Below, piece by piece: positions 1 through 64,000 of a stretch of DNA of 64,000 nucleotides (position 1 is its first letter; each line of letters opens with the position of its first letter). The stretch lies in the NCBI GenBank assembly GCA_947247005.1, contig OX365945.1, positions 18,172,501 to 18,236,500 of the forward strand, given 5' to 3'. A program made the translations under genes and the position numbers. This DNA comes from Spisula solida (Eukaryota; Mollusca; Bivalvia; Venerida; Mactridae). Under the pieces are notes generated by a model. It made no database searches and had not been told where the DNA came from. It worked only from the letters and a program-made list of their open reading frames with translations.

Positions 1-611
1 TCTGTGATCAAGCATCACGTTAAACGGCTTGTCGTCTTTGCCGACCCGGTCTGAAGGGTGTAGGGAGTCTTTGATCTACGACATGCCGCCTTTTCCGACC
101 CGGATATCAGCAGTGTCTGTAAAGACGTATGGTTTAATTATTATTATAATAATTGAAAGGGGACAGATTTGGTTTAATTACATTGAGAAACTCTAATCAC
201 GTATACCCGATAGAATATCCGAACATTTGCCAATCGATATGTATTTTTCACGTCCACCATTGACCAGAAGTTATAAATGTAGTCAATATGTTACATTGTA
301 AAACGTTGTTACATGCCGCTTCATGTTTAACGATAAGAGAATAATGAGATGTAATTGTGCTGCTTACCTTTTTCTGGCCATGTTTCCTGCACGGCGAGCC
401 TTGTCAGCGGACCTAATGCTTATTCTGTCGTATGATGAGCTCTGTCATATAAAACAAACATTATAATTTAAGCTAGTCTTTTGAATATACAATGTGTAAG
501 AAAACTTATAATGAAACAAAATGTGGGACTTAAAACTCATCGCAATTTACAATATAAACTCAGTACAAAAAGAAACGTAAGTGGTTTTAGGGTAGTATTT
601 TTGCGTTGGTC
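1..611. other. No gene recognised
   Basis: AT-rich non-coding DNA. Only short chance open frames occur. I see no repeat structure until the hairpin cluster that starts near 612. Confidence 0.5.
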
Positions 612-788
612 GGGCGGGCTTGGGCACCAACCGTCCCTCGGGACTCTGCAGATGCTACATTACTGTAGGGTTAACGCATGCTTTTAAGTGCTATAACATC
701 TGCAGAGTCCCGAGGGACGGTTGGTGCAGGAGCCCGCCAGGGCGAGGGCACCAACGCTCCCGAGGGACTCTGCAGATGTTATAGCACG
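612..788. repeat. Inverted and direct 45-bp repeat cluster (hairpin)
   Basis: A ~43-nt left arm (612-654, containing CCGTCCCTCGGGACTCTGCA) is matched by its reverse complement at 697-738. The spacer is 42 nt. A third copy in the direct orientation follows at 740-788 and shares the block GGGACTCTGCAGATG. The arms are GC-rich in an AT-rich setting, so the strand can fold into a long stem. It may be a small foldback element or the end of one. The class is unknown. Confidence 0.75.
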
Positions 789-1816
789 CAAAAAAAACAT
801 GTAAACGCTATTCTAGCGTAAAAAAACATCAACAGACACAAAATGTTCAAAAGATTGTCTTCGGCGATGTGAGAAAAAACAAATACCGTACAAGAGAACG
901 AATGAACTTGAGCAGCCTCTGTATCGATATTGATACATGTTTTAGTTATGCACGTCAAGGGCCCAATGTGTTCTGCAAAATACCGCGGGTGTTGTTGGCT
1001 TACAATGTGAATATTCTGGATTACTTACCGATTAATTGTGAGATTACACTTTCATATGACGCTGCAAATCGACGATGTATGATATGTGAACATGTTTTAT
1101 TGGCTGAAACTGCCATGTAACTTGTTTATCCAAATTTTGTCAGAGATTACCTTCCGTCTTTCTGACCTAGATCTAGATTTACTGTGAACATGTATGAAAG
1201 TGAAAGTAGCCATAGTAAAGATACTTGGAATTACAAGAAGTGCGACACAAACTTAGTGTTTCAAGTAGTTTAACAGTAAACAATGCAAAAAGGCACATAG
1301 ATCTACATAACTTTATTATCACAGATTCACAGCTAGTCTACAATGTGTAGCACTATAACAAAAATATTGCCTTGAACAGCACAATTGCTATATATCCTGA
1401 ACCATAATAGCTTCATTACATGGTGTGCAATGTACATACTGTAAAGCAGTATTTATGGGATTAAATATTTATTTCATAAACATTTCATAAAGTATTCAAC
1501 ATACAGATTTAAATTATTTGGCTGCTTTGAGTCTTAGTGAAAATGAAAATGGCAATTTCCACCTGTTACATTGAAATTGAAATGTTGAGGACCAACAAAT
1601 GGCATAGTAATCTGCTGCATATTTGCAGTGGAGTTCTGGGAATAAGTGGGGTTTTCGGCTATTGCTGTAGGGTTTTCAGATGGTACACCAATCTGGTTAT
1701 TATCCAAATCCTGCTGTCTGAGACTATTATTCTGATGGATTGGTTCACTAACCGAGGTACTGCATACTGTTTTACTTGTGGAAATATTTTTTTGATCACG
1801 TGAATTGGGTGGTCAA
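789..1816. other. No recognisable gene
   Basis: An open stretch at about 869-1120 (plus) has an in-frame ATG near 903. Its product, with CMIC near the C-terminus, resembles nothing I know. The rest is AT-rich and non-coding. Confidence 0.4.
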
Positions 1817-2047
1817 TCAGTTTTGGAATTTGATAATGCGACAGACAAAACTGAGCAGCAATGCCTTTTTTGTTCTGATGTTTGCCCATCTATGTAGTTT
1901 CAAACTCTCTTCATTTTTATGCTTAGTCAATTTGCAAATTTGTTTAGAGTCAACCCCTGCCTGGTACATAACTGAAATTGAAGTTGCTCGGACAGAATGG
2001 TTTGTGTATAGTTTTGAAAGGGAAGCATTTTTAGATATCACCTTCAT
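1817..2047 (-). pseudogene. Tyrosine-recombinase C-terminal fragment (Crypton/ZMYM-QRICH1 type)
   Basis: A 76-residue minus-strand frame contains LYTNHSVRATSISVMYQAG, then a basic LTKHKNEESL segment. This resembles the C-terminal catalytic part of tyrosine recombinases of the Crypton-derived type, where an N-H-S/C-x-R-A-T block carries a catalytic Arg and a (G/T)-H-K/R stretch follows. The upstream catalytic domain and the nucleophilic Tyr are not visible, so this is a remnant. It lies next to an unrelated CENPB-like fragment. Assignment is by motif only. Confidence 0.5.
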
Positions 2048-2096
2048 TATTTCTGCTAATTAATTCTTTCCAATTACACACTCAGTGAACCAGTAC

Positions 2097-2263
2097 TCAC
2101 TGGTTTTGGTTTTTGATTTTATTACAGGCCACTTTCCTGATAGACAGTCTGGCCCTTCCCTTGTCCTGACTGTGTGGTTTCCTGGAGGCCAGCTGTGGAT
2201 AATCCACCTTCAACTTTCTAAACCATTTGTCACTTGGACCTTTAGAGAGGTTAAATAAGGTTT
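2097..2263 (-). pseudogene. CENPB-type helix-turn-helix fragment of a transposase
   Basis: The minus-strand translation contains GPSDKWFRKLKVDYPQL followed by ASRKP and RARLS. This matches the general W-F-x-(R/K)-x-x-x-x-x-P-x-L-x-x-R-K-P pattern of CENPB-type DNA-binding domains in pogo/Tigger- and Harbinger-associated proteins. No catalytic domain is attached. It is a decayed transposon fragment. Confidence 0.45.
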
Positions 2264-2476
2264 GACGACCTGCAATGTACATGCATATGTAATATATTTG
2301 ATACACAAAATATTAAAAAACGTGTACATAATGCTTTATTTGTATCAAATGAAATAAGCCGGTGTAAGTTTTAACACATCATATATATGTTGTATGATAT
2401 AATTGTAAAGGAACTATAATAATATAATAAATGGAGTAGATCTATGCGCATTAGGAAAAATAATATTGAACCTTAT

Positions 2477-2910
2477 GCGGATTTAGCTCAGTGGTAACGC
2501 ACTGGGCTGTCAATCTAGAGGTCGTGGGTTCAATCCCTGGCATCGGCACATATTCATAAATATTTACAATATTTCCCGCTATATCTGACCGTGTGGTCTG
2601 CAAAGTATCTGGAAGTGCCAGGAAGCTGTGTATCGGTGCTATACACCGGGCACATTAAAGAACCAGACTGTATATTCGAAATAAGAGCTAGGCGCACTTC
2701 TGCAGCGCCGGACATGTCTGTATCAAATTTCTCTCTCTCCCTTCAGGGGCTTTCTCTCAGTCTGTCCCTCTAGTCAGATCATGCTGTATCTGCACTGGTA
2801 GAGGATGCACCTGTGCCCTTGTGGCTGCAACAAAAAATAATGTAAAGTGCCTTTGAACGTGCGTTCGCATGAAAAGGGCGCTATATAAATCTGGTATATT
2901 TATTTATTTT
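2477..2910 (+). mobile_element. tRNA-derived SINE
   Basis: The head (2477-2549) is tRNA-like. It has an A box (TTAGCTCAGTGG), a B box (GGGTTCAATCCC) and an anticodon loop CTGTCAA that would read GTC (Asp). The acceptor arms no longer pair well, so it is not a functional tRNA. The body that follows ends in AAAGGGCGCTATATAAAT and a TATTTATTTATTTT tail. This 3' end is shared by many metazoan and bivalve SINEs and presumably by the partner LINE. The body would fit the RUDI/Meta-SINE group, but I cannot place it in a family. Confidence 0.8.
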
Positions 2911-3167
2911 AAGTTTAGCAGTCGCACATTATTGTTAAGAATGGCATATCCACAAGTCAGCAAGTTGAAGTTTTTTTACTGTGTTTTATCTGATGTTTGA
3001 AATACCAGAACAATGTATCATAATTATATCAAAACTGTACATAAATTTAGTTGTATGTACATTTTGCGTTGTATCGTTATATTTCTTACGTTTACACCTA
3101 TACGCATAGATAGATCATGTCATCATATATATATATATATTTTAGATTTATTTAATATTCAAAGAAA
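2911..3167. other. AT-rich spacer
   Basis: No gene is seen. It includes a short (AT)n microsatellite near 3126-3140. Confidence 0.5.
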
Positions 3168-3426
3168 TTAACCCTTATTGTACGTACCAGAAGTCTTCAG
3201 CATCTCCTGAATGTAGCACCGAACCATCTTCTGCGTTATCGGTAAGCCTTGCCCCGCCATGTACAGAACAAAGTTGACAAGTCCATCTGATTCAACCTTG
3301 GTCAACTGCTTGGCCGGGCCCTTTTTGCTACGATTGTCTGGATTTTTTATGTGCTCAAACAGAGTAGTCTTTGGAATGTGGTACTCTCTGGCAGCTTGTG
3401 ATAACTTCAAATTTCCCTTTTTCACT
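3168..3426 (-). pseudogene. pogo/CENPB-like transposase N-terminal fragment
   Basis: The minus-strand frame reads VKKGNLKLSQAAREYHIPKT and then TTLFEHIKNP. This is a Psq-type helix-turn-helix as found at the N-terminus of pogo/Tigger transposases. A start of the second DNA-binding domain follows (VESDGLVNFVLYMAGQGLP). The frame loses homology upstream at about 3427, where sequence identical to the tail of the neighbouring tandem-repeat element begins. The fragment is therefore joined to, or cut by, that element. No catalytic DDD domain is present. Confidence 0.65.
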
Positions 3427-4418
3427 GCCGTTAACAGTCCAATTGTTGACGGTGGACGGCGCACGGTGGACGACGACAATGTTTTTCTTTGATGTGACCT
3501 GGTGACCTAGTTTTTAACCCCATATGACCCAGTTACGAACTTGACCTAGATTTCATAGAGAAAATCATTGTGATCAAGTTTCATATAGATTAGATAAAAA
3601 ATGTGACCTCTAGAGTGATAACAAGGTTTTTCTTTGATGTGACCTGGTGACCTAGTATTTGACCCCATATGACCCAATTATGAACTTGACCTAGATTTCA
3701 AAGAGACATACACTGTGACCAAGTTTCATTAAGATTATGTCAATAATTTGACCTCTAGAGTGTTAACAAGTGTTTTCTTAAATGTGACCTGGTGACCTAG
3801 TTTTAAACCCCATATGACCAAGTTACAAACTTGACCTAGATTTCATAGAGACATACATTGTGACCAAGTTTCATTATGATTATATCAAAAAATTTGACCT
3901 AGAGTGTTAAACAAGGTTTTTCTTTGATGTGACCTGGTGTCCTAGTTTTTGACCCCAAATGACCCAATTACGAACTTTACCTAGATTGCATAGAGACATA
4001 CATTATGACCAAGTTTCATTGCGATCATGTCGAAATTGTGACCTTAGAGTGTTAACAAGGTTTTTCTTTGAGGTGACCTAGTTTTTTACCCCAGATGACC
4101 CAATTACGAACTTGAACTAGATTTTATAGAGACATACATTGTGACCATGTTTCATTAAGATTAGGAGAATAATGTGACCTCTAGAGTGTTAACAAGGTTT
4201 TTCTTTGATTTGACCTAGTTTTTAACCCAGATGACCCAGTTACGAACTTGGCCTAGATTTCATAGAGACAAACATTGTGACCAAGTTTCATAAAGATTAA
4301 GTGAAAATTGTGACCTCTAGAGTGTTAACAGTCCAATTGTTGACGGTGGACGGTGGACGACGAACAAAAGGGTGATCACAAAAGCTCACCTTGAGCACTT
4401 CGTGCTCAGGTGAGCTAA
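3427..4418 (+). mobile_element. Tandem-repeat element with hairpin terminus (Helentron/pearl-like candidate)
   Basis: About six diverged units of roughly 140-150 bp recur here. Each contains TGTGACCTGGTGACCTAG, a GACCCAATTACGAACTTGAC-like block and GTTAACAAGGTTTTTCTTTG. The right end carries the hairpin GAGCACTTCGTGCTC (4393-4407), then AGGTGAGCTAA. The block GTTAACAGTCCAATTGTTGA plus GACGGTGGACGG occurs at both ends. The tandem core, short-repeat tract and terminal hairpin match non-autonomous rolling-circle (Helentron-type) elements described in bivalves. No protein is encoded. A related, oppositely oriented copy lies at 46294-47846. Confidence 0.65.
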
Positions 4419-5083
4419 AAATCATAGAAACTCATTATCAGCTGGCTCTTAAGGATTTGCTACTCTTCAAAATGAAGGTTCCCACCACTGGCGGAAGTGC
4501 AAATTTAGCGTGGTTAGAAACCGCGAATAGCAAAAATTCCACTGGTATGGGCGACACTGTTCTTACTTAAATAACCTTGCTCAGGTATTTTATATATGTA
4601 AATTGAGTCAAATATAGGATTGCATTGGCTTTAAAAATACTGTGTATGCTGTGAAATTGGTCACTTTTTTATTTACTAAAAATTGAAGGGGTAGGGGGAA
4701 AAACAAAGGGTCATAACTCCACAACCCGAGGTTTCAGCCTTATATTTGGATGCTGTTTTCAAGGCATGCTGTCTAGGCCCTGAGACTGACACAGAAATAC
4801 TTTATTGTCTCATTTGCTGTTTTCAAGAAATAAGCTTGACTGTTCGCGGCCTGTCGAAACCCGATATTTCAATGCTGTGTCTTGCTAAGATACTTGACTG
4901 TAAAATAGTATAATGGAAAACTGCTTTTATTTAGTGCCTTACTTTGTGCAGGTATCGAACGAGACCATTTTTGTATAATGTAATTGAGCGTTTGGAACCG
5001 TTTCTTATTGCAATTTGATGATCAGAAAAGCATTTCACTGTTAATTGATTCAAGTGGAGTTTTAAAACAAATAAAGTAATAAA
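4419..5083. other. No recognisable gene
   Basis: AT-rich unique-looking sequence between two repeat elements. I see no coding signal. Confidence 0.45.
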
Positions 5084-6273
5084 TGAGCCCGTTCCCAGGA
5101 AAACCTGCTATATTGACATTATGTAAATACTGCATGTAACAAGCTTTTTAAAAAGCTTTCATATAAGAAACTAGAAATTCGTGCCCTCGGGCAAATTATG
5201 TCGAGCCTCGGCGCACGTTGAAAAATGGCTGCAACTTAAATTAGCCGTCAATTTGACCTCCTACTGTGACCTTGAACTTTGAGACAGGAACCTAGGGGTT
5301 GGACATGACACTTCGCCTCATGGAGGTTAACATTCATGCCAATTATAAGAAAGATTAGTCAATGTATGACAAAGTTATGGTCCGGACAAGCTTCAATTTA
5401 ACATTTGACCTCCAACTGTGACCTTGACCTTTGTGATAGGAACCTGGGTGTTGGGCATGACACTCCGCCTCATGGAGGTGAACATTCATGCTAAATATAA
5501 GAAATATAGGTCAGTGTATGACATAGTTATGGTCCGGACAAGCTTCAACGGTGACCTTTGAGATAGGTACCTTGGGGTTGGGCATGACACTCCTCCTCAT
5601 GGAGATGAACATTCATGCCAAATATAAGCAATAATGGTCAAAGCATAACAAAGTTATGGTCCGGACAAAATCGCACGCACGCACGCACATACACCAAAAG
5701 TGGCGACAAAGTCTCGCTCACCGCAAGCGGGCTCGACAAAAATGACATATCAATAGATTCAATTTTAAGTCATTTATCCATGATTATATTACTATATCTT
5801 AGCTTTTAAATTTCTTATGAATAATGTCGAAATCATTTACTTCGTTGCTATGGTGACCAATTTCAGAAAAGTACTCTGATTGAGAAAAACAAGGAGTTAG
5901 TTGTTTAAAACAGTAGTAGTCTTTCTCTAAAAGTGAACATTTACAATTCGGATGTATATTTTGAAACTTAAAACATAATTCTAAAACTTGATTACATTTT
6001 GACCAGTATACGTCAAGAATTGATCAAATGCAGTATTTATAAAGTACTTGTTACAACCACGTCGAATAATGTTTGAACGACGCTTGCGACGTCACGCAAC
6101 AGGGGTCTGAATAGGGCCTCAACTAAACAGCTGTAACTTCCTTAAAACTCATGATATTAACAAAATTGCTTTTGCATTTTGCTTCTATCATATCAGATTA
6201 CACTTTTAGATATTAAAAAATCTCAAAATCAAATGTTTTGTCAAAATAGCAGGTTTTCCTGGAGACTGGCTCA
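5084..6273. mobile_element. MITE copy A, split by a nested element
   Basis: The ends are inverted repeats of ~28 bp. The left is a degraded TGAGCCCGTTCCCAGGAAAA and the right is the reverse complement of TGAGCCAGTCTCCAGGAAAA. Removing the pearl-like insertion (about 5171-5737) leaves ~620 bp that aligns along its length with 62474-63075. It has no coding capacity, so it must be mobilised in trans. Copy B shows a TA target duplication. Copy A has AA on both sides. Confidence 0.85.
5171..5737 (+). mobile_element. pearl-like element nested in MITE copy A
   Basis: The left end is GAAATTCGTGCCCTCGGGCA. A core follows of about 2.5-3 tandem units of ~155 bp, each with TTATGGTCCGGACAAGCTTC and ACATTCATGC. 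Next come a (CGCA)n microsatellite at about 5671-5688 and an end with CCGCAAGCGG followed by GCTCGACAAAA. Tandem core, microsatellite and terminal hairpin are the architecture of bivalve pearl elements. Boundaries are inferred by comparison with the uninterrupted MITE copy at 62.5-63.1 kb. Confidence 0.75.
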
Positions 6274-6654
6274 AATGTTTTAGTACTTTTTTGTTGTTTG
6301 TAGCACGACAAAAGTTTCTGATACATGTAGTTGTATTTATCAAGACACACTTTTTGCAGCTTCGAAACTAAGTTATATGAAGAACATGAAGTAATGAGTA
6401 ATTCATTTAGAGAAGCGGAAATGACGTAACTAAAATAATCACAGCGTTAATGGTCAATCACGATGGTGAAATGTCGTAACTACCGTTGCTGTGCTGGATT
6501 TATTGCATCCCTGTCAAGGTTGTAATGGTTGTTTCCTAACTCTTTTCTATCGTTATGGATGAAACAACAGCATTTCCCATCGTTTATATTTATCACAAAA
6601 CAATTTTTCCGTCTCCTGAAAAGTTGTGATTTTGTAGTTACAGGGTTTAGGATT
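6274..6654. other. Flank of the large transposon, no gene recognised
   Basis: Non-coding DNA leading to the 8-bp target duplication. A short frame beginning MVKCRNYRCCAGF near 6463 looks like the first residues of a zinc-binding domain but stops soon after. I do not call it a gene. Confidence 0.4.
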
Positions 6655-6662
6655 GTCACCGA
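6655..6662. repeat. Left target-site duplication, GTCACCGA
   Basis: GTCACCGA lies immediately outside the left terminal repeat. It is repeated exactly at 19210-19217 outside the right one. Eight-base duplications are the hallmark of P-superfamily transposition. Confidence 0.95.
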
Positions 6663-7377
6663 CACAGGCACCCGTAATGTAATCCCCCCGCCCTGTAGAC
6701 CCCATTACTACCCAGGTACCCCCTACCAACCCAAACTCTACAACCCCAGTACATATTATATTGTTTCTATACATATCACAGTAATATAAAAATATTTTCT
6801 ACAAAATATATAAGTTATAGAAAAGGTCGATGAGAAGGAGCACCAATACCTATAGTGGTCTTGTTTATGAAGGTCGTGAGCGAGTAATTCACGCACCAGC
6901 GCCACAATCCCGGCTTTTATCGTCAGCCAAATGATTACTCTTTATAATGGTATGCGATTTAGCGCACCAACTCGTTCGTACTATGAGCAACGAGTCGCCA
7001 AAGTGGCGAAAAATCATGTCGATGAAATGACCTAAGCTTGTTTACAGTCGACTCGTGGGCTGTATTATTTTATCTGTCCGTGATTCACGGCACACATTGG
7101 TATGGACGTTAATCAAATATAATTTGTAACGACTCACCGTCAGCGGAATTCATCAGAATGAAGTATATAATACACTATAACACAATTTCCCGACAGAATC
7201 GTCTCGTCCAGTAACGTGCGGCCATCATTTTACGTTGACCCGGAAGCACTTGGATAAATTCCGTACCATTTCGTACCGGTCCGGAACGGTAAGCGTCGTC
7301 GATTCGTCAAAAATTGGGGGTGTGTCGTTGGTTCCCGTTTTCGTAATGAACAAAGTTCGTTGAGCCAGTATCCAATT
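6663..7377 (+). repeat. Left terminal inverted repeat (~715 bp)
   Basis: Closely matches the reverse complement of 18500-19209, including TTCGTACTATGAGCAACGAG and the GTACCGGTCCGGAACGG block, with scattered substitutions and small indels. Similarity ends at TCCAATT, 18 bp before the helicase ATG at 7396. The repeat therefore contains the helicase promoter and leader. The innermost ~110 bp is duplicated again at 9552-9661 by the retroposon insertion. Confidence 0.93.
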
Positions 7378-7434
7378 CCCGGCACATATATCAAAATGGA
7401 GTTGAACGCTAAACAACGTATTGCTGTTGATTTT
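7268..7434 (+). repeat. Upstream copy of a 165-167-bp direct duplication
   Basis: Starts ATTTCGTACCGGTCCGG and ends GCTGTTGATTTT. It is repeated at 9552-9716 with one 2-bp indel and one substitution. It includes the inner left inverted repeat, the helicase leader, the ATG (7396) and the first 13 codons (MELNAKQRIAVDF). It flanks the inserted non-LTR element, so it is best read as an exceptionally long target-site duplication. Confidence 0.9.
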
Positions 7435-9541
7435 CTAAAAGACAAAACTACCTTGAACCAGTTCAACATCACGCTTTCAAACAAGTTCCAACTTCTAGGA
7501 CAAATAGGCGATATAGAAGAACAATGGGAGAATTTAAGAGAAAATATCACTTCAACCTGTGAGGAAACTCTAGGAAAAAGGAAAATTCAGCACAAAGAAT
7601 GGATATCTCCAGAAACCTTAAGAATAATCCAAGAGAGGAAAAAGAAAAAAGAAATTATAAACAGAAGCAGAACCAGAAGAGAAAAAGCTGATGCCCAAGA
7701 ATCTTACAACCAAACACACAAAGAAGTAAGACAAAATGTAAGGAAAGACAGAAGAGCGTATATTGACAACCTTGCTTCACAGGCAGAAGAAGCTGCAAAC
7801 AAAAGGAACATGAAGGAATTATACGACACCACCAAAAAACTTGCGGGAAACATCAACCATAATAGCCAGCAAATTAAAGATAAAGATGGTATAACTATCA
7901 CCATACTCGAAGACCAGCTTAAACGCTGGACAGAACACTTTAAGGAACTGCTGAACAGACCATCCCCAACGGAAAAACCAAACATTACTAGAGCTGCAGA
8001 AGAACTCAGAATAAATTGTAATAAACCTACCAAGACAGAGATCAAACCAGCCATCAGAAAGCTAAAGACAGGAAAAGCAGCTGGACCAGATAATATACCT
8101 GCTGAGGCACTCAAAGCAAATGTAGACCTTTCAACAAACATGCTACATAAACTACTCGGAGACATCTGGGAAAGTGAAACTATGCCTCAATAATTGAACG
8201 AGGGACTTATCATCAAGATTCCAAAGAAAGGTGACCTAAGAGAATGTAAAAAATACAGAGGAATAACATTAGTATCAGTGGTAGGCAAAGTACTGAACAG
8301 AATAATTCTAATGCGACTACAAAAAACAGTAGATTCAAAACTGAGAGACCAACAGGCAGGTTTCAGGAAAGACAGAAGCTGTGTCGACCAAATAGCAACT
8401 CTTAGAATTATTATTGAACAATCAATAGAATGGAACACATCTGTTTACTTGAATTTTATTGACTTTGAGAAAGCCTTTGATAGCTTAGACAGAGAATCAT
8501 TGTGGCTGCTAATGGAACACCATGGTATTCCAGGAAAGATGATCAACATCATCCGCAACTCCTATAACAACATGACTTGTAGAGTACTGCATGAAGGTAG
8601 ACTGTCAGGCACTTTTCATGTTACCACAGGAGTGAAGCAAGGCTGTCTTCTATCACCGTCCTCTTTCTTCTCGCCATAGACTGGATAATGAGGGAATGTA
8701 CAGAAGGGAAAAGAAACGGAATACAGTGGACTCTGTGGGAACAGCTAGACGATCTAGACTTTGCGGATGACATCGCACTTTTGTCCAGCACACACCAACA
8801 AATGCAGGAAAAATCAACACTTCTAAATGCATCTTCAACCAAACTTGGATTAAGACCTAACATAGCCAAGACTAAAGTGATGAAAATAAAATGCAACAAC
8901 ATCCAGCAAATCAAAATTGATGGCAAAAACATAGACAAAGTAGACTCCTTTACCTATCTAGGAAGTATCGTAGACAACCAAGGTGGAACTGATGCCGATG
9001 TAAAATCTAGAATAAACAAAGCCAGAGTAATCTTCAATATATTAAGAAATACATGGACTTCCAGAAACCTATCCAGAAAGACAAAAATAAAGATCTTCAA
9101 CTCTAATGTGAAATCAGTCCTCTTATATGGATCAGAAACATGGAGAACTACCAAAGCCATGCTAACCAGACTCCAGTGCTTCATCAACTACTGTTTAAGG
9201 AGAATATTAAACATCAACTGGACAGACAGAGTGCGTAATGAAGACCTCTGGAAAATCACCAACCAAGAACCTATCAACATGGAGATAAGAAGACGCAAAT
9301 GGGGATGGATAGGACACACGCTACGAAAGCCAAATGAACACATCACAAAACAGGCCCTAAAATGGAACCCTCAAGGTAGAAGGAAAAGGGGCGCCCACGT
9401 AACACCTGGCGAAGAAATGTCGAGGCAGAAATGAAAGATAGTGGTAACACCTGGAACTCAATCCAACAAACAGCAGGAAACAGAGTCAGATGGAGGGAAT
9501 TCGTCAATGGCCTATGCTCCCCAGCGGAGCAAAGGGCCTAA
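7435..9541 (+). pseudogene. Non-LTR reverse transcriptase, broken
   Basis: In order: a coiled, lysine-rich linker (7500-7900); RT motif LKTGKAAGPDNIPAEALKA (~8065); KYRGITLVSVVGKVLNRI (~8254); the catalytic Asp block FIDFEKAFDSLDRESLW (~8455); GVKQGCLLSP (~8628); and FADDIALLSS (~8759). The C-terminal domain runs to GLCSPAEQRA and stop near 9541. Three breaks are visible: an in-frame TAA at 8191-8193, a frameshift just after the GCLLSP motif (~8660) and a frameshift near 9395 after GRRKRG. The upstream ATG at 7396 that opens into this frame belongs to the helicase leader, not to the retroposon. The gene is inactive. Confidence 0.9.
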
Positions 9542-9551
9542 GTAAGTAAGT
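7435..9551 (+). mobile_element. 5'-truncated non-LTR retroposon (RTE-like)
   Basis: The insertion lies between the two copies of the long direct duplication. It encodes the linker and reverse transcriptase of a non-LTR element but lacks the endonuclease. It ends just past the stop codon with the short-repeat tail TAAGTAAGTAAGT. 5' truncation, a simple-repeat 3' tail and target duplication fit target-primed reverse transcription. The clade (RTE-like) is inferred from general appearance (RRKWGWIGHTLRKP near the C-terminus) and is not certain. Confidence 0.85.
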
Positions 9552-9716
9552 ATTTCGTACCGGTCCGGAACGGTAAGCGTCGTCGATTCGTCAAAAATTG
9601 GGGGTGTGTCGTTGGTTCCCGTTTTTGTAATGAACAAAGTTCGTTGAGCCAGTATCCAATTCCCGGCACATATCAAAATGGAGTTGAACGCTAAACAACG
9701 TATTGCTGTTGATTTT
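9552..9716 (+). repeat. Downstream copy of the 165-167-bp direct duplication
   Basis: Matches 7268-7434. Because it contains leader, ATG (9678) and the first 13 codons, it restores the start of the helicase frame downstream of the inserted retroposon. Confidence 0.9.
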
Positions 9717-12505
9717 GTGGCAAAACAACACAATTTGGTAATTATGGGTAAAGCTGGCACAGGAAAGACGCTAACAGTTAAAAGTATTGTTTCCATGTTA
9801 AATAGAATTGGTAAGGTATGCGCTGTCACAGCAACAACTGGCATTGCATGCAGTCTGTATCCACCCTGGTTAAAAGCATTGGCAATCCATCGCTGGTCAG
9901 GAATTAATGACGGGCGCTACTCACCAACTGAAATAAAAACAATTGTAGGAAATAATGTTAAACAAAAAGAGGTACTGGATAGAATTTTGAAAACTGATGT
10001 TTTAATCATTGATGAGTTTTCTATGCTGAGCAAACGCTTTTTGCAGTGTTTAAGTGCTGTATGTTGTCTAGAAGACTCAACATTATTGTTTGGTGGAATA
10101 CAAGTGGTACTTGTTGGTGACATACTCCAACTGCCTCCAGTACCATGTGCTAGGTATAGTGAAGAAGGGGCCTTCTGTTTCGAAAGTGATATACATGTAT
10201 TTAGTACATGTTTCCCACTTCGCATTAGTTTGGATGAAGTTTTTAGACAGACAGATATACCTCTCCTTAGAGCCATTGAGGAGGTATCTCTTGGCTTGGT
10301 TACTGAAGAGACGTGTCAGCTATTGAATGGATTGTCAAGGCCATTACAGTCAACAGATGATAGTGGTCCTGATAGTATACCAGTAAAATTATTTGCCACT
10401 AATGATTTGGATAATGATTACAACCGTGATAAAATACTAGACCACCCAGGGGCTTTGTTTGAATTTCGAGCCATTGATAGTGGAGAAAAGAAATATATGA
10501 AAGACACGAATGCCTGTAAAATGTTGTGGCTGAAACTGGGAATACCTGTATCTTGATTAAGAATTTGTCCGATCAGTTAGTAAATGGACTCAGAGGTACT
10601 GTGTACGATGTTCAGGAAGACCGGAAAGTTCTTATTGACTTCCCAACTATGAAAGAGAAAATATTTATCACACCTGAACGATTTGAAGGTAACAAGAAAC
10701 TTATTTTCCTTTACTAAGCTTTAGTATGTATACAGTGAAACCTGTTGACTTCATCCTAAACTATATCAACAATACAAAATAAGACTACCAATTTGATCTA
10801 ATATACAATTCTCAAAAAACTTAAAATCTATTCCAGTATCAGCTAGTAAAGACTGCCTGTCAACTAAAAAACTTGTTTATTTCACAATTGTTTCTATATA
10901 GTGAGTATCTTAAAACAGGGTTCACTGTATGTAAATGTACACAGGTAATAATAAGCATGCATATGTATACATGTTTAAAATCAGTACCAACAATTTACAA
11001 GCCAATTCATCAAAATGGCCATCATGTTTGTAAAGTTGCATTTAAAGTTATTGCGAACACTGAGAACAGGTGTACAAAAGTTACTAAGGGCACATTTATT
11101 CATAATTTATGTTTTGTAATTCCAATTTAACTCTATTTCAGCAAAATTTAATTGGCAGCTGTCAATTTACCTTACCAGATTTCCTGTATCATTACCAGTA
11201 CTAATTAACACATACACAAGGAAATATAGCATATATTCTCCTCATGTGTACTAATTAACACATACACAAGGAAATATAGCATATATTCTCCACATGTGGA
11301 TGAAGATCAACATTGCTGTCAAATATTCACCATTTAAACTTAGATTGTGATCTGCGGTGTTAAAAGTTTTATTTGAATTCAGCCGCAAAATTAATATGTA
11401 GGTTCCAAACATTGTGTTATCTTTTAAAGTACAAAAATGTATCATGTTGGACAAATTTGTTATTTTCCATTCATATATATCCCAAAAACTGTCAATAATA
11501 CAATATTTAATCTGACAAATGAAATTATTAATTGTTTTGCAGTGTTTGACCCCAGAAGAAATGCTGTAGTGGCTGTCAGAAAACAGATTCCAATACAGCC
11601 AGCCTTTGCCTTAACAATCCATAAAAGTCAAGGAATGACTCTTGAAAGGTTTGAAATTTAGTTTCTGTACATGTATTAATTTGTAAATATTTTATTCTTT
11701 CAATTGATGACATTCAAAGTCTGACACACTGAATTGTATTTATGTATATTTAAGTATCTATGTCTCAGGATCAAATTGTAAGTATATTCCATATATGTAT
11801 GTTCTTCTCAATAAAATTTGTTTTCAAATAGCCTGATATAAGCAGCCAATGCAACAAAATGAAAAGTGTGCACATGCTGCTTAAAATTGAATTGAATTGA
11901 TAGGTAATGGTGGCCAAGCATTAAATTATCTTTTTCAAATTAAACTTCAATAATGAAATTAATCAATAATTAAACATTGATTTTGTTACAACTATTAAGG
12001 CTTTGCATACTCATATAATTGTTTGTAAATGATGATTAATTATTATGTGTTTTAGAGTTCAAGTTGACTGCCAAGACATATTCAAATACGGACAGCTTGG
12101 AGTAGCCATTGGTAGGGCTCGCACATTAGATGGTTTACGTGTAATCAACTTCTCAAAAAGAGCCTGTATTAAACAACCAGAGAAAATTGTTAAATTTTGG
12201 GCCGAGTGTGATAGTTTGAATATAGAAGCAGACAAAACCTGTTGTAATGGCTACAAAGGGTAAGTTAATTACTATACAAATGTACTTAACTCTTTACTCC
12301 ATAGAAATCTTTATTGCAGTTTGATGATAATTCAACTTTCTTTATTATATATAGTTTTCCTGGTTTCATATGGAGGCAGATTTTCTTAACCGTTTTCTTC
12401 CACTGCATTTTAACCAGTACTTACATTCTATTCCACGAGGAGCCAGCAGCTCCTCCACATATGAAGGAAATTGAACATTACTGTAAAATTGTCATGGAAG
12501 GGTAG
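9678..12505 (+). pseudogene. PIF1-type SF1B DNA helicase of the large transposon (four exons, one frameshift)
   Basis: Probably unwinds DNA during replication or transposition of the element. Exon 1 (9678-10688) has an N-terminal MELNAKQRIAVDF, Walker A GKAGTGKT (~9750), TATTGIAC, the rarer ending IHRWSG, Walker B VLIIDEFSML (~9992) and VVLVGDILQLPPV (~10105). Exon 2 (11543-11648) carries FALTIHKSQGMTLER. Exon 3 (12056-12259) carries YGQLGVAIGRARTLDGLRV. Exon 4 (12355-12505) ends at TAG. Junctions keep phase and use GT-AG sites. A 1-nt frameshift near 10545 separates the exon-1 core from ILIKNLSDQLVNGLRGTV. Predicted length is ~490 residues, a compact PIF1. The leader lies in the duplicated repeat. 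The single break may be a recent mutation or a sequencing error. Confidence 0.88.
11200..11299. repeat. 50-bp tandem duplication
   Basis: Two adjacent 50-bp units (11200-11249 and 11250-11299) start TACTAATTAACACATACACA and differ at about one base. They lie in helicase intron 1. No function is evident. Confidence 0.9.
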
Positions 12506-12609
12506 ATCCTGCTTTGACCTTGTATCAAACCATTGAAATTATTACATAATGGCAACAGTAAATTATGGGTACTTACTATATACTCAATGTTTAAGTTTTT
12601 TTGATGGAT

Positions 12610-15600
12610 AGTTTTTCAACGAAAACTCATACGGCATAGCTGCGTCTCTGCCTTTACCGGCATTTGCTTTGGTGGACATGTAATGTTTTCCCCAATGATT
12701 ATACTATTCAATGAGCGCTTGTATTGCAATGCATTTGGGTTGGAATTTGCTCCGTTGTAAGTAGACCGTTGTTGATTAAAATGTTTTCAACGACGTCCGA
12801 GTTGACAAGCCCAGGAGTGACAAATACGTGTTTACATGTTTTGATCACTATCTGACACAGTTCAATAAAGCCTACAGTGCATGATTGCACGTCTTCATGA
12901 CACTGATAGGACATGCATTGTTTAGCATTTGTACAGTTTGTCTTCCAGCTGTCAAACCATTTGCTGATTTTATGCAATTCCCCCAATCGCTTATCCTCCA
13001 TATTCATTATTGGTCGCATATCACTGAAAATGTCTATTAATTTTGAAGTGTGTTTGAGTAATTCTATCATTCCATTTAATATAGTCCCTTTAGTGCCAAG
13101 ATAAAGTTGATACTGTAACATACAGTGTAACACTTCTGAGTTGAGAATGTCCTCTGCCAGGTGATTACGCATTTTTGATTGACAGGAGAGATGTACGTGA
13201 TCTTGAGTAGGTTTGCGATGAAGTTGTAGTGCATTTGCTTTATCCCATTTAAAACAGTCATATAACATTTGCCACTGTATGGTATCACTGGTAGGTAGAG
13301 TGCATAGTCTAGTATGATGTTTTGCTGTGCCACTGGATAAAATGTTGTTTCTGATCTTTTTTATTACATGGGATATATCCATTATAAAAACTACTTCACT
13401 GAAACTGTATGGATTTTGTGTTTTAAAGGGTTTCACAAATTCACCACCAAGATTTTACTTCACAAAATTCCGGTTAGATTGTGCTCCATCTAAACTAGTA
13501 TAAATGATTTAAAACCATACATTTGCAGTTCATCTACTGCCTTCCAAAATACAGTGTATAACTCAGTACCCTAAACTCCATTAGTGATATAATGAGCAAA
13601 AGGAAATCTGAATCCAGTTAACCCCAGGAATACCAACTGCATAGCATGTGATCCAAATGTAGTCTTATTTATTCCAGAGCGAAGAACAGCACAGTCATTC
13701 CCTTCTTGACCAACATCCGTTAATCCACATAACTCCACAGCATCTCCATTCTTTGCTATCTGTAGATCCGTTTGGATTGACATTTCATCGATGATAATAC
13801 CTAAAAATAGATATATTTTGACATAAGTTTACAATGCATTGATGCTATTAAATCATACAACAAACCCCTGCGCTGGTTATATGTAAATGATGACACACAA
13901 AGGAGGTGGAATGAGCTCATACTTGAAATGTAGTCACATAATGATATCACATTAGAGAACATAAAATGAATATTAAGGTATGCATGCCATATATTACATG
14001 AGTAAAACTCTTTATTGCAGTATATTATTATCTAAAAATAAACACATTAAATAAAACTATATTGTAATCACTGTTTATGGACCTACGTTTGTTCACTGTA
14101 TCATTTCTTATGACTCTATAAAAATCAAATTTTTGGACTTATTGCAAGCTAAAGTACCTGTAACTTCACGTTACTGTATGATTTATTGGTAAACTATACA
14201 ATTCAATGTGTACGACTTCTTGCAATAACAGAAAGGCTGCTCAATTATACACTGTGATAATAATATATAGCTATACAGGCTATATTTTTTAAAAGCAGAC
14301 TTATACTTATTACTTTTATGTATTGGTTCACAATACATGCAATAGATATTAACCAGTTAATATTTGAAAATCCTCATTAATTACCTTCGTTTTATTTGTT
14401 TGCAACAATGCCCAAGAGTTAGCCCTACAAATGATTTGGAAGAAGAAAACTTTTATGTAGTCTCAATAAAAATCTTATGAGCTTATTTTGAGTTTCCAGT
14501 TTTAAGTTTTACTGTGTACATCAACTGAATTAAATATAGTATATCATACCTGCCATCTGTCCTTCCTCATGAATCTCTCTTTTGGATGCTTCTGCATGCA
14601 TCCATTGCAGAATCTGGTTGTCTAACCCAGTGTCTTGTTTGACTTTGTTTTTGTACAATACTAATGTTGATGCACAAGGCAAGATCAGCATTTTTGTTGC
14701 ACGAAAGGCTTCATATGCTGGGGACTACGGCAATACCATTGCAGGCATGCTGATATTACCTTTTGTGTCCAGCGTCTACCACGAGGATCCCTTGAAGCAT
14801 TATCAGTTTGGCTTAGTAATAGTTCTGACATTTGATCTGAAATATCAGGTATCAATACTTTAAGATCAGCCCTTGTGACTGATTTGTTTTTACCTCTTCA
14901 TTACTTGAGTTGGTTGCTGATATTTGCTGACTTGTAGACGGACCAGGCTGCATGTTTTCTTTATCAGGGTGGTTGAAAGTCATTCTCAAGCATTTCTTAC
15001 ATACATTATTGACACAATTCAATGTTGTTACTTTGTCACATAATATAGATCTAACAATTCTTGTTTGTTTCCCATGTGTATCTTTGACTCGTTGGTACTG
15101 GTGGAAGCGAGTCACAATTACTGATTGGGTAACCGTTACACCCATGCACATTTTGATTACCTTTACAAGTTTAAATACAAGTGATACACTTTCTTTTGTA
15201 AATTCAAATTGGTTTGACACATATACACTTGATAAATCTATCTCCTTTCCACATATATTGAGTTTCCATATTCGGGTGCTGTTGTTAAATTCCACGATTT
15301 TATCATATGGATTGTCGTCTATATAGTACAAAGTAAACATTTTACAAGTTATTGAATTTTCCTTTTCTTCCTCTACAACAAGTGCTCTGGTATATACAGC
15401 CTAATGTCAGATAATACTTCAAATGTTGTTTGTTGGTCCAAGTGCGGAGGATTAATCTTTACACCCTTATACATTGTTATCGTTTGACTTGCTGTTTTTT
15501 TTTCTTATCTTCACTACATTTGTATAAACTTTAATTAAGTACTCATAGAACAACTTTCTGCCACCTATCACAGTCAGTCCTGAAGCTTTGGTTTCAAATT

Positions 15601-15720
15601 CATAAAGTTTTAGGAGTCTTTTTCCTCCAATTTCAGATGTATCATCTTCCTGGAGTCTTGTCAACATCCTAAAAAATAAGGGATTGTGTCTCATTATAAC
15701 TTTGAATATTACATACACGC
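12610..15720 (-). pseudogene. P-element/THAP9-type transposase, degraded
   Basis: Reading leftward: an N-terminal block at 15718-15467 (GGKRLLKLYEFETKASGL) and 15340-14880; GRRWTQKVISACLQWYCRSP (~14790-14730) and ILQWMHAEASKREIHEEGQ (~14600-14545); an intron with GT-AG ends; then IIIDEMSIQTDLQ (~13785), with the likely first catalytic Asp, and HAMQLVFLGLTGFRFPFAHY. The GTPase-insertion-like region starts MDISHVIKKIRNNILSSG (~13380). The C-terminus has VNSDVVENI (~12795). These blocks follow P transposase order. Breaks include frameshifts near 14875, 14735 and 12780, and in-frame stops near 13571 and 13510. No THAP zinc finger was found upstream. The gene converges on the helicase, ~100 bp apart. 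Confidence 0.88.
13800..14540. other. Intron of the transposase gene
   Basis: AT-rich, with no coding signal. On the minus strand it is bounded by a GT-type donor after the EEGQMAG block and a TTTTTAG acceptor before GIIIDEM. Confidence 0.6.
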
Positions 15721-16124
15721 AAACCTTTATTTAAAAAACACACATGAGAACAAATAAAGTTAATTGTTTGCATTTGGCCTATCTTTACATGTTACTGTAA
15801 ACCAATTAACTTCAGCGAATATTAACTGTCGCGTTTTGCCGATCTACAATGTTTCGCGGTTTTAAGTTTCCCGCGATGTCCATATTAATGTTTAAGCACT
15901 TCGCGGCTACTTTATTTTGTGCAATTCTCGCGAACTCCACAAAATTATATCGCTCGAAATAATTTCTAGATTTACAGTATATGCCATTAGATTGGTATAA
16001 GGTGTAATAAAATTTGGTAGTCTTTACAGTCTTGTAATTGTTTACATTAGTGACAATCAATCCAGGTTGGACTGTTACAATGTATTTCATACATGTTTCA
16101 TTAATTTGAACTCATTTATTTAAG
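15721..16124. promoter_or_regulatory. Divergent intergenic region between transposase and PHD gene
   Basis: About 400 bp separate the 5' ends of the minus-strand transposase and plus-strand PHD blocks. It contains a cluster of CGCG/TCGCG motifs (15820-15960), unusual for this AT-rich element. A shared promoter is inferred from position only. Confidence 0.3.
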
Positions 16125-17660
16125 GCAAGCTCCTCCATCTGAACCAGAAGTAGAAGAACAAAGCACAGATATAAACATTGTAGTGAATGATGACACCTGT
16201 CAAGACACAGATAATTTAGAGGATGATTTAGAAGATGAATTTAATGAGGTTATTGGTGCCATAGGAAATGATGAGCTGTGCAAAGACATTTGTTTACCAG
16301 AAAGTTTGGATCTTAATGACATTATTGAATCCATAAAATCAAGAACAGTTGTTACCCCTTGGCAATCAGAAAACAATGAAATTGTATCCAAAATATGTTC
16401 TTCCAAGTTGGAAGTATTTGCAATATAGTAAGATATTGTCATTGCTCGCTCTGTGTAAAACATCTGAAACTGGCCAGATAGTGTCAAAGGAACTAGGGGA
16501 ATTATACACCAAAGTACATACTTATTCTGTTGTATTAGAGTTCAAGATGCATTGTCTACAACTTTTTCATAATGAATCAACATACACCAGCATGCATCAG
16601 GGAGTAGCATAATATAATATATTTGTGAAAATCCGTGAATTTATCATCAATGTCAGGGTCAATGAAATTAAAGCTACAAGCCAGTCATTGAATTCCAGAA
16701 CAGTCACCAAGGCTTCCAGAGCTAGGATAAGATATGTGGGGGGTTATTGTGTTGCAAAAGTGAAGCACAAATATGTGACCAAAAAAGCGACATGCAGATA
16801 TTCTGACAAACAACTGGACAAACTTGAATATGAAAATGAAAATGTGCTATTGAAGTTTTATATAGACTGAAAGAAAGTGAACAAAGTATTTTTGAAAGTA
16901 CAGAAGATCCGGATTCTCTAATAGATACATACAGAAGACAAAATTTAAACAGATCATTAACCAACATTCCAGACTTTGTGTTCCAATTTTTCATTCAATT
17001 ACATTTGTAACTGAAAAAATGTTTACATCTTTTAACCGACGACAACTTGAATAAAATGGGGCGTGCAATGTTCAATGAGTGCCAAAATATTATTAAAAAA
17101 TCAAGCCTATTATGAAGAATTTGCAAAAATTTGCTGTAAACCAAATATTATTGACACATAATTTAAAGGAGATCCAGTGCAAAGCCTAACAAATTTATTG
17201 ACACAGCAAGTTGAAATGTTTGAAAAGATTTTTCATCACATTGTAAAATATTATCTAATGGTGATGCTTAACCAGTTCAGAAATGACACATTAGATAGTT
17301 TACAAATTTAAAAGAAAATGGCACACCGGAAAGAAATCAGGGTATCTGCTTCCGGCGAAACAAAAAAGCGGGCAAGAAGTGTTGGTAAATGTAGCAATAT
17401 TCCAAAGAAGCAAAGAAAGGATAAAAAATGTATTGAAAATGAGTGTGAACCAGAAGCTAGTACATCAGCTGAACATCTTCAATTGGAATCAGACATCAAA
17501 TGTAAAATGTGTCATACTGTTGACAAGGAAGACTTATGGATTCAGTGCCATATTTGTAATGCTTGGCTGCATAGAAACTGTGCTGGTCTTAAGCATCACA
17601 TGAAATGGAAAAAAATACCAAAAAGAAAATTCATTATTTAGATGTACGGAATGTGAATGA
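16125..17660 (+). pseudogene. Acidic PHD-finger protein of the large transposon, degraded
   Basis: Starts with an acidic block (DNLEDDLEDEFNEVIGAIG, ~16211). The middle has VVLEFKMHCLQLFHNES (~16530) and RARIRYVGGYCVAKVKHKYV (~16711). The C-terminus has a basic KKRARSVGKCSNIPKKQRKD stretch and then a PHD finger (C-x2-C, C-x2-C, W-x-H-x2-C pattern) around CKMCHTVDKEDLWIQCHIC (~17500-17585). The final zinc ligands CTEC are in another frame at about 17645, so a 1-nt shift breaks the finger. More shifts occur near 16400, 16615 and 16870-17310. PHD fingers usually read histone tails, so targeting the element to chromatin is a plausible inferred role. Family unknown. Confidence 0.65.
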
Positions 17661-18499
17661 ATGGAGGATCCATATTTACAATTTAACAGTATGAAACTAG
17701 AACTGTCGCCATTCGGCAGACTAATATACCCCCCCGAGTGGCAAAAATCGCAGCTAATTTTTTGCTTCATGCACATCTACATGTTGAGGTTGTTCATCTG
17801 TTAAAGTTTGAAGGAAATGCTGTAAAAACTGTAGGAGAAGTTGCGTCCACAAGAACTGTTCACTATATATTGTATAGTGCATAAAAGTACAAAGGGCCAT
17901 AATTCTGTCAAAAATCGTATATGCTGTGATGGTGGATACTTATTTGCAGGTAGTGCCTATATTTTTTAATACTATTGTACAATTGTATCTTTATATTTTG
18001 TAAAAATAGCTTCCAAAAACAATAGGGATATAATTATGTGAATTCTGGAATGGCAGTTTAAGACCAATTTATTTTAGAATTATTATTAATCATTACTATA
18101 TTTATTAATCAATAATAAATGAATACACAATTAAAGTATTGTGCCAGTTCAGTCAACTGACCTTTCATATAGAAGCCAACTGACCCTTCATATAGAGTTG
18201 GTACTATAATGAAACATTTTTTATCTGGAATGTATAGGTAAATTCCAGCAGTGAACATGTGTGCTATAATTGAAAATATAAAAATGTGGCATTTTCAATT
18301 GAATATATAAATAAAAATACTGTACCAATTTAGAATTGTCATGTTGAAATTCTGAAATACTGTAGTAGTATATATCTTTTTGCTGTTCGTAAAGAAACAA
18401 TAGAGACCGTTTCACATGTGTTGTACACGTAGACACGAATTTTGACAGTTGTTTACAAAATTGGTTTCCAGATTTTCAATGAGCGGCAACCGACGACAC
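17661..18499. other. Spacer inside the transposon
   Basis: AT-rich DNA between the PHD gene and the right inverted repeat. No coding signal is seen. Confidence 0.5.
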
Positions 18500-19209
18500 A
18501 ATTGGAAACTGGCTCAACGAACTTTGTTCATTACGAAAACGGGAACCAACGACACACCCCCAAATTTTGACGAATCGACGACGCTTACCGTTCCGGACCG
18601 GTACGAAATGGTACGGATTTTATCCAAGTGCTTCCGGGTCAACGTAAAATGATGGCCGCACGTTACTGAAAGAGACGATTCTGTCGGGAAATTGTGTTAT
18701 AGTGTATTATATACTTCATTCTGATGAATTCCGCTGACGGTGAGTAGTTACAAATTATATTTGATTAACGTCCATACCAATATGTGCCGTGAATCATGGA
18801 CAGATAAAATAATACAGCCCACGAGTCGACTGTAAACAAGCTTAGGTCATTTCATCGACAACATGATTTTTCGCCACTTTGGCGACTCGTTGCTCATAGT
18901 ACGAACGAGTTGGTGCGCTAAATCGTATATATAAAGAGTAATCAATTGGCTGACGATAAAAGCCGGGATTGTGGCGCTGGTGAATGACTCGCTCACGACC
19001 TTCATAAACAAGACCACTGTAGGTATTGGTGCTCCTTGTCATCGACCTTTTCTATAACTTATATATTTTGTAGAACATATTTTTATGTTACTGTGATATG
19101 TATAGAAACAATATAATATGTACTGGGGTTGTAGAGTTTGGGTTGGTAGGGGGTACCTGGGTAGTAATGGGGTCTACGGGGGGGGGGCATAACATGACGG
19201 GTGCCTGTG
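18500..19209 (-). repeat. Right terminal inverted repeat (~710 bp)
   Basis: Reverse complement of 6663-7377, ending in GGGTGCCTGTG. The G run at 19178-19187 is longer than the C run in the left repeat. An open frame of ~55 residues (LAQRTLFITKTGTNDTPP...) is read outward from both repeats as a consequence of their identity. Confidence 0.93.
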
Positions 19210-19217
19210 GTCACCGA
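19210..19217. repeat. Right target-site duplication, GTCACCGA
   Basis: Exact copy of 6655-6662, directly outside the right inverted repeat. Confidence 0.95.
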
Positions 19218-20089
19218 CGATATATTTCATAAACCTACTTCGAGTTATGCCTCTGACAACCTAAATGAACATTATTTTGTAATTTAATGTCTTTGTCTAT
19301 TTCATATTTTATGAACAATCTATGCGACCCCCACATTGCTATGCTTTATGAATTGTATTGTGTGTATCCATTTTTGTCTGGATGGTACATGTAAGAAGGG
19401 AATTTCCTCTGTCTCAAAGGGACGATGAACCACATGAACGATTACATGCGAAAACACACGATCGTTATTGTAGTTTTGCACTGGCTAATGCTGATCTTTT
19501 TGTTAAAACGGAAGTACATGGTGATTAGGTACACGGACTCTCGCTTCTGACTTCCGGTAGTGGAAATTCAATACTTATAAAATTAAAATCATTTCGTAGA
19601 TATAATTCTATTTTTATTTTTGTAAAGGATAAGACACTCCCTGTGTTAGAGGCCTAGATTTATTGCCGAAAATGATAATGCCAAACCGTGAATGTCTGAC
19701 CCTGATTGTCTCGCAAATCAGTAACAGTGCTGCAGTGTTTGCTGATGAGTGGCTTATATACAAAAAGCCAAGCAGCTTCACAGTTTCAGAAGTGTGTGGT
19801 TAATGTGCTGATTGACAGTTATGGTCAGGTTGAAGAACAGTCCGTTTATTGGCGTTTAATGTTAAGACGAAAATCTTGATAAACAAGAAACTCGTCTTGT
19901 TTTGTAAAATATACATGACCAAACAGTTAAAATCGAGTTTTGTGGTATATTTCTATAAATGGTAGAAAAGCTGAAACCAGAAACCGTTATTAACTTTCTT
20001 TGTGAAATTATTGTTGTTAATAATGTGATTGTGTATCCGTTATGATGGGTCGATTAAGTGGGGTTGTTGTACGTTTGAAGTGTTAATCC
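19218..20089. other. No gene; contains a dispersed ~140-bp repeat
   Basis: 19432-19571 (ACGATTACATGCGAAAACAC ... ACTTCCGGTAG) recurs in diverged form at 50236-50372, so it is an interspersed repeat of unknown class. The rest is AT-rich and non-coding. Confidence 0.6.
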
Positions 20090-20402
20090 CAGAATGGTAC
20101 ATATTTGGTGTGCGGCGCACGAACTAGCATTTGTCTCATTTTGGGCCGCAAAGATCCCATACTTGAAAGAAATAAAAGAAACATTGATTAATGTCTACAA
20201 GTTTTACCAATACACTGCTCATTGCTACCAAAAACTGCGAAAAAGTATGAATCAAAATGTTAAGCCATTTGTTCCAAACATCAAATCCGCAAAGCTTTTG
20301 CAAATAACAGACGCTTTAACCCCACTGACAAGATCCGGGAAAAATCACATGTACTTAGCTGTTGACAGAGACAGGAATGGACATCGTGACCAAGATATTT
20401 GA
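20090..20402 (+). pseudogene. hAT-like transposase fragment
   Basis: A ~100-residue frame contains HIWCAAHELAFVSFWAAKIP and YLKEIKETLINVYKFYQY. This resembles the central part of hAT-derived proteins (KIAA1586/ZNF862-like), which have an H-x-C-A-A-H-x-L-x-L block followed by a helical Y-K-F-F-x-Y segment. No N-terminal zinc finger or C-terminal dimerisation domain is seen. A related continuation (AKSKSQLLKAYSERERSNND) lies in the tandem duplication downstream. It is a remnant, assigned at family level only. Confidence 0.45.
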
Positions 20403-20452
20403 GAGATTTTGTGAGTAATTCATGTTCTTTTTAATTTACGCTTGGATATACT

Positions 20453-21242
20453 TATAACTGTGCAGTTTTCATTTTTGAAAAAAGAAACTGTGTTCATATG
20501 GATTTTTATACCATTTTTAACAAATATCTACACGCTTGTTTTTGTAGTACGGCGAAATCCAAATCACAACTTTTAAAGGCATACAGTGAGAGAGAAAGAA
20601 GCAACAATGATGAATGGTTGAAACGCGAAAGAACCAAGCCGTACTAGTATCTATAAGAACATTCACAAAAAGATAATGACGCAAGAGAAAAAAGACGGAT
20701 GCAAAATGGACTATTATATGTAACTTGCATTTGAACTTTCTTGCAGAGTCAACTAGTAATATATTTCGTGCATCATTCTATCGATGCAGACCAGAACATG
20801 TAAGTTTGGTAAATGTAGCCTCGCTAAGTGTATGCCTTTGCGTATAGCATCAAACTTTAGTTTTCTTATGCGTTTCCTGAAACGATTCCAGACAAATTCG
20901 TACTAACGTATCACTCAACACTTGATTCACTTCAAAGATCAGTTTAATGCTTCTGAAAGTCAAGCCACAAAGGTCAAGGAACAATACGTAGCAATGCAAC
21001 AGATGGAAGATAAGTTACCCCATGAATTTTGTATGTAGGAAGTTTCCCCTGTTCGTCGAGACACTCGGTCGAAGAATCGTTATGGTTTCTTCCAAAATGT
21101 TTAAATTAACTTAACGCTGAAAGTCAACGTAACGTAACTTAACGTATTTACATCATATTATTAATAATATTAAAAGTCATATCTCTTTGTGTCAACTAGG
21201 TCTATGTATAGCCTGGGTTTACCAAATACCGGTAACCTAATT
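20453..21242. repeat. 790-bp tandem duplication, copy 1
   Basis: Begins TATAACTGTGCAGTTTTCAT. The following unit at 21243 appears identical throughout. It includes a short frame (AKSKSQLLKAYSERE) probably left from the hAT-like gene. Confidence 0.93.
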
Positions 21243-22032
21243 TATAACTGTGCAGTTTTCATTTTTGAAAAAAGAAACTGTGTTCATATGGATTTTTATA
21301 CCATTTTTAACAAATATCTACACGCTTGTTTTTGTAGTACGGCGAAATCCAAATCACAACTTTTAAAGGCATACAGTGAGAGAGAAAGAAGCAACAATGA
21401 TGAATGGTTGAAACGCGAAAGAACCAAGCCGTACTAGTATCTATAAGAACATTCACAAAAAGATAATGACGCAAGAGAAAAAAGACGGATGCAAAATGGA
21501 CTATTATATGTAACTTGCATTTGAACTTTCTTGCAGAGTCAACTAGTAATATATTTCGTGCATCATTCTATCGATGCAGACCAGAACATGTAAGTTTGGT
21601 AAATGTAGCCTCGCTAAGTGTATGCCTTTGCGTATAGCATCAAACTTTAGTTTTCTTATGCGTTTCCTGAAACGATTCCAGACAAATTCGTACTAACGTA
21701 TCACTCAACACTTGATTCACTTCAAAGATCAGTTTAATGCTTCTGAAAGTCAAGCCACAAAGGTCAAGGAACAATACGTAGCAATGCAACAGATGGAAGA
21801 TAAGTTACCCCATGAATTTTGTATGTAGGAAGTTTCCCCTGTTCGTCGAGACACTCGGTCGAAGAATCGTTATGGTTTCTTCCAAAATGTTTAAATTAAC
21901 TTAACGCTGAAAGTCAACGTAACGTAACTTAACGTATTTACATCATATTATTAATAATATTAAAAGTCATATCTCTTTGTGTCAACTAGGTCTATGTATA
22001 GCCTGGGTTTACCAAATACCGGTAACCTAATT
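21243..22032. repeat. 790-bp tandem duplication, copy 2
   Basis: Second unit of the duplication. The sequences diverge after TACCGGTAACCTAATTT at about 22032. The lack of differences implies a very recent duplication or an assembly artefact. Confidence 0.93.
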
Positions 22033-22396
22033 TTAAAACTGGATAAATCAAACACAAAACACGAGACAACTGCATAAACTGTGATAATCATCAACAACTA
22101 TTCTTTTTATTTACATTTCATGAAAAATACGATTGATTAAAGCAATAATTGGACGTACAACAATCACAAAAACAAACCGTGCGTGACCGCCATATTTGTT
22201 GACAAATATAATAAATACCGGTATCCGGTACGATCCGGACAAATTATAAACATTAATGACGTCACACAACAAAAATATTGATACTGGGTGAAACTTCAAT
22301 TTTTTGACTAACTAATAATATATGAACAAATGATGTACAATTTGTATGAGTGTTTATTCACACAGACAATGAAACCCCTGCTCAATAATTTAGCTG

Positions 22397-24466
22397 TCAT
22401 TTTTCACAATGTGGACAGAGAAACGATGCATTCCTTCTCAAACATCTAACTGGGCTGCAATATTTGAGATGGGTCCAGTGATTACATTCATCAAACTGAC
22501 CCCATTGAACAAACTCAACTGTATATGTCATGGCAAAAGCTGGTGGGGATGTTTTTTTGCACACACAACACAGGTCACTGTCAAGGACACTATCTTCGAA
22601 TTCAGAAGATTTACTATTATCCGAATCATAGTCAAGTGGAATACCACAAGAGTTATTGTTCACTTGGATTCCTGATGTACTGGGTTGTGGAGCTCCTAGA
22701 TGTAGATCCAGTGTCCTAGCTTTCTTGATGCCTGATGTTTTGGGTCTGCATTTTGGTGTGTCTGTACACATGTCTTTGAGGAGACATCCTTTAGAGGGAG
22801 ACATTAAACTACCATGTAGAGACGGTTGGTTTTTCTTTCCTTTTTGTTAGCTATTGTTATTTTTTTACTATCTAAGAAGTTGATTGGTTCAATGAAGATT
22901 TCAGTTTCATTTAACAATTCAGATGAGCAATTAGATTGCGTTTTCTTTATTTTGCTAGATCACTGAAGGTGCTGTTTTAGAAGGTTTTATTTGTTCTCGA
23001 GATACTGGGAATATGCCAGTTTTCCGAAATGAAGAAATAATGTTGTCTGGAGTTAAAGCCTTGTTGTATGCCTTGCTTGAAATAGCAGCAACATTTAATC
23101 TGGTTATATGAATTCCTGGATTTTTCCTCAAAAAAGACTGACACTCACTATAGTAGGAATTCTTCAGCGGACCAAAACATCCTACGTCTAGAGGTTGGGT
23201 AACATGTGAAGTATGGGGTGGTAGCACAAACATTATGATATTGTTAGCCTTTCCCCATTCCCGAAGAGTGAGATTTACATGTGACTTGTGTCCATCAAAT
23301 AAAATTAATACTGGTGAACTAGTTGTTGGCACATATTTCAAAAAACGGTTTTGTAAATATTCAAAGAAGACTGTAGAATTGGACCAACCACTGTCGGAAA
23401 CAGTTCCTGTAGCTCCAGGACAAGCACCTGCCAGAAGATCAGGGTTCCATCTGCGACCAGGAAAAACATAATAGGGTGGTAGTCTCATTCCTGCTGCACT
23501 TCCACCTGCAATGATTGTAACATTCTTTCCCTTATTGGAAGTGATAGATTGTGGAGTTGACCCTTTCTGACACAAAACTTTTGTGGGAGTATCATCAAAC
23601 CTGTCTCATCAATGTTCCAAATATTCTCAGGTTTATCAATTATTTTATGTTCATCCAAAATAGCTTCTAGAGAAGTAAAATATTTGTCCAAAACACCATC
23701 TGAGGTACATTCTGCCCTAACCATTGATAACTTTTGAGGTTTACCAAGTACAAGTTCTGGATGGCGTTTCTTAAAACAGGTAAACCAAGACTGGGCAAAA
23801 ACTGGATTAGATGACTTTTTCAATCCAAGACTCACGGCAAAGTCAGTTGCCAGATTAATAAATTCGTTTCTGGAATATCCGTATCCAATGTCTGACATGT
23901 AGGTGACATGTTCCATTAACTGGTCCTCTTGTATTTTGGAAAATGTGGGTGTAGGCCCTGGGTTGATGTTAAATATTTCACCTTGTGGAATGGGTTGAAC
24001 ACCCAAAAACCTGTCCCTCAGGGTGTTGTCTGGAATTCCAAACATCTTGGCAGCCTTCCTTATTGAAGTTTTATTATTCTTCACCTCCTGGTAGGCTAAT
24101 GACAGGGTCTGTGCACTATATCGTCTTTTCACCCTATGATGGTGTGGTTTTCCTATAGTTGGAAGCTGAAAATATAAAAAAAGAAAGAGCAATTATTATC
24201 CAATTAGTGTAGATCTAACCAACAAATTATCCACCCCCCGGTCGGAAGTTTGACCCAGTAGTTATTTTTGTGTATTGGGTATTTTGGTACTACGTAATTC
24301 TGTGACGTCACGCATATCTAGTACATCGTAGACGCAGGTGAAACAAACGGTGTTTATTCGTAAACAAGACTGGAATTACATGTTTTTTTGACATGGTTAG
24401 TTAGAATATATGTATTTTGTAAATAAATCGAAGATAAAATAGAGAACTTACCCGTAAGAATGACAT
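22397..24466 (-). pseudogene. pogo/Tigger-type DDE transposase with C-terminal PHD-like finger, broken by frameshifts
   Basis: Cuts and pastes DNA at TA sites in this family. Exon 1 is a 15-nt microexon (24466-24452, MSFLR, then GTAAGT). Exon 2 starts at 24164 after TTTTCAG and continues in phase. Domains in order: Psq helix-turn-helix (IRKAAKMFGIPDNTLRDRF); CENPB-like domain (WFTCFKKRHPELVLGKPQ); DDE catalytic core with first Asp in NIWNIDETG (~23605), second in LILFDGHKSH (~23300) and third in TQPLDVGCFGPLK (~23190). A C-terminal Cys-rich finger follows (LCCVCKK, CNHWTHL, CPHCEK; 22600-22400). Frameshifts occur near 23590, just after the first Asp, and near 22955 and 22805. All catalytic residues remain recognisable. 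Terminal repeats were not found with confidence. Confidence 0.88.
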
Positions 24467-24667
24467 AATTTCTTCTTTGAAAATTGACGGAAATAACGCG
24501 GATGTTTGTAAACAAAGTTGTAAAGGAAGCTAGGAGCGAGCATGCGCGGAGTTGTTCGATATTCGGAAAGTTTGGATTTTACCGGTAATTAGTACATCCC
24601 GGTAATAGGTATATTGAGGATACTAAAGAAGTTTATTTTATCGAGGACTAAGTAGCTTTAAGTGTAT

Positions 24668-25885
24668 AGTCTAGGAGCTGGTGACGAGAATTTCAATTTT
24701 CATTTACCCCATCTGGTAGAAAAAGTATGTTGGTATTTTCGAATAATATAGACATTCAGGCTTTAGAAAAAGGTGGATGCCAGATCTGAAAGTGGTGCAG
24801 ATTTTTTTAACAGGGGCAACAACTCTTGCTATCCAAGAAATTTACGAAACTACCCGGTAACCTATGTTCTAGTGTGGAGTTTTTGTTTATATATGTATTG
24901 CCATATATTTGCATGGATATTGTTCATTTGATAATGTGCATCAAAAGTACATACAACACGGACCAGTTTGAGGTCAAGGTCAGTGTAAGGTCAAAGTGAG
25001 AAAAATAGCTAAAAATGAATATTTGCACTATATTTTTCTTCGTATAACATGTGTTTTCAATTCAATTTGGTTATAAAAATGATAGTTATGTTCGTTAGTA
25101 CATATTCTGTCATTATAGGCCATTTGTTTGATTTAAAATATAAAAATATTGTCAAAACAGCCATTTTATGCAAATGCATGTTGGCCGAAATGACAATCTT
25201 ACGAAGACCCCTGGCATTATATGATCTTATGTGATTTTTTTGTTAACGTATGTAGTGTCTTATATTTACATTTATATTATTCATATGGTGATATGCATCA
25301 AATGGACATACACCTTAGACAAATGTGAGGTCAAGGTCATTTCAAGGTCAAAGTGAACAAAATAGCTAAAAAAGTAAAAAATGAGATTTTCTCTCTATTT
25401 TTCTTAATATAACATGTGTTTTGTATTACATTTAGGTTATTAAAATGATAGTTGGTTGTGTTGGTAAATAAATATTCTCTAATGATAAGCCATTTGATTA
25501 ATTCAAAATGTATCATTTTTGATAAAAACCCAGTCATTTTATGCTTTCAGATATGGCATTCATACGAAAATCCCCGGCATTATGGCCTTATATGATTAGT
25601 TTGTTTACGTATGTAGTGTCTCATATTTGCATGTATATAATTAATTTGGTTAAATTCATCAAATGGACATACACCTTAGACCAATTTGAGGTCAAGGTCA
25701 ATATGTGAAAAATAGCAAAACATTGATAGTTCCTTTCTATTTTTCTTATTCTTGCATATGTTTTGAATAAAGTTTGGTTATGGAAGTAATAAATATGTGG
25801 GTTAGAACATATTCTCCTTTCATTATAAGTAAAAGTTATTTGTTTAATTAAAGTTGCATTCGTAGTACTAGTCGTTTTCATTCAA
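24668..25885 (+). repeat. Left arm of the foldback element
   Basis: Direct-repeat-bearing arm, inverted relative to 29045-30294. Units start near 24880, 25250 and 25615 with (C/A)ATATTTGCATG-like sequence. Confidence 0.75.
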
Positions 25886-26055
25886 AATTGACATACATGT
25901 ATATTTATAATGATGTTATCATATATTTGTATAGATAGTATTGACATGATCAATGTCATCTTAGGTCAACAGTACATTTTATTGCACATGCAATTTTGAT
26001 GTGCCTCACTTTGTATGAAATTGCAATTGGCTTTACATTAACCTGACTAAACGAC

Positions 26056-26320
26056 CAGGGCTGGTATTCACAAAGCATCTTAAGTGAAAACTTAAATATT
26101 TTGACTTAAGTCAATAATTTGTGCAGCTCATATTTCCCGCAATTTGAAAAATAATCATTGTTTTCTTAGTGATTATAGCAGCTGTGTACCTAATACTTTA
26201 AAACTATGTAATATATTAAGCATGTTGATTTTCTTGCTTAGATGATACACTGTAGAAAAAATTAAGATTTCAAGAAATTTCTAAGTTTTCTGCTAAGATG
26301 CTTTGTGAATACCAGCCCAG
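26056..26320. mobile_element. ~265-bp MITE
   Basis: The left end GGGCTGGTATTCACAAAGCA (plus TCTTA) is the exact reverse complement of the right end TAAGATGCTTTGTGAATACC (plus AGCCC). The inverted repeats are 25 bp (26058-26082 and 26294-26318). The interior is AT-rich and non-coding. No clear target duplication is seen. It lies between the left arm and the central satellite, with no counterpart on the right, so it inserted after the foldback formed. Confidence 0.85.
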
Positions 26321-26379
26321 GTGATGAAGTCCACGCATGTTTAAACTACTCATTAATGTTAAAACAACCAGTTATCTGT

Positions 26380-28520
26380 TTTCGTAACAGCCGTTAATCC
26401 TTTATATACACCATTGACTCAGACTCAGAGGGGGTCTCATACTTAATGATGCAAATTATATGTATCAATAAACCTAGGTATATATAGGATTCCCAGACCC
26501 TTGAGAAAACCCAATATCATATTCTATTCGTAGCTATCTAGAACACTGTTACTATTAGAAACATTCACATAGACACAATGGCGTGCGTACCAGCACATAA
26601 TACAACTATCCCGTTGGACAATGGTATATTCACAGCTGCAATGTGCAGAAATATCAGGCCTGATGTGATACTCACCACAACATAATTCAGCCATCCATGC
26701 CTTACAGGGTATCAATGATAAGTATATAAGTCATATGTCCCATGAGATAAGCATCAATGCCAAGTACATGCATCTTAGACCCTATGCGGTACAAATCACT
26801 GGTACAGAGATCTTAGGGCCTATGTGGTAAACACCAATGCAGGGTACATACATTAAAGACACTATGTGGTACGCATCATTACAAGGTACAGGCATCAGAA
26901 GCACAATGTGGGTACATATCACTGCAAGGAATATGCATCTCATGGTCATATGCCACTCGCGGCCACTCGCGACCACTGTAATGTACAGACATCTTATACT
27001 AAAGAAGGCATTTACCACATGAGAATATAATCATCCCAGACCGTAATGTACTCAATAATACCTAAGAATACAGCTAGACCATATCTATTACATACAACAT
27101 ATCACTATATTGTAGACACCGAAGGAAAAATTAGATACTTATGTTCAAAACAACAAATTATATCCATTCCATGCCTATGAGATTTTCACCACTAAATAAT
27201 TTATCTATCTCATGTCGGACACATAACCATCACTGATTGCAGCTATCACATGCCAATCGGATACATACTACATAAAGCAGTAATTTTGACAGTGAATGCG
27301 TCTTTAATCATAAGTCACTGTTTGGTAACCAACAGAACAGAGTATAAACATGCATAGATGTATACAATGAAATCACGAACACACAACAGCCATATAGATT
27401 ACACTGTTCTCACTACCTCTGAAAACAACCGCACCAAGTTTTTGTGGTACCCATCACCACCAAGTACTGACAAACCGGGTCCTAAGGAATATACTCGTGC
27501 TAACACAGTTCCTAACCACTACTAACCACTGTATATACATGTAGTCATCCCAGACTAAGTAGTACCAACGCTGAGTATAAGCATTTAAGGCTGTATTTTG
27601 GTATACACCACGATATAATACTCTAGAAGCCATCAAACAGCGAAAGTATTGTACACATCATCACATAATTATGTCGTACCTGGTCCTACATGATACTAAT
27701 CACAACCAAGTGCAGCCATCACAGACCCTTAAAGGTATTCGCCACCACAGGGTAGACACACAAGGCCCTGCGCAATAGATACCGCACATTTGCGACTATA
27801 CCAGGCCGTAAGGAGAGGTCCAAACATCGGAGTAGAGTCAATCACACGTCATGTTTGGTACTCACCATTGGCAAGTACAGCTATTCAAAGTCATGTTGAG
27901 TACTTTACATTGACTGGTATTGCCATTCATTACATTACAGACTAAAATTGTTTGATACTGTGTAAAAGTTAACAAAGCCTGGTATAAACAGGGTGTAAAA
28001 AGTAAGTTAACAGTTTCTCTACCTATTTATGAAATTCATATGTTCTCCTATCACAATGAAAACTTTACTTAGTGGGGTACCTACCTTTCACTAATACAGT
28101 CATTCTGGATTTTACGTTCCACCACAGAGTTCAGCTATAGAATGCCAAATGAGATACTTACAACCAATTAGTACAGTCATACATCTGGCCTTATTGGAGA
28201 TGCGCAACGGCAAAGTACAGGTACTTATGACCTATGAGGATACTCACTATCACTGTGTAGAGCTATCCCATGCCCTATTGGGTGTTCACTAATACATTGC
28301 ACAGTTATTCTAGGATCACCACCCAGTGCAGCCAAATATACCAGATCATTTGGGTTACCAATCGCCGCTAAATGCAGATATTCCAGGCCCTGTGAGATAC
28401 TCAACACCATCGTGTACAGTCAGTCAAGGCCCATCGGATACACACCAGTATCTAGTACCGACACATCCATATCAGACCTTAAGAGGTTCAGAGACCACTA
28501 CTTCGACTTACTGACCTCAT
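26380..28520. repeat. Degenerate ~52-57-bp satellite
   Basis: Units recur with the theme (A/G)GTACAGNCATCNNAGNCCNTATGNGGTACNCACCANNAC. Examples are CCTATGTGGTAAACACCAAT (26819), ACTATGTGGTACGCATCATT (26860) and CCTGTGAGATACTCAACACC (28390). Divergence is high, so the array is old. It forms the core of the foldback element. Confidence 0.7.
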
Positions 28521-29044
28521 AACCAATGAAATACATCTACTGTTCTATAAAATTTGAAGATCTTAGGTCCAGAAAAACCTGAGTGTCATGGGCGAGGATC
28601 CTAGTACCAAGGATTGGTAGGGTATTACTCAGAAACCGTGTGATCTTCATAACTGACATACAGACCGACCGACCGACCGCCCGACGTGTGTAAAGCAGTA
28701 TACTCCCTCATCAAAGATGGTGACATAATGTTCCCAGCTAAAATAATTACACACCTAAATATACAAACTAGAAACAAAATAAAGTGTACAAAGTGCTTCA
28801 TATTTTATGTAACGAAAAAATGAGACAAAACTTGAATTGTTCAAGCATTTGTAATTTGTCCTTGAAATGACATTGGCCTTGACCTTGAAGTGGTCAGTAT
28901 TTTATATCCACTTAAGTGTAAGACATTGAGTAATGTAACAATGTTCATACTAATATTCAATAATACTGACAGAAATAAAAATCATATTTGAATACAAGTA
29001 TATTTGAAAGCAGCTATCAATTAAAGAATGCCATCTCGGTCAGC

Positions 29045-30294
29045 ATGCATTTGCGTTAAAGGGCAGTTTTACCAATTTTTAACATATATTTTTTAAACAA
29101 ATAACTTATAATGAGAAAATATCTGCTAACCACTACATCTATCACTTTCATAACCAAAAATGAATTAAACATACGCGAGAATAAGGAAAGTAGAGCGGAA
29201 ATATCAATTTGTACTTTTTAAGCTAATATTTTCACATTGACCTTGATATGACCTTGACCTCAAATTGGTCTAAGGTGTATGTCTATTTGATGGATTTAAT
29301 CAAATTATTAATAGCCATGCAAATATGAGACACAACATACGTAAACAAACTAATCACACAGGTTCATAATATGCCAGGGGTTTTCGTATGAATGCCATCT
29401 CGGTAAGCATAAAATGACTGGGTTTTTATCAAAAATGATACATTTTGAATTAATCAAATGGCTTATCATTAGAGAATATTTACTTACCAACACAACTATC
29501 ATCTAATAACCTGAATTTAATTCAAAACACATATTATATTAAGAAAAATAGAGAGGACATCTCATTTTTACTTTTTTCAGCTATTTTGTTCACTTTGACC
29601 TTGAATTGACCTTGACCTTGAACTTACATTTGTCTTAGGTGTATGTCCATTTGATGCATATAACCATATGAATAATATAAATGTAAATATAAGACACTAC
29701 ATACGTAAACAAAAAAATCACATAAGATCATATAATGCCAGGGGTCTTCGTAAGATTGCCATTTCGGCCAACATGCATTTGCATAAAATGGCTGTTTGAC
29801 AATATTTTTATATTTTGAATCAAACAAATGGCCTATAATGACAGAATATGTACTAACGAACATAACTATCATTTTTATAACCAAATTGAATTGAAAACAC
29901 ATGTTATACGAAGAAAAATATAGTGCAAATATTCATTTTTAGCTATTTTTCTCACTTTGACCTTACACTGACCTTGACCTTGACCTCAAACTGGTCCTTG
30001 TTGTATATACTTTTGATGCACATTATCAAATAAACAATATCCATGCAAATATATGGCAATACATATATAAACAAAAACTCCACACTAGAACATAGGTTAC
30101 CGGGTAGTTTCGTAAATTTCTTGGATAGCAAGAGTTGTTGCCCCTGTTAAATCTGCACCACTTTCAGATCTGGCATCCACCTTTTTCTAAAGCCTGAATG
30201 TCTATATTATTCGAAAATACCAACAGACTTTTTCTACCAGATGGGGTAAATGAAAATCCATTTTAAGCCTCTTTTGAAATCTGGCTCCTGGACT
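29045..30294 (-). repeat. Right arm of the foldback element
   Basis: Inverted copy of 24668-25885. The best-matching stretch is 29880-30260 against 24700-25085. Confidence 0.75.
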
Positions 30295-30439
30295 AGTACT
30301 TAATAATCTCTTGAGAGGAAGTTTGGTACCCTGTGCTATTCTTGTCAGACCGTTCAACGTCTCTTGTTTGGTCGGGTGTAAAATAAGGCCACGACCATGT
30401 TCTCGTAGAAATGAGTTTTAGTGAGAAATATACCTGTAT

Positions 30440-31402
30440 AACATTAGAAGAAATCCAATCGGCTTATTGGAACAGTTGTATGGTGACTGCGATCCTGTCG
30501 TGATGTATTACAGGTTAGACAAAGACAAAGCTCGAGCCCTCCAGTTATGTATACGTATCTTAGGTTTTGAGCCTGAACTCGACAATATTAGTTATAAAAA
30601 TAGGTGAAAGTTGTTAAGGGTATAGTACCAAATGTTACATATATTCATTTTTTGGACATAAATAAAAAATATTTGATTTAATCAGCAAATTCCAACAGCG
30701 CTTCAACGTGAAAGCCTCTTTGCATTATTTTGTATGTGGCCACGGGAAGGGCCCATGTGACGGGATGTGTGAAACCACAATGCGAAATGCAGACAATGTT
30801 GTAAAGCAAGGTAAATTACTGATCAAAGATGCGGGATACTTCTTTGCATGTGTCTCTACTAAAGAAAGTTACATAAAATAAACTGGTTACTGTGGAAGAC
30901 AATGAAAATAACAGAGTAATAGTAGAGAAAAGAAATTCTGAAATGAAGCCTTTTAAAGGCACTACTAGTGTGTTGTTACATGTATGCAGTAATTGAAAGT
31001 GGGGTTGGGGAAATCGTTATGTGATACAAACGTAATTGTTTTCAGGATGGCAATTTTAATCCTAGGTCTGGATGTGGTTGGGAAAAAGGTGTATTATAGA
31101 CATAAAGGTGTCTGTTTCAGAGGAAATGATCAGAGAGAATGATGAGAACGGTACAATTGAAGCTAAACAAAGGGAGAAAAACGGTTGTCTTCGGTAGATT
31201 TTTAGTTGCAAGATATGATGAAAACTATTATGTTGGCCAAATAACAGATATTGATAAAGGTGACAATACTGTAAACATTAAGTTTATGGTTGAGAACGAA
31301 CAATGTGAGGGTCGCTTCAAATGTCCGAGCAGAAATGACAAGTTAATTGTAGAAAAAGATGATGCCATCAGAGAAATCGAGGAGCGTAAACCAACTGTAT
31401 GA
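30440..31402 (+). pseudogene. Decayed transposon gene with HGKGPCDG block and small barrel-like C-terminus
   Basis: Three coding-like pieces lie in order. The first (~30465-30605) reads LLEQLYGDCDPVVMYYRLD. The second (~30715-30880) reads LHYFVCGHGKGPCDGMCETT. The third is an 87-codon open frame from ATG 31139 with FGRFLVARYDENYYVGQITD. The (H/S)GKGPCDG block and a C-terminal G-x-(F/Y)-V-x-x-x-Y-x-G-x-x-(Y/F)-x-G-x-(V/I) segment recur together in uncharacterised invertebrate transposon-like proteins. Stops and shifts separate the pieces. Superfamily and function are unknown. Confidence 0.45.
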
Positions 31403-31507
31403 GAAGCCGCATTTGAATAGTGTTGTTAATTATTAGAGGATGGACATGGGTCTTCAGTTAGCGACTGGGCTGGGTACGGTGGACAGCTTGATTTCATTTC
31501 AAACACA

Positions 31508-31705
31508 TTGCAATACAAAAAACACTTATTTACTTACCGAACTGACGAAAATTGTCCACCAAAAATCGTCAGTGGCACTACTTCCGGTCCAGACGTTATC
31601 CACATTGAAGTATGGCCAACGCAAGTTTTGTACCAACAAAGTAGGTTTGATTTACACTGTGAACTTATTTCATTAACCCAGTTTTTAAATTGTGTCACGC
31701 GATAA
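31508..31705 (+). other. Short open frame, unknown
   Basis: A 65-codon frame with TYRTDENCPPKIVSGTTSGP and HIEVWPTQVLYQQSRFDLHC. Its composition looks protein-like rather than random, but I do not recognise it. It may continue the decayed transposon gene upstream. Confidence 0.3.
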
Positions 31706-32531
31706 GGCGGTATATCATAGAGATATTTTATGAAATTTTATGCACAATGATTCTGCATCAGTGAAAAGTTCATATTAAGCAACTCATAATTATAATTATA
31801 CAATACACACTACAATTCAAAAATAATATTTATTGCCTTCAGTGTAGAACAAAGTTTATACAATCTTGGAAGCGGGAGATCGAATGATTGAATCCAGACT
31901 AATCCCCAGCTAGTTAATAAATGGTTACCATAGGTACATCTCTGCCAGGCGCCCGGCAATAATAGAAGGGGTTCGGGGGGTACAGTGCACACACAACTAG
32001 TTTGGTGACAAAATTGGCTGATCCTTTCAATAAGGGGTGACACTAAAATATTATAAATCAAACCCTTTTATACAAAGCATTTAAACAAACACATAATTTT
32101 ACAATACAGGTGAGAAACGTGGCAATTCACCGAGGTACACCAATAAGAAACTCCAAAAACGTCGAAAAATTTAAACTAGTCAGGCAAATGCATGCAATTA
32201 AGGAATTTTCTGACAAGAGATGATACTCCTTGTTTTATTATGTTTAGCACCGTGTCTAAGAACGAGTCGGTTACGTACATGACGGGACTGTTGAACAAAT
32301 CAGTTTTCCTGGAATTCATCAACAACTGCAAGTATTTTTGTAGAGGACATGACAGTAGCTACTGTCATGCACGAACATAACCGTCCCGATCACACGCAAT
32401 ATTACTGTCATTCACAGAATCCGTACACTTTAAAAGCAAACAAATGAAAACTTTCTGTATTGCTGCGGTTCCCGCATGTTTCAAACATTTATATAACATT
32501 ATGTACTTATACAAACATAAAACGGATGTTA
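31706..32531. other. No gene recognised
   Basis: Downstream flank of the reeler gene. It should contain that gene's 3' UTR on the minus strand. No repeat structure was noted. Confidence 0.4.
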
Positions 32532-35500
32532 TCAAGTTGTAGTATGTTGGTCTGTTGTTGTTTGTGATGGTTCAGTTTTTACTTCTGTTGCCTTTCTTGT
32601 TGGATTTGTCGTTTGTTTTGGTTTTGATGTTTGTGTTTCATTTCTTGGGGTCGTTATTGTTGCAGTTGTTGTTGCCTTTCCTGTTGTCGTCACTGTTGCA
32701 TTTCTTGTTGGCTTTCTTGTTGTTGTTATTGTTGCATTTCTTCTTGGTTTTCGCGTTGTTGTCGTTACTGTTGCAATATTTGTTGGTTTTCTAGTTGTAG
32801 CCGTCAGTTCTGTTGGTTTTCTTGTTTTTGGGTTTTGTGTCGTTGTTGGGTTTGATGGTAGAACGCGTGTTGTCGTTGTTGACACATGTACTTTATCAAC
32901 ATCACTATGGGAATGACTATGATCGTGGTGGTGGTCATGGTCATGGTGATGATGGTGGTGGTCATGCTCCGCCCCCACGTTGACAGTTATAGGTATTCCG
33001 AGGTGTTGTTTAATGAGTTGTTGTTGGCGAATGTACTGTAACCATCTATACCAGGCAGCTGTGGGCGTAAAGCGTCCAGTGATGGTGTTATCTGTTGAAA
33101 CAAAAACAGAGAATGAGCCAACGTGTACAATATGATTGTATAACACTCTCAAATCATACTATATTTTAATACCAGCGTTTCTTAACTAAACGGATGATAC
33201 CGCAGCAAACAGTTAATATAAATTCAGACAGGGAAGGCAGCACTGAACTTAACCAGCCGAGTACAGATAACATAAACTACATACAATCAACAATATCCAA
33301 CACACAACTTAACGAGTAAATGTTCCATCAAATAAACTTTTAGAAGAGAACGTTTTTTCGTGTTTCCCGTCAAACTATAGATAAACCCGGATATGTATAT
33401 AGTCATGCGTGTACATGAATCGGTTCTACACATCGGGTATGTAAGGAACCAAGGGCTCTATTAATAAATGAGCTAGTGTCTATTATTCAGATTCCTTCGT
33501 ATAGACGTACCGGTATGTCTATTCATAGTTTCGGTGCCAGTCATAATATGCCAGCACGCAAAAAATGGATAACACAAAACATACATGCTTGTGGGGAAGG
33601 ATCACTTATTGAATAAGCCAACTGGTTAGGCAACACAGATGTACTTACCGGAAGTTGACGGGAATGCGTCTGGAACCAGTTTTGGGGATCGTATATCTGT
33701 CCAGTATGTGTAGTAATCCAAAACACCCGTGGCCCTTAAATGAAAACAAGGTTATGTTAACATATACTTAGAGCTATATATGGAATTTCATATGTATTTT
33801 GGTTTAAATCTACAATCACTAAATAAAACAGTTGTAAACAAAACATACACACATATTACAATTTGTCATGTGGCTCTAGTTCTTATTTCGGAAAAATGTT
33901 AAGATCATGTTTCCCGGCTTCACTTTTAATATTCTTTGCCTTATTCGTACATTTATTATAAACGAGCTGTGATATACAACGACAATCCTAAGAATGTTTG
34001 TTAGCACCAAAGCTAACGTATCGTGAAGCATTTGCTGTTTGTTTCAAACACCAATATGCATGCACATTGGTGAATTGGGAGCATGATGGAGATTTCTTAC
34101 AAATAGGTATCAAGCAGTGACGCAGACGGGTGTCTAACCCGGGACCTTTCGATACCAAAGCGCGCACAACATGTAGACCACCCCTCATTGCCACTTATAT
34201 ATTAGCGAGTGTATACATGAGAAAATTTGAACTAGATGATGAACTTACAAGAATTGTATATCCCCTGGGTTATATGTGTCAGGTGCTATCCATGTCACGA
34301 TCACCCGCTGTTTGTCTCGACTGTTAGAATGTGTAATTCCGCCGGTCGCTGAATCACCAAATGTCTGACACGAAGTGGGATGCTCGTCGGTAGTAATATT
34401 CTCAAATGTACCAAATGCTCGTCGTCGAAGATCTCTGATATGAATGTCTGATTGAATAGCTTGTAGGAAGAAACCTCTGAGTGGCTTATCAGGCTGCGTT
34501 GACTCAATAATTACTGGAATATATTATACGATATAGCCACATTATACATATGGTATCCATTGACTTACTCTTTCAAATCTTAAACTCAAATCATCATCAG
34601 AGATTAAACTGTATGATTCGGCATTAACAAGTACGAGATTTTGAACACAACAGGAGGTGTATAAGATACTACGAGATGGTCCACCGAAATATAATGACAA
34701 GATACTTCTAAAACTAATGGACTGTGAGTTTTAAAAAAAGCGTCAGGGGCATTTGAAATTTACCCAAAAAAAGCAAAGAAAATGATCCAGAATTGTTGCG
34801 TAGGCACCTTATTTGGAGCACAAAACACGACTCGCCAGGATCGATCGAGGATATTCGGCACATTTAATGTTCTTCTGAAGTTGCCATGAACATGTTATTT
34901 GTTCAAAATGAAAAATATGGTATCATCGGAATGATGACAGGCTTGGTCGACCGGTGACATTCCATGATAGTTGATAGTTTATTATCAAAAATCCAGAAGG
35001 TCGTAGACCCATGATATTGTAAACAAGAAATATCTTTATATAAAATAACGTCGGCATCTTCATTGAAAATAAGTATTCTAACTATATCAAATAACGTCGG
35101 CATCTTCATTGAAAATAAGTACACTTATCTGCTATATTAACGCTGTTTATCTTTTTAAGTTAGAATTGAATAACACAAATCGAACTAGAATTAATTACCG
35201 GCGGGCACCGGTGTATCTATAGTAAATTTCGTTTACATGTTTAACAAAATGTAATTTTTCGCAGTATCTTTTGTGATGAGTATAGCATATTCCTTTTTAT
35301 CAGGCTCCTGTATCTATTTACTCCTGATTTATTTGCAAACATTTCATTGGTTTTTGAAGTGGTCAAAACGAGGTTAAATATCAAGCTAGGCAGATAACGC
35401 TGAAAAATGTCTGAATGTAAAAAGAAGAAAGGAAAATTTATGTGAAGACTACTCACAGTACAACCCAACAGCTAAACGCTATTCACTGTACACTACATTA

Positions 35501-37603
35501 TCTTAAATTTACTCACTACACTACTCGCAAACTGGACGCTACTCATTGTACTCTACCTTCAAATTAGACGCTTCTCGTTGTACTCTACCTTCAAACTGGA
35601 CGCTACTCATTGTACTCTATCTTCAATCTGGACGCTACTCGTTGTTCTCTACCTTCAAACTGGACGCTACTCATTGTACACTACCTTCAAACTGGACGCT
35701 ACTCATTGTACTCTACATTATCTTAAATTTACTCACTACACTACTCGCAAACTGGACGCTAATCATTGCACTCGACCTTCAAACTGGACGCTTCTCATTG
35801 TACTCTTCCTTCAAACTGAACGCTACTCATTGTACTCTTCCTTCAAACTGAACGCTACTCATTGTACACTACCTTCAAATTGTACTCTACCTTTAAACTG
35901 AACGCTACTCATTGTACACTACCTTCAAACTGGACGCTACTCATTGTACTCTACCTTCAAACTGAACGCTACTCATTGTACTCGACCTTCAAACTGGACG
36001 CTACTCATTGTACACAACCTTCAAACTGGACGCTTCTCATTGTACTCTACCTTCAAACTGGACGCTACCCATTGTACACTACCTTCAAACTGGACGCTAC
36101 CCATTGTACTCTACCTTCAAACTGGACGCTTCTCATTGTACACAACCTTCAAACTGGACGCTACCCATTGTACTCTACCTTCAAACTGGACGCTACTCAT
36201 TGTACACAACCTTCAAACTGGACGCTTCTCATTGTACTCTACCTTCAAACTGGACGCTACCCATTGTACACTACCTTCAAACTGGACGCTACTCATTGTA
36301 CTCTACCTTCAAACTGGACGCTACTCATTGTACTCTACCTTCAAACTGAACGCTACTCATTGTACTCGACCTTCAAACTGGACGCTACTCATTGTACACA
36401 ACCTTCAAACTGGACGCTTCTCATTGTACTCTACCTTCAAACTGGACGCTACCCATTGTACTCTACCTTCAAACTGGACGCTTCTCATTGTACACAACCT
36501 TCAAACTGGACGCTACCCATTGTACTCTACCTTCAAACTGGACGCTACTCATTGTACACAACCTTCAAACTGGACGCTTCTCATTGTACTCTACCTTCAA
36601 ACTGGACGCTACCCATTGTACACTACCTTCAAACTGGACGCTACTCATTGTACTCTACCTTCAAACTGGACGCTTCTCATTGTACACTACCTTCACACGG
36701 GACGCTACCCATTGTACTCTACCTTCAAACTGGACGCTACCCATTGTACACTACCTTCAAACTGGACGCTACCCATTGTACACTACCTTCAAACTGGACG
36801 CTACCCATTGTACACTACCTTCAAACTGGACGCTTCTCATTGTACTCTACCTTCAAACTGGACGCTACCCATTGTACACTACCTTCAAACTGGACGCTAC
36901 CCATTGTACACTACCTTCAAACTGGACGCTACTCATTGTACTCTACCTTCAAACTGGACGCTTCTCATTGTACATTACCTTCGCACGGGACGCTACTGAC
37001 TGTATACTACTCATCAATGGACAACTACAAACTGAACACAACCACCAACCACAACTACTCATTGTAAATTACCTACAAAATGAGTCCAATTCTACCTTCT
37101 TTACACGCGAACTGACCAATACTCATTGTTCACTACTCAACGACTGAACAATACTCAATGTACTTTACATTTACAGCTGATGCCTACTCTACAGTCCTTT
37201 ACACGCGAACTGACCAATACTCATTGTTCACTTCCCAACGAGTGAACATTGCTTACTGTACTTTACTCGCAATCTGAACAGCACGCCCTGTTTTCTACTC
37301 TATGAACACCGACGGAACGTTATCCAAATTAACCAAGTAAAGATTCGTACCTGTAATTTTCTCCCCTGGTTTGTATCGCACCGTACCTACTTCGATCTTG
37401 TACGGATTTGATACTACATTTCCTGGCATTATAATTCCTTCATGAGTTGCGTTAATTCTACGTGTATGAAATGTTGACGGGTCCTTGCACGAGAATTCAG
37501 GGGCTCCATGACTGAATGAGGCCACTGGCGAAACTATAGCCAAAACACACACACAATAGTTGAATAACATTCTAAACGATTTTTGTTTTAATAATTTTAT
37601 CAA
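32532..37603 (-). CDS. Reeler-domain secreted protein with His-rich and Thr-rich tail
   Basis: Four exons with GT-AG borders and consistent phase: 37603-37351, 34513-34249, 33734-33649 and 33091-32532, predicting ~387 residues. Exon 1 has a signal peptide (MLFNYCVCVLAIVSPVASFS) and the reeler start SHGAPEFSCKDPSTFHTRRI. Exon 2 has GFFLQAI, FGTFENITTDEHPTSCQTFG and GGITHSN. Exon 3 ends the domain with ATGVLDYYTYWTDI. Exon 4 carries TITGRFTPTAAWYRWLQYIR, an H/D run (EHDHHHHHHDHDHHHDHSHS) and ~110 residues rich in TTTRKPT-type repeats, likely O-glycosylated. Reeler proteins include insect defence proteins and ferric-reductase-like proteins. A metal-binding, mucin-like secreted role is inferred. 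The phase match across all introns makes it the best host gene here. A weak TATA-like stretch lies ~40 bp upstream. Confidence 0.88.
34514..35519. other. Part of reeler intron 1
   Basis: AT-rich intron sequence. It includes a ~50-bp duplicated stretch (CGTCGGCATCTTCATTGAAA at 35048 and 35095). Confidence 0.6.
35520..36990. repeat. 32-bp minisatellite in reeler intron 1 (~45 copies)
   Basis: The unit is CTACTCATTGTACTCTACCT followed by TCAAACTGGACG, 32 bp. Variants are TACACTACC, TACACAACC, CTTCTC and CTACCC. Higher-order blocks of several units recur, implying unequal exchange of multi-unit blocks. Because 32 is not a multiple of 3 and the unit lacks stops, all plus frames stay open for hundreds of codons. 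Those frames are not genes. Confidence 0.95.
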
Positions 37604-38136
37604 TTCAGAATACGTTACTCCAATGTCGGTATATGTTCGTACACTATATAAATAAGATGACAGCTACTTGCAGTTGATTGGTTTCGAAGAAACGACGTAT
37701 GCGTGGACGCTAATTGTTTATCATCGTAAAGTGATGTCCGAACGGTCACTAGTTAAATTATAGCCTCTTTATCCAGGGGCGGTTATTGCTGTCTCGTCAT
37801 TACCTAATTGGGAGCTTATATCACAGTAGGATAACTGTATATGCTTGCTTGAATATACATTTTTGGGATATGGATGGTTCATTACAACCTGTATCTATAC
37901 ATGTGTGGTTAGTTAAACGTACAGGAACTCGCTCATTTCGCAACCTCCATTATTTCTCGTACAATACTCGGTACCTTATTTATCATAAGTTATGTACAAT
38001 ATGGACTGTCTAGATCTGTCACTGCACTAGTTATTTGTCTTTGTTATTCTGTATGTGATTGTTTATTGTACATCGGTTAATGTTGGTCGTATTCCTGTCA
38101 CGAAGACGCACGAAAATGACAGGTGGTGATAATTAA
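37604..38136. other. Upstream region of the reeler gene
   Basis: Presumed promoter region for the minus-strand gene (ACTATATAAATAAG at 37646-37659 on the plus strand). The rest is non-coding up to the LINE tail. Confidence 0.4.
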
Positions 38137-38317
38137 ACAGAACAGAACAGAACATACATTTATTAAGACTTGTAACAAGTACATTGTCTACAAACACTGA
38201 TATATATACATAAATATATAATACAAAATACACGTGATAAATGGGTTAGTAACGGAGAGAAAAGGCATCAATAACGTTAGTAACATTTAAAGTTTTTTTG
38301 TTTTTTTTTTATCCTAC

Positions 38318-38760
38318 AAATATACTTCACACATTCTATGAACATACAGATATACTTCACACATTCCATGAATATACAGATATACTTCACACATTCTATG
38401 AACATACAAATATACTTCACACATTCCATGAACATACAAATATACTTCACACATTCCATGAACATACAGATATACTTCACACATTCCATGAACATACAGA
38501 TATACTTCACACATGCTATGAACATACAAATATACTTCACACATTCCATGAACATACATATATACTTCACACATGCTATGAACATACAGATATACTTCAC
38601 ACATTCCATGAACATACAGATATACTTTACACATTCCATGAGCATACATATATACTTCACACATTCCATGAACATACAGACACACTTCACACATTCCATG
38701 AGCATACAGATATACTTCATACCTTCCATGCACATACATAAATACTTCACACATTTCATT
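38318..38760. repeat. 30-bp minisatellite in the LINE 3' UTR (~15 copies)
   Basis: The unit is ACTTCACACATTCCATGAAC plus ATACAGATAT. The unit is a multiple of three without stops, so both strands read as ten-residue repeats (for example MNIQIYFTHS). These open frames are by-products. The array begins ~80 bp past the LINE stop codon. Confidence 0.93.
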
Positions 38761-38839
38761 AACAATATATAATGGTGTTTAGGCAATACCTTCGCACAAT
38801 ACATGATCGCACACACACCGAACCTTGACACACAAATTA

Positions 38840-41757
38840 TTAATTATTTACAACTATATTAGCATTGTTTCTAATTCTAAAAGATTCCTTCAAGAAATAA
38901 GCTAGGTTGCACAGTTCCTTTTTGTTATTGCTACATAATAATTCATAGAATTTAAAGACAGAAGGTCTCAAATAATAATATTGTTGAATAAATTTTACTC
39001 GGATAATTCTATAATTGGGACAAATGCAAACAAAATGATAAATATCTTCTATATCTTGTAAATTACAAAATAAACAAAGTCGTTCGTGACGCGGTAATCT
39101 GTTCACTCCAAATCTACCAGTATGTATTCGTAGAGAATGAGCAGAAATGCGTAATTTTGTAATATAAAACCTAATATTATTAGGAACAAGATCAAGATAT
39201 GGTTCATACACAAAATTCAATTTAAAATCTTTATATTCTTCTAAAACGCGGTTTCTTTCCACCGATCCAAACCATTCTTGTTTAAAACAATCTATGAGAC
39301 GGCTTTTAAATATAACATGGAAATCTTTTACAAGAGTATTTGCGTTATTAAACACTTCAGAGAAACCATGGTCATCTAACAGTTTCTTTACCCGACTTAC
39401 CCAATTGTTATAGCCAGATAAACAGTCGTTTACAGCTAATTTATACAGTTTTTGTAAAATAATATTTTTCGATTTTACAATCTTGCACCAATATTTTATG
39501 ATTTTACAGTAACGTGATACATACAAAGGAAAGCGTTCTAACTCGCCGTACACAGCACAATTGCTAGAATTTATAGGAACTTTTAAAATACGCTTGCAGA
39601 ACTTTAAATGCAACCTTTCTAATTCTTTAGACTTATTGAACCCACAAATTTCGCTGCCATAATTTAAGATAGCACCAACAAACGCATCAAACAGTTGACA
39701 TAAAACTCTTAATTTTAAAGGTATTTTTTTACAATTGAACAATAAAGTATTTAAGGCCTTTATTGCTTTACCAGATATATAATTGTGATACATAGAAAAA
39801 TTGCCATTATAAGAGAATAGCGTTCCCAGATAATTAAATGTGTCGACTACTTCAACATCTATACCATTGTAAGTCCATTTTTCCTCTCGCTTTAACCCTC
39901 CCCGTTTTCTGAAAACCATTATTTTTGTTTTGGACGCATTTACCTCAATGCCCCATTTGTTACAATATTCGTACAGCAAATCAAGGTTATGCTGCAAATC
40001 AGCTGGTGTTTTACCGAAGATAGCCATGTCATCGGCGAAAAGCAATAAGATCACAACTATGTCATCAATCAACAATCCGCTGTTTTCATTATCTTGTAAG
40101 AACAACTCTAAATCCTCGAGGAATAAGGAAACTAAAACAGGTGACATTATCTCCCCTTGTCTTAGTCCAATGGCGTATTCAAAGAAGTTTGAGAATGTAT
40201 TGCCCTGTTTAACACATGACTTTACAATAGTGTACATGTCTTTAATTATTCTAAGAACTTTACCTTGAACCCCTGATCGAAATAGTTTAAACCATAAAGC
40301 ATTTCTATAAATAGAATCAAAACATTTTTTTAAATCAATAAAACCTACGTATAATCTGTTGTTGTGGTTGAGATAGTGTTCTATCAACGAGTTTAGAGCA
40401 AACATAGCATCAACAGTGGAACTACCCTTCTTAAAACCAAATTGCGCATCCGAGATACCCTGGTGTTCTTCACAAAAAGTAACAATTCTGTTATTTAATA
40501 TCGATGTGAATAATTTAGATAAGCAGCTTAATAGTGTTATACCTCTGTAATTGTTAACGTCATTTTTATCACCTTTTTTATGAAGGGGTATAATAATGCC
40601 ATCTCTCCATGGGTCAGGGAAAATACCAGAATCTAAAACAACATTAAAGATATCACATACATATGGCATCAAAATATCGATAGTTTCGATAAAATATTCG
40701 TTTAACAGGCAGTCACTCCCGTATGCTTTATTTGTTTTTAACCTTTTTACCGCATTCCTAATTTCATCTGGACATATTGGGCGGTCAAATTCATCATTTA
40801 CAGAACTACAGTCAAAGTCGTGATTTTCACAGAAATTTTCGGACTCAGCGTTTTGACTGGTGAATAAATCATTTTCAAGATTTGAAAAATAGTTGAAAAA
40901 GTCGTCGTTAGAAATATCATTGTGTGATTTTGAATTCTTCTTTCGAAAGTATTTCCAGAATGCTTTCGGTTGACATAGCCGAAGTTTCTCAATGTCATCT
41001 ATTTTTTTACATTTATAAGCTTGTTTCTTCTTTTGCGTTAATGATTTATAATATTTTTTACTTTCACAGTAACTTACTCTGCTTATATCTGATTTACAAT
41101 TATTAAAAACCCGTAGCGCTGCAAGATAACTGTTTCTTGCATTGATACATTCGATATCAAACCATTCGGCATTGTTACATAATTGTTCATCAACGAAGCA
41201 GGTCGACTGAGTTTGTTTAACGTGTTTCAAAAAGTAATTATCAGCAGTATCCTTAATAACCTCGGTAAAACTGGATACCACATTATTTATGCTAGATTGT
41301 GATTGCTCAATATTTGATGTCAACTGATTTAATAACGGTAATTGACCAATAATACTAGCTCTGAAAGCATCTCTATGTATTTGTGACCATTTATATTTTG
41401 AAATGTAATCACTATTTTCTGTGGGTAGCACGTAGTTACAGTTGAGTGAGAAGCCTATAGGGGCGTGATCGCTCCATTCGTTCATTGAATTTACAATAAA
41501 ACTCGAGACTTTGCGAAAATTGCATTCTTCGCATAATAAATAATCAACTACCGACGCACCATTTCGTGAAACATAAGTGAACGAACCTTGATCACCAAAC
41601 CTACCATTCACGATTCTCATGCACGTGGCTTTACATAAATCTAATAACCTTGACCCGAAGGTGTTACACTTTGTATCAAATGAGGCCCTGCTATAGTATT
41701 CATCTGGTACATAATCCGGATCGTCGAAGTATGGGTTTGTACTATCATTTGTTATAA
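38840..41757 (-). CDS. LINE ORF2: endonuclease C-terminus and reverse transcriptase, uninterrupted
   Basis: About 970 codons are open. The frame has no original start because of 5' truncation. The N-terminal part retains the end of an APE-type endonuclease (NGASVVDYLLCEECN, then WSDHAPIGFSL). RT blocks in order: WRDGIIIPLHKKGDKNDVNN, YRGITLLSCLSKLFTSILNN, FGFKKGSSTVDAMF, FIDLKKCFDSIYRNALWFKL, GLRQGEIMSPVLVSLFLEDL, LLFADDMAIFG and NASKTKIMVFRKRG. The C-terminus has a zinc-finger-like CLFCNLQDIEDIYHFVCICP. Catalytic Asp residues of FxD and FADD are intact. The open frame suggests recent activity of the family. This copy cannot move by itself, as it lacks a promoter and full endonuclease. Confidence 0.9.
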
Positions 41758-41775
41758 AATCGTGTTTATAATATT

Positions 41776-43129
41776 AATATTTGTCTAATTGTATAACTAA
41801 CCTTTGTGTTCAAGTGTGATATCATCATTATCATGTGACTTATCATGACTAATTTACGCGTACATACTGACATATCATTATTATATAAATTATATAAAAT
41901 AGCAATGCATGCAAGTGAATGAACCTTGCATTCAACGCGCTGCATGCAAATTCTATATTTCAGTTGTATGCAACATAGCATAAATCTTGTAAAATAATAA
42001 ATTAAAATGCATTTGATAAGAATCCCGGTATTTGTTCCGACATGAAGCAAGACTAAATTCCAGTGTGGCCATACCACGTGGTATGTGACGTCATTTTTGG
42101 CTAAGACTGGCAGCCAAATAGCCTCGACTCGGAGCTTAAAAGACCTGTATCTTAATTTCCACTGGATTTTGACGAACTATAGCCGATGCTAAGGGGAAAA
42201 TTGTTAACTATCCCCGGTTGTTGATAAATTTCTCACCAAGGTTTACTTTTGTCTAACATTCGAGTCAAATGCCAGATCACGTCAAAAATGAAATGCTTAG
42301 ACGGCAATCCAATTGAAAATTCATCACAATAGTTGTATCAGTAAGTGACTATTGCCTGAATTTGTTTGCACGTCAAGTGACTCATTTTAAATACATGTCG
42401 GGTGAATAGATTGAACACAAATGACCAAATAACAAGTATTTTTAAAAAAAAAATATGCTAAGACGGCACGTCGTATTGCGCATGTCCTGCTACGGTTGAT
42501 TTTAAGGCTAGAGGTCAATCGTATTTTTACCGGAAGTTTGTCCGAATTACGTTCCGGAAGTAATTTTATAGTTCGGATATGTAAACAAATGAGCGTGTAT
42601 CTTGTTTTCATTGTGATCTCTGAAACTTTTGCATAGTTTCTGTGATACTTTAAACCTTACTTTGTAATTCCAGCACCCTTTCAGGTACATTTGATTTGTT
42701 TTCGAGGCCAAATGATTGTGATTTCTCAAAATATGAAGACAATTATTTTTATTTTGATACGTAACTGGATTTGGATTTAGTGCTTCGATCGTGATTTTCG
42801 ACGATATTGCCGTTATATTACATTATATTTTCATATTATGTATCATTCAACGGATTTCTGTTTCGAAGTCGAAAACAGTGTTTGTTCAGACCGTGGCTAT
42901 AAGGCTCAAACTATTGTCAGTCATCAAGCTAGTCAAACCATTTCCACGCAATGAATACAGGGATAGCTCTGTGGCAGGACCGTCAGTATTTAAAAGCAGC
43001 CACTTGGAGACAACTTATCTGCCTACCAGCAATGAAACTGTCTTTATTATTTATGTTGTAGGCTATAAATTTCTAAAATTATTTTGACATTGATTTATTA
43101 GATGATTATTTTGTGTTTCAGCCGACATA
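41776..43129. other. No gene recognised
   Basis: AT-rich flank of the LINE. No repeat or coding signal that I can support. Confidence 0.4.
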
Positions 43130-44010
43130 CAATTTAGACATGGATAAACATACCAACAAATTCATATTGGATATGATACGGGAGAAGTCTGTTGACATAA
43201 CAGCCAAATACTTAATTCCAAAATTGGCTTGAACGTCAAGTATTCAACACTGTATTAGGATTAATCACGGCTAAATAAACAATATCAGTACTTGTGTAAA
43301 AGTTAGGGACGGGTGAAAGGAAAACAAAACTTAGATAAATTCCTTAAGTGTCTATATAAGGTCCCTGATTCCGTAAGTGATGATTTAGATAAGCCTTCTA
43401 GTTCTTCGCACAAGTCTCCATTTGTTACGACAGATGATCCTAGTTTACAGGCTGTGGTATATTAATCGGTATGTGAAAAGCTTGCGGGTGAACTTTGTCA
43501 GTTAACGTCAAAAAACACTAATATGAATGAAGAGCTCAATACCATTATTAATGAAAAAGATGAGTTAAATGAGAGTGTTGAGGAACTCGATAACAAATTA
43601 GTATTAAATCAGAAAAAAATTAAAAAGAACAGCAAACCGTGAAGCATACTGGAGGGAAGTGTCTGAAGCTAGATGCGAATGAAAATATTGACCATTTGAA
43701 TGAATTGAAAATGATTTAAAACAACTTAAGTTAGAAGTTAATGAATTAAAATCAGAAATAAAAGACATAAAATCTATACAGGATGCTGAATTTTATGATG
43801 AATATAGCAACACATACATTCCCGAATTACATGCATGTGTATATTTCCTGCTTGACTACCAAGTTTCGTGTGAAAATGTTGCAAATGTTTTAAAACCAGT
43901 GTGCATGGTTTTAGGTAAAACTCCTAATAAATTGCCTACAAGTAGAACGATAAATAATTGGTCGGTAGAAACCTTCATACCGACGAAGCTTCCGGTATGG
44001 ACAAAAGTGG
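43130..44010 (+). pseudogene. Decayed transposon-type gene, unknown family
   Basis: Coding-like pieces are MDKHTNKFILDMIREKSVDI (43140), an E/K/N-rich coiled-coil stretch (~43500-43760) and YSNTYIPELHACVYFLLDYQ through VSCENVANVLKPVCMVLG and LPTSRTINNWSVET (~43800-43975). The last block (a helical N-terminal domain followed by an L-P-S/T-x-x-T-I-x-x-W helix-turn-helix-like motif) recurs in uncharacterised invertebrate transposon proteins. Multiple stops break it. Confidence 0.4.
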
Positions 44011-44267
44011 GGGGGGGGGCATTTGCTACCAGAGAGTGAATAATAGTACATTAAGATAATTCACCCTATGAGTGTTAAATACCTGATTTAAATATGTCAA
44101 AACCAAATAATAATTTGGGGGGTGGGGGTAAAATACCCAATGGACTAAAACCTTATCTGTTGCTCTGATGGTGACATTTCAATGTCAGCCCTGGTGGATA
44201 ATTTATTACAATGTCACATACGGCAGAGAAAAACAACATGAACAGGAACTTCAGACTCACAGCTGTC

Positions 44268-44338
44268 TCGATTAGCTCAGTCGGTAGAGCACCTTATCAT
44301 TGTTTAGGGGTAGTGTGTTCGAACACCACATCGGGCAT
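44268..44338 (+). tRNA. tRNA-like pseudogene or SINE head
   Basis: A-box TTAGCTCAGTCGGTAGAGC and B-box TGTTCGAACACC are present, and the anticodon-stem region CCTTATCATTGTTTAGG folds weakly. The acceptor arms (TCTCGAT and ATCGGGC) do not pair fully and the T stem is imperfect. I treat it as a degenerate tRNA-derived sequence rather than a working tRNA. Confidence 0.45.
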
Positions 44339-46068
44339 ACTTTTCCCCTTTATTTCATTTATAGCATTGGTATTGGTCTTTAGTTAATCAGGACAGGTGT
44401 ATCTTTTCCCATTCAGTGTTTTCATTAGCATTCAAGCACATGTTTTAAATACACTGTCCCATCCTACGTACTCGCATAGAAATTTGAAGTACTTCCGTCA
44501 TTTATATTATATGTATACTGAACGTTACATATATCAGCATTTAATTTTCCAGATACTGATTGGATTACGAGTGCTTGCTAAGGGAAGATTCTACTGACCT
44601 GCATGGCGTTAGCCGCAGCACTGTATGTGTGTTTTTGTGGAGTTTTTAGACGTCATTAACCAGCGCCTGCACAATATCAGATAAAGTGAAGCGGTCCTTT
44701 ACATAAGAACACTCTAGCAAGCATTAACACAGGTCTATAAGGGCGGGCATTGAACTCCTAGATGTTAAACAAGTATTGCGACTAGTATAAACACTAGCGA
44801 TCTAGTATTGAGCCCTGCATACATGATACTAGTATAACTATGCTGGCAAAAATTAAGCGTAACATCCTGAACCAATTCTGGTTAACATGGAAAGCACATC
44901 CAACATCTGGTAAACAGGGCATCAAAGGCAACAAAACGCTCAGCAATGTCCATAACAGAGCAAAATGACCACCGACCAAGTAAAGGTATCGTTTCGATCT
45001 GATCACATTCCCAATCATGTACATACAATGGGTGTGCGATATGTTCGATGATTACCAGCCAGCGTTTATTTAACAGAGTTTGCATGTCATGTAAAGGGGA
45101 ACATTAAGGTTAGCAAAAATAAATAAATAATATGCATGTCAATAAGAACATTTACTGACAAGCTCTAAGGTTGGACCTGGTACACCGGTTCAATCTCAGA
45201 CATGAACCGGTTTAATAAATATCTGCCTTTAAATCCCTATATTGTTGTTTTTACATCATTTGACATTCAAACACAATCTCCATTTGAAGCTATACTAATT
45301 GAAATCTGTGAGTGTGTCAAGACTTTTTGAATTAATACATTCCTTATTATTAAACCTCTTGATCAAAATAATCTCGAATCTAACTTATGTATTAATGATC
45401 ATTAATATTCCTGTTCATGTAACTTGATACAGATGTCTTGCTGAGAAACTGACATATCAGCACTGGACAATTTATTCGTCGGCTTGTAAAATTTTAGGAT
45501 TGCTGAACTGACTACTCTTACCCCAGTATCAAGTAATTGAGTAACAGACTTCCGGACATGTATGTCTATACACTTTGGCTTTCAATATTCTAATAGAATT
45601 TTTTGAAAGGTCAAAACGGCTGATGATGTTCGTGGTAGGTGTGCGATTGTGTGTATACTGGTGATTCACTTGCTATGGAAGGTATTTATCACCGGTGCAA
45701 CATGATCTTCTGAGCTGGAAAAGCAAACACCCATAAGTCTTGGCCGACTCGGCAAGATACTGTACACGCATTTTTAATTCTAAAATGTTACTGGTTGTTC
45801 TAAAGATCATTACTCACTAAGAAAATGATTTTCGTCAATTTGACAATACACATAATCCGGTAGTGTTAAAAACCACGCGATTTATGTCGGATAAAGAAAT
45901 GTTCTATAGGGCAATCGGTGAACCTTTACAGCTTGATTTAGTATATAACTTCATCAACCTTTGCCTCGTCCATCTTGAACGCCATCTTGGATTTCTCTGA
46001 GTGATTTCCGGCATAAAAATAATAAATCAGTCGCCCCTATAGTATTTCCTTTTTGGAAAAACAATATA
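44339..46068. other. No gene recognised
   Basis: AT-rich DNA with only short chance frames. Confidence 0.4.
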
Positions 46069-46225
46069 GGATTAAAAGACCATTTGTTGACGTTCACTGA
46101 TGTGTAAACGCCCGATCTGAAGCAACACATTGAGTAAAGCCCAAAGGGGCTTTATGTTAAATGTGTGCCTTCGGATCGGGCGTTCACACATCAGTAAACG
46201 TCAACAAATGGTCATGATTTAATCC
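46069..46225. mobile_element. 157-bp foldback MITE
   Basis: The outer ~50 nt (GGATTAAAAGACCATTTGTT ... AACGCCCGATC) is inverted at 46172-46225 with few mismatches. The interior also pairs in part (AAAGCCC against GGGCTTT, ACACATT against AATGTGT). The whole element can form one long hairpin. No coding capacity. Confidence 0.8.
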
Positions 46226-46293
46226 TTATAATTCCAAACTGACGCTTAATCGCATAAATTTTAATGAAAACATTGAATTTACTCCCGCTTTTT

Positions 46294-47846
46294 TTAGCTC
46301 ACCTGTCACAAAGTGACAGAGTGAGCTTTTGTGATCACACTTTGTCCGTCCGTCCGTCCGTCTGTCCGTCCGTCAACAATTGGGTTGTGTCCTCTCTAGA
46401 GGTCACAATTTTGGCCTAATCTTTATGAAACTTGGTCACAATGATCATCTCAACAAAATCTAGGTCAAGTTCGATATTGGGTCATCTGAGGTCAAAATCT
46501 AGCTCACTAGGTCAAATTATAGAAAAACCTTGTGTAGTCACCAGAGGTTACAATTTCAACTTAATCTTTATAAAACTATGTCACAATGATCATGTCAACA
46601 AAATCTAGGTCAAGTTCGATTTTGGGTCATCTGGGGTCAAAAACAAAGTCACAATGTCAATTACAAAAATCACAATGTCAATTGATATTTTCCTGAGGGC
46701 CGTGGGTTCAAACCCCACTGGAGCCATACTTTTTTTTTTTTTTTTTAAGTGTTTAGGTATTGTTTTGTCTTTATAACATGTATTTGTACAGTTATATGGA
46801 GGAAAATATTTTGTTTAAATTATAGGTCAAATCATAGAAAAACCTTGTGTAGTCACCAGAGGTTACAATTTCAACTTAATCTTTATGGAACTTTGTCATA
46901 ATGATCCTGTCAACAAAATCTAGGTCAAGTTCGATTTTGGGTCATCTGGGGTCCAAAACAAGGTCACACTGTCAATTGACATTTTCTACTCTTCAATTGC
47001 CTCGCCCGAAACTACATCGTGTCTAGGCTCTGCATTGTATATAAAACGCGTGTGTTAAAAGAATGACTTGTATTATATATTAATACTCTCGCACTATCAG
47101 TTTATCATACTGATTGTAACAAATTAATAATGACCAGTGTGTAGAACCATGAAATATTTAAACCTCAGACCGTGTGTACTCATTTAAACCTTTCAACATG
47201 TAGTCTTCATGGTCACTAAACTCTCTGCTGTAACTCTGCTGTAACTCTCTCTGTATACATACAAGTAAACTTTCATCAACCAATGTATCAGGGTTCACAG
47301 CAGTTTTGTAAAGGTCAAATATCAAAATATTATAGTATTTTAAGCAGGGTGTGAATTGTAATGGTTAAGAGGAAATCAAAGCGCTGTAGGGAGCGTAGAC
47401 ATTTTCCTGAGGGTCGTGGGTTCAAACCCCACTGGAACCATAATTTTTATTTTTTTAATTTTTATTTTTTTTAAGTATTTAGGTATTGGTTTGTCTCAAT
47501 GGCATGTATTTGTACAGCTATATGGAGGAAAATATTTTTCCCAAAATATTTTGTTTAAATTATAGGTCAAATCATAGAAAAACCTTGTGTAGTCACCAGA
47601 GGTTACAATTTCAACTTAATCTTTATGAAACTTTGTCACAATGATCATGTCAACAAAATCTAGGCCAAATTCGATTTTGGGTCATCTGGGGTCAAAAACA
47701 AGGTCACATGGTCAAATCATTAAAAAATTTGCAATAGAGGCCGAATTTCCTTAAATTTATTCAGAAAATGTGTAGGGTCACCATAGGGGTGTGCATGCAC
47801 TAGTACGACAGGTGAGCGACCTAGGGTCCTTTGGGCCCTCTTGTTT
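46294..47846 (-). mobile_element. Tandem-repeat element with hairpin terminus, second copy
   Basis: On the minus strand it begins near AACAAGAGGGCCCAAAGGAC (47846) and ends with CTGTCACTTTGTGACAG, then GTGAGCTAA (46294). It thus shares the GTGAGCTAA-after-hairpin end with 3427-4418. It contains a (GTCC)n tract (46348-46372) and diverged units with TCACAATGATCATGTCAACA and AAATCTAGGTCAAGTTCGAT. An internal ~713-bp duplication places two tRNA-like 3' halves (GGGTTCAAACCCCACTGGA at 46704 and 47417) in corresponding positions. Likely non-autonomous rolling-circle type. No proteins. Confidence 0.65.
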
Positions 47847-47901
47847 AAAATTGGGCAATAATTTCAAAATTGTAGATTTATCCGACGGACAATGGAGAGT
47901 T

Positions 47902-48958
47902 CACGGTGTATAACAGTATCGGTACCCTCTCATGCAAAATGATATATCGGTACCCTCTCAGTGCTGGCATCGGTCTCTCTCAGTGCAAAACAATGAATCC
48001 GTTTGACGAAGATCCGCAGGAGAGGTAAGAAAATCTTTTTTTGTCCACAAATACGGGTTTATGCATAAAAATCGATAGCCCACGGAACCCCCCGATGATT
48101 AACCATTGTCTTCCTGTTGTGATAATTTGTTCTATCATTTTTCACAAGTTCTGGTGTGGCTGGAATGTTGGCCGAGGTCGTTGTGCGAATGAACATCAAG
48201 CCATGTTTATGAAGCTTAAATGCGACTTTTCTTCAATATAGCAAATATCTAGTACCTCAGACGTAAAGCCGTTGATCATATCTTGCCCCTAAAAGCCTTT
48301 TATTCGGTAACTTCCATCACATTTCTTAAAAAAACACCCTACTTTCGGTTTAGACGCGGCACCGGTACCCTCTCTGCTCGTTGCAGCTGACTGGCACCGG
48401 TACCCTCTCTGTACTTGCAATCAAATTGATGCAACGAGCAGAGAGGGTACCGGTGCCAGAACTGAGAGGGTACCGGTGCCGCGTCTTAACCGAAAGTAGG
48501 GTGTTTTTTAAGAAATGTGATAGAAGTTACCGAATAAAAGGCTTTTAGGGGCAAGATATTATCAACGGCTTTACGTCTGAGGTACTAGATATTTGCTATA
48601 TTGAAGAAAAGTCGCATTTAAGCTTCATAAACATGGCTTGATGTTCATTCGCACAACGACCCTCGGTCAACATTCCAGCCACGCCAGAACTTGTGAAAAA
48701 TTATAGAACAAATTTAACAACAGGAAGAACATGGTTAATCATCGGGGGGTTCCATGGGCTATCGATTTTTATGCATAAACCCGTATTTTTGGACAAAAAA
48801 AGATTTTCTTACCTCTCCTGTGGATCTTCGTAAATCGGATTCATTGTTTTGCACTGAGAGAGACCGGTGCCAGCACTGAGAGAGACCGGTGCCAGCACTG
48901 AGAGGGTACCGATATATCATTTTGCACTAAGAGGGTACCGATACGGTTATACACCGTG
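47902..48958. repeat. 1.06-kb near-perfect palindrome
   Basis: CACGGTGTATAAC at the left end is matched by GTTATACACCGTG at the right. The arms of ~515 bp are inverted copies with only scattered differences. The centre is near 48430, around ACTTGCAATCAAATTGATG. The motif GGTACCCTCTC recurs about six times, in inverted orientation in the two arms. Each arm contains the same 32-nt first-exon-like segment, pointing toward the centre. It could be a foldback element, fused long terminal repeats of a DNA transposon, or a hairpin-RNA locus. Confidence 0.9.
47993..48024 (+). other. First-exon-like segment, left palindrome arm
   Basis: An ATG opens eleven codons (MNPFDEDPQER) ending at AG|GTAAGA, a consensus splice donor. 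The same structure occurs on the minus strand at 48844-48813 (MNPIYEDPQER, then GTAAGA). No second exon is recognised. Confidence 0.35.
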
Positions 48959-48964
48959 GAGTTG

Positions 48965-49239
48965 GAAGAAGAGTGGTTGAACTGGGACTTTTATGTGATG
49001 AGCTTATATGTGATGTGCGACAGTCATAATTGCAGCTTCGCTTCACTACCTCGGAAACGAAACAAGGTCTTGGGTCAATACTTTATGTGAAATGTCAGAA
49101 TAGTTCTACAACAATGTCTGTGCTGACCGGGAAGCGACACAGTGGGGCAAGTGGACCTGGTGGCGACGCATCATTATCACGAGTATTCGACATCAATACC
49201 AAGTTGGCAGCAGGTACAATGAATACACTTGATAAATAG
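48965..49239 (+). pseudogene. Mutator-like transposase N-terminal fragment
   Basis: Pieces read GRRVVELGLLCDELICD, then RFTTSETKQGLGSILYVKCQ and FDINTKLAAGTMNTL. This is the order seen in the N-terminal domain of animal Mutator-like (MULE) proteins: a G-R-R-x-V/I start, a (G/S)-L-x-S-x-x-x-(I/V)-K-C segment, then F-D-x-N-x-K/A. A shift near 49005 and an early stop break it. It abuts the right end of the palindrome. Confidence 0.5.
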
Positions 49240-50235
49240 AGGATATTACATGTGTCTTTTCATATTGAATTTATTAAACGAGTTGAATAAAATGTGGAAA
49301 GTCACAAATGTAATGTTCTTTTTATCTCATGTCTCTTTTTCCAGTCAAAACATAAATAGCTACATGACATTGTATTTCGATTACGCGAACATTGACAGTA
49401 TTTTTTGCTATTTTCTACTTAATTCAATAATAACAGCGGAAAGTTTTCATACACGTGACGTCCACATTATGCTTAAGACTGGCATGCAGGTGTATATCCC
49501 TGATGAATAGTTCACCATTGCCGAAAAATGCACTTAAATCCGATCTCAACTATTAAGTATTTATCAAAAACAGAAGCAACTGAAGACCCAAATTGCGTGT
49601 ATTCCTTACTTAAAATAATCAAAGAGGCCTGTACTTTGCGGAAGGATCAACGTGATACATGGGTCGCATTGAATAGAAGAAGTTACACAGCCACGTTCTC
49701 GTGCCAAATGGTTTAATTATATCTCCCCACTCTCCCTACATTTCCTTCCAATTGGATAGCAAACGTGCAGACAAGTGCAGTTTTGACTGCAACTATAGCA
49801 TTTATTAAAATTCTATTTAATATCAGGAGAAATTTAAGACGTGGCTCAAACTGAAATTCTCTACGAAACCATGGATCGAGGAAGAAGATCCAGCACTTCG
49901 GGTGTGATTTTTAAGCCCCAGTAAAGACGTATATAAATATTGTAAATATATCCACATACCGTGACCTCATTTTGACACTGACTACAAATTTGGCCTATTA
50001 AACGTGAACTATTTTGCCTAGAACTTACAAGTTTGTTTCCAGTAACATGATCCAAATTATTAGAGGGGTTGTTGTAAAACCTTTTTTTATTTTAAAGAAC
50101 ATTCAGTCAACTATTTATTGTATATCAGATAAACAAGCCCTCAAACAATTAAAATACCATCTCAATACCATTACAACATTTATTGATAGTGAAAAGGATA
50201 TTCTTGATAGGGGATTTATCCGGGTTAATCCCCAT
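49240..50235. other. No gene recognised
   Basis: Short frames such as 49528-49716 look weakly coding (KIIKEACTLRKDQRDTWVAL) but are unassigned. They may be MULE remnants. Confidence 0.35.
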
Positions 50236-50372
50236 TAACGATTACATGCGAAAACACGCACTTGTTGTTGTTGTAGTCTTGCATTGGCTATGGCCTGGTT
50301 TTTTTTTGACCGACCGGATGCAGAAATAATGATTCGGTAGGCTGAATCTCACGTCCAACTTCCGGTAGAGGC
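50236..50372 (+). repeat. Dispersed ~140-bp repeat, second copy
   Basis: Diverged copy of 19432-19571, sharing ACGATTACATGCGAAAACAC and ACTTCCGGTAG. Class unknown. Confidence 0.65.
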
Positions 50373-50851
50373 AAGTTGTTGCTCAAGAATGGAGAACCGA
50401 TCTTTTTTATTATTTTTTTCCAGTATGAAATATAATAGCAAATATGATCAAACTCGAAATGGCAATACTTCTGGTATAAAAGTGGTAAACCAGTCAGAAT
50501 TTTCTCTACGTCATCTACATAGCGCGTGCTGACCTTACTGTCGTCTGTTTGTTTACAAATACGATACGAGCTGTTGATATTGACAGAATTTCACAGTACT
50601 GTCGATTTTTCTCGTTGTTTTGTGTTCAGCGAAGTGTCTTTCCCTTAAAGTCTTAATACTTTATTCTGTACGCGTATTGACACTAGCTGTTGTCAAGTTT
50701 GTTTATTGTTTCGTGGGTTTTATTATTTCTGAACTTTAATGCAGTCAATTAAGTCTAATAATTAATCCCGTTGCCAAACTGTCAGTGCCAGTCAACACCC
50801 CGGTAATCAGATTAATTTACGTAAGTTACTTTGTCTCATTGTTTTATTTAT

Positions 50852-51150
50852 TATGCCCCCCCCCCCCCCCCCTATCGATAGATGGGGAGGCATATAGTGA
50901 TTCACCTGTCCGTCCGTTCGTCCGTCCGTCCGTCCTGGTTAACCCAAATTGACCGTTTCTTCTAGCATTAATATGGCTTGCTACAAAGCTTTCATACTTG
51001 CATGGATGTTGTGTATGAACACTCTCCACACGCCAGTATCACCTAACCCCATTTTGACCTTCACCTTGACCTAATTTTGGACTTAGACTTATTTATGGAC
51101 AAGGCTTCCACAGGGGGCATAAGCGTTTATTGAACGCAGTCTTGTTTTTG
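50852..51150. mobile_element. Short repeat element with GGGGGCATAA ends
   Basis: Starts TTATGCCCCCC followed by a long C run and GATGGGGAGGCATA. It contains a (GTCC)n tract (50909-50935) and a GACCTTCACCTTGACCTAAT segment. It ends with GGGGGCATAAGCGTTTATTG. The mirrored TTATGCCCC and GGGGCATAA ends plus a (GTCC)n tract suggest another non-autonomous bivalve repeat. Confidence 0.55.
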
Positions 51151-51444
51151 GATCTACACTAGATCTACTTACTAACTTAGTACCCTAAGCGAGTGGGATG
51201 CCCTCGACCTAGGTACTTCATTTCTACATGTAGGTCTAATTTCGTGCATACAGAAAATTCTTAGCATCCTGTCTGCTGTCTACGCTCCTGGGATTTGAAC
51301 CACGGACAACCCGATTGTTATTCACTTACTGTATATATTTAAATTAAAATACAGAAAGAAAGTTCCTCGTGTCACAACCCGGTCCCTGTCCGGTTATTCT
51401 CCAGGCTGTCGTGATTCGAACCATGCACATCTGGAACTGGAAAA
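51151..51444. other. Spacer with tRNA-like B-box sequences
   Basis: Reverse-strand B-box-like GGTTCAAATCCCA (~51290) and GGTTCGAATCA (~51412) suggest tRNA-derived repeat debris. No gene is seen. Confidence 0.3.
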
Positions 51445-53560
51445 ATGATACCTCTAAGGAACTCCGGTGTTAGAAGATCAAAAATTGAAAATTCTCTTAA
51501 ATGGTTAAAAACACATAACCCTGCATACAAAGATATAACAATTTCTCATGACAGGCTCCAATTGCTGCCTGTTGATGGCACATCGGACTCCATTGAAACT
51601 ATTCAAATTCCAGAAAATACTGAACAAATAAACGATAGAGGTCCTGCTCGTCATCAGACAGAAATATCCAGTGTTGAGGATTGCAACACACAGTCTGGTG
51701 TACTTCCAGACAATTTAGTTTAGTTGAGTCTGTTGTAAAAGATGTGCTTGGTGAGAATGCAAATGTCACCGTAAACAAACGTGGTATTACAACAATACCC
51801 TGGCCAACAAGAGGAAATGTTTCACTGTCTGAGTATACAACTCAGCATGTTTTCACATTGACATTTCCTTCCTTGTTTCCTTATGGAAAGGGTGATTATC
51901 ACATAAATAGACCAAAAACATGTTGAATTTGGTATGTCAGCTGTCCATCCAGCTGGTAGTGATGAACATGGCAATCCTCGTAAAGATCTCTGGCCACCAC
52001 CGGAGGGAACAGGTCCTCCCCCCCACCTGAAGACAAAAACCCTTTGGTTACTACTAATGGATGTTTCTGATTCTCAATCTTCCATACTTGAAGATCATCT
52101 TTTACTTACCAATCGTTTCAATATATATAAATGTTCAGATTATTGTCTCAAACCGGATAAACATAAACCATCTCTAAAAAATGTAGAATGGAATTTGGGA
52201 CTGAGACTAGTCCAGGAAAACCACTGAGTTGTATTCCCGCTATAATTAGGGATAAAAACTCATGCCTTAGACTTGAAATGACAAGAGATCACCCATCTTT
52301 AGTGCAGCATTCGCAATATCACACTCAAGGATGGCGTGCGAATGGTAATATCTCATTAATAGTGTCACGTAGTCATCCGGACAATCCATCTGTGGACGAA
52401 ATAATGGCAACAGAAAGATACATTACTGGGTATGCCTGTAAAGGAAATCAGACAAGTGCCGCTATTTCAGATTTATTTTCTGATGTGGTTAACTTCTCTA
52501 CTGAAACAACCAGTAATAGTGCTCAATCTGTTAGTACAAAATTCCTTATGAACACTGTAAAAAGAGACATATCCTCAGTTGAAGCGTCATATGAACTTGG
52601 TAGAATTCCTCTTTTTAGGTCCAGTCATGTCTTTAAAACTATTAGTCTTTCGGGTTTTCGCGTATTGGAAAAGGATGGTCAAGTTATTACTAAATGTACA
52701 CCCATAGACAAATACTTGTCGAGAGACAAAAATGATAATTCTTCATTTTACTCATATGTATGTACAGGAAATACGGTCCCTGTTTTCCCATGCAATAAAT
52801 ACACAGGCCTCTTGGCGCTTAAATGAAGATTATTGTAAAATCATGCTTTTGTTACATTGGCCGAATTGGAGACTTATTTCAGACATAAAACCTGACTGTT
52901 GTTCATGGGTACAAGCGTTTAATGACTTCCTAGAAACAGAAATTTGTCCAAACTTTGTAAAGGCTGGTGTTCAACGTGCTGAAAGTCATAGTCACATTGA
53001 CAGCCCTGAATCAGAAGACCCTTCTGCCTGATTGCATGGAAGTTTTGCAACCTTGCGTTAAATTTAATTGTGATGTTCAGGATGTTGACTTTGACGACAT
53101 CCCTGAAATCGATTTACACAGTATGAATCAAGATCAGCTTTTTGCTTTTAATATAATCATGGACAATTTGCAAACGTTCACTAATGATAATCATTCAAAT
53201 CATGATTAGTTGTGTCTGGAACTGCTGGATCTGGTAAAAGTCATTTGATAAAATGTTTAGTGAAAACTATGCGGATACATTGTCAGTCTAACACATTTGT
53301 TCAGGTGATATGTCCAACAGGAAACCGTGCCAATCTTATTGGAGGTGTAACACTACATAGTTTTTTAAAGATTCCCACCCATTCTCCTGGTCAGGAAATG
53401 AGTGCACCACACGGATTGACAGCAGAAACTTTACAGTCTAATTTAAAGTCTGTCAAAGTATTACTTGTTGATGAGCGTTCTTTGATTGGTTTAACTACTT
53501 TGGGATGGATGGAATTTATGTGTAGGTATGGGGCGGATAATGGAAATAGTTCTAATATGT
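51445..53560 (+). pseudogene. Helitron-type / PIF1-like helicase protein, multiply broken
   Basis: Blocks in order: LTFPSLFPYGKGDYHINRP (~51855); EFGMSAVHPAGSDEHGNPRK (~51926); LLMDVSDSQSSILEDHLLLT (~52050); LEMTRDHPSLVQHSQYHTQG (~52275); RYITGYACKGNQTSAA (~52417); FLMNTVKRDISSVEASYELG (~52541); DLHSMNQDQLFAFNIIMDNL (~53114); Walker A GTAGSGKS (~53219); Walker B VLLVDERSLIGL (~53460). The order matches large Helitron-like helicase proteins of invertebrates. The segment between the FPYGKGD and MSAVHPAG blocks, where HUH nickase motifs would lie, is missing. At least five frameshifts occur (near 51715, 51928, 52200, 52820 and 53030-53210). Homology ends abruptly at ~53560, where the LTR-like sequence begins. 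Confidence 0.8.
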
Positions 53561-54810
53561 TGTGAGGCATGGCCTCATACGATAAGAATATCACACACTT
53601 GGCATCAATAAGTCTTATTTAGCTCACAACGCTGTTGTGCTATTTTTAGTTACAATGACATACATGTACATTTTTAGAGTTTGGATGCCGCTTTTGTCCA
53701 TATTATGCTATGTCATGACATGTTATTATAGAGATAGTTAGATATTTATTAGATTTAACTTATTAGATTTAACTATTTACCTCAACAATCACATGCTAGG
53801 TCGCTGATGTATCATAATACATGTATTTGGCTTTGTGTTCGTAGAATTCTGGAAAATGTCACTATTGTCCGCCATATTTGTTTTTAACTTCCGGTAATAA
53901 TTAATCTCTAACCTTCGAAGTCAGTTTATATTTTATTTGTACCTTAAATTATTATACGTTGGTACTTCATAATAGAATGGTATGTTTTTATGTTAGAGGT
54001 AAATTAGTAATGGTATCTTAATGTTCAGTCATGTTTACCGGCTCCTAGGCCAAGTTTTATTCTCTAAGCTCATTTGCATACCAAATTCGTTTTAGCATAC
54101 CAACTTGCTCATTAGTTTTTTTCACATTGCCACTGTCCTCTTAGCTGACCGGCTGCGTTATTTGAGCTGTCCTAGATTTACGTAAGTATTTGTATCTGAA
54201 AGTTAATTCAACTTAAAGTCTGTATTGCAGCTTTATTTCTACTATTTACTATTTATCATAGGTCATTAATAATAACGATATTTTGACTTTTGGCGGTCTT
54301 GAACTTGCGCGTCGTCAGTCCGTGTCGTTAGATCGGGTTTCGATTTAGATATTTAGCATTTAGTGCAGTCTTAGTATAAGTTATTTAGTATCACATTTTG
54401 GTCCTATTATACCTCTCCTCTCGTTGTTAAGCCCTTTTACCAAATAAATTTATCTTAAGCCAAAAGGAACGTCGTCTGTACTCTTTGAATTGATTATTAT
54501 CTTGGCATTTGTCACGGTCTCACACAGTTGTTAGCCGCTATCTGGTCTCTTGTAGCCAGTTTAGCCACTCTCAAGCTGTGATACACGCTACCAGTGTATT
54601 TAACCAGTTTTCGACCAGGCTATCGGTCCGAGTTGTTGTTAGACTTATGTCTGTACTCTTGAGCATATCACATATTGATTGCTGTTGTAGCACCACAGGT
54701 GTTTGTGCACACACATATCTTGCACACTGGTACTTGAGTGCCTTTCAGTACATTCAGCACAGTCACTCAGTGCACGCACATACAGTACACACACACGCAC
54801 GGGTGTTACA
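53561..54810 (+). promoter_or_regulatory. LTR-like leader (candidate 5' LTR)
   Basis: Starts TGTGAGGCATGG exactly where the Helitron helicase loses homology. Ends GGGTGTTACA, four bases before a primer-binding-site-like sequence. It holds AATAAA (54443-54448) followed by a GT/T-rich stretch, as in an R/U5 region. These are LTR hallmarks (TG...CA ends, polyadenylation signal, adjacent primer site). No second copy occurs before the window end, so LTR identity is inferred. It may instead be a virus or host promoter. Confidence 0.45.
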
Positions 54811-54814
54811 AAAT

Positions 54815-54863
54815 TGGTGGCAGCGGTGGGATACGAACCCACGCCTCCGAAGAGACTGGTGCC
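54815..54863 (-). ncRNA. Antisense 3' part of tRNA-Leu / primer-binding-site-like sequence
   Basis: TGGTGGCAGCGGTGGGAT begins a 49-nt stretch. Its reverse complement is the 3' part of a tRNA-Leu: variable arm with TCTTCGG, T arm GTGGGTTCGTATCCCAC, acceptor and CCA. The genomic TGG matches the post-transcriptional CCA, so it comes from a mature tRNA. An LTR primer-binding site is normally 12-18 nt. Here complementarity extends through the variable arm, which is unusual. Confidence 0.7.
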
Positions 54864-54874
54864 ACAAAAACACA

Positions 54875-56041
54875 ATGACAGATCACGCCAGATTTAACTT
54901 CGGGGTACACGCGGAAGACTTTGTCATACCGCAAACAGGTTACGTACTATTACCATCAAACGAAATGTGTGATTTACAACCACAAGACACAGACATAACA
55001 GCAGACCAAGCAGAGGCACTAAAATTAGCACCACAGACACTACAAAATAGAGTAGAACAAAAATTGTCAGACGTAGGTTACACAATGAAAGAACATAAAA
55101 TAAACTTAACAGACACAGTATCAGTACAAACAGAAACAATAGTAGAAGGGGCAAACGACAGGACAAACAATACACATGATGGTATGGCACCAGAAGACAT
55201 AGGTAATGAGTATCCAGAAATGTATGAAGAATACTTAAGTATGATAGGGTTTACAAAAAAGGAAATACCACTACTTAGAAATATAATGACAGGCCTAGAT
55301 GACAATGATTTAAGTCAGTATGTAACACCACCGCAAGGTGATGGGGTCAAATGGGATGATGCAAACGATAGTATGATAACCAGTAAAGAGGTAATACAAA
55401 AAGATATACAAGACAACCCAATATTAGATGACGACGGCAACGCATTAGGTAAGCCATTTACACCAGTAACAGTGTTAGTACCAGAGATACACAGCCTAGA
55501 ACCAGACACCAGCCAAGCAGAAATAGAAACAGTAAATACGAGGTTCCTAAACCTAAGAGACACATGGGTAACAACATTAGGAGCAGCAAAACCACCGGTG
55601 AGAACAAGAATAGACCCAACAGGAAGAACAAGGTATTATACCCCATACCCAGTAATGAAAAGTAACGGTGAAAGTTACGGTGCGGCCTTTAAGAGTAAGG
55701 ATGGTAAACAGATGGTACGTATATTTAACCTGGACAAAGTTAAGGAGTTAAATGCTAAAGACTTAAAACCAAAGTTAGAGGCAATTAACAGAGTAGAAGT
55801 CCTAAAACGAAATGTAAACGAACATAAAAGGTTAGGTCTTGTCTATAAAACTGTACCAGGTACTTTACGTTCAACCACTTTAACCACTCCTTTACAGGTA
55901 GACGGCCAAACATACGGCAAACCACTTCCGGGTAAAAGGCAACTCGACGCTGAATTCGAAGACCTCAAGGACGATCTGTTCAACGATACCTTCAGTCCCA
56001 TCAGAACTACAAAGAGAACCAGAACAGGCACAAGATACTAG
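54875..56041 (+). CDS. Virus-like ORF1, unknown (388 aa)
   Basis: First ATG after the primer-like site. The frame is open upstream but has no other sensible start. The product is acidic in the N-terminal half (FVIPQTGYVLLPSNEMCDLQ; EEYLSMIGFTKKEIPLLRNI) and basic at the end (PIRTTKRTRTGTRY). There is no signal peptide or membrane segment, and I recognise no domain. Third codon positions are strongly A-biased to about 55650 and less so afterwards. The stop is 46 nt before ORF2. Position ahead of a replication gene in a compact cluster suggests a structural or DNA-binding protein. A retroviral Gag is possible from its place after the primer site, but no zinc knuckle is seen. Confidence 0.7.
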   Translation: MTDHARFNFGVHAEDFVIPQTGYVLLPSNEMCDLQPQDTDITADQAEALKLAPQTLQNRVEQKLSDVGYTMKEHKINLTDTVSVQTETIVEGANDRTNNTHDGMAPEDIGNEYPEMYEEYLSMIGFTKKEIPLLRNIMTGLDDNDLSQYVTPPQGDGVKWDDANDSMITSKEVIQKDIQDNPILDDDGNALGKPFTPVTVLVPEIHSLEPDTSQAEIETVNTRFLNLRDTWVTTLGAAKPPVRTRIDPTGRTRYYTPYPVMKSNGESYGAAFKSKDGKQMVRIFNLDKVKELNAKDLKPKLEAINRVEVLKRNVNEHKRLGLVYKTVPGTLRSTTLTTPLQVDGQTYGKPLPGKRQLDAEFEDLKDDLFNDTFSPIRTTKRTRTGTRY

Positions 56042-56087
56042 AATGTACATGTGGAAGAATAACTACAAGAAGAAAGAGCAGTAAGTT

Positions 56088-57317
56088 ATGACTATATATA
56101 TACCATTTCACAATATTATAGATACTTTGTTACAGAATACTAACCGCATCGAAGAAACAGACAAGGTCGAGAACCACAGATTTAATAACGATGTGGCTAA
56201 CACTGCGATTATTTCTGGGGCGGTGTTGCAATGGCATATGAACATTATGCATAACCCTAAGAATACGTTTATCACGGTACATCAATGGATACAGGAAACA
56301 CCAACTGGAGATTGCAATGTTTCCGACTTCTTTGGTTTAAAACATGAGCATTCGTTAACTATACCTAACCACGTAGCTATATATACACCGGGACCGGATG
56401 TATTGGTAACCAGACATGAGAATCATAACCAGGCAATAAGATCATTATTTGATGCATATAAATATGTGGAAGACTATTTGAAGAGTATAACTCAAGGTAA
56501 GAGTACTGATACAACCATACATGTTATGACCATGAATTTCAGGTTAGGTAAAAAGTTAGACACGGGGCATAAGATAGCATTACTAACAGTAGATACACCT
56601 TATACCATAGGCTATAACGTGTATGACTGGAAATATATTACTGATTTAAAACCAAATTTAGATGAAACGTTCGATTATGCGTACGAATTAAGAGTGTCAG
56701 TTCATGCAAACATGATAACAAAAACATTCCAAACAATATACTCAATTAATCAAGAACCAGGCACAAAGACATTAGAAGGTGTACTAGTAATGGCATACTT
56801 ACTAGATAGTGTAGAACCAGAACTGTCATTTCCGTTTCAAAAATGGCCCGAGAAAGAACTAAGTGATATAGTAGTTAGTATAGATCAATTTATAACGCAT
56901 GAAGACAATAGAATAGATACGAAAGTAAGAAGCATGAGATGGTTGTATAGGAACCATAACTTAACGATAGCACAAATATTACCATTAATAACACCACAGC
57001 ACCTGGCTCCGGTGATACTAGAAATAATACTAGAAAAGGCAAACGAACATTTCAAACAAGTAATAGATATACCAGGAGAGTTGCCCGATAGATTTGATAT
57101 AGATGAGGCATGGTATACAATAGATGGTGATGAGACTGGGGTAAAAAAACCAGTAGATAATAGAAGTTGTAAAGAGAAAGAGGAAGATAAGGGTAAAATG
57201 GCATGGCAGGCATTAGTAGCATGTGAATCAGCATTTAATTGGCCGAAATTCCCAATATGGCCGTTTGGTTGGCCAAGTCTACCGGACTTACCAGATAATG
57301 AAGACTTACCTAGTTGA
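56088..57317 (+). CDS. Virus-like ORF2, unknown (409 aa)
   Basis: Starts at ATG 56088 and is uninterrupted. Mixed alpha/beta composition with many aromatic residues (VLQWHMNIMHNPKNTFITVH; YTIGYNVYDWKYITDLKPNL; FPFQKWPEKELSDIVVSIDQ). The C-terminus is Trp/Pro-rich (WPKFPIWPFGWPSLPDLPDN) after a Lys/Glu linker. No motif known to me. The size and fold-like composition would suit a capsid or other structural protein, but that is inference. It overlaps ORF3 by 20 nt, a compact viral arrangement. The second half is very A-rich. Confidence 0.7.
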   Translation: MTIYIPFHNIIDTLLQNTNRIEETDKVENHRFNNDVANTAIISGAVLQWHMNIMHNPKNTFITVHQWIQETPTGDCNVSDFFGLKHEHSLTIPNHVAIYTPGPDVLVTRHENHNQAIRSLFDAYKYVEDYLKSITQGKSTDTTIHVMTMNFRLGKKLDTGHKIALLTVDTPYTIGYNVYDWKYITDLKPNLDETFDYAYELRVSVHANMITKTFQTIYSINQEPGTKTLEGVLVMAYLLDSVEPELSFPFQKWPEKELSDIVVSIDQFITHEDNRIDTKVRSMRWLYRNHNLTIAQILPLITPQHLAPVILEIILEKANEHFKQVIDIPGELPDRFDIDEAWYTIDGDETGVKKPVDNRSCKEKEEDKGKMAWQALVACESAFNWPKFPIWPFGWPSLPDLPDNEDLPS

Positions 57318-58026
57318 AGTAGTAGTAGTAGTGAAAGAGATGGAATGTGGGTGTAAGGAAGAATGGGAAAAGTTTAGAGTAAAATGGAATAAGTTAGAGG
57401 TATACTTAAAGAAAATGAATATGTACTTAGAGAGTAGAAAAACACATGACGAAACAGAACGCAAAGAACCAATAGATACAAATGACAAAGAGGAAAGCAC
57501 AAACACAAAAACAAACATAGAATACTGTTGCAAAGACTTAAAAACATATGTAGACAAACAAGACACAAAATATTACAATCAAAGCAAAGGAACATTCCTA
57601 ATGAAAACATACAAAACAGAAACAGATAAGACAATAGCATTCATGAAAGCAGAAATAGCAACACTACAGAGAGACTCAAATGCACAATTCACAAAGATAA
57701 TGAGTCTAAGAACAATAGAACAAGCACATGTAGACAGAATAACAAAAATAATAGACACAATAACAGGACAAGTAACAAGCACATTCATAGATGAAATAAA
57801 GAAAAAATTAGGATTTGACACAACAGTAAATAAGGTAAACAACTTAACAGAGAAATACCAACAACTAGACTTACACAATGTATTACAAGAAGGTCTAAGA
57901 CAAGCAACACTAAAAATGATAGAAAATAACACAGAAATAATAAAAAATATAACAGGAACTGTCACTCAATTAAACGACAAATTTGCGAGTATGGATTTAA
58001 TACCTACTTATCAATTCAATATATAA
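57298..58026 (+). CDS. Virus-like ORF3, coiled-coil protein (242 aa)
   Basis: I chose ATG 57298 (MKTYLVEVVVVV), which overlaps the end of ORF2. The body is rich in K/E/T/I/N with heptad-like spacing (KWNKLEVYLKKMNMYLESR; FMKAEIATLQRDSNAQFTKI; VNKVNNLTEKYQQLDLHNVL), predicting long coiled coils. A CC pair (IEYCCKDL) and a C-x-C near the start are its only cysteines. It may be a fibre-like or scaffolding protein. DNA composition is extreme (about half A, few T) to ~57955, then returns to average for the last 70 nt. It ends 8 nt before the replication gene. Confidence 0.65.
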   Translation: MKTYLVEVVVVVKEMECGCKEEWEKFRVKWNKLEVYLKKMNMYLESRKTHDETERKEPIDTNDKEESTNTKTNIEYCCKDLKTYVDKQDTKYYNQSKGTFLMKTYKTETDKTIAFMKAEIATLQRDSNAQFTKIMSLRTIEQAHVDRITKIIDTITGQVTSTFIDEIKKKLGFDTTVNKVNNLTEKYQQLDLHNVLQEGLRQATLKMIENNTEIIKNITGTVTQLNDKFASMDLIPTYQFNI

Positions 58027-58034
58027 TTGCAGGG

Positions 58035-59583
58035 ATGAAAGTCCGGAGCAAGTTTTGCTGCCTGCAGCAATTCAGTGACAAAGATTGTTATAGTATTGTA
58101 GTCACGAACCTACCCGAGTCTATTACGGTCGAAACTATTCAGAGTTTTATTTACCAGGTTGATGAACATGATACGATTAAGAGAACCGATCGTAACACTC
58201 CGCTAGGAAGATACGCGACTGAAAAGATTTAAACGGTGGTAGATATACACCAACAATGAAGTTTCAGACTCCTCTTGATATTAACGAGAGAAATAAGAAG
58301 AGCGCAATGGTGCTCAATTCATTTAAGAAGTTCCTTAATACGCACCCATGTTCGTTGTGGTGGCATAACGGGGAGACGGATGACTCGTGTTCATTCCATG
58401 GAATGCACATTCATATGATCGTTGCGAAGGAGAGTATACATGATCAAATGGGTCGTGGAAGGGAGCTATCCATAAAGAGGGGGGATTGGTCAAATGTCAA
58501 AGGGTCAAACACATGGAAGGTCTGATGAGTTATATGGCGAAACCACCGAGGTGTTTTTGGGGCTGTAATAACGCCCAAATGATTGACCGGATAATTGACA
58601 GTCAAATGACAATCGATGAACCGATGGCGTATGATGAAAGTATAGAGAGTATTGAGAGTAACGTGCCCACTGGGGCCTTGTACCTCCAAAGAGACTTATG
58701 CAACCGTTTACTAGTACGGAAACTGTTACGTTCGCAGAGGCCAATAAAAATCAGACAACGGATAAGGCTCATACAGTATCGAAAACCGCGGAAAAGGTAG
58801 CCACCATGATGGCATATATGCAGCGTTACAAGTCCACGGATAGTGTGGATATCTTACGTAAGATCTATAACAACGGTGACGAAGCCGAACTCAGAGATTG
58901 GAGGAACCTGAACTTGGTACCCATGATCCAGAGTATTAAAAGTCAAGCTATATTAGAGATTAAAATGCTCCGCGAATTCAACAATCAGTCCTACACTGAT
59001 TTGCTTATAGATTATAGAGAATTACATGACTGTTAGCGAGACAGCAACGTTATTTTTAAGGTGGTGCGACGATCAGGGGATTGTGCCAGGGGAGTTCTTT
59101 CTGAAATTATATAAGATTCGAAACAAGGAAGACCCCCAAAAAAATACATTTATATTGCACGGGCAGTCGAACGCGGGTAATGCCTTAACACCCATACGCA
59201 ACGTAGTAGGACAAACGGTACAGTCTACGGACTTTAGTTGGCAACGCTGTGTCAACAAAGAAATAATTGTGATCCCCGAATTAACAATAACCAAGCCCGA
59301 AGGCATGGAAGTATTCAAGAAAATTACCGAAGGCCAACCCACAACGATTAATATAAAAAATAAGGAGCCGGTAATCTTGTAACGCACGCCGATATTGATA
59401 CAATGCAAAACGCTGCCATGGCAGCATTTCAACGCTGAGTCAAATGCCTGTAAAAACCGTATTCTTGGTTATTACAATCTACACACAAGCGAAATGTTGA
59501 AAGATAAAAACGCGCCAAACCCGGAAATGTTTGGTACCGTGTTTAAAGCAATGAGGGATGAGATATTAAGACTAGGAGACTAA
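58035..59583 (+). pseudogene. Parvovirus-NS1-like replication protein (HUH nickase + SF3 helicase), broken
   Basis: Role in the family: nick the viral origin and unwind DNA for rolling-circle or rolling-hairpin replication. Visible parts: N-terminal block from ATG 58035; HUH motif GMHIHMIV (HIH at 58406-58414); tyrosine motif SYMAKPPR (~58528-58551), where the nicking Tyr is expected; a linker; then an SF3 core at 59026-59380 with FILHGQSNAGNAL at the Walker A site. The usual Walker A Lys is Asn here, so ATP binding is probably lost. EIIVIPEL (Walker B position) and EVFKKITEGQPTTINIKNKE follow. The C-terminal part continues at ~59385 in another frame. At least five frame changes (near 58225, 58500, 58700, 59030 and 59380) make it a pseudogene. 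Nearest relatives are probably parvovirus/bidnavirus-type proteins. Confidence 0.8.
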
Positions 59584-59737
59584 AAATAACGATTATAACC
59601 GGTTATACATATCCGAAATCAATGACACTCTGAACGACCTCGCAACCATAAGGGTAGGATTAAGACGCAGTCTAGAAGCGATCGCTGGAATTAAACACAG
59701 CGAAGCCACAATTCATTTGAATGTGATAAGTGATTAC

Positions 59738-60688
59738 CGGATGCTAGAAAGACTCACGCCATGCATGACAAAGAAGGGAGACGAACAGTTGCAAGAGCTA
59801 GGGGCGTATTTGTTAGCGATCAGTGAGAGGAGTGGTAATGATTATTGGGTGGACATATCAGAGATGAAAAAGCCAGTGTTGAGGCATGTGGACACAGCCG
59901 AGGAAGTGCAGACTTACGAATTGAGTAGTGACTATAACTACATTAAGCAGGCAAAGATAAATATTCAGATGATGTTGTCGAAGATTAAAGATTACCCAGA
60001 GTACACCAGCTTCACTAACGGAGAAATGAACAATATGAAAGCAAAGGTAAAGATAGCATTAAGTAACATCGCCCGTATCCTACTTTTCTACGAGGTAAAA
60101 GCCCCCATGGTAACGCCAGCGCTTGTATTGACCGAGGATGAGTTTCAGGCTGGAATAACCAGTGCGTCTACATCTAAAAGAAAATATGAGAGCGAAGCAG
60201 ACGATGAAGATAGTACAGACGGAGAGGTGAGACAGAAGTTGATGAAGAAAATGAGGAAATCTCTAAAAAAGATTGTAAACTTCGCCACCCCCTCTGTAGT
60301 ACCAAATATAGAGTTAAATTGTGTAAAGGTGGACATGACAGACGGAGACTCAGATAATCCCATTGAAATAATGGACACGGAATCAGAGTATGAGTTTGAA
60401 GAGTCAACAGGGCTGCCGTTAACAGGGGGACCTCTTAGTCAACGTGTAATCGACGATCTTATGAGCTACGCCTTTAGCGGAAATCAAGCGTGTATGGAGT
60501 AAGTTGAAGATATATACCCTGGATTAACGACTCAACCAGAGATATACCTACGACATGAAGAAATTGATAGTGATGAGGTGGATGAAGCCAGACAAAACGA
60601 AGATAATGCAGCTCTAGAGAGACATATGGAGCAGAGAGACATTGATAAAGCAAAAAATATAAATTATTGCAATTTAAATGTTCTGTGA
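59738..60688 (+). pseudogene. Virus-like ORF5, acidic protein with one in-frame stop
   Basis: The frame is open from ~59570, right after the replication gene. The first ATG is at 59738 (MLERLTPCMTKKGDEQLQEL). Helical middle (YIKQAKINIQMMLSKIKDYP), then a basic/acidic tail (SKRKYESEADDEDSTDGEVR; KKMRKSLKKIVNFATPS; ESEYEFEESTGLPL). TAA at 60500-60502 interrupts the frame. The same frame then stays open 61 more codons (EDIYPGLTTQPEIYLRHEEI) to TGA at 60686-60688. The tail is equally acidic, so the TAA looks like a nonsense mutation or a readthrough site. Unknown family. A nuclear-localisation-like basic patch fits a regulatory role. Confidence 0.55.
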
Positions 60689-60743
60689 TATGTGAAAAAA
60701 TGTGATATATATATTATTGTTAAAGATTGTTAAAGTTGTTGTA

Positions 60744-60749
60744 AATAAA
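60744..60749 (+). promoter_or_regulatory. Polyadenylation signal AATAAA
   Basis: Lies ~56 bp after the ORF5 frame ends and ~23 bp before the 18-bp hairpin. Consistent with the 3' end of a transcript covering the upstream ORFs. Confidence 0.5.
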
Positions 60750-60771
60750 TCCAAAAAATATAAAAAAAATT

Positions 60772-60820
60772 AACCGTACAAAAATCCGGGTCTGTCCGGA
60801 TTTTTGTGCGGTTTTTTTTT
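60772..60820. terminator. 18-bp hairpin followed by a T run
   Basis: Left stem AACCGTACAAAAATCCGG (60772-60789), loop GTCTGT, right stem CCGGATTTTTGTGCGGTT (60796-60813), then seven more T. The single mismatch is a G-T wobble in RNA. The flanks are poly-A/T. It could be a transcription terminator, a replication origin stem-loop or the remnant of a terminal hairpin of a ssDNA virus. Confidence 0.7.
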
Positions 60821-60941
60821 AAACCAAATTTTTTTTCCCGCCATTTTTGTCGATTTTTGTGGATTGCCTAGAAGGACATCCGAAGGATGGCAGGCCCTGG
60901 CCGAAATGCCCTTAAGGGTTTCACGTAGTGGTACCGCGTAG

Positions 60942-62084
60942 CGGCAAAGCGTACAAACGCAGTCGGCCAAGGAATTCTCTACATGTGCTGAGCAACCGTC
61001 TAGCCCTAAGTCTCTTCTGATTTCTCCTTCTACCCTGTGTGACCATCCTACATTACCTTTACTTTTCTCTGATAAAGGTATTCTAGATTCTACTTTCCTA
61101 TCTCTTCCGGTCACACAGGATCCTGTTTCACCCTTGACTTCCGTCTTAGAAACACCATCTCATTCACCAAAACCTTACATAGCAACAGCACTCATTTCAG
61201 CACAACATGACACATATACAGAAGACATCTTAGATTTCACCACAGTACCGGACGGCCTGGAGGCCTTTTTGGCGGGCTTGCCGGAAGAATCAGCATCAAG
61301 CCGTCCGGTCACACCACAAAGCATACACAGATCACCAATAAAAGCAGCACTAAGCACCACCTTACCACCGTTGTCACTGGATTGGACCTTCCCAAATCCA
61401 AGATTGTCCATTCCAGTGCGGTATTCCACACCTTCACCACAACAGACACAGACAACGGAAGAGCAGACAACCACCACATCACCACAGACAACAGAGGAGC
61501 AGACACACAACACAATACCCATGGAAACACCCACCACACCACCACAGACAACAGAAGAGCAGACATCCACCCCACCACCACAGACAACAGAAGAGCAGAA
61601 ACCTAGCACAACTCCAGATGAACCTACAACCACACACAGAGACACACCAGACAAAATTCTTTCTATAACTTTAGAGCCATCAGTCCGAGAAAGCATAGCT
61701 GTTCGCTATCCGCCGCCGAGGACTGATGGCGGTGTACCTGTTATCCAGGGCTTAGATGCTGACAAATGTCCAGAGTTTTCACCTAGAAGGTTGAGGGAAC
61801 CTGCCAGCCGCCCATTGGACCCCAGATTATTGTTCCAGGATGTGCCCTCGAGCTTCCTAGAGAAAGCTTTGCTCAGACTAGCTGGCGTACAGAGAAAAGA
61901 TATTTTGGGCCAGACCAACTCCAATAACGTAGAAGTTCTCTTCGAAACGCAGAATTGGTCCATTACCAGGACGGAACGTATACAATTACCAGACGGACGT
62001 AGAAAAACCTACAAAACCACAGCCACTCTAGAAGACGGATGCAAGATCAGCCGCTCAACAAACACCCAAACAGAAGAAGATTAA
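60942..62084 (+). CDS. Virus-like ORF6, Thr/Pro-rich (start not found)
   Basis: Open from 60942 to TAA at 62082-62084 (380 codons), but the first ATG is at 61518, in the middle. A spliced 5' exon or a non-ATG start is therefore implied. N-terminal half: Ser/Pro/Leu-rich (HPTLPLLFSDKGILDSTF). Middle: about five copies of TTEEQT-type repeats (TTSPQTTEEQTHNT). C-terminal ~110 residues look globular (SSFLEKALLRLAGVQRKDIL; NWSITRTERIQLPDGRRKTY). The repeats suggest a flexible, possibly glycosylated or phosphorylated linker. It is the last gene of the cluster, with the same A/C-rich codons as ORF1-3 in its middle part. Function unknown. Confidence 0.5.
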   Translation, partial: RQSVQTQSAKEFSTCAEQPSSPKSLLISPSTLCDHPTLPLLFSDKGILDSTFLSLPVTQDPVSPLTSVLETPSHSPKPYIATALISAQHDTYTEDILDFTTVPDGLEAFLAGLPEESASSRPVTPQSIHRSPIKAALSTTLPPLSLDWTFPNPRLSIPVRYSTPSPQQTQTTEEQTTTTSPQTTEEQTHNTIPMETPTTPPQTTEEQTSTPPPQTTEEQKPSTTPDEPTTTHRDTPDKILSITLEPSVRESIAVRYPPPRTDGGVPVIQGLDADKCPEFSPRRLREPASRPLDPRLLFQDVPSSFLEKALLRLAGVQRKDILGQTNSNNVEVLFETQNWSITRTERIQLPDGRRKTYKTTATLEDGCKISRSTNTQTEED

Positions 62085-62431
62085 ACTCTGTAACGTATTA
62101 ATTAGTTTAAATAAGAATAGTAATAATTTTAATAAAAAAAAAAAAATCACGTTAATTTACTGATCTTAGGTTGCATCCGTCGTCTAGTACAATTTTATCA
62201 CATACCACATTATTATTCATATTAAAGTCCGATTATTGTTATATATATCACGGTATTGGATTAGCAGTCATAAATTTTTAATAGTCATAGTAAATAAAGC
62301 TCATACATTAGAGACTCGCTTGAATTAAGTAATGGTTTGTCTGCTGATAACATTTAATGTGCCTTAATGCTAGTTACAAGTACAATTTAATATTTAATGT
62401 CGTTGCTTATTTAATTTAAATTTTTTTAAGT
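62085..62431. other. No gene recognised
   Basis: AT-rich. Includes an A run at 62135-62147 and an AATAAA-like stretch near 62292. Probably the right flank of the virus-like cluster. No inverted terminal repeat was found. Confidence 0.4.
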
Positions 62432-63335
62432 CATAGGTAGTAGTTTCCCACACCGTCCATTAGCACATATATATGAGCCAGTCTCCAGGAAAACCTGCTT
62501 TAATGACATTATGTAATTACTAAGTGTAACAAGATTTTGATAAAGCTCTAAATTAAGGAAAAATACATATCTATTGATTCTATTTTAAGTAATTGACCCA
62601 TATAGTACTATACCTTAACTTTAAATTTTCCTATGAATTATGTCGAAAACACATACTTCGTTGCTATGGTGACCAATTTCAGAAAAATACTCTGATTGAG
62701 AAAAACGAGGATAGAGTTGTTTAAAACAGAAGTAGCCTTTCTCTGAATGCAAACAATTTCGATTTTGATATATATGTTGAAAGGTGAAACATAATTATAG
62801 AATTTGGTACTATTTTGAACAGTTTATGTCAAGAATTAATCAAATGGTGTAATAATGAAATACTTATTTCAGTTACGTTAAATAACGTTTGAATGACGTC
62901 ACACAAAAAGCTCCGAATAGGGACTCTACAAAAACAGCTGTAATTTCCTTAAAACTCAAGATATTAACATACTTTCTTTTGCAATTTGCTTATTTAACAT
63001 TAGCCTGTAATACTGTGGAAAATCTTAAAATCATTATTTTTGTCAAAATAGCAGGTTTTCCTGGAGACTGGCTCATATGTATAAGTCTTTTCTTTTTTCG
63101 AAGGTCATTGGTAGTAGTTGTCCTGTTGTATTTTCCCACACCGTCCATTAACATATATATATATGTATAAGTCTCTTTCTTTTTCTTTTTTTTAAGGTCA
63201 TTGGTAGTAGTTGTCCTGTTGTATTTTTACACACCGTCCATTAGCATATATATATGTATAATTTTTTTTTTCTAAGGTCATTGGTAGTAGTTGTCCTGTT
63301 GTATTTTTCCACACCATCCAAATTAACATATATCT
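62432..63335. repeat. ~80-95-bp tandem repeat, interrupted by MITE copy B
   Basis: Unit: AGGTCATTGGTAGTAGTTGT, CCTGTTGTATTTT, CACACCGTCCATTA, then a (TA)n tract and TGTATAA plus a T/C-rich run. Three full units lie at 63100-63335. A first unit is split: its left part is 62432-62473 and its right part 63076-63099. Confidence 0.85.
62474..63075. mobile_element. MITE copy B, intact (602 bp)
   Basis: Inverted ends TGAGCCAGTCTCCAGGAAAA and its reverse complement. Aligns with 5084-6273 minus the nested insert, sharing TTCGTTGCTATGGTGACCAA and AAACAGCTGTAA. Comparison with neighbouring tandem units shows insertion at TA with a TA duplication (62472-62473 and 63076-63077), as for Tc1/mariner-type mobilisation. 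Non-coding. Confidence 0.9.
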
Positions 63336-64000
63336 GATTTAGAGCTATTTTTAAGAGGTGACAAACCGGTAGCTCATACATAATCACATCATTACTTATA
63401 GATTAAATTAATAAATCTTATTATAAAGTATTTCATTAAAGCTAGTATTGTCATATTAATAACATATTACAATGTGTATTATTAGTAATATATGAACTTA
63501 ATAGATTTTTTTTTTAAGTGATAAGAATTAAAATCAGTCTCGGAGCTTATGATATTTATTAATGCCACATAGTGTTCAATTTCATTATACATTTTGGGTC
63601 CTAGACTTTCTATTCGGGGGTGTATGATTCTTTTTGCTCGGTTGATTAAGTGCCTCTTTCAGTATAATAAAGTCTTTCGAACATGTCCTGGAGTGTTGCA
63701 ATAATAGCATACTATCAGAGGAAGATGGGCATCATTTGCATCTTTTCTCGAGTTTTCTTATTCCTGCACCCTAGCTATCCTTTGACTCAGCCCTGAAATT
63801 CTCTATTCCTCAATTCTCTTCAGCATATCATCTATCAAGAGATTAGTCGGCACCAATTTTTTGAAGGAACGTGGCTTTTTCTTGAGTAACTTAGTTCTGC
63901 CTCAGCAGTTAGCCTAGGGTCTCGAACAGATTGCCTTGAAATCCGAAAATGAAATATCTGCGTAGTTGGTAATATTATGTCTATATGCTTTTCAAAATGT
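63336..64000. other. No gene recognised
   Basis: AT-rich to the window end. No LTR copy or virus-like sequence was recognised here. Confidence 0.4.

Follow-up and report, generated by a model that had tools for sequence, protein, structure and literature searches.

A fragment of a putative parvovirus-like DNA virus within an LTR retroelement of the bivalve Spisula solida, joined to it at a copied tRNA-Leu

Results

An LTR retroelement encloses the virus-like genes

The window analysed here is a stretch of 64,000 nucleotides of the Spisula solida genome, whose relevant features are collected in Table 1. The cluster of virus-like genes that it contains is enclosed by an LTR retroelement of about 12.9 kb, and no free-standing virus of six genes is present. 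Position 53561, at which the original prediction had opened a viral unit, is the first base of the 5' LTR, and the borders of the unit are those of the retroelement. The two LTRs are 94.7% identical by blastn, with 24 substitutions and 6 gaps over 1224 compared sites (K2P 0.020). A polypurine tract, GAAGGGAAGG, stands before the 3' LTR, and the four bases ATGT that precede the 5' LTR are found again after the 3' LTR as a 4-bp target-site duplication. The helicase frame interrupted by the insertion picks up again past the 3' LTR at L017:2542, this second part having been read by eye. The target duplication, the resumed helicase frame and the LTR divergence of about 2% make up one consistent insertion. 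Across the genome, an LTR query returns at least 49 match rows, its own locus counted (40 of 172 candidates scored).

The element is devoid of a gag/pol set, an inverted piece of gag being its sole trace and pointing to at least one further rearrangement. No reverse transcriptase was found in the ten frames of the 54.6-62.1 kb region scanned with Pfam or among the other listed ORFs, which were checked by eye, and every frame in L017 1-1300 is shorter than 60 aa. With no reverse transcriptase and gag present only as an inverted piece, the element is read as non-autonomous.

Table 1. Features of the retroelement, the captured viral stretch and the insertion site (window coordinates)
Feature	Position	Strand	Remarks
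PIF1-like helicase frame, Helitron type, interrupted by insertion	53206..53560	+	PIF1 match E 0.001, below cut-off; Helitron type by eye
5' LTR	53561..54810	+	1250 bp, TG...CA
Primer-binding site prolonged into tRNA-Leu 3' part	54815..54863	+	CCA to anticodon loop
Captured viral stretch	54866 to 60902-60958	+	from inside VP/ORF1 gene to near right viral end; homology to in-genome copies
ORF1, 388 aa	54875..56041	+	C-terminal half of 771-aa VP+ORF1 frame in L022; 77-78% identity to L022
ORF2, 409 aa	56088..57317	+	N-terminal part of middle gene; 76% to L018 4202-6079(-), single 625-aa frame
ORF3, 242 aa	57298..58026	+	C-terminal part of middle gene; residues 426-625 of L018 625-aa frame, 51%
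NS1-like gene, in pieces	58035..60502	+	HUH nuclease, linker, SF3 helicase, C-terminus
Hairpin, 25-nt arms, 88% complementary	60765..60820	+	3' of NS1 poly(A) signal; belongs to virus
Palindromic right-end region	60896..60970	+	
ORF6	60942-62084	+	mostly within retroelement backbone
Retroelement backbone	60959..61941	+	94% to L061 on C3
Inverted-repeat element, MITE-like, about 615 bp	62467..63082	.	inverted ends
gag 3' part with CCHC finger, inverted	63578..63977	-	77% to L045 2116-2528, where gag is on + strand
3' LTR	65200-66440 (L017:1301-2541)		outside window (1.2 kb past window edge)

The captured genes and their relatives in the host genome

The ORFs lie where the original prediction had placed them, with a gap of 46 nt, an overlap of 20 nt and a gap of 8 nt. 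ORF2 and ORF3 form one frame in a relative, however, and their overlap is thus a frameshift within a single gene. The gene order in relatives from the same genome is a capsid-like VP+ORF1 gene (771 aa), the gene made up of ORF2 and ORF3 (625 aa) and an NS1 of parvovirus type (805 aa). The capsid-like VP is mostly cut off in the window, which explains why no capsid had been recognised there; the ORF3 product is presumably helical. VP relatives occur at six places in the genome and NS1-like matches at sixteen, the window included. VP lies upstream of NS1 within one stretch at C2:48.5M and, with insertions between them, on C3, and coordinates place it likewise at C2:2.64M, C16:19.5M and C6:47.2M. 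Pieces from different copies sum to about 8 kb, and no single whole copy was seen. The idea of a captured virus whose replication gene keeps these neighbours elsewhere is borne out within the same genome, where the lineage recurs in the order VP, middle gene, NS1, although the window holds only a fragment of it, inside an LTR retroelement.

The count of six viral genes is reduced further by ORF6: another part of the genome holds a retroelement-linked frame of 452 aa, whose truncated tail ORF6 represents. The stretch matched by its backbone at 94% (L061) lies about 8 kb from an LTR copy (L027) and has tandem repeats in common with the interior of the element on C8. Judged by these homologies, ORF6 is assigned to the retroelement and not to the virus. 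Open frames as long as those observed were reached in 0 of 1000 order-2 simulations in each of the ORF1, ORF2, ORF3 and ORF6 zones, the last being only narrowly beyond chance (380 against a simulated maximum of 371). Selection on open ORF1 and ORF2 as against the broken NS1 was considered and set aside as weak (1 versus 6 breaks, P about 0.03 by hand, with ORF1 itself truncated).

The replication gene carries the HUH (HIH), YxxK and SF3 motifs previously attributed to it, and its SF3 piece passes the Pfam Parvo_NS1 model with 22.3 bits (cut-off 20), but the gene is fragmented. It is interrupted by at least five frame changes and by one in-frame TAA, it aligns to the open 805-aa frame of L018 in five tblastn blocks, and its Walker A motif reads GQSNAGNA, without the lysine; GKT or GKS stands in all four of the open relative frames examined. 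The open NS1 frames of the relatives hold an HUH nuclease and an SF3 helicase, with a match to Parvo_NS1 at E 1.2e-14 and, by a four-sequence profile, one to AAV Rep40/68 at E 1e-10. The YxxK pattern is clear in L018 and L048; L023 has YLNT at that place, and in L049 the pattern was not found.

In the searches made, none of the neighbours of the replication gene, unrecognised in the original prediction as well, was assigned to a known family. ORF1, ORF2 and the NS1 C-terminal piece had no match at E <= 1 among 5.8 billion proteins, IMG/VR yielded no relative of ORF1, ORF2, ORF3, ORF6, the SF3, HUH and C-terminal pieces or the VP alignment, PHROGs and NCBIfam gave weak matches only (best E 0.0047), which were taken for chance, and sequence comparison of VP with Pfam and the PDB gave nothing beyond chance. 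Single-sequence AlphaFold models (ORF1, pLDDT 36; ORF2, pLDDT 35) were too low in confidence to use. No protein-primed DNA polymerase B, as in Bidnaviridae, was present among the frames scanned, which come from partial viral copies. On sequence grounds, the virus appears to be an undescribed parvovirus-like virus, present in part in the window.

Borders and ends of the viral stretch

The viral stretch takes the place of most of the retroelement interior. Homology to the C3 and C11 copies begins at 54866, and that to the C4 and C5 copies further in; in the C3 and C11 copies no LTR stands at the point of the 5' join, and the viral sequence continues across it to form a VP-like frame. On the other side, homology ends at 60844 (C15 copy) or 60902 (C4 copy) and retroelement homology starts at 60959, with GTCGGCCAAGG common to both sides, and the 3' join is placed within about 57 nt, not to a base. 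The captured piece extends about 150 nt past AATAAA (60744), without poly(A), approaching the viral end. A second copy with identical joins was not found in the genome, and the joins are known from one element only. Capture of a viral fragment by the LTR retroelement is well supported.

The region 60680-60900, in which the hairpin lies, has a fold z-score of -5.55, and the hairpin is conserved in the C15 copy (L063) and, less exactly, in the C4 copy (L062). The palindromic right-end region includes a segment, 60937-60968, that the C4 copy carries in inverted form at the corresponding place (28/32, E 2e-7), a terminal flip known from one pair of copies (C2/C4); the fold of 60880-60975 is not unusually stable (z -0.67). 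In L022 a palindrome with 204-nt arms, 100% matched around a 58-nt loop, precedes VP, and the C3 copy retains one of its arms. No viral copy with both ends was seen among the copies examined. The palindrome in one copy and the inverted end segment between two copies suggest hairpin-type ends.

A copy of tRNA-Leu at the 5' join

The primer-binding site matches the 3' end of tRNA-Leu in 18 of 18 bases, and the similarity extends beyond it. Counted from the start of the site, 48 of 49 bases agree with a host tRNA-Leu gene to which CCA is added; the copied stretch runs collinear with the primer-binding site, begins with the complement of CCA and has its sole mismatch at base 19, that is, A58. None of the five sister LTR copies with interior has this extension: their match is confined to the first 14 nt (with one change in one of them) and other letters follow. 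Among 36 tRNA-Leu-like places in the genome the window copy alone has T at base 58, and one other has G. The half tRNA matches no tRNA family in Rfam, and ARAGORN detected no tRNA in the window. Base 37 of tRNA-Leu is presumably m1G37.

Discussion

A probable origin by template switching

It seems probable that the plus-strand DNA of a retroelement read through its tRNA primer, switched to viral DNA and then back, and was integrated. A non-autonomous LTR retroelement would have acquired a fragment of a parvovirus-like DNA virus when its plus-strand strong-stop DNA, made up of the LTR and then the primer-binding site, passed m1A58 of the tRNA-Leu primer without stopping, a wrong base being placed opposite A58, and continued to the anticodon loop. 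The 3' end of this DNA would then have moved onto a strand of viral DNA at a point within the VP gene and been extended via the middle gene and NS1 as far as the physical right end of the virus. A return to retroelement cDNA at the short matching letters would have followed, the product integrating into the Helitron-type helicase gene with its 4-bp target duplication. The copied host tRNA at the join suggests that the copying enzyme jumped onto viral DNA, and we infer a template-switch route of capture, with the switches in this order, a hairpin-type viral end, and single-stranded DNA of the virus rather than its mRNA as the template.

In the passages of PMC13191261 on HIV-1 and tRNA-Lys3, plus-strand synthesis normally stops at m1A58, whereas the product that extends to the modified base 37 is described as minor and unusable for normal transfer. 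The same passages report m1A58 in some mammalian tRNA-Leu species, and in the present host this modification is predicted; tRNA-Leu is not among the primer tRNAs that they list. The change at A58 could also be a later mutation or reflect a variant tRNA gene, given the G at another tRNA-Leu-like place.

Break repair might alternatively have joined viral DNA into the retroelement, either chromosomal or as unintegrated cDNA, with the tRNA piece as filler or processing intermediate; the virus would then never have been copied from its own strand by reverse transcriptase, and the chimaera may have moved later. The microhomology at the 3' join and the inverted gag fragment fit end joining, and the endogenous copies elsewhere show viral DNA entering the genome with this LTR absent from the corresponding place. 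We regard this course as unlikely, however, for the collinear tRNA piece, with the CCA complement first and A58 as sole difference, is what a reverse-transcribed primer looks like, and nearly all of the retroelement interior from the primer-binding site to ORF6 has been replaced.

An integrated virus complete in itself and carrying six genes, as first proposed, is very improbable and is refuted as a whole: the colinear genes and the NS1-like core speak for it, but the cluster lies between paired LTRs flanked by a target duplication, ORF6 has its link to the retroelement, and the relatives have the VP part missing in the window and no ORF6 match in the stretches examined. An assembly chimaera, to which joins in one copy only might point, is equally improbable in view of the single consistent insertion described above. 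That ORF1, ORF2 and NS1 are normal genes of the retroelement family is the least credible reading, since, for all that the tRNA copy is followed 12 nt downstream by the start codon of ORF1 and the strand is A-rich as in many retroelements, five of five sisters have other sequence right after the primer-binding site, the one sister interior examined has gag in place of these genes, and the three genes occur elsewhere without this LTR.

Relation to known systems

The HUH and SF3 replication protein, the palindromic left end and the inverted right-end segment liken the virus to the Parvoviridae. It differs from them in that the VP-like gene precedes NS1 on one and the same strand, an additional gene of 625-704 aa lying between the two, and in a VP without Pfam or PDB match beyond chance. 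A VP-first order is unusual; to our knowledge, Parvoviridae coding on one strand have the NS genes upstream of VP, with which the present order does not fit. The pieces drawn from different copies sum to about 8 kb, with no whole copy among them; the genome size given for the family in the relevant part of PMC11357303 is 4-6 kb. Buck et al. 2024 (PMC11071296) describe large 'Cah'-bearing parvoviruses, compared here by description only, which likewise surpass 5 kb and combine NS1 with one more gene, a candidate for a helical or coiled-coil component of the virion, but in the passages cited most of them seem circular, whereas the present end palindromes point to a linear genome. The marine mollusc parvovirus-related sequences of Francois et al. 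2016 (PMC5013282) share a parvovirus-like NS1 outside known genera, but neither the gene order nor retroelement capture appears in what is described in the part of that work considered.

On the side of the retroelement, the LTRs, primer-binding site and polypurine tract, with no reverse transcriptase found, resemble those of non-autonomous LTR retroelements. Retroelements are known to engage in template switching with RNA viruses, and arenavirus cDNA captured by IAP elements is a case of virus and retroelement joined in this way. Here, by contrast, the virus captured is of DNA-virus type, and the join contains a copy of the tRNA primer itself. The joining of a DNA-virus fragment at such a copied primer would extend the template-switch route to DNA viruses, and a tRNA copy running past base 58 at a join would be a checkable molecular signature for further cases. 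The relatives in the genome add a parvovirus-like lineage with a capsid-first order and probable hairpin ends.

A wider joint reading is offered tentatively, as possible rather than probable. Reverse transcriptase would have copied the genomic strand of a virus with single-stranded DNA, the tRNA-Leu read-through past m1A58 would be the fossil of an aberrant intermediate, and the virus would represent an undescribed linear, hairpin-ended, capsid-first family, with the first ~240 residues of the middle gene distantly shared with host-genome genes that occur in pairs about 128 kb apart, perhaps from a large integrated DNA virus. The MITE-like element in the interior, which has at least 38 other places in the genome at 93-95% (40 scored of 4258 candidates), is probably a later insertion.

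Probable capture of parvovirus-like DNA by an LTR retroelement

The viral coding blocks of the window are enclosed in an LTR retroelement. A second copy of 53561-54810 (94.7% identity) is found in the stretch beyond the window, the two LTRs differing by a K2P distance of 0.020 over 1224 sites. A polypurine tract precedes the second LTR, and the ATGT that follows it is also present before the first. The insertion interrupts the frame of a PIF1-like helicase (a weak Pfam match), whose continuation beyond it was read by eye. Together, the LTR pair, polypurine tract, flanking ATGT and interrupted helicase frame indicate a single insertion spanning 53561 to about 66440, and the borders that the original prediction had assigned to a virus (53561..62084) give way to those of the retroelement. 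No reverse transcriptase was found within this insertion.

Features of the insertion and of the rest of the window (window positions)
Feature	Coordinates	Location
Primer-binding site	54815 onward	insertion, 5' join
Inverted gag piece	63578-63977	within the insertion
MITE-like insert		within the insertion
Hairpin	60765-60820	viral end
Segment inverted in the C4 copy	60937-60968	viral end
32/96-bp tandem repeat array	35528-37010	

The primer-binding site begins with TGGTGGCAGCGGTGGGAT, which is complementary to the 3' end of a tRNA-Leu. Aligned with one exact tRNA-Leu gene (ARAGORN) plus CCA, the element agrees at 48 of 49 bases; the agreement ends in the anticodon loop, and the lone mismatch is base 19 from the tRNA end, A58. 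Homology to the viral copies on C3 and C11 begins at 54866, two bases past the tRNA copy. Sequence was extracted at 20 LTR matches, two of which are the element's own LTRs; the primer-binding-site sequence follows the LTR in 5 of the 18 others, and those five match its first 14 bases (with one change in L036, an LTR copy) and then diverge. One HIV-1 study describes m1A58 of tRNA-Lys3 as the normal stop of plus-strand synthesis, and the product halted at modified base 37 as a minor species that is not suited to normal transfer (PMC13191261). Here, a tRNA product extended past A58, unable to transfer normally, would have been joined to viral sequence. A genome search with a 35-base tRNA-Leu pattern, allowing up to two mismatches, matched 36 places (29 exactly). 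Only the window's place carries T at A58, and one other (C1:39.90M) carries G, so tRNA genes can vary at this position. This very slightly lowers our confidence in tRNA read-through followed by a template switch onto viral DNA, which we still regard as the fairly probable explanation of the capture.

At the 3' join, homology (94%) to L061, a retroelement backbone copy at C3:12.766M, begins at 60959 (GCAGTCGGCCAAGG versus GCTGTCGGCCAAGG). L061 shares tandem repeats with the interior of a C8 element and lies about 8 kb from L027, an LTR copy; the two may belong to one C3 element. The ORF6 frame at L061 spans 452 aa and, in our reading, may begin with cysteine-histidine fingers (weak Pfam match). 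Judged by homology, the captured piece starts within the capsid-like gene (VP) and stops close to the right end of the virus. No poly(A) follows the AATAAA at 60744, beyond which the piece continues, and this points to viral DNA rather than mRNA as its source. Of the LTR places listed (40 of 172 candidate matches scored), none is closer than 1 Mb to any other viral copy on C3, C4, C5, C11 or C15; one capture, with no spread seen among these, is thus suggested.

Viral relatives in the genome

The 932 Mb genome contains complete or partial copies of ORF1 (the C-terminal part of VP) and ORF2 on C3, C4, C5 and C11 (59-90% identity) and a distant ORF1 relative at C2:48.5M (34%), copy counts being lower bounds. 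At least 16 NS1-like places, the window included, exceed the Pfam cut-off, against none in 14 control genomes. Upstream of the equivalent of 54866, the copies continue into frames of 771 aa (C11) or 434 aa (C3), the first 400 residues of which are virion-protein-like, with a GPGVSGGPGIS stretch; these frames look like capsid genes. NS1 on C3, an uninterrupted frame of 805 aa, carries GASNAGKT, HIH and YMSK and matches Parvo_NS1 (E 1.2e-14) and AAV Rep40/68 (3e-4, improving to 1e-10 when a profile of four sequences is used).

At C2:48.5M, three open frames (741, 704 and 541 aa) keep the order VP, middle gene, NS1, the NS1 bearing YLNT at the expected YxxK position. At C2:2.64M, C16:19.5M and C6:47.2M, too, a VP relative precedes NS1 on the same strand, although at C6:47.2M it scores E 2e-4 only. 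The VP-before-NS1 order is thus recurrent. The middle gene (ORF2 plus ORF3) was not seen in the examined flanks of these last three, the most distant loci. VP parts of the C11 copy (L022 6336-7535, minus strand) and the C2:48.5M locus (L023 4890-6125, minus strand) are 67-70% identical, and the same two lineages show 39-40% in NS1 (C3 copy versus L023) and about 32% in the ORF1 part; recombination of capsid genes between them is possible.

Viral ends

Viral homology ends at 60844 against the C15 copy and 60902 against the C4 copy. Both copies contain the hairpin, less exactly in C4. Beyond the hairpin, 60937-60968 has its counterpart (28/32) at the corresponding place of the C4 copy in reversed orientation, the pattern that flip and flop termini of a parvovirus would give. 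Before the VP frame of the C11 copy, at a distance of 238 nt, is a palindrome (L022 7774-8239) whose arms, each of 204 nt, are 100% matched around a 58-nt loop; part of this palindrome resembles window 60871-60945 (72% over 76 nt, E 2.5e-6). Against a hairpin-type end, the window's end region, taken by itself, has no more stable a fold than shuffled sequences (z -0.67), and the C3 copy keeps only one palindrome arm. The C11 copy is truncated within ORF2, yet its arms are identical, which could reflect very recent insertion, gene conversion or an assembly effect. Tandem repeats past the viral right end on C4 (L062 1-625) show 73-84% similarity to those that precede VP on C11, which could mean a common satellite or a common viral flank.

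Coding capacity of the window copy

The predicted ORFs were recovered at their positions, each open stretch exceeding all 1000 order-2 simulations, narrowly so in ORF6 (380 versus a simulated maximum of 371). ORF2 and ORF3, proposed as separate, exist as frames in the window, but correspond to a single 625-aa frame on C3. A purine-rich first codon position is common to ORF1-3 and the NS1 pieces and missing from the first half of ORF6. The sole above-cut-off profile match among window frames, the SF3 piece to Parvo_NS1 (22.3 bits), agrees with the C3 relative in upholding a parvovirus-type replication gene. The remaining ORFs are as unrecognisable as first proposed, scoring at chance-like levels against Pfam, NCBIfam, PHROGs and PDB, and three frames found nothing at E <= 1 among 5.8 billion proteins. 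Predicted structures of ORF1 and ORF2 reached pLDDT 36 and 35. With at least five frame changes, an in-frame stop and no Walker A lysine, the window NS1 is expected to be non-functional. The LTR directly ahead of the open ORF1 and ORF2 might drive their transcription. Elsewhere in the window, the long open frames of the tandem repeat array are probably repeat artefacts.

Distant relatives of the ORF2 N-terminal domain (24-32%) account for 22 of 29 match rows in this genome, mostly in frames of about 234 aa. Eighteen of these 22 form nine same-strand pairs, spaced (by hand) 124-132 kb in eight cases and 85 kb in one (e.g. C3:24368840 and 24497241; C6:8826582 and 8951988; C19:2561775 and 2689640). 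Each pair might mark both termini of some large integrated DNA virus or giant element. An unpaired relative (L024, C5:18377500-18387400) adjoins RING-finger-like and Fic-like frames, identified by eye from their motifs, as in some large DNA viruses.
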